NCBI GenBank assembly: GCA_900317375.1
Contig: ONGJ01000028.1
Span: 1-41,123, forward strand
Direction: 5' to 3'
From: an uncultured Eubacteriales bacterium
GTDB taxonomy: Bacteria; Bacillota; Clostridia; Oscillospirales; Oscillospiraceae
DNA: 41,123 bases
A program made the position numbers and the translations under genes. Below are positions 1-41,123 of this stretch, in pieces (the first letter of the stretch is position 1; the number at the start of each line of letters is the position of its first letter). Below the pieces are notes generated by a model. It saw only the letters and a program-made list of their open reading frames with translations. It was not told the origin of the DNA and did no database searches.

Positions 1-1
1 G

Positions 2-1954
2 CATATCAATCTCTTATCTCCCCATGTTGCCGACCTGATCGCTGCCGGCGAGGTGGTCGAGCGCCCGGCCTCGGTCATCAAGGAACTGATGGAAAACGCC
101 TTTGACGCCGGCGCCGACCAGGTCACGGTCGAGATCCGGGACGGCGGCGCCACCATGATCCGCGTGACCGACAACGGCTGCGGCATGGCGCCCGAGGATG
201 CCGGCATCGCCTTTCTGCGGCATGCTACCTCAAAGCTCGCTGACGAGCACGGCCTCGAGGCCATCACCACCATGGGCTTTCGCGGCGAGGCGCTGGCGGC
301 CATTTCGGCGGTGTCGCGCATCGAGCTGCTGACGCGCCGGCCCGAGGATGCCGAGGGCACCCAGATGACGCTGGAGGCCGGCGATATTCAGGAGATGGAG
401 GCCGTCGGCTGCCCTTCGGGCACTTCCATCTGCATCCGGGATCTGTTCTACAACACCCCTGCCCGGCTGAAATTCCTGAAAAGCGACCGGAGCGAGGCCT
501 CCGCCTGCGTCCAGGCCGGGCTGCGCTGTGCCCTGGGCCGGCCCGATGTCTCGGTGCGCTTTCTGCGGGACGGAAAGGAAGAGTTCTTTACACCCGGCGA
601 CGGCCGACCCGACGCCTGTGTCTATGCCCTGCTGGGCCGGGATCTCTCATCGGCCTTCCTGCCGCTGTGCAGCTCGGACGGCGACGTCCGGCTCTCGGGC
701 TTCGTCTCCTCCCCGGCCGCCGGAAGGGGAAACCGCAGCGCGCAGTTTTTCTACTGCAACGGCCGCTTCATCCGCTCCGCGCTGCTGCAGAGCGCGCTGG
801 AACAGGCCTATAAAAACACCCTGCTGACCGGCCGCTATCCGGCCTGCGTGATCTGGCTGGAGATCCGGCCCGGTTCGGTGGATGTGAACGTCCACCCGGC
901 GAAGACCGAGGTCAAGTTCTCGGAAGAGCGGCGGCTCTTCGGCCTGCTCTGTCAGGCGGTCCGGGATACTCTGGCCGAAGAGGACCGCACTGCGGCTTCC
1001 GTCCTTCCCGCCGGAGACGCTCCCCGCAGGGCGGAAGAGCTCCCCGCCGAGCAGAGCCGGGACGCCTTCCGCCCGGAAGAGACCCTTCCCGAAAACCCGC
1101 CGGCAGGGACCCTTCCGCGCACTTCCGCAGAGCCTGCCGGGCAGCCGTCCCCGCTCTCTCGGGAAAGCATGCTGCCCCGGTTCCCGGACCGGGGCGCGGC
1201 GGCGTATCCCCCTGCCCTGCTCACGGATTCTGAACTGGAGAGCGTCGTTCAGCAGTCCCTTTTCAGCTCCGTGGCGGAGTACCGTACCGTCACCGCCCCG
1301 TCTCCGGCGATTTCAAAGGCCGGACAAGAGGGCGGGGAAGAGGGGGCTGTCGAAAACCCGGTTCAAAATGTTGATAACCCGCCGATCCCCGACCACAAGA
1401 TCTTGGGGGAGGCCTTCAAAACCTATATCGCCGTGGAAGAGGGCGACCGCCTCATTCTGATCGACAAGCACGCCGCGCACGAGCGGATGAACTTTGACCG
1501 CCTGAAGGCCCGCAGCCAGCCCGTCCCTGCCCAGCAGCTCCTGGTGCCCCGGACCCTCCGGCTCAGCGCCGGGGACATGGCCCTGCTGGAAGACTTCGGC
1601 GAGCTGTTTCTGGATTTCGGCTTTGAGCTCGAGCCCTTCGGCGAGCAGGCCGTCATCCTGCGCGCGGTCCCGGCGGACATCCTTCCGGATGACGCGGTCC
1701 CGGCGCTGGAGGAGATTCTCCAGCACCTGCACGAGGGCGGAACCCCCGATCCTCTCTCCGCGCGGGACGAGATGAATCATACCGTCGCCTGCAAGGCCGC
1801 CATCAAGGCGGGATGGAACACCGGGCGCGAGGAGCTCGAGGCCATTGTGCGCGAGGTGCTGAGCGGCCGGGTGAAGTACTGCCCGCACGGGCGCCCCGTG
1901 GCCGTGACTGTCAGCAGAAAGGACCTTGAAAAGCTCTTTCTGCGGATCGTCTGA
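2..1954 (+). CDS. mutL: DNA mismatch repair protein MutL (5' end cut by window)
   Basis: MutL is the GHKL ATPase of mismatch repair that couples MutS recognition to strand removal. The frame is open from base 2, where the family start region is readable (LLSPHVADLIAAGEVVERPA), so the start codon lies just upstream of the window. Visible motifs are the ATP-binding ENAFDAGA, DNGCGM and GFRGEAL, then a Pro/Glu-rich linker (roughly residues 330-430), then the dimerisation/endonuclease region. That region carries DKHAAHER, a variant of the DQHA(X)2E(X)4E metal motif with Q to K and the last E to D, together with ACKAAIKAG and CPHGRPVAV. These mark an endonuclease-type MutL as in most bacteria without MutH. 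miaA follows after 24 nt, the usual mutL-miaA order. Confidence 0.96.
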   Translation, partial: HINLLSPHVADLIAAGEVVERPASVIKELMENAFDAGADQVTVEIRDGGATMIRVTDNGCGMAPEDAGIAFLRHATSKLADEHGLEAITTMGFRGEALAAISAVSRIELLTRRPEDAEGTQMTLEAGDIQEMEAVGCPSGTSICIRDLFYNTPARLKFLKSDRSEASACVQAGLRCALGRPDVSVRFLRDGKEEFFTPGDGRPDACVYALLGRDLSSAFLPLCSSDGDVRLSGFVSSPAAGRGNRSAQFFYCNGRFIRSALLQSALEQAYKNTLLTGRYPACVIWLEIRPGSVDVNVHPAKTEVKFSEERRLFGLLCQAVRDTLAEEDRTAASVLPAGDAPRRAEELPAEQSRDAFRPEETLPENPPAGTLPRTSAEPAGQPSPLSRESMLPRFPDRGAAAYPPALLTDSELESVVQQSLFSSVAEYRTVTAPSPAISKAGQEGGEEGAVENPVQNVDNPPIPDHKILGEAFKTYIAVEEGDRLILIDKHAAHERMNFDRLKARSQPVPAQQLLVPRTLRLSAGDMALLEDFGELFLDFGFELEPFGEQAVILRAVPADILPDDAVPALEEILQHLHEGGTPDPLSARDEMNHTVACKAAIKAGWNTGREELEAIVREVLSGRVKYCPHGRPVAVTVSRKDLEKLFLRIV

Positions 1955-1978
1955 GCGTTCGGCGGCAGGACGGACAAT

Positions 1979-2944
1979 ATGGATGCGATGAAAAAGAAAC
2001 TGCTGGTCATCGCCGGGCCCACCGCCTCCGGCAAGACCGCCCTTGGCATTGCCCTGGCCGGGCGCCTGAACGGCGAGATCGTCTCGGCCGACTCGATGCA
2101 GGTTTACCGCGGCATGGATATCGGCACCGCTAAGGCCAGCCCCTTCGAGCGGCAGCAGGTGCCCCATCATATGCTCGACCTTGTCGACCCCGGCGACAGC
2201 TACTCCGTCTCCCGTTACGCCGAAGAGGCCGGCGAGGTCTGCACCCGGCTCCTGGAGCGCGGAAAGCTGCCGATCATCGTCGGCGGAACGGGCCTCTATA
2301 TCGACGCACTGCTCGCCGGCCGCCGCTTTGCCGGAACCGATGAGCAGGACGGCAGCTGCCGGGAAGAGCTGGAGCGGGACTATGACCGCCTGGGCGGTGA
2401 GGCGATGCTGGCCCGCCTTGCGGCGGTGGACCCGGACAGGGCCGAAAAGCTTGCCCCGACGGACCGCCGGCGCATCATCCGCGCCCTCGAGATCTACCGC
2501 CTGACGGGCCGGACCCAGACCGCCCACGACGACGAGAGCCGGACCCGGCCGCCCGCCTTTCAGGCGCTCTACGCGGTTCTCCGCTTCGAGGACCGCGGAA
2601 AGCTGTATGAACGGATCGAGCAGCGGGTGGACCGCATGTGCCGGGAAGGGCTTTTTGAGGAGACGGCCAGGCTGCTGGAAAGCGGGGTTTCCCCCGACAG
2701 CACCTGCATGCAGGCCATCGGCTACCGCCAGGCCGCCTGGGCGCTGCGCGGCGAGATGCCGCGCGACGAGGCGATTGCCCTCATCAAGCAGGCGACCCGC
2801 CGCTATGCCAAGCGGCAGCTGACCTGGTTCCGCCGGCATGACGAGGCCTTCTGGCTCCCTGCCGACCGCCTTGCGACCGAAGAGCAGGCGGACCGGATTG
2901 AGAAAGCATTTACGGAAGAGAGGGACGCACATGACGACGGCTGA
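1979..2944 (+). CDS. miaA: tRNA dimethylallyltransferase MiaA
   Basis: MiaA transfers a dimethylallyl group from DMAPP to N6 of A37 in tRNAs reading UNN codons. The 321-residue product has the P-loop GPTASGKT near residue 12, the DSMQVYRGMDIGTAK DMAPP/tRNA motif, and the VGGTGLYIDALL segment, all typical of the family. Length is normal. The ATG at 1979 is preceded by AGGA at 1967-1970; an ATG at 1988 would also keep the P-loop. The 3' end overlaps the start of the next gene by 14 nt, suggesting translational coupling. It is probably co-transcribed with mutL. Confidence 0.96.
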   Translation: MDAMKKKLLVIAGPTASGKTALGIALAGRLNGEIVSADSMQVYRGMDIGTAKASPFERQQVPHHMLDLVDPGDSYSVSRYAEEAGEVCTRLLERGKLPIIVGGTGLYIDALLAGRRFAGTDEQDGSCREELERDYDRLGGEAMLARLAAVDPDRAEKLAPTDRRRIIRALEIYRLTGRTQTAHDDESRTRPPAFQALYAVLRFEDRGKLYERIEQRVDRMCREGLFEETARLLESGVSPDSTCMQAIGYRQAAWALRGEMPRDEAIALIKQATRRYAKRQLTWFRRHDEAFWLPADRLATEEQADRIEKAFTEERDAHDDG

Positions 2945-3641
2945 GATCGAACGGAACGTGAAAACCGTCAGGGCCGAGATTGCCCGGGCAGCCGCTGAGG
3001 CGGGCCGCAGCCCGCGTGAGATTCTGCTGGCCGCAGCGACAAAAATGAACGATGCCGAGGCCGTCCGCGCCGCGATCCGTGCGGGGGTGGACATCTGCGG
3101 CGAGAACCGGGTGCAGGAGATGCTCGAAAAGAATGCGCAGAACGCCTATGCCGGCGTCCCGCTGCACTTTATCGGGCATCTGCAGAAGAACAAGGTGCGC
3201 CAGGTCGTCGGGCTCTGCGCGCTGATCCATTCGGCGGACAGCCTTCCCCTGCTGCAGGAGATTTCCCGCGTCGCGCTAAAGCGCGGTCTGGTTCAGGATG
3301 TGCTGCTCGAGATCAATGTCGCCGGCGAGGCGTCCAAGACCGGCTTCCGGCCGGAAGAGCTGGAATCCGTGCTGCAGGAGGCTGCCCGGCTTCCGGCCCT
3401 CTCCGTGCGCGGACTGATGGCAATTCCGCCGATTTGCGCCAAACCGGAGGACAACAGGCCTTTTTTTCTGCAAATGCAAAAGCTTTTTGTTGACAAAACA
3501 GAAATAAAATACGATAATGTACGCATGGATTTTTTGTCCATGGGCATGTCCGGCGATTATACCGAGGCCGTTCGCTGCGGTGCCAACCTGGTTCGGATAG
3601 GCTCAGGGATTTTCGGCCCACGGAATACCACAACAACATGA
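2931..3641 (+). CDS. YggS/PLPBP family pyridoxal phosphate homeostasis protein
   Basis: This is a 236-residue PLP-binding protein of the YggS/PROSC family, a TIM-barrel related to alanine racemase N-domains that buffers free PLP and affects amino-acid metabolism. Family marks visible are LLAAATKMND with the PLP-lysine at about residue 38, GENRVQEM, LHFIGHLQKNK, LEINVAGEASKTGF, GLMAIPP, LSMGMSGDY and the C-terminal IGSGIFGPRN. The ATG at 2931 was chosen because homology begins there and GAAGAGAGGG lies just upstream; an in-frame ATG at 2838 lies inside miaA and adds residues without homology. It sits directly before sepF, the conserved Bacillota order. Confidence 0.93.
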   Translation: MTTAEIERNVKTVRAEIARAAAEAGRSPREILLAAATKMNDAEAVRAAIRAGVDICGENRVQEMLEKNAQNAYAGVPLHFIGHLQKNKVRQVVGLCALIHSADSLPLLQEISRVALKRGLVQDVLLEINVAGEASKTGFRPEELESVLQEAARLPALSVRGLMAIPPICAKPEDNRPFFLQMQKLFVDKTEIKYDNVRMDFLSMGMSGDYTEAVRCGANLVRIGSGIFGPRNTTTT

Positions 3642-3656
3642 TCGGAGGATCAACCC

Positions 3657-4223
3657 ATGGGCTTCATGGATGAACTCAGAAAACTGACCCAGCCGTACGA
3701 GGACGAGGACGACTTTTATGAAGGCGCCGACGCCTCCGCGCAGCCGGCTGCACCGACCGAGGCACAGCTGGAGTTTGAAAACACCTTCGGCGGGCGTGAG
3801 ACGCCCGAACCTGCGGAGGAAGAACCGGAAGCTCCCGCTCCTGCACCCCAGGATGGCGGCGGAAAGGGCATCTTCTCTGCCCTGGGAAGGAAAAAGCCCT
3901 CGAGGCCCCGCCTCTCGCGTGAGCGCACGGTGGAGTTCGGCGGCACCGAACAGCAGGTTATTCTCTTTAACCCCAAGAACTTTGACGAGGCCGGCGATCT
4001 GGTGCAGCATCTTCTGCAGGGGCGCAGCGTCGTGATGACGCTGGAAGGCGTCCCGACCGAGCTGGCCCGGCGCCTCCTCGACTTCCTTTCGGGCATCGCC
4101 TATGCCCTGCAGGGGAAAATCACGCCGATCTCGGCGAAAACCTATTTCGTCACGCCGCAGAATGTCGATATACTCGGCGCGGAAGCCGTTTCTTCCTCCG
4201 GGCAGAGCGCGCCCCAGGCCTGA
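3657..4223 (+). CDS. sepF: Cell division protein SepF
   Basis: SepF is a membrane-tethered FtsZ partner that polymerises into rings at the septum. The 188-residue product has the expected three parts: a short N-terminal amphipathic membrane-targeting helix (GFMDELRKLTQPY), an acidic Pro/Ala/Glu-rich linker to about residue 95, and the compact core from about residue 102 (VILFNPKNFDEAGDLVQ, then LDFLSGIAYAL and TYFVTPQNVDI). A GGAGGAT Shine-Dalgarno starts at 3645, giving an ATG at 3657. The gene lies 15 nt after yggS. ylmG and ylmH, which commonly separate sepF from divIVA in Bacillota, are absent here. Confidence 0.95.
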   Translation: MGFMDELRKLTQPYEDEDDFYEGADASAQPAAPTEAQLEFENTFGGRETPEPAEEEPEAPAPAPQDGGGKGIFSALGRKKPSRPRLSRERTVEFGGTEQQVILFNPKNFDEAGDLVQHLLQGRSVVMTLEGVPTELARRLLDFLSGIAYALQGKITPISAKTYFVTPQNVDILGAEAVSSSGQSAPQA

Positions 4224-4286
4224 TGCGCCGGCGTTTTTCCGTATACTTGAGTTTAATATAACAATCATTGAAAGGTGGAACATAGC

Positions 4287-4949
4287 ATGATTACCGCTCA
4301 GGACATCCGCGAAAAGACCTTTGAAAAATCGAGAATGAACGGCTACGACATGGCCTCCGTGGACGATTTTCTGGAAGAACTCGCCGAGGATATTTCGAAC
4401 TCTCAGAAGGAAAATGCCGTGCTGAAGAGCAAGATGAAGGTCCTTGTTGACAAGATCGAGGAATACCGCGCCAATGAAGAGGCGCTGAATCTCGCGATCC
4501 TCTCGGCCCAGAAGCTTGCCGTTCAGATTGAAAGCGAAGCCCGCCAGCGTGCCGCGGCCATGATCGAGGATGCCGAGCGCCAGGTGAAGGAGCGCGTCGG
4601 CTCGATTGAAGAGCTGACTGCCACGGAAGAGCGCCGTCTGGCCGATGCCCAGCGCGCCACGAAGTCTTTCTTTGAGAAGGCCCGCAAGGTCTGCAATGAC
4701 CAGCTGAAGGCCCTGGACGTCATGAGCGGCGAGGTCGGTCTCCCGGCGGAGGAAAAGGCCGCTCCGGAGGAAGCGGTCACGGTCGATGTGGAGCAGGTGG
4801 ATATTGACGAGGCGGTCCGCTCGATTGAGCAGGGTGTTTCCCGCGCCGCCAAGCCCGAACCCGCCATGGACCTGGACCTGTCCGACTTTGATCTGAGCCC
4901 GGCTCCCAAAAAGAAAAATCTCAGCAGCACACAGTCTTTTAATCTCTGA
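4287..4949 (+). CDS. divIVA: DivIVA family cell pole/division protein
   Basis: DivIVA proteins bind negatively curved membrane and recruit division or polar partners. The 220-residue product opens with the lipid-binding motif (ITAQDIREKTFEKS, then GYDMASVDDFLEEL) and continues as a long coiled coil to about residue 150. It then has an acidic tail (about residues 155-205) ending in a basic/polar segment (SPAPKKKNLSSTQ). The ATG at 4287 is preferred over the GTG at 4275 because the latter overlaps the AAAGGTGG ribosome binding site at 4271-4278. Position between sepF and ileS matches the usual Bacillota division cluster. Confidence 0.94.
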   Translation: MITAQDIREKTFEKSRMNGYDMASVDDFLEELAEDISNSQKENAVLKSKMKVLVDKIEEYRANEEALNLAILSAQKLAVQIESEARQRAAAMIEDAERQVKERVGSIEELTATEERRLADAQRATKSFFEKARKVCNDQLKALDVMSGEVGLPAEEKAAPEEAVTVDVEQVDIDEAVRSIEQGVSRAAKPEPAMDLDLSDFDLSPAPKKKNLSSTQSFNL

Positions 4950-4983
4950 TCCGCCCAGGCGGACCGGAACGCAGGACGATGCC

Positions 4984-5016
4984 GCGGGGTGGCGCGAAAC
5001 GCGCATGCCCCGCTTT
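4984..5016 (+). terminator. GC-rich hairpin in divIVA-ileS gap, possible weak terminator/attenuator
   Basis: A strong stem is formed by GCGGGGTGGCGCG (4984-4996) with CGCGCATGCCCCGC (5000-5013), with one bulged A and two G-U pairs around an AAA loop. Only three T follow, so it may be a weak terminator or a processing/attenuation hairpin in the 116-nt leader of ileS. No T-box consensus was seen in this gap. Confidence 0.4.
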
Positions 5017-5065
5017 CGCCTGTTCTGATACTCAACACACCTATACGACCAGCAGGAGAATTTTT

Positions 5066-7867
5066 ATGTCCAAAGACTACAATCAGACCCTGAATCTGCC
5101 GAAAACCGACTTTCCCATGCGCGCCGGCCTTCCGAAGAGAGAGCCCGAGATGCTCAAACGCTGGGAGGAGATGGATCTTTACAATCTACAGCTGAAAAAG
5201 AACGAGGGCAAGCCTCTCTTTTCCCTGCATGACGGCCCTCCCTTCTCCAACGGCAACATCCACATGGGCCACGCCCTGAACAAGACCCTGAAGGACTTCA
5301 TCAACCGCAGCTATATGATGCGCGGCCGCTGGGTACCCTATATCCCCGGCTGGGACAACCACGGCATGCCCATTGAGAGCGCGATCATCAAGGAGCAGAA
5401 GCTCAACCACAAGGAGATGTCCACGGCGGACTTCCGCAGTGCCTGCCATGACTATGCCGAAAAGTACGTCTATAAGCAGATGGAAGGCTTCAAGCGTCTC
5501 GGCGTTGTCGGCGACTGGGAGCACCCCTATCTCACCATGAATCCCGGCTTTGAGGCGGATGAAGTCCGCGTGTTCGGCAAAATGTACCGCAACGGCCACA
5601 TCTACAAGGGTCTGAAGCCGGTTTACTGGTGCTATCACGACGAGACCGCCCTGGCCGAGGCCGAGATCGAGTACCACGAGGACCCGGTGGATTCGGTGTT
5701 TGTAAAGTTCCCGATGCATGACGACAAGGGGAAGCTTTCGCATCTGGATCAGAAAAAGCTGTTCTTCCTCATCTGGACCACGACCACCTGGACCCTCCCC
5801 GGGAACATCGGCATCGCCCTGCATCCCGATGTCAGCTATGCCATCGTGAAGGCTCCCGACGGCGAGATGTATATCCTGGCCGAAGAGCTCGTGGATGAAG
5901 TCATGGCCAAGGGCGCCGTCACCGGTTATGAGATCATTGAGACCCACCCGGGCAGCTTCTTTGAATACATGCTGGCCGACCACCCCTTCCTTCCGAAGAC
6001 CTCGCTGCTGATGCTGGCGGACTATGTCACCACCGACTCCGGCACCGGCTGTGTCCACACGGCGCCGGGCTTCGGCGACGTCGACTATCAGACCTGCCTG
6101 CAGTACGGCACCGAGATGGTGGTGCCCGTGGATGACCAGGGCCGCCACACCGACTATGCCGGCAAGTATGCCGGGATGATCGTGGAAGAGTCCAATCCCG
6201 TTATCGCTGCCGACATGGAGGCCAGCGGCATGCTCTTTGCCCGCGAGCGCCTGATGCACAGCTATCCGCACTGCTGGCGCTGCAAACAGCCCATCATCTT
6301 CCGTGCGACCCCGCAGTGGTTCTGCTCGGTCGATTCCTTCAAGGACGAGGCCATCGCCGCCTGCGATGCGGTGCGCTGGCTCCCCGCCTGGGGGAAAGAG
6401 CGCATGGGCGCCATGATCCGCGAGCGCAGCGACTGGTGCATCTCGCGTCAGCGCCGCTGGGGCCTGCCGATCCCTGTCTTCTACTGCGACGACTGCGGAA
6501 AGCCCGTCTGCACGGAGGAGAGCATCGAGTCCGTTGCGTCCATATTTGAAAAAGAAGGCAGCAACGCCTGGTTTGAAAAGACCGAGGCCGAGCTTCTGCC
6601 CGACGGCTTTACCTGCCCCCACTGCGGCGGAAAGCACTTCACCAAAGAGACCAACACCCTGGACGGCTGGTTTGACTCCGGCTCGACCCACTTCTGCGCC
6701 ATGCAGCGCGATCAGGGCTTCTGGCCCTCCACCATGTATATCGAGGGCGGCGATCAGTACCGCGGCTGGTTCCAGTCGTCCCTGCTCGTTGCGGTCGGCG
6801 CGCTCGGCAAGGGCGCTCCGTATCAGGAATGCCTCACCCACGGCTGGACGGTGGACGGCGAGGGCCGCGAAATGCACAAGTCCCTCGGCAACGGCATCGA
6901 TCCTGCCGACCTGATCAAGGACTACGGCGCCGACATTGTCCGTCTGTGGGCTGGCTCTGCCGACTATCACGTCGACGTCCGCTGCTCCAACGAGATTTTC
7001 AAGCAGCTCAGCCAGAACTATCTGAAGTTCCGCAACACCGCCCGCTACTGCCTGGGCAACCTCAGCGGCTATGACCCGAGCAGCCCGGTCGCGCCGGAGG
7101 ACATGCTGCCGCTGGACCGCTGGGCCATGACGAAGCTCAACGAGCTGATTGAAAAGGTCGAGGACGCCTATCGGAATTACGAGTTCCATGTGATCTCCCA
7201 CGCCATCAACGACTTCTGCGTGGTCGAGCTCTCCAGTTTCTATCTGGACATCATCAAGGACCGTCTCTACTGTGAGGCGCCGGACGGCCTGAAGCGCCGC
7301 AGCGCCCAGACCGCGCTCTGGTACATCCTGGATACCCTGACCAAGATGTTTGCGCCGATCCTTGCCTTTACCTGCGACGAGATCTGGCTCAGCATGCCGC
7401 ATACCGGGGACGAGGATGAGCGAAACGTTCTCCTGAACCAGATGAACGCGCCCTTTGCCGCCTACAGTCTCGGCGAGGCCGAGATGGCCGTCTGGAACGA
7501 CCTGGTCAGGGTCCGCGACGATGTCAACGGCGTCATCGAGACCGCCCGTGCCGCCAAGCGGATCGGAAAGCCTCTGGAGGCTGCCGTCCGGCTGCAGGGC
7601 ACCGATGGGGAGAGCCGCGAGGTGCTCGACAAGATCAGCGATATGGGTCTGGCGGAGCTCTTCATCGTCTCCCAGTGCCTGATTGCCCCGGATGAAGACG
7701 GCGATGATGCCGCCGCAAAGAGTACCGGCGCAGCCTTCCCCGGCCTTGAGATTTCTGTCCGTGAGGCCCCCGGAACCAAGTGCCCGCGCTGCTGGATCCA
7801 TTCGGAGGCTGCCGATCCCGAAACCGGCCTCTGCCCGCGCTGCGCGGAGGTGCTCAAGACCCTGTAA
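5066..7867 (+). CDS. ileS: Isoleucyl-tRNA synthetase
   Basis: IleS charges tRNA-Ile and edits mischarged valine. The 933-residue class I synthetase shows the HIGH-type motif HMGHALN near residue 66, the CP1 editing segment TTTWTLPGNIGI, the tRNA-binding WCISRQRRWGLPIPV, and a KMSKS loop in the variant form EMHKSLGN near residue 612. The C-terminal zinc finger has CPRCW and CPRC cysteine pairs. ATG 5066 follows AGGAG at 5054-5058; the upstream in-frame ATG at 4979 would add 29 residues without homology. Placement after divIVA and before lspA is standard for Bacillota. Confidence 0.97.
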   Translation: MSKDYNQTLNLPKTDFPMRAGLPKREPEMLKRWEEMDLYNLQLKKNEGKPLFSLHDGPPFSNGNIHMGHALNKTLKDFINRSYMMRGRWVPYIPGWDNHGMPIESAIIKEQKLNHKEMSTADFRSACHDYAEKYVYKQMEGFKRLGVVGDWEHPYLTMNPGFEADEVRVFGKMYRNGHIYKGLKPVYWCYHDETALAEAEIEYHEDPVDSVFVKFPMHDDKGKLSHLDQKKLFFLIWTTTTWTLPGNIGIALHPDVSYAIVKAPDGEMYILAEELVDEVMAKGAVTGYEIIETHPGSFFEYMLADHPFLPKTSLLMLADYVTTDSGTGCVHTAPGFGDVDYQTCLQYGTEMVVPVDDQGRHTDYAGKYAGMIVEESNPVIAADMEASGMLFARERLMHSYPHCWRCKQPIIFRATPQWFCSVDSFKDEAIAACDAVRWLPAWGKERMGAMIRERSDWCISRQRRWGLPIPVFYCDDCGKPVCTEESIESVASIFEKEGSNAWFEKTEAELLPDGFTCPHCGGKHFTKETNTLDGWFDSGSTHFCAMQRDQGFWPSTMYIEGGDQYRGWFQSSLLVAVGALGKGAPYQECLTHGWTVDGEGREMHKSLGNGIDPADLIKDYGADIVRLWAGSADYHVDVRCSNEIFKQLSQNYLKFRNTARYCLGNLSGYDPSSPVAPEDMLPLDRWAMTKLNELIEKVEDAYRNYEFHVISHAINDFCVVELSSFYLDIIKDRLYCEAPDGLKRRSAQTALWYILDTLTKMFAPILAFTCDEIWLSMPHTGDEDERNVLLNQMNAPFAAYSLGEAEMAVWNDLVRVRDDVNGVIETARAAKRIGKPLEAAVRLQGTDGESREVLDKISDMGLAELFIVSQCLIAPDEDGDDAAAKSTGAAFPGLEISVREAPGTKCPRCWIHSEAADPETGLCPRCAEVLKTL

Positions 7868-7891
7868 TCAGGAAAGAGAACGCCCTTATCC

Positions 7892-7926
7892 TTATTCTCC
7901 TTCCGCCCCGGGCTGCGGGAGAATAA
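7892..7926 (+). other. Inverted repeat between ileS and lspA
   Basis: TTATTCTCC (7892-7900) pairs perfectly with GGAGAATAA (7918-7926) around a GC-rich loop. No T-tract follows, so this is not a standard terminator. It could be an mRNA processing or stability hairpin just upstream of the lspA ribosome binding site. Confidence 0.35.
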
Positions 7927-7945
7927 ATCAGAAGAGGAGACTGCT

Positions 7946-8920
7946 ATGCTGTATGCGATCGTAGGAATGCTGGTCATCATTGCCGACCAGTACATCAAGT
8001 TCTGGGTTCAGGGACACATCGCCGTGAACACCTCCGAGGAGTTTATCCCCGGTATCCTGAGTCTCGCGAACGTCCACAACGACGGGGCGGCTTTCGGCTT
8101 TCTGGCCGGAAGCGGGATTCGCCTTCCCTTTATCATTCTGGCGGCCGTCTTTGCGATTGTGGTGATTCTGGCCCTTGCGACCAACCTGATCTCCGGGAAG
8201 CTTGCCAGATGGAGCATCGTCCTGGTAACGGCAGGCGGTCTCTCAAACTGCCTGGACCGCGTCCTCTACGGCTATGTCCAGGACATGTTTAAACTGGAGT
8301 TCATCAACTTCCCCGTTTTCAATCTTGCGGACGTCTTTATCACGGTGTTTGCCATCATCTTCGCGCTTGCCGTCATTTTCGGCAAGACCCGAAAGGACAA
8401 GGACGAGGATGAGGATGACGACTTCCTTGACGACGAAGAGGAAGAGCCGGCTCCGAAGCGCAAGCCCAAACGGAAGAGCCGCAGGGCCCGCAGAGAAGAG
8501 GAAGAGGACGAGGACGACGAAGACGAGGAAGAGCCGCCGCGTCCCGCGCCGAAGAAGACGGCAAAGCGCAGCAGAAAGCAGGCGGAAGAGGAAGAGGTCC
8601 CCGTGCCCGCGCCGAAGAAGGCGGCAGCATCCAGGTCTTCTGCCAGGACAAAGCCCGCGGCTCCCGCTCAGGAGGAAGACCCCTTCGCCGCCTGGGAGCG
8701 TGCCAACGCCAAGGCCAAGGCCGTCAAGGACCGCCAGTCCGCGGTTGTTCAGGCTGCCTCCCGGCCCGCTGCGGCCCCCGAAGCGCCGGCTGAGCCGAAA
8801 CCGGCCCCGAAGCCTGCGGCAAAGCCCGCTCCAAAACCGGCCGAACCCAAGCCTGCCCCGAAACCCGCGCCGGTCACGGAGGAGTATTCCCTGGACGACA
8901 TTCTCAACGAGTTCAAATAA
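7946..8920 (+). CDS. lspA: Lipoprotein signal peptidase LspA with long charged C-terminal tail
   Basis: LspA is the membrane aspartyl protease that removes lipoprotein signal peptides ahead of the lipidated cysteine. The first about 150 residues have four predicted membrane helices and the family boxes DQYIKFWV, NDGAAFGF, GGLSNCLDR (catalytic Asp) and FNLADVF (second Asp). LspA is normally about 150-170 residues, but this product is 324. After FGKTRKDKDEDE it continues for about 175 residues of alternating acidic, basic and Pro/Ala/Lys runs, ending in a more ordered EEYSLDDILNEFK. The tail follows the fourth helix and is predicted to be cytoplasmic. The frame and codon use stay coherent throughout, so this is not an obvious readthrough artefact. 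rluD starts 9 nt after the stop. Confidence 0.92.
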   Translation: MLYAIVGMLVIIADQYIKFWVQGHIAVNTSEEFIPGILSLANVHNDGAAFGFLAGSGIRLPFIILAAVFAIVVILALATNLISGKLARWSIVLVTAGGLSNCLDRVLYGYVQDMFKLEFINFPVFNLADVFITVFAIIFALAVIFGKTRKDKDEDEDDDFLDDEEEEPAPKRKPKRKSRRARREEEEDEDDEDEEEPPRPAPKKTAKRSRKQAEEEEVPVPAPKKAAASRSSARTKPAAPAQEEDPFAAWERANAKAKAVKDRQSAVVQAASRPAAAPEAPAEPKPAPKPAAKPAPKPAEPKPAPKPAPVTEEYSLDDILNEFK

Positions 8921-8929
8921 AACAGATTC

Positions 8930-9850
8930 ATGGAAGAAGAAATTCTGTCCATCCCTGCAGAGGAGAGCGGAGAACGGATCGACGCTCTCCTTGCGCGTAC
9001 TATCGAGGGCCTGAGCCGAAACGCCGCCCAGCGTCTGCTGGAGCAGGGTCTGGTGCTTTATGAGGGCGAGCCCGTTGGGAAAAGCCGGCGCACCCGTGCC
9101 GGCGAGTGCTATACCGTCATCCTGCCCGCGGCCGCCGAGCTGCCGCTCCTTCCCCAGGCCCTGCCGCTGGATATCGTCTATGAGGACGAAGACCTGGTTG
9201 TGGTCAACAAGGCCCGGGGCATGGTGGTTCACCCGGCCCCCGGGCATCCGGACGGGACGCTGGTCAACGCCCTGCTGTGGCACTGCGGCGACAGTCTTTC
9301 GGGCATCGGCGGCGAAAAAAGGCCGGGCATCGTCCACCGGATTGACAAGGACACTTCCGGCCTGCTGATCGTGGCGAAAAACGACAGGGCGCATCTGGCC
9401 CTCTCGGCCCAGCTCTCGGACCACAGCCTTGCCCGCGTCTACGAGGCGCTTGTGCGCGGCCGCCTGCGGGAGGAGAGCGGGACCGTCGACCGGCCCATCG
9501 GACGCCACCCGACGGACCGGAAACGCATGGCCGTGGATGTAAAAAACGGCCGCCCCGCAGTCACCCACTGGGAGGTGCTGGCGAGGTACCGGGGCTATAC
9601 CCATGTGCGCTGCCGGCTGGAGACCGGCCGGACCCATCAGATTCGGGTGCATATGGCCTCCATCGGGCATCCGCTGCTGGGTGACGGGCTCTACGGGGCG
9701 CCCTGCCCCGAAAAGGGTCTGAGCGGCCAGTGCCTGCATGCCCGCGAGCTCCGCTTCATCCATCCCCGCACCCTGCAGCCGGTCCGCCTGGAAACCGACC
9801 TGCCCCCCTATTTTACCGAGCTGCTCTCCCGTCTCGGCCCCGCAGTCTGA
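8930..9850 (+). CDS. rluD: RluA/RluD family 23S rRNA pseudouridine synthase
   Basis: The 306-residue enzyme isomerises specific uridines in large-subunit rRNA. An N-terminal S4-like RNA-binding domain (about residues 12-75) is followed by the catalytic domain with the signature HRIDKDTSGLLIV, whose Asp at residue 139 is the nucleophile, and with GRTHQIRVH further on. It is probably the RluD-type member because it follows lspA, as in many Bacillota, but the exact target uridines cannot be read from sequence. Confidence 0.93.
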   Translation: MEEEILSIPAEESGERIDALLARTIEGLSRNAAQRLLEQGLVLYEGEPVGKSRRTRAGECYTVILPAAAELPLLPQALPLDIVYEDEDLVVVNKARGMVVHPAPGHPDGTLVNALLWHCGDSLSGIGGEKRPGIVHRIDKDTSGLLIVAKNDRAHLALSAQLSDHSLARVYEALVRGRLREESGTVDRPIGRHPTDRKRMAVDVKNGRPAVTHWEVLARYRGYTHVRCRLETGRTHQIRVHMASIGHPLLGDGLYGAPCPEKGLSGQCLHARELRFIHPRTLQPVRLETDLPPYFTELLSRLGPAV

Positions 9851-9863
9851 AGGAGGAACACCC

Positions 9864-10067
9864 ATGACAACGAAGCAGATTTCCCGCATGGTCATTCTGA
9901 CGGCCGTGATCGTCTCGCTCGTGGTGCTTCTGGTCAAGCTGATCCAGGGCACCGCCGGCATCGTCGGCAGTCTCTTCAACACCGTTCTGGGCATCGTCGT
10001 CGTGCTGGCCCTGGTGATCATCGTCGTCTGGATGTTCGCCTACGCCAAAAAGTCCCGGAAAAAATAA
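9864..10067 (+). CDS. Small two-helix membrane protein, unknown function
   Basis: This is a 67-residue protein with a perfect AGGAGG at 9851-9856 and an ATG at 9864, 13 nt after rluD. It has two hydrophobic segments (about residues 9-26 and 36-59) separated by a short polar turn, and a basic end (YAKKSRKK) that should be cytoplasmic. I do not recognise a family. Reading in the same direction with tight spacing, it is likely co-transcribed with rluD. Confidence 0.72.
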   Translation: MTTKQISRMVILTAVIVSLVVLLVKLIQGTAGIVGSLFNTVLGIVVVLALVIIVVWMFAYAKKSRKK

Positions 10068-10098
10068 GCCGCAATCTGCACGCAAGGAAAGAAAAGGC

Positions 10099-10127
10099 TT
10101 GCATTTGCCGGCGACCGGTGGTATAGT
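10099..10127 (+). promoter_or_regulatory. Sigma-A promoter for riboswitch-symporter unit
   Basis: TTGCAT at 10099-10104 and TATAGT at 10122-10127 are separated by exactly 17 bp, placing transcription start near 10134, about 50 nt before the riboswitch aptamer. Confidence 0.72.
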
Positions 10128-10183
10128 CTTGGCATAATTCAATACCGATGAAGCTTTCGGGATCCCGCAGGGGAAACCGGAGG

Positions 10184-10270
10184 CGGAGGAACTCTGGAGA
10201 ATCCCGTTTTTCGGGTGCCGAAGGTGCAAGGCGTATGCCGAATCTCTCAGGCAAAAGGACAGAGCGGACA
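10184..10270 (+). promoter_or_regulatory. Glycine riboswitch (single aptamer)
   Basis: The leader contains the conserved glycine aptamer elements in order: ACTCTGGAGA at 10191-10200, GTGCCGAAGGTGCAA at 10215-10229, and CTCTCAGGCAAAAGGACAGAG at 10244-10264. ACTCT can pair with the terminal AGAG to close P1. Only one complete aptamer is visible; I see no second copy. It lies between a sigma-A promoter and a terminator hairpin ahead of an amino-acid symporter, so glycine presumably controls premature termination. In symporter leaders of this class glycine usually lowers expression, but the sign cannot be proven here. Confidence 0.93.
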
Positions 10271-10317
10271 GGCTGCTGCAGCCGGCGCTGCCGGTTGACG
10301 GCGGGGCGGAAATCCGG

Positions 10318-10351
10318 AGTTGCTCATTTTGTGAGCGGCTCTTTTTCTTTT
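10318..10351 (+). terminator. Riboswitch expression-platform terminator
   Basis: AGTTGCTCAT (10318-10327) pairs with GTGAGCGGCT (10331-10340) as a 10-bp stem including G-U pairs, followed directly by CTTTTTCTTTT. It sits between the glycine aptamer and the symporter start, which is the expected place for a transcription-terminating platform. Confidence 0.82.
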
Positions 10352-10396
10352 GCTTTCAGTATTGAGTTAAATCGTTTTGAGGAAAGAGGACAAGAA

Positions 10397-11797
10397 ATGG
10401 AAAACTTTGTTTCAAAGGTCGAGGCTGTCAACTCCGCTGTCAACAGCTTCGCATGGGGCCCCCTGATGCTTCTGCTGCTGGTGGGGACCGGCGTCTATCT
10501 GACGATCCGCGTCCACTGGCTGCAGGTGACGCACTTCGGCCGGATCCTGAAAAACACGGTCGGCTCCCTGTTTCAGAAAAAAGAACCGAAGGACGACGGC
10601 GCGAACATCTCGGCCTTTGAGGCCGTGACGACGGCCCTCGCCGGCACGGTCGGCACCGGCAACATCGCCGGCGTCACGGGCGCCATCTTTACGGGCGGTG
10701 CCGGCGCGGTCTTCTGGATGTGGGTGGCAGCCTTCTTCGGCATGGTCACCAAGTATTCCGAGATCGTTCTGGCCATGAAGTACCGCGTGAAGGACGAAAA
10801 GGGCGTCTATCACGGCGGCCCGATGTACTACATCGAAAACGGCATCGGCAAAAACTGGCGCTGGATGGCGGTTATCTTCTGCCTCCTGGGCGGCCTTGCC
10901 TCCTTCGGCATCGGCAACATCGCCCAGAGCAGTGAGATCTCCGGTGCTCTGAGCGATCTCTTTCGCATCCCCCCGCTGGTCTCCGGCATCCTGATCGCCG
11001 TGGTCGTTGCCCTCGTCACCCTCGGCGGCATCAAGCGCATCGGCAAGGTGACCTCGCTGCTGGTGCCCTTCATGTCGATTTTCTACATCCTGGCCGGCAT
11101 CGTGGTTATCATCATGCGTATCGGCCACATCCCCGCGGTCTTCGGCCAGATCTTTGCCGGTGCCTTCTCCTTCAAGAGCGTCGGCGGCGGCATCTTCGGC
11201 TACACCATCATGATGGCCATGAAGCAGGGCTTTGCCCGCGGCGTCTTCTCCAACGAGGCCGGTCTCGGCTCGGCGCCGATTGCCCATGCGGCATCCTCTA
11301 CCGAAGAGCCCTGTGAGCAGGCCATCTGGGGCGTGTTCGAGGTCTTCATCGACACCATCGTCATCTGCAGCATCACGGCCTTTGCTGTGCTCCTCTCCGG
11401 CATTCTGGATGCTGAGGGCGGCCTCGGTGCCTTCGCCTCCAAGGGCGCGGCCGCCGCATCGGCCTTCAACACCATTCTTCCCGGCACCCTGGGCGGCAAG
11501 ATTATCGAGCTCAGCCTGCTCTTCTTCGCCCTCTCCACCATCCTCTCCTGGGCCTATTACGGCGAGAACTGCTGGGGCTACCTGACGAAGAACAACAAGA
11601 CGGTCATGCTGATCTACAAGGTCATCTTTGCCCTGGTCTGCATCGTCGGCGCCACCGGCTCCGGCACCCTCATGTGGGACATCGCCGATACGCTCAACGG
11701 TCTCATGGCCATCCCGAACCTGATCGCCCTGCTGATCCTCTCCGGCGTCGTGGCGAAGACGACCAAAGACTATTTCTCAAATCACATGCTGAAGTAA
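10397..11797 (+). CDS. Sodium:alanine/glycine symporter (AgcS/AlsT family)
   Basis: This 466-residue integral membrane protein is of the AGCS family, importing alanine or glycine with sodium. Family features include GTGVYLTIRVHW at the first helix, the TALAGTVGTGNIAGV loop that marks the family, GGPMYYIENG, the GVFSNEAGLGSAPIAHA substrate-site helix and the WAYYGE segment. About 10-11 hydrophobic segments are visible. ATG 10397 follows AGAGGA at 10385-10390; the frame is open back to 10148 but that part is the riboswitch leader. Control by a glycine riboswitch argues that glycine is a physiological substrate. Confidence 0.95.
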   Translation: MENFVSKVEAVNSAVNSFAWGPLMLLLLVGTGVYLTIRVHWLQVTHFGRILKNTVGSLFQKKEPKDDGANISAFEAVTTALAGTVGTGNIAGVTGAIFTGGAGAVFWMWVAAFFGMVTKYSEIVLAMKYRVKDEKGVYHGGPMYYIENGIGKNWRWMAVIFCLLGGLASFGIGNIAQSSEISGALSDLFRIPPLVSGILIAVVVALVTLGGIKRIGKVTSLLVPFMSIFYILAGIVVIIMRIGHIPAVFGQIFAGAFSFKSVGGGIFGYTIMMAMKQGFARGVFSNEAGLGSAPIAHAASSTEEPCEQAIWGVFEVFIDTIVICSITAFAVLLSGILDAEGGLGAFASKGAAAASAFNTILPGTLGGKIIELSLLFFALSTILSWAYYGENCWGYLTKNNKTVMLIYKVIFALVCIVGATGSGTLMWDIADTLNGLMAIPNLIALLILSGVVAKTTKDYFSNHMLK

Positions 11798-11820
11798 AGC
11801 AAAACCGCAAAAAACCGTTC

Positions 11821-11852
11821 CGGGCGGCCTCAGGCCGCCCGTTTTTCATTTT
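11821..11852 (+). terminator. Rho-independent terminator after symporter
   Basis: A perfect 9-bp stem, CGGGCGGCC (11821-11829) with GGCCGCCCG (11833-11841), has a TCA loop and is followed by TTTTTCATTTTT. Confidence 0.93.
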
Positions 11853-11857
11853 TCTCA

Positions 11858-11886
11858 TTGACTGTTCTGCCGCCGGATTATAAGAT
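11858..11886 (+). promoter_or_regulatory. Sigma-A promoter for PfkB kinase gene
   Basis: TTGACT at 11858-11863 and TAAGAT at 11881-11886 are 17 bp apart; an alternative -10, TATAAG at 11879-11884, gives a 15-bp spacer. The element lies directly after the symporter terminator. Confidence 0.6.
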
Positions 11887-11918
11887 AGGCTCATGATGCA
11901 TCAGGAGGGTTCTCAGAC

Positions 11919-12845
11919 ATGGATATCATCTGCATCGGCATGGCCCTGGTCGATTCCATCATCAAGGGCTTTGATCCCCATCCCGTCTCCGCCTCCGGCT
12001 ACCGGGCAGCCTCCGGCTCTCTGAATGTGGGCGGCGAGGCGGTCAACGAGGCCATGGCCGCGGCGAAACTGGGCCTGGAAACCGGCATCCTGTGTTCTCT
12101 GGGCGAGGACGATGCCGGGGACATGATCATCGGCGCCCTCCGCCGCTGCGGGGTGGATACCGCCCGGGTCCTCCGCTCTTCAGAGCATCAGACGCCGGTC
12201 ACCACCATGTTTGTCCATGAGGACGGTACGCGCAGATCCATTACCAACAGCGCGCACCGCTACAACTTCCATCCCGAGAACGCCGTCTCCCGCTTCTCCG
12301 ATGCCCGTGCGCTGATTCTCGGTTCCCTGTTTCGTGCGCCCTTTGACGAGCCTGCGGTCATCCTGACGGTCCTGCGCGCCGCGAAGGAGGCAGGGCAGCT
12401 CGTTTTTGCCGATACCAAGATGCCGAATTTCCGTTTCCTGACCCTGGATGACCTCGGCGATTCGCTTCCCCTCATCGACTATATCACGCCGAATGAGGAC
12501 GAAGCCCGTTATTATTCCGGAAAGGAAACCCCGGAGGAGATGGCCGATGCCTTTCTTTCCCGCGGCGTCCGGAACGTGATCGTCAAGCTCGGTTCCAGGG
12601 GCTGCTTCTTCAAAAACCGGGAGGGCTCCTTCTCTCTGCCGGCCTGTGAGATCCGGGCGGTTGACGCCACCGGCGCGGGCGACAACTTCGTGGCCGGCTT
12701 TGCCTCCGAGATCCTGCGGGGGGCATCGAATGCCGACGCGCTGCGCTTTGCCAATGCCTGCGGCGCCATCTGCACCACGGCGGTCGGGGCCGGTACGGCG
12801 CTCCGGGACCGCGAGCAGGTGCTTCGCTTTCTGCACGGCATGTAA
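11919..12845 (+). CDS. PfkB/ribokinase family carbohydrate kinase
   Basis: This 308-residue member of the ribokinase superfamily phosphorylates a sugar or nucleoside hydroxyl with ATP. It starts with the typical beta strand (MDIICIGMALVDSI), has a glycine-rich substrate segment (LNVGGEAVNEAMAAAKLG) and a late VDATGAGDNFVAGF that holds the anion hole and catalytic Asp. The Shine-Dalgarno CAGGAGGG lies just upstream of ATG 11919. It stands alone between the symporter terminator and the next promoter, so context does not fix the substrate. Fructose, 2-keto-3-deoxygluconate or nucleoside kinase roles are all possible. Confidence 0.9.
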   Translation: MDIICIGMALVDSIIKGFDPHPVSASGYRAASGSLNVGGEAVNEAMAAAKLGLETGILCSLGEDDAGDMIIGALRRCGVDTARVLRSSEHQTPVTTMFVHEDGTRRSITNSAHRYNFHPENAVSRFSDARALILGSLFRAPFDEPAVILTVLRAAKEAGQLVFADTKMPNFRFLTLDDLGDSLPLIDYITPNEDEARYYSGKETPEEMADAFLSRGVRNVIVKLGSRGCFFKNREGSFSLPACEIRAVDATGAGDNFVAGFASEILRGASNADALRFANACGAICTTAVGAGTALRDREQVLRFLHGM

Positions 12846-12867
12846 TGTGACATTCTGGAACAACCCC

Positions 12868-12896
12868 TTGACGGAAGCGGAGAATAAGAGGATAAT
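12868..12896 (+). promoter_or_regulatory. Sigma-A promoter for the GGDEF/two-component operon
   Basis: TTGACG at 12868-12873 and GATAAT at 12891-12896 are separated by 17 bp, each one base off consensus, 75 nt before the first gene of the operon. Confidence 0.65.
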
Positions 12897-12970
12897 CAAG
12901 CAACTTTTTGTGCCGTATCCGTATTGCCCGGCGGGCCCTGACAGCACCGCCGAAGGGAGAGAACGAGACG

Positions 12971-14434
12971 ATGAACAGCTTACCCGGGGAAAACAGCAGA
13001 TCTGCTGAGGACCGCATGACCAGGGAGCTTGCCGACCTGCGGCAGGAAAACGAAAGGCTTCGGAAGGCCTGCGAACAGCTGCGCAGGTCCGGGGTCGTTT
13101 ATATCCACATTGCCCATGCGCTGACCCGTGACTACACGGATCTGTTCTACGTCAACATGGAGACGGATGAGTATATCGAGTACCATACCGATGATGAGCG
13201 CGGCGTGCTCGTCGAGAGTCGGCGTGCTGCCGACTTCTTTGAAAGCTGTGCCCGCGAGGCAAAGCTGTTTGTCCATCCTGAGGATCAGGAGGCATTTGTG
13301 CATGCCATGAACCGGGACTTCCTTACCGGGGCGCTGGACCGGTCCCGGGTCTTTGAGATGACCTATCGCAGAATCAAGAACGGAAGGCTCTTCTATGTCC
13401 AGATGAAGGTTTCCCGGATGGAAGACGACCCGCGCATGATCGTCATCGCCGTGTCGGACATTGATGAGCTGGTCAAAAAGCGCCGCGTTGAGGAACGCAT
13501 CCAGGAGGAGCGTCTCGTCTATGCCCGCCTCCACGCTCTCACCGGCAATTTTATCGTTGTCTATGTCGTGGACCCGGAAACCGGCAGCTTCCGGGAATTC
13601 AGCTCCACCGCCGACTATACCGAGAATCTGGCGCAGGCGAAGACCGGGACGGACTTTTTTGAAAATGTCCGGGAGGCAGCCTCGCAGCATGTCTACCCGG
13701 CGGACAGAAAACGCTATCTCACCGTTGTCACCAGAAAAAACATCATGGCAGAGGTCGAGCGCAGCGGCTTTTTCACCTTCGGCTACCGCGTCCTGATGAA
13801 GGGAGAGCCCATCCATGTCCAGCTGAAAGCCGCCATGGTGGAGGAAAAGGAAGGGAAGCGCCTGGTAGTCGGCCTGAATGATATTGACATACAGGTCCGG
13901 CAGGAAGAGGAAATCGAAAAGCGCCTTGCCCAGGCCGAGTCCCAGGCCAATGTGGACGCGCTGACCGGCATCCGAAACAGACATGCCTACCTGGAGACGG
14001 AGCTCCGCCTGGACCGCCTGATTGCCGCGCAGTCTGCGCCGCCCTTTGCCATTGTGGTGATGGACCTGAACGATCTGAAGAAAATCAACGACACCGCCGG
14101 GCATCAGGCCGGTGATCAGTACCTCTGCGATGCCTGTAGAATTATCTGCGAGGTGTTCAAGCACAGCCCCGTCTTCCGTGTCGGCGGCGACGAGTTTGCT
14201 GTGATTGCACAGGGAAGCGACTACACCTGCCTTGACCGGCGCCTGGAGGCCATGCGGGACCACAATACCGCTGCCCGGCGGTCCGGCGGCATTGTCATCG
14301 CCTGCGGCATGGCGAGGTTCGAGGAGGACACCTGTGTTGCCGCGGTCTTTGAACGCGCCGACCACGCCATGTATGAGGACAAACGCAGGCTGAAGGCTCA
14401 GCCTGTCGGCCCGGAAAGAATGGAAGAAGAATGA
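12971..14434 (+). CDS. PAS-like sensor diguanylate cyclase (GGDEF)
   Basis: This 487-residue soluble protein should make cyclic di-GMP from two GTP. An N-terminal coiled-coil (about residues 10-40) leads into two successive PAS-like sensor regions (about 43-175 and 180-315), each with alternating hydrophobic strands such as YVQMKVSRM and HVQLKAAMV. They are followed by a short signalling helix and the GGDEF domain (NVDALTGIRNRHAYL at about 327, RVGGDEF with GGDEF at residues 405-409). The catalytic motif is intact, and the RxxD inhibitory site normally just upstream is not present. ATG 12971 follows GAAGGGAGAGA; a further upstream ATG adds 21 residues without clear structure. The stop overlaps the next start (ATGA). 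Confidence 0.9.
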   Translation: MNSLPGENSRSAEDRMTRELADLRQENERLRKACEQLRRSGVVYIHIAHALTRDYTDLFYVNMETDEYIEYHTDDERGVLVESRRAADFFESCAREAKLFVHPEDQEAFVHAMNRDFLTGALDRSRVFEMTYRRIKNGRLFYVQMKVSRMEDDPRMIVIAVSDIDELVKKRRVEERIQEERLVYARLHALTGNFIVVYVVDPETGSFREFSSTADYTENLAQAKTGTDFFENVREAASQHVYPADRKRYLTVVTRKNIMAEVERSGFFTFGYRVLMKGEPIHVQLKAAMVEEKEGKRLVVGLNDIDIQVRQEEEIEKRLAQAESQANVDALTGIRNRHAYLETELRLDRLIAAQSAPPFAIVVMDLNDLKKINDTAGHQAGDQYLCDACRIICEVFKHSPVFRVGGDEFAVIAQGSDYTCLDRRLEAMRDHNTAARRSGGIVIACGMARFEEDTCVAAVFERADHAMYEDKRRLKAQPVGPERMEEE

Positions 14435-15507
14435 CAAATTATCAAAACCTGCGAAAACTGTTTCTTTACGGAGGCATAGAGAAAGACGAGTATCAGAAGC
14501 TGCGTCCCGAGATCCGGAAGGAGAATCGGGGTCTTCTGTGCGTGTTTTCTCAGATTGCTTCTGCGATGTTTCTCCTGCTGCTCGCCGCAAGCATCGTTGC
14601 CAAAGGCTTTGCTTCGGAGAACACCACGACCTATCTGGCCTGCGCAGTCGAAATGCTCGTTATCCTGTTCTGCTCACACGTTGTTCTGCCGAAGCATCCT
14701 GCGCTCGTCACGCCGCTCGTCTATGTGTTCGAGATTCTGCTTTATGCCTTCGGCATCCATGTTTCGATGCTCCATGCGGATATGCCGGCCGTGTCCGCGG
14801 TGGCCTTTCTGCTGGTGAGTCCGATGCTGTTCTATGACCGCCCCGTCAGGATGTCGGTCCTGATAGCGGCCGTTGTGGCGCTGTTCTGTGCTATCGTGCT
14901 CCGCTGCAAGCAGCCCGAGGTAGCGCAGAAGGATGTCTGGAACATGATCACCTTCGGCATGGTGGCCGTTGCTGTGACCGTGTTTACCATGAGCGTCAAG
15001 ATGCGGGCCCTTTTGCAGTCCAGACAGATTGAATACCTGAGCCAGACCGATCTGCTGACCGGGGCCAAAAATCGGAACCATTACGAGAACCGGCTGCAGA
15101 CATACCCTGACATGTGCCGCTCAAACCTGGCCTGTGTTTACGCGGATGTGAACGGCCTGCACGAGATGAACAACCGCTACGGGCATCCCGCGGGGGACAA
15201 AATGCTGCGTGAGGTGGCTGAGGCCATGCAGTGCTGCTTCGGGGCCGAGCATACCTATCGACTCGGCGGGGATGAGTTTGCCGCTTTCCGGGCGGATGTC
15301 GAGCCCGCCGGGCTGTCCGCCGAGGTTGACCGGCTGCAGCGCGAGCTGGAAAGCAAAGGCTACCATGTCTCCTTCGGAATCGCCGTGCGCGAGAAAACCC
15401 AGGGCGCTCTGGACATGCGCGAGCTTGTCAGCGTGGCGGAAACAGGCATGTTTGCCGCAAAACAGGCATTCTATCGCCGGGCGGAAAACGACCGAAGAGA
15501 GAGATAA
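14431..15507 (+). CDS. Membrane-bound diguanylate cyclase (GGDEF)
   Basis: This is a 358-residue protein whose N-terminal half (about residues 35-195) holds about six hydrophobic segments, followed by a complete GGDEF domain (TDLLTGAKNRNHYE, ADVNGLHEMNNRYGH, RLGGDEF with GGDEF at residues 279-283). No RxxD product-inhibition site is visible. The start codon overlaps the previous stop by 4 nt, so the soluble and the membrane cyclase are translationally coupled. The membrane part may sense a ligand or simply localise the enzyme; no known sensor domain is recognised. Confidence 0.9.
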   Translation: MTNYQNLRKLFLYGGIEKDEYQKLRPEIRKENRGLLCVFSQIASAMFLLLLAASIVAKGFASENTTTYLACAVEMLVILFCSHVVLPKHPALVTPLVYVFEILLYAFGIHVSMLHADMPAVSAVAFLLVSPMLFYDRPVRMSVLIAAVVALFCAIVLRCKQPEVAQKDVWNMITFGMVAVAVTVFTMSVKMRALLQSRQIEYLSQTDLLTGAKNRNHYENRLQTYPDMCRSNLACVYADVNGLHEMNNRYGHPAGDKMLREVAEAMQCCFGAEHTYRLGGDEFAAFRADVEPAGLSAEVDRLQRELESKGYHVSFGIAVREKTQGALDMRELVSVAETGMFAAKQAFYRRAENDRRER

Positions 15508-15558
15508 CGGGGAGCAGAGAAGAATCCCGGATAATCCATAGGCAGGGGGCATCACCGG

Positions 15559-16158
15559 ATGAGCACGCTGTTCGCAGAGACCCTGAGAAAACTGAGAGCC
15601 GGGAGTGGCTTTTCACAGAAAGAGCTGGCGGACCGCCTGTACGTCACCCGTTCCACGGTTGCCCGCTGGGAAAACGGCAGCCGCCTTCCGGATGCCGCGA
15701 TGATTTCCCGTCTCGCACGCTGTCTGGACGTGGATGCGGGCATCCTGTTTTCCGCCGTGGCGGAGAGCGATGACATCCCCAATGTCATCATGGTGGAGGA
15801 CCGCAGCATCATCCTGACCGGCGGTCTGCAGGTTTTGGAGGAGGTTCTGCCGAATGCTTCGGTTACGGGCTTTACCCGCCCGTCGGAGGCCGTCGAATAT
15901 GCACGGACAAACCGGGTCGCCCTGGCCTTTCTGGATATCGAACTGGGGAAAATCAGCGGGCTCGACCTTTGCAGGACCCTGCTCGGGGTCTATCCCCGCA
16001 CCAATGTGGTGTATCTGACCGCCTACAGCGATTATGCCTTCGATGCCTGGGCCACCGGGGCCAGCGGCTTCATGCTCAAGCCCATCACGCCGGAGGGCGT
16101 TCGGGATCAGCTGGCCCGGCTCCGCTACCCCTTCCCCTCGGGAGGCGCAGAGAGATGA
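15559..16158 (+). CDS. XRE helix-turn-helix / receiver (REC) fusion response regulator
   Basis: A 199-residue protein with an unusual domain order. An XRE-type helix-turn-helix is at residues 6-60 (LRAGSGFSQKELADRLYVTR, then WENGSRLPD). A receiver domain is at about 74-190 with all key residues: the acidic pair in MVEDR, the phospho-acceptor Asp126 in FLDIEL, Thr in LTAY and Lys in LKPI. Most response regulators carry REC first and the DNA-binding domain second; here DNA binding is N-terminal. It should be phosphorylated by the adjacent histidine kinase, whose start overlaps its stop. Target genes are unknown. Confidence 0.9.
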   Translation: MSTLFAETLRKLRAGSGFSQKELADRLYVTRSTVARWENGSRLPDAAMISRLARCLDVDAGILFSAVAESDDIPNVIMVEDRSIILTGGLQVLEEVLPNASVTGFTRPSEAVEYARTNRVALAFLDIELGKISGLDLCRTLLGVYPRTNVVYLTAYSDYAFDAWATGASGFMLKPITPEGVRDQLARLRYPFPSGGAER

Positions 16159-17420
16159 CCGAGCTGGAGCTGTCCACGCAGGTCCTCCTGATCGTGCTGG
16201 GCGCCGCGATCATGCTGGCGCTGCTGGGGCTTGTCGTTTCTGTCTCCATGCCCGCTTCCGACCGGTGGAACAAGCGCTTTTTCATCGCCTATTTTACCGT
16301 TCTCGTGCTTTATATCGGGTTCTGCACGGCTGACGCGTTTACCTACAGACGTCCGGATATGAGAGCGGCGCAGACCGTCATCTATTATTTTGAAACCCTG
16401 TTCTGCACGCTTCTGCTGCCCATGCTGACGGCTTATATCCTCCGCTGCAGCGGGGAGGACTGGCTGCACAGCCCCGTTTTCCGTCTTGCGGCTGCGCTGT
16501 GGGGCCTTGGCTTCGTCCTGCTGAATATCGCCCCCTTCACGACCTGGCTTTACTATGCCACGCCGGAGAACAGCTTCTGCCGCGGTCCCCTGTATCCCCT
16601 GGTGATTATTCTTCCGGGGTCCATCGCGGTTCTGGACCTGGCCTGTGTGATCCGTTGGCGCTTCAGAATGCCCAGACGGTACTTTGTTGCCTTTCTTGTC
16701 GGCATTTTCCCGATCGTCCTGACCCTGCTGGTCCATCTTGTCTACTCTGCATTCGACCTCTTTGGCATCTCCATCTCCATCTGCGCCTTCTCGATGTTTT
16801 TGATCATCCTGTACGATCAGGGGGCACAGATTCTGCGCCAGGAACGGGAGATCGCCAATCAGCGCGCCAGCATCGCGGTCCTGCAGATGCGGCCGCACTT
16901 CATCTATAATACCATGATGAGCATCTACTACCTCTGCAGGCAGGACCCCGATCTGGCCCAGCGGGTCACCCTGGATTTCACAACCTACCTGCGCAAAAAC
17001 TTCACCGCCATCGCCAGCGACCGGCTCATTCCCTTCTCTGAGGAGCTCGAGCATACCCGGGCCTACCTCGCTGTGGAACAGGCCCAGTTCGACGGCCGTC
17101 TTTTCGTCGACTATGATACGCCGCATATGGATTTCTCTTTGCCGCCGCTGACGCTCCAGCCCATTGTCGAGAACGCGGTCAAACACGGCATGGATCCGGA
17201 TGCCGAGCCCCTTCATATCTGGATCCGAACCTCCGGGACCGATTCCGGCAGTGAAATCACCGTCGAGAACAGCGGGGCGTCTTTCGAGCCTGCCGATGAC
17301 GGCGAGCCGCATATCGCCCTCGGAAACATCCGCCAGCGTCTGGAGATGATGTGCCGCGGACAGATGACGATCACCCCCCGCGAAGGCGGCGGCACGGTGG
17401 TAAAAGTGACGATCCCCTGA
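16155..17420 (+). CDS. LytS-like sensor histidine kinase
   Basis: This 421-residue kinase belongs to the His_kinase/HATPase_c (LytS/AgrC-like) group. Residues 1-225 hold about six to seven hydrophobic helices. A short coiled coil follows, then the phospho-acceptor QMRPHFIYN with His248, the N-box PIVENAVKHGM with Asn340, and the G-box LGNIRQRLEMM. ATG 16155 overlaps the receiver-gene stop by 4 nt, so the two form a cognate pair. Kinases of this class usually pair with LytTR regulators; here the partner carries an XRE domain instead. A strong terminator follows 16 nt after the stop. Confidence 0.92.
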   Translation: MTELELSTQVLLIVLGAAIMLALLGLVVSVSMPASDRWNKRFFIAYFTVLVLYIGFCTADAFTYRRPDMRAAQTVIYYFETLFCTLLLPMLTAYILRCSGEDWLHSPVFRLAAALWGLGFVLLNIAPFTTWLYYATPENSFCRGPLYPLVIILPGSIAVLDLACVIRWRFRMPRRYFVAFLVGIFPIVLTLLVHLVYSAFDLFGISISICAFSMFLIILYDQGAQILRQEREIANQRASIAVLQMRPHFIYNTMMSIYYLCRQDPDLAQRVTLDFTTYLRKNFTAIASDRLIPFSEELEHTRAYLAVEQAQFDGRLFVDYDTPHMDFSLPPLTLQPIVENAVKHGMDPDAEPLHIWIRTSGTDSGSEITVENSGASFEPADDGEPHIALGNIRQRLEMMCRGQMTITPREGGGTVVKVTIP

Positions 17421-17436
17421 CAGCACGGACAGGACG

Positions 17437-17475
17437 GAAGACCGCACGGCAGCGCCGTGCGGTCTTCGTTTTTTT
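17437..17475 (+). terminator. Rho-independent terminator after histidine kinase
   Basis: A perfect 14-bp stem, GAAGACCGCACGGC (17437-17450) with GCCGTGCGGTCTTC (17454-17467), has an AGC loop and is followed by GTTTTTTT. It closes the GGDEF/two-component operon. Confidence 0.96.
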
Positions 17476-17476
17476 A

Positions 17477-17504
17477 TTGACATTTCCGCAGGGCGGTTTA
17501 TACT
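17477..17504 (+). promoter_or_regulatory. Sigma-A promoter for RyR-domain gene
   Basis: A consensus TTGACA (17477-17482) and TATACT (17499-17504) are 16 bp apart, starting immediately after the preceding terminator T-tract. Confidence 0.78.
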
Positions 17505-17568
17505 GATAAAAGATGCTCTGTTCCGGGCGGCTGATGCCGCCTGCCGGAACGGGAAAGGGGGCTGCGGC

Positions 17569-19473
17569 ATGCTTGCCTTGCAGACACTGCTGCTTTCGAC
17601 GGCGCTTTTGCTGGCGCTTCTTCTGAATCTTGCCCTGAAGCCGTCGTTTTCCGCAAAACTCAATACCGCTGCCCTGTCGCTTGCTGTTCTGGGCGGGCTG
17701 GTGTTCTATTCGGTCGGGTTTGCCGAGGCCACCGGAAACCTGATCATCAGTGTTGTCCGGACCCCCTATGCCGTCCTCCGCATGTTCCTCGGCCTCAATG
17801 ATCTGCCGACCATCGAGAAGACCAGTCTTCTCTCCACGAACGCCGGTCTGGTCTGTTTCTGGGTGCTCCACATGCTGGCCTTCTATTCGATAACCAGCGC
17901 GGTGATGACGACCCTCGGGGCCGAGCTGCTGCGTACGCTGCGCTTCTTCCTCTCGCACCGCGGCGACCTCACCCTCATCTACGGCATCAGCCCGGACAGC
18001 ATCGCCCTGGGAAAGGAATGCCTCAGGGACAAGGCGGCGGTGGTTTTTATCGCCGATAAGCCCGAGAACGCCGACAGCAGTGTGATTCAGGATCTGAACA
18101 ACCAGGGCATGGCCGCCGCGACGGGCCTTTCGGCCGTTCAGTCGGAAAAACGCTTTCTCCGAAAGCTGCACCTGAAAAAGCGGAAAATCACCGTTTACGC
18201 CATGGCCGAGGACGAGGACCAGAACCTGTACTACGCCCTGCGGCTGCGCTCTGCCCTGGAGGAGCTCGGAATTCCGGCGGAGAATACCCAGATCAGTCTG
18301 CCCGGCGAGGAAGAGATCATCGCTTCCATGCTCCAGACCTCCGAGCAGCAGTACGGCTTCGGCTATGTCAATGTCTATAAGCCCGAGGACCTGACTGCCC
18401 GTGCGCTCATCCGCACCTGTCCGCCCTGGGATTTTATTTCCTTCGGCCCGGACGGGCGCGCAAGGGAGGACTTCAGCTGTGTGGTCGTCGGCTTCGGCCG
18501 GCGCGGCCAGGCGGTGCTGCAGCAGCTGGTCATGAACGGCCAGTTCGCCGGCAGTCATTTCCGGGCGGCGGTTTTCTCCTCAAACTATGACAGCGAACCC
18601 GGATACATCCTCTGCGACAGTCCCGGCCTGCTGGAAAACTATGATATTACCGGCGTCACCGCCGATGCGAGGAGTCTGGAATTCTACCGCTTTATCGAGA
18701 ATCACCTCTCCACGCTGAAGCTGATTGCCGTCTGTACGGGCGACGATGCGATGAACAGCGAGATTTCCGACCGGCTCATGCTCTTTCTCCGGCACCGTCA
18801 GGCCGAACAGATCTGCGTGGTCCAGTGCGGTGAAAACGGCGTGCGCTATCAGAAGGAGATCGGCAGCCCCATCATCCGTACCGATATCCGCACCCGCGCC
18901 TTCCTGTCTGCCGAGGACGCCGACCGGGGCGCAATCATCCTGAATGCCAGCTATGACCCTTCCCCCCGCAGCGACTGGGAAAAATGGGTCTCCTGCGACA
19001 GCTTCAGCAAGATGTCCTCCCGGGCCTCGGCCGACTTTTTCCCGGCCTTTCTGCGGGCGGCAAACGTCAGCCGCGAGACCGTGCTCTCCGAGGGCTGGAA
19101 CCTGACGGACGAACAGCTCAGAAACCTCGGCGAGACCGAGCATCTCCGCTGGTGCGCCTTCCACTACACCATGGGCTACAGCGTCATGGGGCGCGAGCAG
19201 TTTGAGAAGAATGCCCGGAAATGGGCGCAGTGCCAGAAGGAGGGCGTCCCCTGCCCGGTGAAGATTTCCAAGGATGCCCGCTCCCGGCGGCATGCCTGCC
19301 TGGTCCCCTGGGAAGAGCTGGATGAGCTCTCCGGGCGCGAGAACGAGCTGACCGGCAGGAACACCGACTACCAGCAGATGGACATCAACAACGTCCTCGC
19401 CGTCCCGAAACTGCTGCAGCGCGAAGCCGAAAAACAAAAAAACGGACATGTTAAAAATCCGGCATTGCAATAA
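17569..19473 (+). CDS. Membrane protein with two Rossmann domains and a C-terminal RyR domain
   Basis: A 634-residue protein of unusual build. Residues 1-125 hold three to four hydrophobic segments. A first TrkA/Rossmann-like region (about 133-250) begins LTLIYGISPDSIALG. A second (about 303-440) begins CVVVGFGRRGQAVLQQL, with a clear GxGxxG dinucleotide-type loop. From about residue 505 to 615 the sequence matches the RyR repeat fold: LGETEHLRWCAFHYTMGY, then RRHACLVPWEELDEL and a final NNVLAVPKLL. The overall plan recalls TrkA-type channel-regulating subunits, but no K+ selectivity filter is present. RyR domains occur in bacterial proteins with largely unknown ligands. It is flanked by its own promoter and the next operon's promoter, so it is probably monocistronic. 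Confidence 0.82.
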   Translation: MLALQTLLLSTALLLALLLNLALKPSFSAKLNTAALSLAVLGGLVFYSVGFAEATGNLIISVVRTPYAVLRMFLGLNDLPTIEKTSLLSTNAGLVCFWVLHMLAFYSITSAVMTTLGAELLRTLRFFLSHRGDLTLIYGISPDSIALGKECLRDKAAVVFIADKPENADSSVIQDLNNQGMAAATGLSAVQSEKRFLRKLHLKKRKITVYAMAEDEDQNLYYALRLRSALEELGIPAENTQISLPGEEEIIASMLQTSEQQYGFGYVNVYKPEDLTARALIRTCPPWDFISFGPDGRAREDFSCVVVGFGRRGQAVLQQLVMNGQFAGSHFRAAVFSSNYDSEPGYILCDSPGLLENYDITGVTADARSLEFYRFIENHLSTLKLIAVCTGDDAMNSEISDRLMLFLRHRQAEQICVVQCGENGVRYQKEIGSPIIRTDIRTRAFLSAEDADRGAIILNASYDPSPRSDWEKWVSCDSFSKMSSRASADFFPAFLRAANVSRETVLSEGWNLTDEQLRNLGETEHLRWCAFHYTMGYSVMGREQFEKNARKWAQCQKEGVPCPVKISKDARSRRHACLVPWEELDELSGRENELTGRNTDYQQMDINNVLAVPKLLQREAEKQKNGHVKNPALQ

Positions 19474-19493
19474 ACGCAAAGAATCAGTATAAT
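19465..19493 (+). promoter_or_regulatory. Sigma-A promoter for the sugar kinase/isomerase operon
   Basis: TTGCAA at 19465-19470 and a consensus TATAAT at 19488-19493 are 17 bp apart. The -35 lies inside the last codons of the preceding RyR-domain gene. Confidence 0.8.
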
Positions 19494-19548
19494 AATCGTT
19501 AGGCCAATTTGGAACCTGAAATCTTTGATATGGAAGGGATGTGTGAGT

Positions 19549-21024
19549 TTGTACACCATAGGAATCGACCTCGGCACTTCCGCTGTGAAGCTGCTTCTGG
19601 TGGAGGAGGGCGGAAAGATCTGCAGCAGCGTCACCAAAGAGTATCCGCTCTATTTCCCGAAACCGGGCTGGTCCGAGCAGGCACCGGAGGACTGGTGGAA
19701 GGCTGTGACCGCGGGTCTGAGGGAACTGCTGGAGGGCGTGGATGCCTCCCAGGTGAAGGGCATCGGCTGCGGCGGCCAGATGCACGGGCTGGTTGTCCTG
19801 GATGAAAACGACGCGGTGATCCGCCCCGCCATTCTCTGGAACGACGGCCGAACCGCGGAGGAGACCGCCTGGCTGAATACCGAAATCGGCAGGGAGAAGC
19901 TTTCCTCTCTGACCGCGAACATCGCCTTTGCCGGCTTTACGGCCCCGAAAATCCTCTGGATGAAAAAGCACGAGCCGCAGAAGTTTGCCCGCATCCGCAA
20001 AATCATGCTCCCCAAGGACTATATCAACTACTGTCTGACCGGCGTGCATGCCTGCGACTATTCCGATGCCAGCGGCATGCTGCTTCTGGACGTCAAAAAC
20101 AAATGCTGGTCCGATGAGATGCTGGAGATCTGCGGCGTGACGAAAGAGCAGATGCCGCGTCTGTTTGAAAGCTATGAGGTGATCGGCACGGTCCTGCCCG
20201 GCGTTGCCGCGATTCTGGGCATCTCCGCCGAGACCAAAGTCGTCGCCGGCGCCGGCGACAACGCCGCTGCCGCGGTCGGGACCGGCGTGGTCGGCGAGGG
20301 CGGCTGCAACATCTCCCTCGGCACCTCCGGCACGATCTTCATCTCCTCCGAAAGCTTCGGCGTGGACCCGAACAACGCCCTGCACGCCTTCGCGCACGCG
20401 GACGGAAACTTCCACCTGATGGGCTGCATGCTCTCGGCCGCCAGCTGCAACAAGTGGTTCTGCGACGAAATCCTGAAAACCACCGACTACGCCGGCGAGC
20501 AGAAGGACATCAGCGATGAGAAGCTCGGCAACAACCGCGTCTTCTTCCTGCCCTACCTGATGGGCGAGCGCAGCCCCATCAACGACACCGATGCCCGGGC
20601 CTGCTTTATCGGCATGTCCATGGACACGGTCCGGGCCGATTTTGTCCAGGCCGTTCTCGAGGGCGTCGCCTTTGCCGTCCGCGACAGCTTTGAGGTGGCA
20701 AAGAGTCTCGGCATCCCCATCGACAGCTCCCGGCTCTGCGGCGGCGGCGCCCGCTCTCCGCTGTGGCGCAGGATTATCGCCAATGTCCTGAACATCCGCC
20801 TGGACATCCCCCAGACCGAGGAGGGTCCCGGCTACGGCGGCGCGATGCTGGCGATGGTCGGCTGCGGCTGGTATGACAGCGTGCAGGCCTGCACGGATGC
20901 GCTGGTCTCTGTCACCGACACGGTGGAGCCCGATCCCGCGCTGGCTGCCCGTTATGAAGTACAGTATCAGAAATTCCGCCGGATTTATCCGACCGTGAAG
21001 GATCTGTTTCAGAAACTGCAATAA
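19549..21024 (+). CDS. xylB: XylB-like FGGY sugar kinase (xylulokinase family)
   Basis: This 491-residue FGGY kinase phosphorylates a ketose such as D-xylulose. The ATP-site opening YTIGIDLGTSAVKLLLV is followed by GIGCGGQMHGLVVLD and ILWNDGR, both typical of XylB, then AGAGDNAAAAVG and CGGGARSPLWR in the second actin-like lobe. The TTG at 19549 is favoured as start: it begins exactly where the family begins and lies 9 nt after GAAGGGA (19533-19539). A GTG at 19543 is too close to that site. Clustered with an isomerase and a sugar ABC transporter, its substrate is likely a pentulose or deoxy-ketose, not proven to be xylulose. Confidence 0.92.
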   Translation: MYTIGIDLGTSAVKLLLVEEGGKICSSVTKEYPLYFPKPGWSEQAPEDWWKAVTAGLRELLEGVDASQVKGIGCGGQMHGLVVLDENDAVIRPAILWNDGRTAEETAWLNTEIGREKLSSLTANIAFAGFTAPKILWMKKHEPQKFARIRKIMLPKDYINYCLTGVHACDYSDASGMLLLDVKNKCWSDEMLEICGVTKEQMPRLFESYEVIGTVLPGVAAILGISAETKVVAGAGDNAAAAVGTGVVGEGGCNISLGTSGTIFISSESFGVDPNNALHAFAHADGNFHLMGCMLSAASCNKWFCDEILKTTDYAGEQKDISDEKLGNNRVFFLPYLMGERSPINDTDARACFIGMSMDTVRADFVQAVLEGVAFAVRDSFEVAKSLGIPIDSSRLCGGGARSPLWRRIIANVLNIRLDIPQTEEGPGYGGAMLAMVGCGWYDSVQACTDALVSVTDTVEPDPALAARYEVQYQKFRRIYPTVKDLFQKLQ

Positions 21025-21045
21025 AAGAACAGGAGGAAGACAGCT

Positions 21046-21681
21046 TTGAACATTCTTTCGGTATTTGATGAAAGCTTCCGTCCTTACGGCAAGGTTCTGC
21101 AGGGCTATGACACCGCCGAACTGGTCCGTGCGATGGAGGCCATCCCCCTGCCGGAGAGCGGCACGGCCTACAAGCCGGGCATTGACAGCCTGGAGGCCTG
21201 CGCCCTTTACGGCGAGATGCAGCTCGGCGCCTACGGCGGTATGCCGATTCAGCTCGGCATGTGCTGGGGGCACAACACCTGCCTCAACTGCCTCGAGTAT
21301 CACCGGGACAGCGAGGTGAACATCGGCGATGTCGATTTTATCCTGCTGCTGGCAAAGCAGGACGAGATCGTCGACGGCGTCCTGGACACCGACAGGGTGA
21401 AGGCTTTCAAGGTCCCCGCCGGCGTGCCGGTCGAGGTCTATGCCACCACCCTGCACTATGCGCCCTGCCAGGCGAGCCTCGATCAGGGCTTCCGCGTGGC
21501 GGTGGTTCTGCCGAAGGGCACCAACACCGAGAAGCCGGTGTTTGAGGCCAGAAATGAAGAAGACCGCTGGATGACTGCCTGCAACAAATGGCTGCTGGCC
21601 CATCCCGATTCCAAAGAAGCGAAAAACGGCGCCCAAATCGGACTGCGCGGCGTGAATATCAATATCAAGGAGGATCTGTAA
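21046..21681 (+). CDS. DUF4867 family protein, probable cupin-like sugar-pathway accessory
   Basis: A 211-residue protein I recognise as DUF4867, a family repeatedly found beside sugar kinases and L-fucose/arabinose-type isomerases. The central part (LNCLEYHRDSEVNIG, then VKAFKVPAGVPVEVY and TLHYAPC) resembles the metal- or ligand-binding layout of ureidoglycolate-lyase-like cupins, with His residues in both halves; this is inference from pattern only. The start is TTG 21046, 9 nt after a perfect AGGAGG (21031-21036). The isomerase gene starts 2 nt after its stop, implying coupled expression. A role as epimerase/mutarotase or sugar sensor would fit but is unproven. Confidence 0.82.
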   Translation: MNILSVFDESFRPYGKVLQGYDTAELVRAMEAIPLPESGTAYKPGIDSLEACALYGEMQLGAYGGMPIQLGMCWGHNTCLNCLEYHRDSEVNIGDVDFILLLAKQDEIVDGVLDTDRVKAFKVPAGVPVEVYATTLHYAPCQASLDQGFRVAVVLPKGTNTEKPVFEARNEEDRWMTACNKWLLAHPDSKEAKNGAQIGLRGVNINIKEDL

Positions 21682-21683
21682 TC

Positions 21684-23162
21684 ATGATGACCAACATTCC
21701 TGAAGTAAAGCTCGGTATTGTCGCCGTCTCGCGCGACTGCTTCCCCATCGGCCTGTCCATCGCCAGACGCGAGGCGATTGTCAAGGTCTGCAAGGGCGGC
21801 CTGTACGAGTGCCCCGTGACGGTCGAGAACGAGCTCGACATGCTCAAGGCGGTGGAGGATGTCAAGGCGGCCGGCTGCAATGCGCTGGTGGTCTTCCTCG
21901 GCAACTTCGGCCCCGAGACCCCCGAAACCCTGATCGCCAAGAACTTTGACGGCCCCTGCATGTTCGTGGCGGCGGCCGAGGGCGACGGCGACCTGATTAA
22001 CGGCCGCGGCGACGCCTACTGCGGCATGCTCAACTGCTCCTACAACCTCGGCATGCGCCATCTGAAGGGCTATATCCCCGAGTATCCCGTCGGAACGGCT
22101 GAGGATCTGGGCAGGATGATCAAGGACTTCATTCCCATCGCCCGTGCCATCATCGGCGTGCAGAACCTCAAGATCATCACCTTCGGTCCGCGCCCGCAGG
22201 ACTTCTTCGCCTGCAACGCCCCCATCAAGGGCCTGTACGAACTCGGCATCGAGATCGAGGAAAACTCCGAGCTGGACCTCCTTGTCAGCTATAAGGAGCA
22301 TGCAGGCGACAAGCGCATCCCCGCCGTCTGCGAGGACATGGCCAAAGAGATGGGCGAGGGCAGGTACTTCCCCGATATGCTCGAGCGCATGGCGCAGTTC
22401 GAGCTGACCCTGCTTGACTGGGCCGAGGCCCACAAGGGCGCCCGCAAGTATGTCGCCTTTGCCGACAAGTGCTGGCCCGCCTTCCCCGAGCAGTTCGGCT
22501 TTGAGCCCTGCTATGTCAACTCCCGCCTCGCCGCCCGCGGCATTCCGGTCAGCTGCGAGGTCGATATCTACGGCGCCCTCAGCGAGTACATCGGCGCCTG
22601 CGTGACCCTGGACGCCGTCACGATTCTGGACATCAACAACTCCGTCCCCGCCCAGATGTGGGAAGAGCAGATCAAGGGCAAGTTCGACTACAGCCTGACG
22701 GATACCTTCATGGGCTTCCACTGCGGCAACACGCCCAGCTGCAAGATGTGCGCCGACCGCGCCGTCAAGTATCAGCTGATCCAGCACCGTCTGCTTGAGC
22801 CGGCCGGCTCCGACCCCGACTTCACCCGCGGCACCCTCGAGGGCGACATCGCGCCGGGCGAGATCACCTTCTTCCGTCTGCAGTGCGACAGCGACGGCGT
22901 TCTGCGCAGCTACATCGCCGAAGGCGAGGTCCTGCCCGTTGCCACCACCAGCTTCGGCGGCATCGGCGTCTTTGCCATCCATGAGATGGGCCGCTTCTAC
23001 CGCCACGTGCTGATCCAGAAGCGCTACCCGCACCACGGCGCCGTGGCCTTCGGTCACTGCGGCAAGGCCCTCTTCGAGGTCTTCAAGTTCCTGGGTGTCG
23101 GCGATATCGGCTACAACCAGCCCAAGTGCCTGCCCTATCCGACGGAGAATCCCTTTGCCTGA
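21684..23162 (+). CDS. L-fucose/L-arabinose isomerase family protein
   Basis: This 492-residue enzyme belongs to the FucI/AraA aldose-ketose isomerase superfamily, which uses a divalent metal to interconvert aldoses and ketoses. Candidate metal ligands are the Glu in CEVDIYGA, the Asp in LDINNSV and a His in the C-terminal HHGAVAFGHCGKALFE. The N-terminal Rossmann-like domain contains FLGNFGPETPE. ATG 21684 (or 21687) follows AAGGAGGAT at 21668-21675. In this operon it would feed the XylB-like kinase. Sequence is closer to the broad fucose/arabinose-isomerase-like group than to canonical FucI, so the sugar is uncertain. Confidence 0.88.
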   Translation: MMTNIPEVKLGIVAVSRDCFPIGLSIARREAIVKVCKGGLYECPVTVENELDMLKAVEDVKAAGCNALVVFLGNFGPETPETLIAKNFDGPCMFVAAAEGDGDLINGRGDAYCGMLNCSYNLGMRHLKGYIPEYPVGTAEDLGRMIKDFIPIARAIIGVQNLKIITFGPRPQDFFACNAPIKGLYELGIEIEENSELDLLVSYKEHAGDKRIPAVCEDMAKEMGEGRYFPDMLERMAQFELTLLDWAEAHKGARKYVAFADKCWPAFPEQFGFEPCYVNSRLAARGIPVSCEVDIYGALSEYIGACVTLDAVTILDINNSVPAQMWEEQIKGKFDYSLTDTFMGFHCGNTPSCKMCADRAVKYQLIQHRLLEPAGSDPDFTRGTLEGDIAPGEITFFRLQCDSDGVLRSYIAEGEVLPVATTSFGGIGVFAIHEMGRFYRHVLIQKRYPHHGAVAFGHCGKALFEVFKFLGVGDIGYNQPKCLPYPTENPFA

Positions 23163-23592
23163 TTCCGAAGGAACGCTCTCTGCGCTCAGACGCGAGACGG
23201 AGAGCTATCTGAAATTCGTTGAGGAGCTCGAGCGGAAGAGAAAGCCGGGGGAAGGCATCTTCGGCCTGAAGGGGGGTCCCGCGGACAACCCCTGCCACGA
23301 GCAGTATTCCGAGACGGTCAGACAGCTGCTGGAGGGCTTTGCCCGGCAGAATCCTCCGTCCGAGCTGGTGCGCCCGGTGCTGGAGGAGCTCTATGCCGCC
23401 CCGAAGCGGCATCCGCGCCCTGCCTGCTCCTACTGGATGCTGATCGCGGTTCAGCGGCACAGCCTCCCCCTGATCGATCTGCTGTCGCCGCAGGATGCTT
23501 TCGACCTCTATGTGCGCTTCAGCCGGGAGGTCCCGCGCCACGAGCGGCTCCCCGTCCAGACTGAGATTCTGAAAAAACTGAAGACACGCTGA
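23155..23592 (+). CDS. Unknown 145-residue protein coupled to sugar isomerase
   Basis: A predicted soluble, mostly helical protein that I do not recognise. The TTG at 23155 follows GGAG at 23144-23147 with 7 nt spacing and overlaps the isomerase stop by 8 nt, so translation is likely coupled. N-terminal residues 3-30 look like a charged helix (LRRETESYLKFVEELERKRK). It then has GIFGLKGGPADNPCH and PACSYWMLIAVQRH, which could contact a ligand. A long in-frame extension upstream to 23095 lies inside the isomerase and is rejected as start. Its fixed position at the end of the sugar operon suggests an accessory role in the same pathway. Confidence 0.75.
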   Translation: MPDSEGTLSALRRETESYLKFVEELERKRKPGEGIFGLKGGPADNPCHEQYSETVRQLLEGFARQNPPSELVRPVLEELYAAPKRHPRPACSYWMLIAVQRHSLPLIDLLSPQDAFDLYVRFSREVPRHERLPVQTEILKKLKTR

Positions 23593-23594
23593 CT

Positions 23595-23630
23595 TATGCC
23601 TCCGCCGGTTCTCCGGCGGAGGCATATTTC
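23595..23630 (+). terminator. Probable terminator after sugar operon
   Basis: A perfect 14-bp stem, TATGCCTCCGCCGG (23595-23608) with CCGGCGGAGGCATA (23613-23626), has a TTCT loop. Only TTTC follows, so termination may be partial, but the hairpin is very strong. Confidence 0.8.
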
Positions 23631-23765
23631 AGGCATCTGTTCCGCGCAGCGGCAGGGGGTTCCGTTCGAGCAAAGGCCCCTTGTCAATTTGCATAAATTT
23701 ACTTAATCGTTTTCGTATAAAACAACGAAACACTTCTCCGGTTCGATTCTTTAATTGAAAAAAGT

Positions 23766-23794
23766 TTGACAGTCGCAATTGATGTTTGTATAAT
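23766..23794 (+). promoter_or_regulatory. Perfect-consensus sigma-A promoter for sugar ABC transporter
   Basis: TTGACA at 23766-23771 and TATAAT at 23789-23794 match both consensus hexamers exactly with a 17-bp spacer, predicting start near 23801 and a 62-nt leader. A promoter this strong normally needs a repressor. An imperfect 22-bp dyad (TCGTT...AACGA, 23707-23728) lies upstream. Confidence 0.93.
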
Positions 23795-23803
23795 AATCGG
23801 GTA

Positions 23804-23840
23804 GAAGCAAAAGCTTCAAAAATCCGTACAGAAACTGTAC
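23804..23840 (+). promoter_or_regulatory. Two short palindromes in transporter 5' leader
   Basis: GAAGC-AAAA-GCTTC (23804-23817) and GTACAG-AAA-CTGTAC (23826-23840) lie just downstream of the predicted start of a perfect-consensus promoter. They may be repressor operators or small mRNA hairpins. No regulator gene is adjacent, so the binding protein is unknown. Confidence 0.45.
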
Positions 23841-23862
23841 AAAAAAGAAAGAGGAGGACCCT

Positions 23863-24573
23863 ATGAAAAAGTATCTTGCACTTCTTCTTGCGCTCTGCAT
23901 GGTCTTTGCTCTGGCAGCCTGCGGTGAGTCCGCAGCCCCGGCGGCAGCCCCTGCGGAATCCGCCGCTCCTGCGGAGTCCGCTGCCCCTGCAGAGGAAGCT
24001 GCTCCTGCCGGCGAAGGCAACCTCGTCGGTGTTGCGATGCCCACCAAGGATCTGCAGCGCTGGAACCAGGACGGCGAGAACATGAAGGCCCTGCTGGAGA
24101 AAGCCGGTTACTCGGTTGACCTTCAGTTCGGCGCCAACGACATCGCCACCCAGGTTTCCCAGATCGAGAACATGATCGCCAACGGCTGCAAAGTTCTCGT
24201 TATCGCTTCCATCGACGGTGACTCTCTCGGCACCGTTCTGGCCCAGGCCAAGGAAGCCAAGATCCCCGTCATCGCCTATGACCGTCTGATCATGAACAGC
24301 GATGCTGTCTCCTACTACGCCACCTTCGACAACTGGCTGGTCGGCGTTACCCAGGGCAAGTTCATTGAAGACGCTCTGGACCTCAAGAATGCGGACGGCC
24401 CCTTCAATATTGAGTTCATCACCGGCGACCCCGGCGACAACAACATCAACTTCTTCTTTGACGGCGCCATGAGCATCCTGCAGCCCTACCTCGACGCCAG
24501 ACTGAGAAGTCCGTCGTTGCCACTGCCAACTGGGCGACCGACGCTGCCCAGGCCCGCTTTGAGAACATCCTGA
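23863..24573 (+). CDS. Sugar-binding lipoprotein, fragment 1 (signal peptide and first-domain N-lobe)
   Basis: This 236-residue reading frame carries the lipobox signal peptide, the repetitive ESAAPA linker and about 190 residues of the first binding domain. It is in register to LQPYLD near 24495. The last about 26 residues (from ARLRSPSL) are out of frame and not homologous to anything in copy 2. A GAGGAGG site precedes ATG 23863. Confidence 0.75.
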
Positions 24574-26010
24574 GCTCCAACTATGCCGACGGCACCAAGC
24601 TGGATGCGGTCCTCGCCTCCAACGACTCCACCGCCCTCGGTGTTGAGAACGCCCTTAACTCCTCCTACACCGGCGAATGGCCCGTCATCACCGGCCAGGA
24701 CTGCGACATCGCCATCATGAAGAACCTCGTCGAGGGCAAGCAGTCCATGTCCGTCTTCAAAGACACCCGTACCCTTGCTTCCAAGGTTGTTGAGATGGTC
24801 GACGCCCTCATGCAGGGCAAAGAGCCCCCTGTCAACGACAAGGAGACCTATGACAACGGCACCGGCGTGATCCCCAGCTTCCTGTGCGAGCCTGTTGCCT
24901 GCACGGTTGACAACTACAAGGAGCTGCTGATCGATTCCGGCTACTACACCTTTGATCAGATCGGCGTCGAGGCTCCCTCCGCTGACGCTGCTGCCCCTGC
25001 TGAGGAAGCTGCCCCTGCCGGCGAAGGCAACCTCGTCGGTGTTGCGATGCCCACCAAGGATCTGCAGCGCTGGAACCAGGACGGCGAGAACATGAAGAAC
25101 CTGCTGGAGAAAGCCGGCTATGAAGTCGACCTTCAGTTCGGTGCCAACGACATCGCCACCCAGGTTTCCCAGATCGAGAACATGATCGCCAACGGCTGCA
25201 AGGTTCTCGTTATCGCCTCCATCGACGGTGACTCTCTCGGCACCGTTCTGGCCCAGGCCAAGGAAGCCAAGATCCCCGTCATCGCCTATGACCGTCTGAT
25301 CATGAACAGCGACGCTGTCTCCTACTACGCCACCTTCGACAACTGGCTGGTCGGCGTTACCCAGGGCAAGTTCATTGAGAGCGCTCTGAAGCTCGACAAG
25401 GAAAAGGGCCCCTTCAATATTGAGTTCATCACCGGCGACCCCGGCGACAACAACATCAACTTCTTCTTTGACGGCGCCATGAGCATCCTGCAGCCCTACC
25501 TCGACCGACAGCGGCGTGCTGGTCTGCCCCTCCGGCCAGACCGAGAAGGCTGTCGTTGCCACTGCCAACTGGGCGACCGACGCTGCCCAGGCCCGCTTTG
25601 AGAACATTCTGAGCTCCAACTACTCCGACGGCACCAAGCTGGATGCGGTCCTCGCCTCCAACGACTCCACCGCCCGCGGTGTTGAGAATGCTCTCGAGTC
25701 CTCCTACACCGGCGATTGGCCCGTCATCACCGGTCAGGACTGCGACATCGCCATCATGAAGAACCTCATCGACGGCAAGCAGGCCATGTCCGTCTTCAAG
25801 GACACCCGTACCCTCGCTGCCAAGGTTGTTGAGATGGTCGACGCCCTCATGCAGGGCAAAGAGCCCCCTGTGAACGACACCGAGACCTATGACAACGGCA
25901 CCGGCGTCATCCCCAGCTTCCTGTGCGAGCCTGTTGCCTGCACGGTTGACAACTATCAGGAGCTGCTGATCGATTCCGGCTACTACACCATGGATCAGAT
26001 CGAGAACGGC
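24011..26010 (+). repeat. Direct tandem repeat of sugar-binding domain, near-identical copies
   Basis: The unit starting GCGAAGGCAACCTCGTCGGT at 24011 recurs at 25021. Base identity between copies is very high over the whole unit. The offset is 1010 before the indel site and 1039 after it; correcting 25 missing and 4 extra bases gives 1035 nt (345 codons) on both sides. Confidence 0.93.
24717..25601 (+). CDS. Sugar-binding protein, fragment 2 (end of domain 1, linker, start of domain 2)
   Basis: This frame continues domain 1 from 24498 ([12 protein letters not shown]). Its first in-frame ATG is 24717, which has no convincing ribosome binding site. It runs through the [17 protein letters not shown] linker into domain 2, and leaves register after the CGAC duplication at 25502-25509. 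It is best read as the middle of one disrupted gene, not an independent protein. Confidence 0.55.
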
Positions 26011-26013
26011 TGA
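25516..26013 (+). CDS. Sugar-binding protein, fragment 3 (C-lobe of domain 2)
   Basis: This 165-residue frame resumes at [19 protein letters not shown], the segment missing from copy 1, and ends DQIENG. It contains [14 protein letters not shown] and [15 protein letters not shown], the second lobe and hinge return of the periplasmic-binding fold. There is no own Shine-Dalgarno at the GTG 25516; it would be translated only as part of a repaired frame. Confidence 0.6.
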
Positions 26014-26049
26014 TTTATCGGATTCGGCATAACAACTGATTAGCCTTTG

Positions 26050-26087
26050 GCGGGCAAGGAGGGAAACCGCCTTGCCCGCTTTTCTTA
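26050..26087 (+). terminator. Terminator/attenuator between binding protein and ABC genes
   Basis: GCGGGCAAGG (26050-26059) pairs with CCTTGCCCGC (26070-26079), followed by TTTTCTTATTT. Placed between the binding-protein gene and mmsA, it would let the binding protein be made in excess over the membrane complex, a common arrangement. Confidence 0.88.
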
Positions 26088-26116
26088 TTTGATCTCTCAA
26101 TGATGGAGGGGATTTT

Positions 26117-27661
26117 TTGTCTGATATTATACTGGAAATGAGAGGGATCACCAAGGAGTTTCCGGGCGTCAAGGCGCTGGATGACGTCAACTTCGCCGTC
26201 AAGCGCGGCAGCATTCATGCCCTGGTAGGGGAAAACGGCGCCGGGAAATCCACGCTGATGAACGTCCTGAGCGGCTGGTATCCCTACGGAAGCTATTCGG
26301 GCGATATTATCTATAACGGTGAGGAATGCCGCTTTCATAACCTGAAGGACAGTGAAAGCAAGGGCATCGTCATCATCCATCAGGAACTGGCGCTGATCCC
26401 GTATATGAGCATCGGCGAAAACATGTTTCTGGGCAATGAACAGGGAAAGAAATTTGCCATCGACTGGGACAAGACCCATGCCGAGGCAACGAAATATCTG
26501 AAGATCGTCGGCCTGACAGAATCATCGAAAACGCTGATCAAGGACATCGGCGTCGGCAAACAGCAGATGGTCGAAATCGCCAAGGCCCTCGCAAAGCATG
26601 CGAAGCTGATGATTCTGGACGAGCCGACCTCGTCCCTGAATGAAGAGGACTCGCAGGCGCTGCTGGACCTGCTTCTCGAGTTCAAGAAGCAGGGCATGAC
26701 CTCGATCATCATTTCGCACAAGATCAACGAGGTTTCCTATGTCGCGGACGATATCACCATCGTGCGTGACGGCAGGACCATCGAGACCCTGACCAAGGGT
26801 GTGGACGATTTCAGCGAGGACCGCATCATCCGCGGCATGGTCGGCCGCAAGATGGAAGACCGTTTTCCGAAGCGCAGCGGTGTGGAGATCGGCGACGTTG
26901 CCCTTGATGTCCGCAACTGGACTGTCTATCATCCGCTCTATTCGGATAAAAAGGTCGTCGACGACGTCTCCTTCCATGTGCGCAAGGGCGAGGTGGTCGG
27001 CATCTCCGGCCTGATGGGCGCCGGGCGTACCGAGCTTGCCATGAGCCTGTTCGGCCGTAGCTACGGCACCGGCGTTACCGGCACGCTGAAAATCAACGGC
27101 AAAGAGGTTCATCTACATTCTCCGCGTCAGGCGATTGACAACGGCCTTGCCTATGTCACCGAGGACCGGAAGGGCAACGGCCTGATTCTCTCGAACCCCA
27201 TTTCCGTGAACACCACGCTGGCCAACATGAAGGGGGTTTCCAGCCGCGGCGTCATCAATACCGATAAAGAGCTCGCCGTGGCCGAAGAATACCGGCAGAA
27301 GCTGCGCACCAAGACGCCGTCCGTCCTGCAGAACGTCGGGAATCTTTCCGGCGGCAACCAGCAGAAGGTCCTGCTGGCCAAGTGGATGTATGCCAACCCC
27401 GATATTCTGATTCTGGATGAGCCCACCCGCGGCATCGACGTCGGCGCGAAGTACGAGATCTACTGCATCATCAACGAGCTGGTTGCCTCCGGCAAATCGG
27501 TCATCATGATCTCCTCGGAACTGCCCGAGGTTCTCGGTATGAGCGACCGCATCTATGTTTTGAACGAGGGAAAACTCGTCGGCGAGTTCACCCGCGAAGA
27601 GGCCAGTCAGGAAAAGATCATGGCCTGTATCCTTTCAACGGATTCTGCACCAAAGGAGTAA
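26117..27661 (+). CDS. mmsA: Multiple monosaccharide ABC transporter ATP-binding protein MmsA
   Basis: This 514-residue double ATPase of the CUT2 sugar importer class energises uptake. Domain 1 has Walker [10 protein letters not shown], a Q-loop [10 protein letters not shown], signature [13 protein letters not shown] and Walker [12 protein letters not shown]. Domain 2 has a degenerate Walker A (GLMGAGRTE), signature [14 protein letters not shown] and [12 protein letters not shown]. The asymmetric second site is normal for this class. The start is TTG 26117 after GGAGGGG (26105-26111). mmsB starts 7 nt after the stop. Confidence 0.94.
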
Positions 27662-27668
27662 GGAGACA

Positions 27669-28838
27669 ATGAGTAAGACGAAAGTTCTGACATTTGTTCA
27701 GAAGTACACCATGATCATCGCGCTTGTGCTGGTGACGGCATTTTTCGCCTGGCGCACCAACGGCAAGCTTCTTCTGCCCCAGAACCTGACCAACATCATC
27801 GCCCAGAACGCCTACGTGTTCGTGCTGGCAACCGGTATGCTGCTCTGCATTCTCACCGGCGGCAACATCGATCTGTCTGTCGGCTCGGTGGTCTGCTTTG
27901 TCGGTACCGTCGGCGCGGTCCTGCTGCGCAACGACCTGAATATGTGGCTGGTCGTCCTGGTGATGCTCCTCGTCGGTCTCCTGATCGGCGCCTGGCAGGC
28001 CTTCTGGATAGCCTATGTCCATGTCCCGCCCTTCATCACCACCCTCTCGGGCATGATGGTCTTCCGCGGCCTCTCGAACGTCGTGCTGCAGGGCAAGACG
28101 GTCTCCGTCACCAACGAGAAGTTCGTCCAGCTCTTCGGCGGCGGTGCCAAATGCTATGTGCCCGACGTCTTCCACGGTGCGAACATCAACATCCTCTGCA
28201 TTGTGGTCGGCGCGCTGTGCTGTGTGCTGTATCTCTTCTTCACCATCCGCAGCCGCGCCGTGCGCAAGAAGGCCGGCCTGGAGGTCGATTCCGCGGCAAA
28301 GACGATTATCACGGCCGTCATCATCGTCGCGGTTGTCATGTTCTTTACCTATCGCCTGGCCCAGTACAAGGGCCTCCCGATGGCGCTGATCTGGGTGGCG
28401 CTGGTGGTCCTGATCTATACCTACATCACCGGCAAGACCACGGTCGGCCGTTACCTCTATGCCATCGGCGGCAACGAGGTGGCCACCAGGCTCTCCGGTA
28501 TCAACACCAAGAGCATTTACTTCTTTGCCTATGCCAACATGGGCCTCCTGTCCGGCCTCGCTGGCATCCTGACGATTGCCCGTCTGACCTCGGCGCAGCC
28601 CACCTACGGCCAGAACTACGAGATGGACGCCATCGGCTCCTGCTTCATCGGCGGTGCCTCCGCATACGGCGGTGTCGGCACGGTGCCCGGCGTCATCATC
28701 GGTGCCCTGCTGATGGGCGTTATCAACATCGGCATGAGCATCATGGGCGTTGACGCCAACTACCAGAAGGTCGTCAAGGGCCTGGTTCTGCTGGCCGCCG
28801 TTATCTTCGACGTCGTCTCGAAGAAGAAGAGCAGCTGA
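27669..28838 (+). CDS. mmsB: Multiple monosaccharide ABC transporter permease MmsB
   Basis: This 389-residue membrane permease of the BPD_transp_2/RbsC-like family forms the channel for the MmsA ATPase. About ten hydrophobic segments are visible, with GGNIDLSVGSVV near residue 62, FITTLSGMMVFRGL, and the late IGSCFIGGASAYGGVGTVPGVIIGALLMG, all conserved in this family. An extended loop around residues 195-215 (IRSRAVRKKAGLEVDSAAK) is characteristic of the MmsB branch. AAGGAG is directly upstream. A terminator follows 21 nt after the stop. Confidence 0.94.
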   Translation: MSKTKVLTFVQKYTMIIALVLVTAFFAWRTNGKLLLPQNLTNIIAQNAYVFVLATGMLLCILTGGNIDLSVGSVVCFVGTVGAVLLRNDLNMWLVVLVMLLVGLLIGAWQAFWIAYVHVPPFITTLSGMMVFRGLSNVVLQGKTVSVTNEKFVQLFGGGAKCYVPDVFHGANINILCIVVGALCCVLYLFFTIRSRAVRKKAGLEVDSAAKTIITAVIIVAVVMFFTYRLAQYKGLPMALIWVALVVLIYTYITGKTTVGRYLYAIGGNEVATRLSGINTKSIYFFAYANMGLLSGLAGILTIARLTSAQPTYGQNYEMDAIGSCFIGGASAYGGVGTVPGVIIGALLMGVINIGMSIMGVDANYQKVVKGLVLLAAVIFDVVSKKKSS

Positions 28839-28859
28839 TCGTCTGCAAACCGAAAAAGA

Positions 28860-28886
28860 GGGGCGGCTCAGCCGCCCCTTTTCCCT
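28860..28886 (+). terminator. Rho-independent terminator after sugar transporter
   Basis: A perfect 8-bp GC stem, GGGGCGGC (28860-28867) with GCCGCCCC (28871-28878), has a TCA loop and is followed by TTTTCCCTC. Confidence 0.88.
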
Positions 28887-28916
28887 CATCATCTTGCCCG
28901 GGCAGGAGGAAACCGT

Positions 28917-29198
28917 ATGTTCAATTCGAGTGATCCCCGTAAAACCAGAATCAGCAACATCGCCATGCTCCGCACGCTGGTGGCCGGCTATCTGTTTTAT
29001 CTCGGCTTTACGATTCTGCGTGACGTGATGAAGGGGGAGCCCGGCAGCCTGCCCGTCTGGCTCCTCTGGCTCTGCGGGATTCTTTTCATGCTGACCGCCC
29101 TCGTCTTTGGCTGGTACACCTGGCGGCAGTATCGCAGACAGACCGCCGCCCTCGAGGCGGAATCCGCGGAAGAGGAAAAGGAATCGCCGCCCGGCTGA
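28917..29198 (+). CDS. Small two-helix membrane protein, unknown function
   Basis: A 93-residue protein with GCAGGAGG just upstream of the ATG. It has two hydrophobic segments (about residues 18-36 and 48-67) joined by a short loop, then a basic stretch (WRQYRRQ) and an acidic tail (ESAEEEKESPPG) predicted to lie in the cytoplasm. No family is recognised. It lies between a terminator and a bidirectional terminator, and no clear promoter is seen, so it may depend on readthrough from mmsB. Confidence 0.7.
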   Translation: MFNSSDPRKTRISNIAMLRTLVAGYLFYLGFTILRDVMKGEPGSLPVWLLWLCGILFMLTALVFGWYTWRQYRRQTAALEAESAEEEKESPPG

Positions 29199-29247
29199 CT
29201 TCCCCCGGCTTCCGGCATGGCAGCTCGGTGCGCACCGGAAAGAAAAT

Positions 29248-29292
29248 GCTGACCCTCAGGAGAAATCCCGAAGGTCAGCTTTTTGCTTTTTC
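29248..29292. terminator. Bidirectional terminator between convergent units
   Basis: GCTGACCCTCAGGA (29248-29261) pairs with TCCCGAAGGTCAGC (29266-29279) with two mismatches and a GAAA loop. TTTTTGCTTTTTC follows on the plus strand and AGCATTTTCTTT follows on the minus strand, so it can serve both the small gene and the nucleoside transporter operon. Confidence 0.85.
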
Positions 29293-29310
29293 TTATGAAG
29301 ACCGCAGCGC

Positions 29311-30249
29311 TCAGCGCGAACCCTTGTCGTAGGGGATGCCCTCAGCCTTCGGTGCGCGCGAGTTCTTGGAGGTCAGCGCGAGAACGATCAGAGAGACGAT
29401 ATACGGCATCATGTTGTACACATTGCTCGGCAGGTTCAGTGCAGCCAGAGCAGGGAAGCCGATATAGGTGTTGGACAGGGCGCGGAACAGGCCGAACAGC
29501 AGGGCTGCCAGCGCAATCCGGGCAGGCTTCCACTGGCCGAAGATCATGACCGCCAGGGCCAGGAAGCCGAAGCCGGCCACGCCGTTTTCAAACTTCCAGA
29601 TGGAAACGCCGGCGAGAATATAGCAGATCCCGCCCAGTCCGCCGAGCGCACCTGAGAGCAGGACGCCGGCCCAGCGCATCTTATAGACGTTGATACCGAC
29701 GGAATCTGCCGCCTGAGGATGCTCACCGCAGGCCATCAGCCGGAGCCCGAATTTGGTTCTGTACAGCATGACCGCGACGACAATCACGGCTATGACGGCA
29801 ATCAGCATGAACCAGTTGAACTCAAAGCCATGGATGTTCACAATGAACATTTTACGCGCACGGACATATTCGATCTCCGAGGAGTGGTCGTCCGGATTGG
29901 CCGCTGTATTGAGCGCTTTGACGAAAACCGTAGCGGCGGCTGTCCCGAGGAGGTTCAGCGCTGTTCCGACCAGGGTTTGATCCGCCTTGAAGTTGATACA
30001 GGCGACTCCCAGCAGAGAGGAATAGACGCTGCCGAAGAGCATCGCGGCGAGTATGCTGAGCATCACCATGACAAAGGCGGACGAGGTGTTGCAGTAACGC
30101 ATGACCAGTGCGCCGCCCAGTGCGCCGATGACCATGATACCCTCAAGACCGAGGTTGATGACGCCGGAGTGCTCAGAGATGCATCCGCCCAGCGCGACAA
30201 GGATCAGGACGGAGGAAAAGATCAGGGTATACTGAATGAGCAGCAGCAT
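29311..30249 (-). CDS. Nucleoside ABC transporter permease (second, NupQ-like)
   Basis: This 312-residue inner permease of the BPD_transp_2 family pairs with the upstream permease in BMP-type nucleoside importers such as Bacillus NupNOPQ. About eight to nine hydrophobic segments are visible, along with SGVINLGLEGIMVIGALGG near residue 28 and LMACGEHPQAADSVGINVYK in the cytoplasmic coupling loop, both typical of this subunit. Its ATG overlaps the upstream permease stop by one base (TAATG), so the two are co-translated. It is last in the minus-strand operon, ending at a bidirectional terminator. Confidence 0.93.
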   Translation of the reverse strand: MLLLIQYTLIFSSVLILVALGGCISEHSGVINLGLEGIMVIGALGGALVMRYCNTSSAFVMVMLSILAAMLFGSVYSSLLGVACINFKADQTLVGTALNLLGTAAATVFVKALNTAANPDDHSSEIEYVRARKMFIVNIHGFEFNWFMLIAVIAVIVVAVMLYRTKFGLRLMACGEHPQAADSVGINVYKMRWAGVLLSGALGGLGGICYILAGVSIWKFENGVAGFGFLALAVMIFGQWKPARIALAALLFGLFRALSNTYIGFPALAALNLPSNVYNMMPYIVSLIVLALTSKNSRAPKAEGIPYDKGSR

Positions 30250-31388
30250 TACTTGTCACCGTCCTTTCCGGAACCGGCCGGAGCCGCTTTTGGCTTCTGC
30301 ATTTTTTTCTCCCCGCTTCGGTCGAGTATGTTGTTCATCGTGATCTTGATGAACAGAACAAAGCCGCAGAGATAGATGATCACCGAGGAGATCAGATCAG
30401 AAATCTGAGAGCTGTAAAAATTCGTGTTTACGTATTGGCCGCCATCGGTGATATGCTGGATGAAAAAGGAAGAAAAGATCGCGCCGATCGGACTCAGCCC
30501 GCCGAGGAAGGCCGCGGCAATACCGTTGAAACCCATGCTGGGTACGGAAGACTGCGTGCATTCCCAGCGCATATAGCCCGTCTGATACAGCATGGCGGCA
30601 CCCAGACCGGCCAGACCGCCCGCAATGACCAGCGTCAGGATGATGTTTCGGTTTTCCCGCATTCCGGCGTATTTGGCGGCATTTTTGTTGCTTCCGGTCG
30701 CCTTCAGCTCATACCCGAGCCTGGTCTTGTTCAGGACGATGCTGACGGCAATGGCGATCAGCAGGGCGAGCGGGACGGCAATCGTGACGTATTTGTTCTT
30801 CGCAAACAGCGTATCCAGCCCGGCGTTCGGAAGCAGCGCAGAGGGGTTGACTTCGTTGATATACATGGTATAAGGGCTGGCGACTTCCTTGACTTTGGAT
30901 AGGATCGTGTTGGCGGTATACAGAGAGATCCAGTTCAGCATGATGCCCGAGATAACCTCGTTGACGTTGCAGTAGGATTTCAGAAAACCGACGATCGCGC
31001 CGAGAACAGCGCCGGCAGCAATGGCAAACAGCAGGCAGGGCAGCCAGCTCCAGCCCCAGGCCAGGGCTGCGTAGAGGCAGGCACAGGAACCGGCGACATA
31101 CTGTCCTGCAACGCCGATGTTGAACAGACCGACTTTATAGGCAAACAGAATGCTCAGCGAGCACATCAGCAGCGGCATGGTCTTGGCAAGCGTGTTGCCG
31201 AACTGCTTGAGCTGGGTTTTCGGCTTGCTCCAGGTGAAGAAATTCTTGATAACGTTGAGGATTGATTCCGCAGCACCTTCGGGGTTGATGAAAAGAAGGA
31301 CGATGTATCCGACGAGCAGTCCGAGAATGATGCAGATGATCGAAGCAATAAAGGCTTGAACGCCGGGATTTCTCAGTGCTTTTTTCAT
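30249..31388 (-). CDS. Nucleoside ABC transporter permease (first, NupP-like)
   Basis: A 379-residue permease with about nine hydrophobic segments. It contains FAYKVGLFNIGVAGQYVAG (the family box preceding the channel helices), EVISGIMLNWISLY and the coupling segment YELKATGSNKNAAKYAGM. The C-terminus is a basic Lys/Pro/Ala tail. Its ATG at 31388 overlaps the ATPase stop by 4 nt and is preceded by GAGGTG. Together with the ATPase and second permease it completes a purine nucleoside importer. Confidence 0.93.
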   Translation of the reverse strand: MKKALRNPGVQAFIASIICIILGLLVGYIVLLFINPEGAAESILNVIKNFFTWSKPKTQLKQFGNTLAKTMPLLMCSLSILFAYKVGLFNIGVAGQYVAGSCACLYAALAWGWSWLPCLLFAIAAGAVLGAIVGFLKSYCNVNEVISGIMLNWISLYTANTILSKVKEVASPYTMYINEVNPSALLPNAGLDTLFAKNKYVTIAVPLALLIAIAVSIVLNKTRLGYELKATGSNKNAAKYAGMRENRNIILTLVIAGGLAGLGAAMLYQTGYMRWECTQSSVPSMGFNGIAAAFLGGLSPIGAIFSSFFIQHITDGGQYVNTNFYSSQISDLISSVIIYLCGFVLFIKITMNNILDRSGEKKMQKPKAAPAGSGKDGDK

Positions 31389-32920
31389 GCTTTCACCTCA
31401 TCTCGTTTCGCCCCGGCCATATACAGACCGAGCTCTTCCTGTGTCGTCTTCTTCGGGTCCAGCTCGCCGACAATCTCGCCCTCGTACATGACCAGGATCC
31501 GATCGGGGACATCCATGACCTCGTCAAGCTCCAGGGAAATCAGCAGGACTGCCTTTCCGGCATCCCGCTGCGCGATCAGCTGCTTGTGGATATATTCGAT
31601 GGCACCGACATCGAGGCCGCGGGTGGGCTGGACTGCGATCAGCAGTTCCGGCGCCTTGTCGATTTCGCGGGCGATGATCGCCTTCTGCTGGTTGCCGCCG
31701 GACATGGAACGCGCTGTGGTAATGGCACCCTGTCCGGAGCGGACGTCATACTGTTCGATCAGACGGTTGGCATAATCCCGGATGCTTTTCCTTTTGAGAA
31801 AACCGGCGCTGCTGGTGAACTCCGGACCGAAATAGGTCTGCAGGATCAGGTTGTCCTCCAGAGAATAGTCCAGCACAAGACCGTGCTTGTGGCGGTCCTC
31901 CGGGATATGGCTGATGCCCATGACACTCCGCTCACGAATGGAAGCTTTGGTGATGTCCTTCCCGCAGAGCGTGATCTTCCCGCTGACCAGCGGCTCCAGC
32001 CCGGAGAGGCCGTATACAAATTCAGACTGACCGTTTCCGTCAATCCCGGCAAGGCAGACAATTTCACCGGCGCGGACCTTGAGCGAGACATTCTTGACGG
32101 CATTGTTTTTGTGGACCTTGGAGGCGACGGTCATGTTTTCAATGCTGAGGACGACCTCGCCCGGCGTGGCGGGTGTTTTCTGAACGTGGAAGTTGACATT
32201 GCGGCCGACCATCATGGCAGAGAGGGACTCCGGCGTGGTGTCTTTGGTATTCACGGTACCGATGTACTTCCCCTTGCGCAGGACGGTGCAGCGGTCGGCG
32301 ACTTCCATGATCTCATTCAGCTTGTGGGAGATGAAGAGAATGGACTTGCCTTCTGCCGCCAGATTTTTCATGATCAGCATGAGCTCTGAGATCTCCTGCG
32401 GCGTCAGAACGGCGGTAGGCTCGTCAAAGATCAGGATCTCATTGTCGCGGTAAAGCATTTTGAGAATCTCGGTTCTCTGCTGCATACCGACCGTGATGTC
32501 CTCGATCTTCGCATCCGGGTCAACGCGGAGGCCGTATTTCTCAGAGAGGGCGAGGACCTTTTCGCGGGCCTCCTGTTTCTGAAGAAAGCCCAGCTTGTTC
32601 GGCTCCACTCCAAGAATGATGTTGTCGAGCACCGTGAAGCACTCAACGAGCTTGAAGTGCTGGTGCACCATGCCGATTCCGAGATCATTTGCATCGTTCG
32701 GGTTGTTGATTCTGACTTCAACACCATCTTTTTTGATCGTTCCTTCTTCTGGCTGATAAAGTCCGAAGAGTACACTCATCAGTGTGCTCTTCCCGGCTCC
32801 GTTTTCTCCCAGAAGGGCATGAATCTCACCCTTTTTCAGCTGAAGGGTAATATCATCGTTTGCAATGATGCCGGGAAATTTTTTTGTGATGTGAAGCATC
32901 TCGATCGCATATTGCTCCAA
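31385..32920 (-). CDS. Nucleoside ABC transporter ATP-binding protein (NupO-like)
   Basis: A 511-residue tandem ATPase. Domain 1 has GENGAGKST, a Q-loop MVHQHFKLVE (diagnostic of BMP-type nucleoside ATPases), signature VGMQQRTEILKML and LIFDEPTAVLTPQE. Domain 2 has GIDGNGQSE, HIPEDRHKHGLV and signature MSGGNQQKAIIAREI; its Walker B region reads LLIAVQPTRGLDVG, where Q replaces the catalytic Glu, as usual in this family. TTG at 32920 is preferred: it lies 8 nt after AAGGAGG (32929-32935), whereas the GTG at 32926 is only 2 nt from it. Confidence 0.93.
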   Translation of the reverse strand: MEQYAIEMLHITKKFPGIIANDDITLQLKKGEIHALLGENGAGKSTLMSVLFGLYQPEEGTIKKDGVEVRINNPNDANDLGIGMVHQHFKLVECFTVLDNIILGVEPNKLGFLQKQEAREKVLALSEKYGLRVDPDAKIEDITVGMQQRTEILKMLYRDNEILIFDEPTAVLTPQEISELMLIMKNLAAEGKSILFISHKLNEIMEVADRCTVLRKGKYIGTVNTKDTTPESLSAMMVGRNVNFHVQKTPATPGEVVLSIENMTVASKVHKNNAVKNVSLKVRAGEIVCLAGIDGNGQSEFVYGLSGLEPLVSGKITLCGKDITKASIRERSVMGISHIPEDRHKHGLVLDYSLEDNLILQTYFGPEFTSSAGFLKRKSIRDYANRLIEQYDVRSGQGAITTARSMSGGNQQKAIIAREIDKAPELLIAVQPTRGLDVGAIEYIHKQLIAQRDAGKAVLLISLELDEVMDVPDRILVMYEGEIVGELDPKKTTQEELGLYMAGAKRDEVKA

Positions 32921-32953
32921 ATTCACAGCCTCCTTTTCTCTCTTAGTTCCCTT

Positions 32954-32985
32954 CAAAAAAGAGGCAGGCCAAAAGACCTGCCTCT
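32954..32985 (-). terminator. Terminator/attenuator between nucleoside-binding protein and ATPase
   Basis: On the minus strand AGAGGCAGG pairs with CCTGCCTCT (plus coordinates 32960-32968 and 32977-32985), followed by TTTTTT. It lies downstream of the binding-protein gene and upstream of the ATPase, mirroring the sugar transporter arrangement. Confidence 0.92.
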
Positions 32986-33001
32986 GAGAAGCCGGATAGA
33001 A

Positions 33002-34096
33002 TTACTTGATGTTGCCCTGATAATCAACCGAGATGGCTGTGACGGCAGGCTCGGCGGCGATGTCGTTGGAAACCTTGACGTCACCGGCGTTCATGGCAGC
33101 GACGAGAGCGGCATAATCCTCTTCTGTGAAGCTGTCACTGAACTGGGTGGAACCGGCGATCTGGACGAAGTTCTCAGCGGGGACGTCAGAGACGAGGCCC
33201 AGCGTGTCAACCTTGCCGCCCTTGAAGGAGCCGTCAAGGATAGCGGAAAGCGCGGATTCGACCGTAGCGGCAAGACCCTTCATCGCGGAGGTAACGGTGA
33301 TGCCTTCGCCGTAGAGACCGTCGATCGTTGCGGCCTGGTCAACGTCAACACCGATGACCTTGCCGCCGACCTTGGCAGCAGCCTCACCGGCAGAGGTGAA
33401 GATACCGCCGCCGCAGGCGAACACAACTTCCGTACCGGCAGAGTACCAGGTATCCATGTAAGCCGTGATGTCAGAATCGCCGTAGAACTGGTTGCCGTAC
33501 GCATACTTGACTTCAACGTCCTTCAGGCCGAGCTCGGCAGCCGCTGCATCGCAGCCCTGCACAAAGCCGTAGCCGTAACGCACAACGGCCGGAACCGCCA
33601 TGCCGCCCAGGAAGCCGAGCTTGGTGTAGCCGAGCTTCACAGCCGCATAGCCGGCCATGTAGCCGCAGAGCTCTTCCTGATAGACAGCGCAGTAGAGGTT
33701 CGCGGGAACATCCTTGGCGAGGTCGCCGATGTCGCCTTCGCTGACGTCAAGGGCGATGAAGGTGATGTCGTCATACTCGGGAGCGACTTCCTGGATGGCC
33801 GGGCCGAAGGCATAACCGGGCATCACAATGACGGTATAGCCGTCATCGATAGCCTTCTCGATGGAGGTGATACGGTCTTCATCGGAGTCGGAAGCCGGTT
33901 TGTAATACTGGAAGTCGAGCTTGTTGGCATCGGCAAAGGCCTTGCAGGCTTCATAGGTGGTCTGGTTGAAGGACTGGTCGGTAATGTCGCCGTAGTCGGT
34001 GATCATTGCCACAGCGGGGGCATCGTCAGCAAAAGCGGTGACGCCCAGCGCGAGAAGCATGCAGAGAGCCAATGCGATAGAAAGGATCTTCTTCAT
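33002..34096 (-). CDS. BMP-family nucleoside-binding protein without lipobox
   Basis: This 364-residue binding protein of the BMP (Bmp/Med/PnrA) family captures purine nucleosides for the adjacent ABC importer. Family boxes are MITDYGDITDQSFNQTTYE near residue 31, VIVMPGYAFGPAIQEVA, GYMAGYAAVKLG with GFLGGMAVPAVVRYGYGFV, and VVFACGGGIFTSAGEAA with VIGVDVDQ. The signal peptide (KKILSIALALCMLLALGVTAFADD) ends in a signal peptidase I site (AFA before DD) instead of a lipobox; its only Cys is inside the hydrophobic core. Homologues in Gram-positive bacteria are normally lipoproteins. It starts at ATG 34096 after CGGAGGAAT and has its own promoter. Confidence 0.93.
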   Translation of the reverse strand: MKKILSIALALCMLLALGVTAFADDAPAVAMITDYGDITDQSFNQTTYEACKAFADANKLDFQYYKPASDSDEDRITSIEKAIDDGYTVIVMPGYAFGPAIQEVAPEYDDITFIALDVSEGDIGDLAKDVPANLYCAVYQEELCGYMAGYAAVKLGYTKLGFLGGMAVPAVVRYGYGFVQGCDAAAAELGLKDVEVKYAYGNQFYGDSDITAYMDTWYSAGTEVVFACGGGIFTSAGEAAAKVGGKVIGVDVDQAATIDGLYGEGITVTSAMKGLAATVESALSAILDGSFKGGKVDTLGLVSDVPAENFVQIAGSTQFSDSFTEEDYAALVAAMNAGDVKVSNDIAAEPAVTAISVDYQGNIK

Positions 34097-34154
34097 TTTT
34101 ATTCCTCCGTTTAGTTTTATTTTCGGTTCCTCAGAACCTTAGTTAACAAAATGC

Positions 34155-34184
34155 ATTATACCATGTACGAATAAGCAGAATCAA
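34155..34184 (-). promoter_or_regulatory. Extended -10 promoter for nucleoside-binding protein operon
   Basis: On the minus strand TTGATT (34184-34179) and TATAAT (34160-34155) are 18 bp apart, with TG one base upstream of the -10 (TGGTATAAT). Predicted leader is about 50 nt; no purine riboswitch is visible in it. Confidence 0.82.
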
Positions 34185-34230
34185 GTGGGAAGTAAAAAAA
34201 AGAAACAGGACAGGGGAGAAAATAACAGAA

Positions 34231-34971
34231 TTATGACAGGGCTTCCATTGCAATGGCCGTGTCCAGGGCGATCTCCATCATCTGCGTGAACGAGCTCTGG
34301 CGATCCTCCGCCGAGAGGTTGTCCTCCGGGCGATAGATGTGGTCCGAGATGGTGCAGATGCACAGCGCGCGCTTGCCGGCATAGGCGGCGTTGGCATACA
34401 GGGCCGCGCCCTCCATTTCGACGGCGAGAGCGCCCATCCGCTTCCAGAGGTCTGACAGGCTCTGCCCTTCCGCAGAATAGAAGGTGTCCGACGAGACGAT
34501 GTTGCCCACGCGTATGCTGACCCCGTGCGCCTTCGCGACGTTCACGGCGGTGCTCAACAGGGTGTAGTCGGCGATCGGGGCAAAGGTGGCAGAATCGCCG
34601 AAGCCAAAGCTTTTGACGTAGTTCGAATTGGTGCAGGCCGCCTGACCGGCGACGATGTCGCGCAGCTTCAGGTCATCCTGCAGCGCGCCGGCCGAGCCGA
34701 TGCGGATGATGTTCTGTACATCGTAGAAGTTGAAGAGCTCCCAGCTGTAGATGCCGATGGACGGCATGCCCATGCCCGAGGCCATCACCGTCACCGGTAC
34801 GCCCTTCCAGGTGCCGGTATGGCCCTGTACGCCGCGCACGTTGTTTACCAGCCTCGGCTCGGTGAGAAAGGTCTCGGCGATGAATTTGGCCCGCAGCGGG
34901 TCGCCGGGCATCAGGACGGTTTTGGCAAAGTCTTCTTTCTTCGCGTTGATATGCGGTGTCGGAATCGGCAT
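34231..34971 (-). CDS. deoD: Purine-nucleoside phosphorylase DeoD
   Basis: DeoD splits purine (deoxy)nucleosides with phosphate into base and (deoxy)ribose-1-phosphate. The 246-residue product has MPIPTPHINAK at the N-terminus, MPGDPLRAKFIAETFL, the phosphate-site region VRGVQGHTGTWKG, MASGMGMPSIGIYSWELF, ALAVEMEGAALYANAA and the catalytic SDHIYRPED. Start ATG 34971 follows GAAGGGGG (34979-34986). The frame is open much further upstream but only as antisense of udk. Placed upstream of the nucleoside importer genes, it supplies the salvage step for imported nucleosides. No hairpin terminator is evident after it, only a T-rich run. Confidence 0.96.
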   Translation of the reverse strand: MPIPTPHINAKKEDFAKTVLMPGDPLRAKFIAETFLTEPRLVNNVRGVQGHTGTWKGVPVTVMASGMGMPSIGIYSWELFNFYDVQNIIRIGSAGALQDDLKLRDIVAGQAACTNSNYVKSFGFGDSATFAPIADYTLLSTAVNVAKAHGVSIRVGNIVSSDTFYSAEGQSLSDLWKRMGALAVEMEGAALYANAAYAGKRALCICTISDHIYRPEDNLSAEDRQSSFTQMMEIALDTAIAMEALS

Positions 34972-35016
34972 GATGGTTCCCCCTTCGATACAGATAGTAT
35001 GGTATGATGTATCAAA

Positions 35017-35045
35017 AGTATAATGGAGAAAAAGCAAAAAGTCAA
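35017..35045 (-). promoter_or_regulatory. Sigma-A promoter for deoD
   Basis: On the minus strand TTGACT (35045-35040) and TATACT (35022-35017) are separated by 17 bp. It abuts the divergent udk promoter with only one base between the two -35 hexamers. Confidence 0.78.
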
Positions 35046-35046
35046 A

Positions 35047-35075
35047 TTGAAAGCGCCGGACTTCTGTGGTATGAT
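35047..35075 (+). promoter_or_regulatory. Extended -10 promoter for udk operon
   Basis: TTGAAA (35047-35052) and TATGAT (35070-35075) are 17 bp apart, with TG at 35067-35068 forming an extended -10. It is back to back with the deoD promoter. Confidence 0.82.
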
Positions 35076-35106
35076 AGATCGACTGATAACAAACGGAGGA
35101 TTCCCC

Positions 35107-35724
35107 ATGCAGAAAGTGATGGTAATCGGCATCGCCGGCGGCACCGGAAGCGGGAAAACCACCATTACCCGCCGCCTGATGCAGCGCTTCGGCAAAGATG
35201 TCTGCATGCTCTCGTATGACAATTATTATAAGGAGCGGCACAGCATCCCCTTTGAAGAGCGTGCCAAAATCAACTACGACCACCCGGACGCTTTCGATAC
35301 CGAGCGCTTTCTTCAGGACCTGCGCACCCTCAAGGCGGGAAAGCCGATCCAGTGCCCGATCTACGACTACGCGATTCATGACCGCCTTGACCAGACGCGC
35401 GAGATCCGCCCGGCTCGGGTCATCGTGGTGGAGGGCATCCTGATCTTCGACAGTCCGGAGCTCTGCGACGAGATGGATATCAAGATCTTTGTCGATGCCG
35501 ATGCCGATGTGCGGATTCTGCGCCGCATCGTGCGCGACGTGCGCGACCGCGGCCGCAGTCTCGAGAGTGTCGTCAACCAGTACCTGAACACGGTCAAGCC
35601 CATGCACGAAAAGTATGTCGAGCCCTCCAAGCGCCGTGCCGACATCATTATCCCCGAGGGCGGACACAATCCGGTAGCGCTGGAGATGATAACCGAGCGC
35701 GTCCGCGCGCATCTGGAAAGGTGA
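35107..35724 (+). CDS. udk: Uridine kinase
   Basis: Uridine/cytidine kinase phosphorylates pyrimidine nucleosides to UMP or CMP for salvage. The 205-residue product has Walker A GGTGSGKTT at residues 11-19, LSYDNYYKER, NYDHPDAFD and PIYDYAIHDR, all hallmark motifs, and VVEGILIF as Walker B. ATG 35107 follows CGGAGGA (35094-35100). It opens an apparent operon with tdk and the sufC/sufBD pair and is divergent from deoD, grouping purine and pyrimidine salvage. Confidence 0.95.
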   Translation: MQKVMVIGIAGGTGSGKTTITRRLMQRFGKDVCMLSYDNYYKERHSIPFEERAKINYDHPDAFDTERFLQDLRTLKAGKPIQCPIYDYAIHDRLDQTREIRPARVIVVEGILIFDSPELCDEMDIKIFVDADADVRILRRIVRDVRDRGRSLESVVNQYLNTVKPMHEKYVEPSKRRADIIIPEGGHNPVALEMITERVRAHLER

Positions 35725-35729
35725 GGAAG

Positions 35730-36320
35730 ATGGCAAAGCTGTATTTCAAATACGGGGCGATGGGCTCCTCCAAGTCCGCACAGGCCCTGATTACCAAGTT
35801 CAATTATGAAGAGCTGGGGATGACCGTCTGGCTCATCAAGCCCAGCATCGACACCCGCGACGGCGCCGACCTGATCCGCAGCCGCATCGGTCTTTCCTGT
35901 CATGCCCGGGTGATCACCCCGGACGAGAGCATCATCGCCGCCTACCGAAAGGCGGGCAGGCACGATGTCATCATTGCCGACGAGGCCCAGTTTTTCACCC
36001 CCGAGCAGATTGACGAGCTGCGCACCCTGGTCGACGATGACGACCTGCCGGTCCTGTGCTTCGGTCTGCGCACCGACTTTCTGACCCATTTCTTCCCCGG
36101 TGCCCGGCGCCTGATGGAGCTGGCCGATTCCCTGACCGAGATCAAGACGGTCTGCGCCTGCGGCCGCAAGGCGACCGTGAACGCCCGCATCGACGCCTCC
36201 GGCCGCATCATCACCGAGGGCGACCAGGTCTTCCTCGGCGGCAACGACAGCTATGTCGCCATGTGCCACCAGTGCTGGAAGCGGAAGATCCGCGAGCAGA
36301 ACACCCCCAAAGAAGCCTGA
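35730..36320 (+). CDS. tdk: Thymidine kinase (type II)
   Basis: Thymidine kinase makes dTMP from thymidine. The 196-residue product starts MAKLYFKYGAM as in the family, has Walker B VIIADEAQFF, the lasso/thymidine-binding GGNDSYVAMC and four zinc-binding cysteines (CAC, then CHQC). The P-loop reads GAMGSSKS instead of the common GxMxSGKT/S, with Ser in place of the Gly before Lys; this seems to be a variant also used by some Clostridia, but it is worth noting. ATG 35730 fits homology better than the in-frame GTG at 35721, which overlaps the udk stop. Confidence 0.94.
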   Translation: MAKLYFKYGAMGSSKSAQALITKFNYEELGMTVWLIKPSIDTRDGADLIRSRIGLSCHARVITPDESIIAAYRKAGRHDVIIADEAQFFTPEQIDELRTLVDDDDLPVLCFGLRTDFLTHFFPGARRLMELADSLTEIKTVCACGRKATVNARIDASGRIITEGDQVFLGGNDSYVAMCHQCWKRKIREQNTPKEA

Positions 36321-36341
36321 AAAGGAGAATGTACAGAAAAC

Positions 36342-37081
36342 ATGCTGGAAATCAGAAACCTCAGCTTTTCCGTCGAAGAGGACGGGAATCGGAAAGAAAT
36401 CCTCCGGAATCTGAATCTGCAGATTAAGGATGGCAAATTTGTCGTCATCACCGGGCCCAACGGCAGCGGCAAGTCCACCCTCGCCCGCCTGATCATGGGC
36501 ATCGAAAAGCCCAGCGCCGGGCAGATTCTGCTGGACGGGACCGACATCACCGGCCTCGACATCACCGGCCGCGCCAGAGCGGGCATCAGCTTTGCCTTTC
36601 AGCAGCCTGTGCGCTTCAAGGGCATCCGGGTACAGGACCTGCTGCGTTTGGCCTCCGGCAGAAACCTTTCGGTCTCCCAGGCCTGCGAATATCTGTCCGA
36701 GGTGGGGCTCTGCGCCCGGGATTATATCGACCGTGAGATCAATTCCTCCCTCTCCGGGGGCGAGCTGAAGCGGATCGAAATTGCCACCCTCATGGCGCGC
36801 CATACGCGCCTTTCGGTCTTTGACGAGCCGGAAGCCGGCATCGACCTCTGGAGCTTTCAGAACCTGATCCGCATTTTTGAGTGATCCGCATTTTTGAGAA
36901 AATGCGCAGCGAGATCAAGGACAGCGCCATCGTCATCATCTCCCATCAGGAGCGCATCCTCCAGATCGCCGACGAGATCCTGCTTCTCTCCGGCGGCGAA
37001 ATCACCCGGCGCGGAAGCCCGGACGAGATTCTGCCCGGTCTGGTGACGGGCAGCGGCGTCTGCGTCCGGCTGCAGTCGTAA
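36342..37081 (+). pseudogene. sufC: SufC-like ABC ATPase, frame broken by 17-bp tandem duplication
   Basis: SufC is the cytosolic ATPase that drives Fe-S cluster assembly on a SufB/SufD-type scaffold. The first frame (36342-36884, 180 residues) holds Walker A GPNGSGKST, FAFQQPVRFKG, signature SLSGGELKRIE and Walker B LSVFDEPEAGID. It stops at TGA 36882. The rest (EKMRSEIKDSAIVIISHQERI, with the H-loop His) continues in another frame to 37081. Removing one copy of the 17-bp repeat at 36865-36898 restores a 240-residue SufC of normal length. As written, the truncated protein lacks the H-loop and should be inactive. Because the flanking genes are intact and the function essential, an assembly or sequencing error is plausible. 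Confidence 0.88.
36865..36898 (+). repeat. Exact 17-bp tandem duplication inside sufC
   Basis: TGATCCGCATTTTTGAG occurs at 36865-36881 and again immediately at 36882-36898. The second copy starts with the TGA that ends the first reading frame; 17 is not a multiple of three, so it shifts the frame. Confidence 0.97.
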
Positions 37082-37094
37082 GGAGGGCAGAACA

Positions 37095-38021
37095 ATGGTC
37101 AAACTGGATTCCATTCAAAAACGCCTGATCGAGGAAATTGCCGACCTGCACAGCGTGCCGACCGGCGCCTACAATTTCCGTGCCAACAGCCAGCTTGCCG
37201 GCCGGAACACCACCGCCAACATCGACATCGTCTCCAAGCCGGACGGCAGCGGCATTGATATTCATATCAAACCCGGCACCCGGAACGAGAGCGTGCACAT
37301 CCCCGTGGTCCTGTCCGAGAGCGGCATCAAAGAAACGGTCTATAACGACTTCTATGTCGGCGCCGACAGCGACGTCGTCATCGTCGCCGGCTGCGGCATC
37401 GACAACTGCGGCAGCCAGGATTCCGAGCACGACGGCATTCACCGCTTCTTTCTCGAAAAGGGCGCCAAAGTCCGCTATGTGGAAAAGCATTACGGCTCCG
37501 GTGACGGCCGCGGCAGACGCATCCTGAACCCGGTTACCGAGGTGTATATGGAGGAAGGCAGCTCCATGGAGATGGAGATGGAGCAGATCAAGGGCGTCGA
37601 CTCCACCGAGCGCGCCACCGTTGCCGAGCTGAAGGGCGATGCCCGCCTTGTGGTGAAGGAGCGCCTGATGACCCACGGCAGCCAGCATGCCGTCAGCGAT
37701 TACCGGGTCAGCCTGAACGGCGCCGGTGCGACGGCGGATGTGGTCTCACGCTCCGTGGCGCGTGACGATTCGTCCCAGACCTTCAACGCCCGCATCACCG
37801 GCAACGCGCCCTGCAGCGGGCATACCGAGTGCGATTCCATCATCATGGACAACGGCCGTATTCTTGCCATTCCCTCCCTCGAGGCCAACAACATTGACGC
37901 CATGCTGGTGCACGAGGCGGCCATCGGCAAAATTGCCGGGGACCAGCTAATCAAGCTCATGACCCTCGGCCTGACCCCGCAGGAAGCGGAAGAACAGATC
38001 ATCAGCGGCTTCCTCCGCTGA
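37095..38021 (+). CDS. SufB/SufD-like Fe-S scaffold (minimal SMS-type SufBD)
   Basis: A 308-residue protein with the SufB/SufD beta-helix core, much shorter than classical SufB (about 480). Key residues line up with SufB: Cys246 in TECDSIIM matches the cluster-assembly Cys of E. coli SufB (TQCDS context) and Glu274 in VHEAAIGKI matches the HEA motif; the C-terminus QLIKLMTLGLTPQEAEEQII is typical. No separate SufB, SufD, SufS or SufU is nearby. With sufC 13 nt upstream, this looks like a two-component SUF-like minimal system (SmsC-SmsB) in which one scaffold replaces SufB plus SufD. Confidence 0.88.
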   Translation: MVKLDSIQKRLIEEIADLHSVPTGAYNFRANSQLAGRNTTANIDIVSKPDGSGIDIHIKPGTRNESVHIPVVLSESGIKETVYNDFYVGADSDVVIVAGCGIDNCGSQDSEHDGIHRFFLEKGAKVRYVEKHYGSGDGRGRRILNPVTEVYMEEGSSMEMEMEQIKGVDSTERATVAELKGDARLVVKERLMTHGSQHAVSDYRVSLNGAGATADVVSRSVARDDSSQTFNARITGNAPCSGHTECDSIIMDNGRILAIPSLEANNIDAMLVHEAAIGKIAGDQLIKLMTLGLTPQEAEEQIISGFLR

Positions 38022-38052
38022 TTCCCGTCCTTTTTACCTTATAATCCCTTTT

Positions 38053-38120
38053 CACAGCAGGCTGCAGTTGACAACTGTAGCCTGCTGTGTTATGATAAGC
38101 CTGCTCGAGCTACAACTGTA
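38053..38120 (+). promoter_or_regulatory. BlaI-type autoregulated promoter with two operators and a large dyad
   Basis: TTGACA (38068-38073) and TATGAT (38091-38096) are 17 bp apart with an extended -10 TG at 38088-38089. TACAACTGTA at 38111-38120 is a perfect TACA-NN-TGTA BlaI/MecI half-dyad core just after the predicted start, and GACAACTGTA at 38070-38079 is a one-mismatch copy overlapping the -35. A 17-bp inverted repeat (38053-38069 with 38073-38089) encloses the -35 and spacer. Its lack of a T-tract argues against a terminator. Confidence 0.82.
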
Positions 38121-38143
38121 AACTCTTGGAGGAGGTCAGTATC

Positions 38144-38545
38144 ATGTCAGAACCCGTCAAAGACAGTATCGCCGGTCAGATTGCCGGTCGGATCACCGGT
38201 TCCGAGCTGGAGGTCATGAAACTTCTGTGGCGCGCGGAGGACGCTCTGCCCATCACGGAAATCCGGGAAACTCTGCAGCGCCAAAAGGGCTGGGAACCGG
38301 CGACCATCAAGACCCTGGTTTCCCGCCTGGTCGGCAAGGGTGCCCTGCGCCAGGAAAAGCGAAACGTCTATTATTACTCGCCCCTGATCGAGGAGCAGGC
38401 GTATAACGCCTGGGCGACGGACGATCTGATCCACCGCCTGTATAACGGCAGCGCGCGGAATCTGGTCGCGGCCCTGGTGCATTCCGACGGCCTGACGAAA
38501 CAGGACCTCGAAGAACTGCAGAATATGTTTATCGTGGAGGATTAG
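38144..38545 (+). CDS. BlaI/MecI-family transcriptional repressor
   Basis: This 133-residue winged-helix repressor is of the penicillinase-repressor family. The N-terminal winged helix contains LTGSE-like ITGSELEVMKLLW, ITEIRETL, the recognition region WEPATIKTLVSRLVGKGAL and the wing QEKRNVYYYSPLI. The C-terminal half (about residues 85-130) is the helical dimerisation part that is normally cleaved when the sensor is triggered. ATG 38144 lies 8 nt after GGAGGAGG. The M56 protease gene starts 3 nt after its stop. It likely represses its own promoter through the TACA-NN-TGTA sites. Confidence 0.93.
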   Translation: MSEPVKDSIAGQIAGRITGSELEVMKLLWRAEDALPITEIRETLQRQKGWEPATIKTLVSRLVGKGALRQEKRNVYYYSPLIEEQAYNAWATDDLIHRLYNGSARNLVAALVHSDGLTKQDLEELQNMFIVED

Positions 38546-38548
38546 CAT

Positions 38549-41123
38549 ATGAAAACACTTCTTGCTCTTACCGTAAGCGGAAGTGCCCTGACAATCCTGC
38601 TTTTGGTGCTCCGGTATATCCTTCTGAAAAAGATGCCGAGCACCGTCTATTACTATGCCTGGCTGCTGGTGCTGCTGCGTTTTCTGCTGCCGCTGCCCGG
38701 CCTTGTTCCGCCTTTCCCCGCGTCGGCCGATTCCGCCCCGGAGGCGGCCGCCTATACCGTACAGGCCGAAAACAGGCCTGAGACCCCGCAGCCGGCAGAA
38801 TACCCGGCTGCTCCGGAAGCGCTGCTGCAGGGCAGCGCTGGAAACCGGGCTCCGGAACCCGCCCCGGCACTGAACACAGCAGCTCCCGCTGCCGCGGAAA
38901 AGGGCACCTTTGACTGGCGCTCACCCGCCCTCTGGCTCAGCCTTTGGGCGGCAGGGGCAGCCCTCTGTTTCGGAACGACGGTGTTCTCGTATGCCCGCTT
39001 CATGCATGCCCTGCGGCGAAGCCTCCGGAAACCGGATGCGGAGCTTTCCGAGCTTTACGGCTCCCTGCCCGGCCAAAAGCCTGCCCTGTACACCAGTGAT
39101 GCGCTGAAGACGCCCCTGATGTGCGGCGTGCTCCATCCCCGCATCATCCTGCCGACCGGTCCGCTGGACGCAGAGCAGCTTTCCAACATTCTGCGCCACG
39201 AGCTCATGCACTTCCGGCGCCGTGACACCCTGTATAAATGGTTCGCCGCCGCGGTTCTCTCGCTGCAGTGGTTCAATCCCCTCGCCTGGCTCGCCCGGCG
39301 CGAGATCGGCCGCGCCTGTGAGCTCAGCTGCGACGAGATGCTGCTGCGTTCCATGAACCGGGAGGAAAAGCAGTCCTACGGCAACACCCTTCTGCACATG
39401 GCTGCCTCCTCGTCTCTTCCGGCCGGCGTGGTTGCGACATCCTTCTCTACGGAAAAGAGAAATCTGAAAGAGCGGCTCCGGCAGATCATGACCTACCGGA
39501 AAAGCGGGGCGCGGGTTCTGGCCGCCGTGCTGGCCCTCGTCCTCCTCACGGGCTGCGGATTGGCTGCCGGCCCGCAGACAGAGAAGCAGGGTACACCGGA
39601 AACGCCGGCTGAGACCTCCGGCAAGGTCGTCCGTGTCACAAGCGTGGACGAACTGCTGGCCGCCATCGCGCCGGACACCGTCATCGAGCTTGCTGCCGGC
39701 GAGTATGATCTCAGCACCGCCTCCGATTACGGCGCGGATACGCACAGCGCCTGTTACTCCTGGAACGGCGTCTGGGACGAAGAGGGCAGAAATTCTGCCG
39801 AGCTGGTGATTACCGCGGATAACCTTACCATTCGCGGCGAAGGCATGGACAGGACCGTGATTGCCGCCGTTCCGCGCTATGCCAACGTCATCCGCTTTGT
39901 CGGCTGCCAAAACCTCACGGTCTCAAATCTCACCGCGGGCCATACGCGGGAGCCCGGTTTCTGCTCCGGCGGTGTTCTGCGCCTGGAAAACGGCACGGAT
40001 GTCCGGGTGGAGGCCTGCGGTCTCTACGGCTGCGGTACCGTCGGCGTGGATGCCGACAAGGTCAGCGGACTCAGCGTTTCCGGCTGCCGCATCTATGAGT
40101 GCAGCTATAACGCCGTCTCCCTCCGGCAATGCCGCAATGTGGATATAGAGAACTGTGAAATTGACCGGCACGGGATTCGCGAGGGGCAGGGCTCCTGCAC
40201 GGCCCTCTTCACCGCGTCGTATTCCGACCGCGTCAGGATGCTTCATAACCGCATCCACGACAATGCCCCCCAGTTTCTCCTGCAGCTTGACTATACGGAG
40301 AACGCCCTGTTTCTCTCCAACGAGGTGTATGACAACCGTTTCGATGCCGCAGTGTTCCAGTTTGAACAGTACGGGGCTACGGTGGACGGCTGCGCCTTCA
40401 AAAACAACGGGACAATACGGCGCTGGGTCTACAGCAGCGGCGTCTATGCCAATGATGTTACAGGAAAGCTTCTGGACGCGGAGGACTTTGAAGCCATGAC
40501 GCTCCGTGACATTGACCCGAATGTGGACGTCACTCCCGCACCCGTAATGGTGGGGACGGAGGTTTCTCCGGGCGCGTCCGTCTTGGTGAAGACGGTGGAC
40601 GAGTTCCTTGCCGCCATCGGTCCGAACCGGACGATCGTCCTGGACGGGGAGCTCTTCGATCTCTCCACAGCCTCCAGCTACGGCTCCGTCGGCGGTGAGT
40701 ATTACTACTGGAATCAGAGCTATGACGGCCCGGAGCTGGTGATCCGAAATCTCGCTAACCTGACGATCCTGGGCAAACCGGAGGATCCCGCCTCCGTTAC
40801 ACTCGCTGCGATTCCCCGCTATGCCAATGTGCTGAATTTCGATAGCTGCGAGAATATTACGGTGGCGGGCTTCACGGCAGGCCACACCAAAGAGCCCGGT
40901 TCCTGCTCGGGCGGCGTGCTCCATTTACAGAACTGCGGCACGGTCACGGTTGACCATATGCGCCTGTACGGCTGCGGCGTTCTGGGAATCCAGACGGCAA
41001 ACTGCGCCCGTCTGGCTGTTTTGAAAACCGAGATTTATGAATGCTCTCAGGGCGCCGGGCAGTTCTTCCAGACCGACGGCATCGCCTTCGACAGCTGCGA
41101 CATCCACGATGTGCCGAGCCCGG
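38549..41123 (+). CDS. BlaR1-like M56 metalloprotease fused to beta-helix sensor (3' end cut)
   Basis: This frame stays open to the window end (858 codons seen). Residues 1-335 follow BlaR1 topology: helices at about 5-25 and 36-53, a Pro/Ala-rich external loop (55-122), a third helix at about 126-147, and a cytoplasmic M56 zinc protease with HELMH at 217-221 and CELSCDE at 257-263. A fourth helix runs about 317-335 and ends in LTGC (Cys336), a perfect lipobox. In BlaR1 an external penicillin-binding domain would follow. Here there are two right-handed beta-helix units with a 317-residue period (VDELLAAIAPDTVIEL and VDEFLAAIGPNRTIVL; shared AGHT-EPG-CSGGVL). It should relieve the upstream BlaI-like repressor on ligand binding. 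The ligand is unknown; surface polysaccharide is a guess. Confidence 0.9.
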   Translation, partial: MKTLLALTVSGSALTILLLVLRYILLKKMPSTVYYYAWLLVLLRFLLPLPGLVPPFPASADSAPEAAAYTVQAENRPETPQPAEYPAAPEALLQGSAGNRAPEPAPALNTAAPAAAEKGTFDWRSPALWLSLWAAGAALCFGTTVFSYARFMHALRRSLRKPDAELSELYGSLPGQKPALYTSDALKTPLMCGVLHPRIILPTGPLDAEQLSNILRHELMHFRRRDTLYKWFAAAVLSLQWFNPLAWLARREIGRACELSCDEMLLRSMNREEKQSYGNTLLHMAASSSLPAGVVATSFSTEKRNLKERLRQIMTYRKSGARVLAAVLALVLLTGCGLAAGPQTEKQGTPETPAETSGKVVRVTSVDELLAAIAPDTVIELAAGEYDLSTASDYGADTHSACYSWNGVWDEEGRNSAELVITADNLTIRGEGMDRTVIAAVPRYANVIRFVGCQNLTVSNLTAGHTREPGFCSGGVLRLENGTDVRVEACGLYGCGTVGVDADKVSGLSVSGCRIYECSYNAVSLRQCRNVDIENCEIDRHGIREGQGSCTALFTASYSDRVRMLHNRIHDNAPQFLLQLDYTENALFLSNEVYDNRFDAAVFQFEQYGATVDGCAFKNNGTIRRWVYSSGVYANDVTGKLLDAEDFEAMTLRDIDPNVDVTPAPVMVGTEVSPGASVLVKTVDEFLAAIGPNRTIVLDGELFDLSTASSYGSVGGEYYYWNQSYDGPELVIRNLANLTILGKPEDPASVTLAAIPRYANVLNFDSCENITVAGFTAGHTKEPGSCSGGVLHLQNCGTVTVDHMRLYGCGVLGIQTANCARLAVLKTEIYECSQGAGQFFQTDGIAFDSCDIHDVPSP
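39644..41123 (+). repeat. Tandem 951-nt beta-helix repeat units in the M56 fusion protein
   Basis: The segment coding VDELLAAIAPD at 39644 recurs as VDEFLAAIGPN at 40595, an in-frame 951-nt (317-codon) period. Within units, LSTAS.YG, RYANV, LT(I/V), AGHT-EPG-CSGGVL and LYGCG-VG recur in the same order. The second copy is incomplete at the window edge. Copies are diverged, so this is an old protein-level repeat. Confidence 0.85.

Follow-up and report, generated by a model that had tools for sequence, protein, structure and literature searches.

At the right end of the window, by which we mean the whole stretch of 41,123 bases analysed here, two genes probably form a receptor circuit of the BlaR1/BlaI type, which works by proteolysis, regulates itself and senses something other than beta-lactams. 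The bacterium has its relatives among the gut Ruminococcaceae. BlaR1 is best known for the sensing of antibiotics, and in Staphylococcus it senses penicillin. Here a gene for a BlaI/MecI-family repressor lies directly upstream of a gene for an M56 protease whose outer half consists of tandem beta-helix units, and the fusion is kept in most sampled genomes of one genus. The reading draws on gene order, motifs, operators, a predicted fold and recurrence in relatives.

A receptor gene at the contig end

The window is a complete contig (G000:C62) of a fragmented assembly of 161 contigs. It ends at position 41123 inside an open frame, so the M56 gene is cut rather than short. At E up to 0.001, no other gene of the 3.08 Mb genome matches Peptidase_M56 or Penicillinase_R. 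Its features are as follows.

38067 to 38083, forward strand: candidate operator 1, GTTGACAACTGTAGCCT, with half-sites GACA-AC-TGTA at 38070-38079
38091 to 38096, forward strand: -10 hexamer TATGAT, read from the sequence, with a 17-base spacer from TTGACA
38111 to 38120, forward strand: candidate operator 2, TACA-AC-TGTA (TACAACTGTA), 41 bp downstream of operator 1
38128 to 38135, forward strand: likely ribosome-binding site GGAGGAGG, before the repressor gene
38144 to 38545, forward strand: BlaI/MecI-family repressor gene, best read from ATG 38144 to the stop at 38545
38549 to 41123, forward strand: M56 protease with tandem beta-helix ectodomain, 858 amino acids from ATG 38549
38555 to 39484, forward strand: M56 protease domain, with H217ELMH221, D226, E258xxxD262, Y277, Ser298-Phe299 and R309
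39500 to 39556, forward strand: fourth membrane helix, ending in the lipobox LTGC (Cys336)
39602 to 40500, forward strand: beta-helix unit 1, from profile match and predicted fold
40577 to 41122, forward strand: beta-helix unit 2, truncated where the contig stops

Upstream of blaI, two adjoining genes at 36342-38018 encode a SufC-like ATPase and a short protein with a SufBD core; the SufC-like gene appears broken across two frames near 36881. Among 20 flanking open reading frames, chosen greedily so that some may be shadows, there was no recurring neighbour gene, and the 7 that matched Pfam at 1e-6 were all different in kind.

The protease half belongs to the family proposed by the sequence-only reading: residues 3-312 match Peptidase_M56 (PF05569) with E 2.8e-47 and 161.8 bits against a cut-off of 31, as do, at E 0.001, all 27 fusions scanned. 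With the narrower NCBIfam model blaR1_generic the protein scores 103.3 bits, far under the cut-off of 400. The account of BlaR1 in PMC9834060 names His201, His205, Asp210, Glu242, Asp246, Tyr261, Phe284 and Arg294. By alignment and spacing these correspond to H217, H221, D226, E258, D262, Y277, F299 and R309, each invariant in the 27 aligned fusions. The zinc site (HExxH, Glu+41, Asp+45), made up of H217, E218, H221, E258 and D262, is likewise invariant in the 27. BlaR1 cleaves itself between Ser283 and Phe284; at this position 32 fusions, read by eye, have Thr-Phe (19), Ser-Phe (11, including the window), Gly-Phe (1) or Ala-Phe (1, L225). A regular expression for self-cleavage fits 4 of 55 controls, few of them doing so because their sequence differs around that site, and we draw no contrast between fusions and controls from it.

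The outer half matches Pfam Beta_helix (PF13229; E 8.7e-18, 64.9 bits, cut-off 25.9) and, weakly, NosD (1.4e-5), and Pfam recognises no enzyme family in this half of the window protein. A structural model of the beta-helix (pLDDT 74.6) has beta-helix strands, and the best structural matches of unit 1, the unit searched, are alginate epimerases and lyases; the full-length model of one relative, L025, had too little confidence for any reading (pLDDT 39.0). The sequence-only reading had described repeating units of 317 residues. The tandem arrangement holds, but equal length does not: aligned to the window's unit 1, the first units of the fusions span about 240-340 residues and the second about 170-190. 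The tails after unit 2 differ in length, and at E 0.001 Pfam recognises nothing in them. The ligand would be an extracellular polymer, most likely a glycan; a glycan or surface polymer had also been the guess of the sequence-only reading, and it is the fold that points to it. Three things speak against the circuit reading here: this fold is common to many proteins of different function, the TM-score of the Foldseek top hit is low (0.22 by query length), and the window protein's outer half lacks a Pfam enzyme family.

Since the gene is cut and its protease half is BlaR1-like, the protein could be an ordinary beta-lactam sensor, its penicillin-binding part absent merely through the contig end, and elsewhere in the genome, on other contigs, five open frames do contain seven Beta-lactamase2 matches (the best at 1.9e-13). 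We regard this as very improbable. The families found in the 27 fusions at E 0.001 are limited to M56 (27), Beta_helix (27), NosD (12) and Pect-lyase_RHGA_epim (2), and by Pfam a penicillin-binding, transpeptidase or beta-lactamase domain occurs in none of them, 26 having a complete 3' end and the window's being cut. Beta-lactam sensing was set aside because the fusions lack such a domain, and the proposed replacement of the penicillin-binding sensor by a beta-helix ectodomain stands.

Scarcely credible, in our view, is an assembly chimera at the joint between M56 and beta-helix, or a gene in decay. The assembly is indeed fragmented, but the same in-frame fusion is present in 26 full-length relatives among the fetched loci, each with blaI, M56 and two beta-helix units (L025, L107-L120, L122-L126, L155, L158-L160, L223 and L224). 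They include a fusion from a public MAG (L025, identity 56-58%) and one from each of two genomes that do not belong to the genus. Misassembly was rejected because the same architecture recurs in independent genomes, and the invariant catalytic residues argue against decay.

Repressor, candidate operators and possible target genes

The adjacent gene had been called BlaI-like, and the profiles agree: its product matches Penicillinase_R (PF03965) with E 4.4e-28 and 98.4 bits (cut-off 22.6), and MecI (1okr) with E 5.2e-17. The open reading frame listing gives a TTG start at 38126, and the searches used 38147-38542. An alignment on what we take to be the cleavage position of MecI and BlaI places LVAA-L here opposite LVLN-F in MecI, that is, Leu instead of Phe at P1'; the same Leu is found, by eye, in 31 other closest repressors, 32 in total with the window. 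This speaks against the circuit reading, since Phe at P1' of the BlaI cleavage site is described as almost invariant in PMC9834060. Cleavage of the repressor may still occur despite the Leu, and the departure from the rule is a real difference.

BlaI and MecI operators share a TACANNTGTA-like consensus, and the sequence-only reading had noted operators along with the repressor gene. Two candidate sites indeed lie at its promoter, to which the repressor would bind. The core of operator 1, GACAACTGTA at 38070-38079, overlaps the -35 hexamer TTGACA (38068-38073), which with its 17-base spacer and TATGAT is, to judge from sequence, a good promoter; a similar -35/-10 layout is seen by eye in relatives. 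Across 24 blaI promoters, and with up to one mismatch to TACANNTGTA, operator 1 is kept in 22 (missing in L113 and L117) and operator 2 in 19. In the remaining five (L118, L120, L122, L123 and L124) another near-palindrome ending in CGTAGTCT is found there, perhaps pointing to a shifted BlaI specificity.

How far the circuit reaches was judged from the genomes of the genus. With up to one mismatch, the operator-1 signature occurs once in the window's genome; in a sample of 41 genomes from a larger set of the genus, 31 carry it, at 34 sites in all, whereas the reversed pattern yields 7 sites. Thirty of the 34 lie at blaI promoters (28 at operator 1, 2 at operator 2), one precedes a stand-alone beta-helix gene (L156), and three, with one mismatch each, lie in stretches of G008, G015 and G020 that give no blaI, M56 or beta-helix hit. 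The pattern is found in 26 of the 27 genus genomes with a fusion, the exception being G020, whose own blaI promoter has a clear operator 1 yet misses the longer search pattern. The carriers without a beta-helix fusion are four: G002 and G019, with blaI-M56 operons, and G008 and G015, with the unrelated one-mismatch sites. L223 and L224, from outside the genus, share the same promoter signature. Within the genus this signature is thus almost confined to the fusion operon, so that the circuit looks self-regulating and appears to regulate little besides its own operon.

The exact TACANNTGTA motif was also listed across the 3.08 Mb genome, as the sequence-only reading had suggested. It occurs 8 times, against 34 for a reversed control pattern; by stop-to-stop open reading frame lists, long open frames contain five of the sites and a sixth is at the end of such a frame, the remaining two being the window's operator 2 and C50:142525. 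The site at C50:142525 (L147:4026) is enclosed by nothing longer than a 95-codon frame, and the small genes downstream of it begin like Gly-Gly leaders.

It is conceivable, and we think quite unlikely, that BlaI governs a wider regulon through weaker sites and that the operon merely feeds back on itself. BlaI proteins elsewhere affect other traits, as reported in PMC4549145 and PMC12565901; C50:142525 is one other exact site outside any long open frame; and the genome-wide search was confined to exact TACANNTGTA and the operator-1 signature up to one mismatch. Against this, the control pattern outnumbers the exact sites, and 6 of these 8 fall within a long open frame or at its end.

The stand-alone gene with an operator belongs to G062, where the operator-1 signature lies at L156:2019-2035. 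The sensor may therefore have a related effector, as BlaR1 has BlaZ. The case recalls the kinship between the BlaR1 sensor and class-D beta-lactamases mentioned in PMC7593790. In L106 and L113 a stand-alone gene adjoins blaI without an operator of its own, and the low incidence of the operator, at just 1 of the 18 stand-alone genes examined, tells against the circuit reading.

The fourth membrane helix and the history of the fusion

The fourth helix ends in a lipobox in many fusions: a strict end-of-helix lipobox, scored with the same script, is present in 23 of 31 fusions vs 11 of 53 M56 controls of the order. This criterion was adopted after a looser one (14 of 53 controls) and also excludes L119, L132 and L138, which do carry Ser/Ala-Cys there. 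Lipoprotein-type signal peptides occur in 15 of the 22 stand-alone beta-helix proteins counted (a count that leaves out 15 cut, broken or distant loci: L133, L142, L228-L237 and L240-L242), and some are very like the fusion helix, for example in the two proteins of L113. In one stand-alone beta-helix lipoprotein (L238:1360-3243) a relic of an M56 C-terminus (a 19.8-bit match) directly precedes the signal peptide, which suggests gene fission, the fourth helix appearing to have been turned into a signal peptide.

These observations, together with an LspA gene on the same contig as the fusion operon and the lack of any other regular operator-1 target, favour a different view, in which the fourth helix serves as a lipoprotein signal peptide and is cleaved by LspA ahead of Cys336, so that the beta-helix pair remains as a surface lipoprotein. 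The beta-helix part would then be a product and not only a sensor, with the M56 part monitoring or controlling its supply. The signal read by the circuit would be the maturation of the lipoprotein or the occupancy of the surface, and M56 and beta-helix lipoprotein genes would have been joined and parted repeatedly by fusion and fission. We hold this to be unlikely, if worth serious thought. Five of the 31 fusions (L107, L111, L115, L155 and L158) have no usable lipobox, and where the cysteine is missing, lipoprotein cleavage would seem not to be needed; Cys336 falls outside the columns conserved at 90%, while Gly341, which follows, does not vary at all and Pro342 hardly does; in L225, the separate fusion, the fourth helix is an ordinary one; and the 11 controls pass the same test. 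Lipidation is possible, but not needed by all fusions.

Matches to unit 1 at E 1e-5, in which fusions and stand-alone genes are mixed, were found in 33 of 60 genomes including the window's own, all from the same genus (33 of its 37). Farther away, 150 genomes of the family and 391 of the class, own genome included in both, gave beta-helix relatives in 20 and 30 genomes respectively, and 20 stretches fetched from these gave three M56 fusions: L223 (another genus of the same family), L224 (another family of the same class) and L225 (another genus). L224, from genome G411, nests within the genus in both the M56 and the unit-1 tree, which may be due to transfer or to contaminating sequence in that assembly.

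A quick tree of 87 M56 domains gathers all fusions except L225, together with L154, in one well-supported branch of 32 rows. L154:4314-6641, from G019, is a blaI-M56 operon of the genus type with RCC1 repeats instead of the beta-helix (RCC1_2, 4.4e-41), so that the sensor has been exchanged while the type of protease and promoter has stayed the same. L225:3308-5533, a single case cut by a contig end, lies beside a distant BlaI, has no lipobox and falls in a distant M56 branch. A clade of L225 with the remaining fusions and L154 is rejected (p-AU 1.9e-5, lnL difference 110); L154 was added after the tree had been seen, a first test without it having given p 9.85e-80. From the place of L225 in the M56 tree, beta-helix domains have joined M56 proteases at least twice. 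In the unit-1 tree (67 rows) fusions and stand-alone proteins are mixed, with 11 label changes of which 3 are forced by well-supported branches; from this quick tree with several long branches we draw one claim, that of repeated exchange between the two. The beta-helix having been gained at least twice and swapped for RCC1 once, the M56/BlaI pair may be a general chassis for outside-to-inside signalling, with exchangeable sensors.

The proposed circuit and its comparison with known systems

In the circuit that we prefer, the operon would be repressed, the signal sensed, the protease activated through the fourth helix, and both the protease itself and BlaI cut, all in the manner of BlaR1. BlaI dimers on the two operators would block the promoter of their own operon. 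The M56 zinc protease would sit in the membrane with its active site toward the cytoplasm, if the topology is that of BlaR1, and its two outer beta-helix units would bind the extracellular polymer proposed above. Binding would move the fourth helix and the protease, which would then cut itself at the conserved Ser-Phe site and cut BlaI. Loss of BlaI would derepress the operon and more sensor would be made, positive feedback being the simplest output; a receptor regulating only itself has, however, no obvious output. The operon is the only regularly recurring operator-1 target in the genus genomes searched, to which G062 would add a stand-alone beta-helix protein. This small two-gene system could serve for testing the signal, self-cleavage and the role of the fourth helix without a resistance gene.

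The system resembles BlaR1/MecR1 with BlaI/MecI of Staphylococcus and Bacillus licheniformis in its M56 motifs (HExxH...ExxxD), Ser-Phe motif, outer C-terminal domain, BlaI-family repressor and TACANNTGTA-like operators. In spite of these similarities it differs from them in several respects: (i) two beta-helix units stand in place of the class-D beta-lactamase-like sensor domain; (ii) the repressor lacks Phe at the known cleavage site; (iii) the fourth helix often carries a lipobox; and (iv) no resistance gene was recognised beside the operon. The M. tuberculosis homologue is reported in PMC9834060 to lack the sensor.

Other M56 proteins of the order were compared in 50 hand-picked, non-random loci, taken best scores first and mostly one per genome; 53 of their proteins have a clear fourth helix and entered the lipobox test, and 52 entered the Pfam scan (the cut L194 protein omitted). 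As here, a BlaI-family gene is present in 49 of the 50 loci (all but L181). None of the 52 proteins matches a transpeptidase family by Pfam, and their outer parts are unrelated or unrecognised: Big_14 in 4, DUF4825 in 3, Cu_amine_oxidN1 in 2, and Peptidase_M23, DUF4179 and FG-GAP_3 in 1 each.

PL6 alginate lyases, AlgE C-5 epimerases and the alginate epimerase/lyase 8ja4 are compared by fold only, at 14-19% identity in the top seven VIA rows, and the fusion differs from these beta-helix carbohydrate proteins in being joined to a receptor protease. The stand-alone beta-helix proteins of the genus have the same two-unit domain and often a similar signal peptide, but no protease, and of the 18 examined all save the G062 gene lack the operator. 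Open-licence papers yielded no report of peptidase M56 with a beta-helix, which does not imply absence from print. Taken together, M56 proteases with other or unrecognised outer domains are usual in the sampled order, and the general idea is therefore not new; what we did not find described is this beta-helix sensor with its conserved and well-defined circuit.
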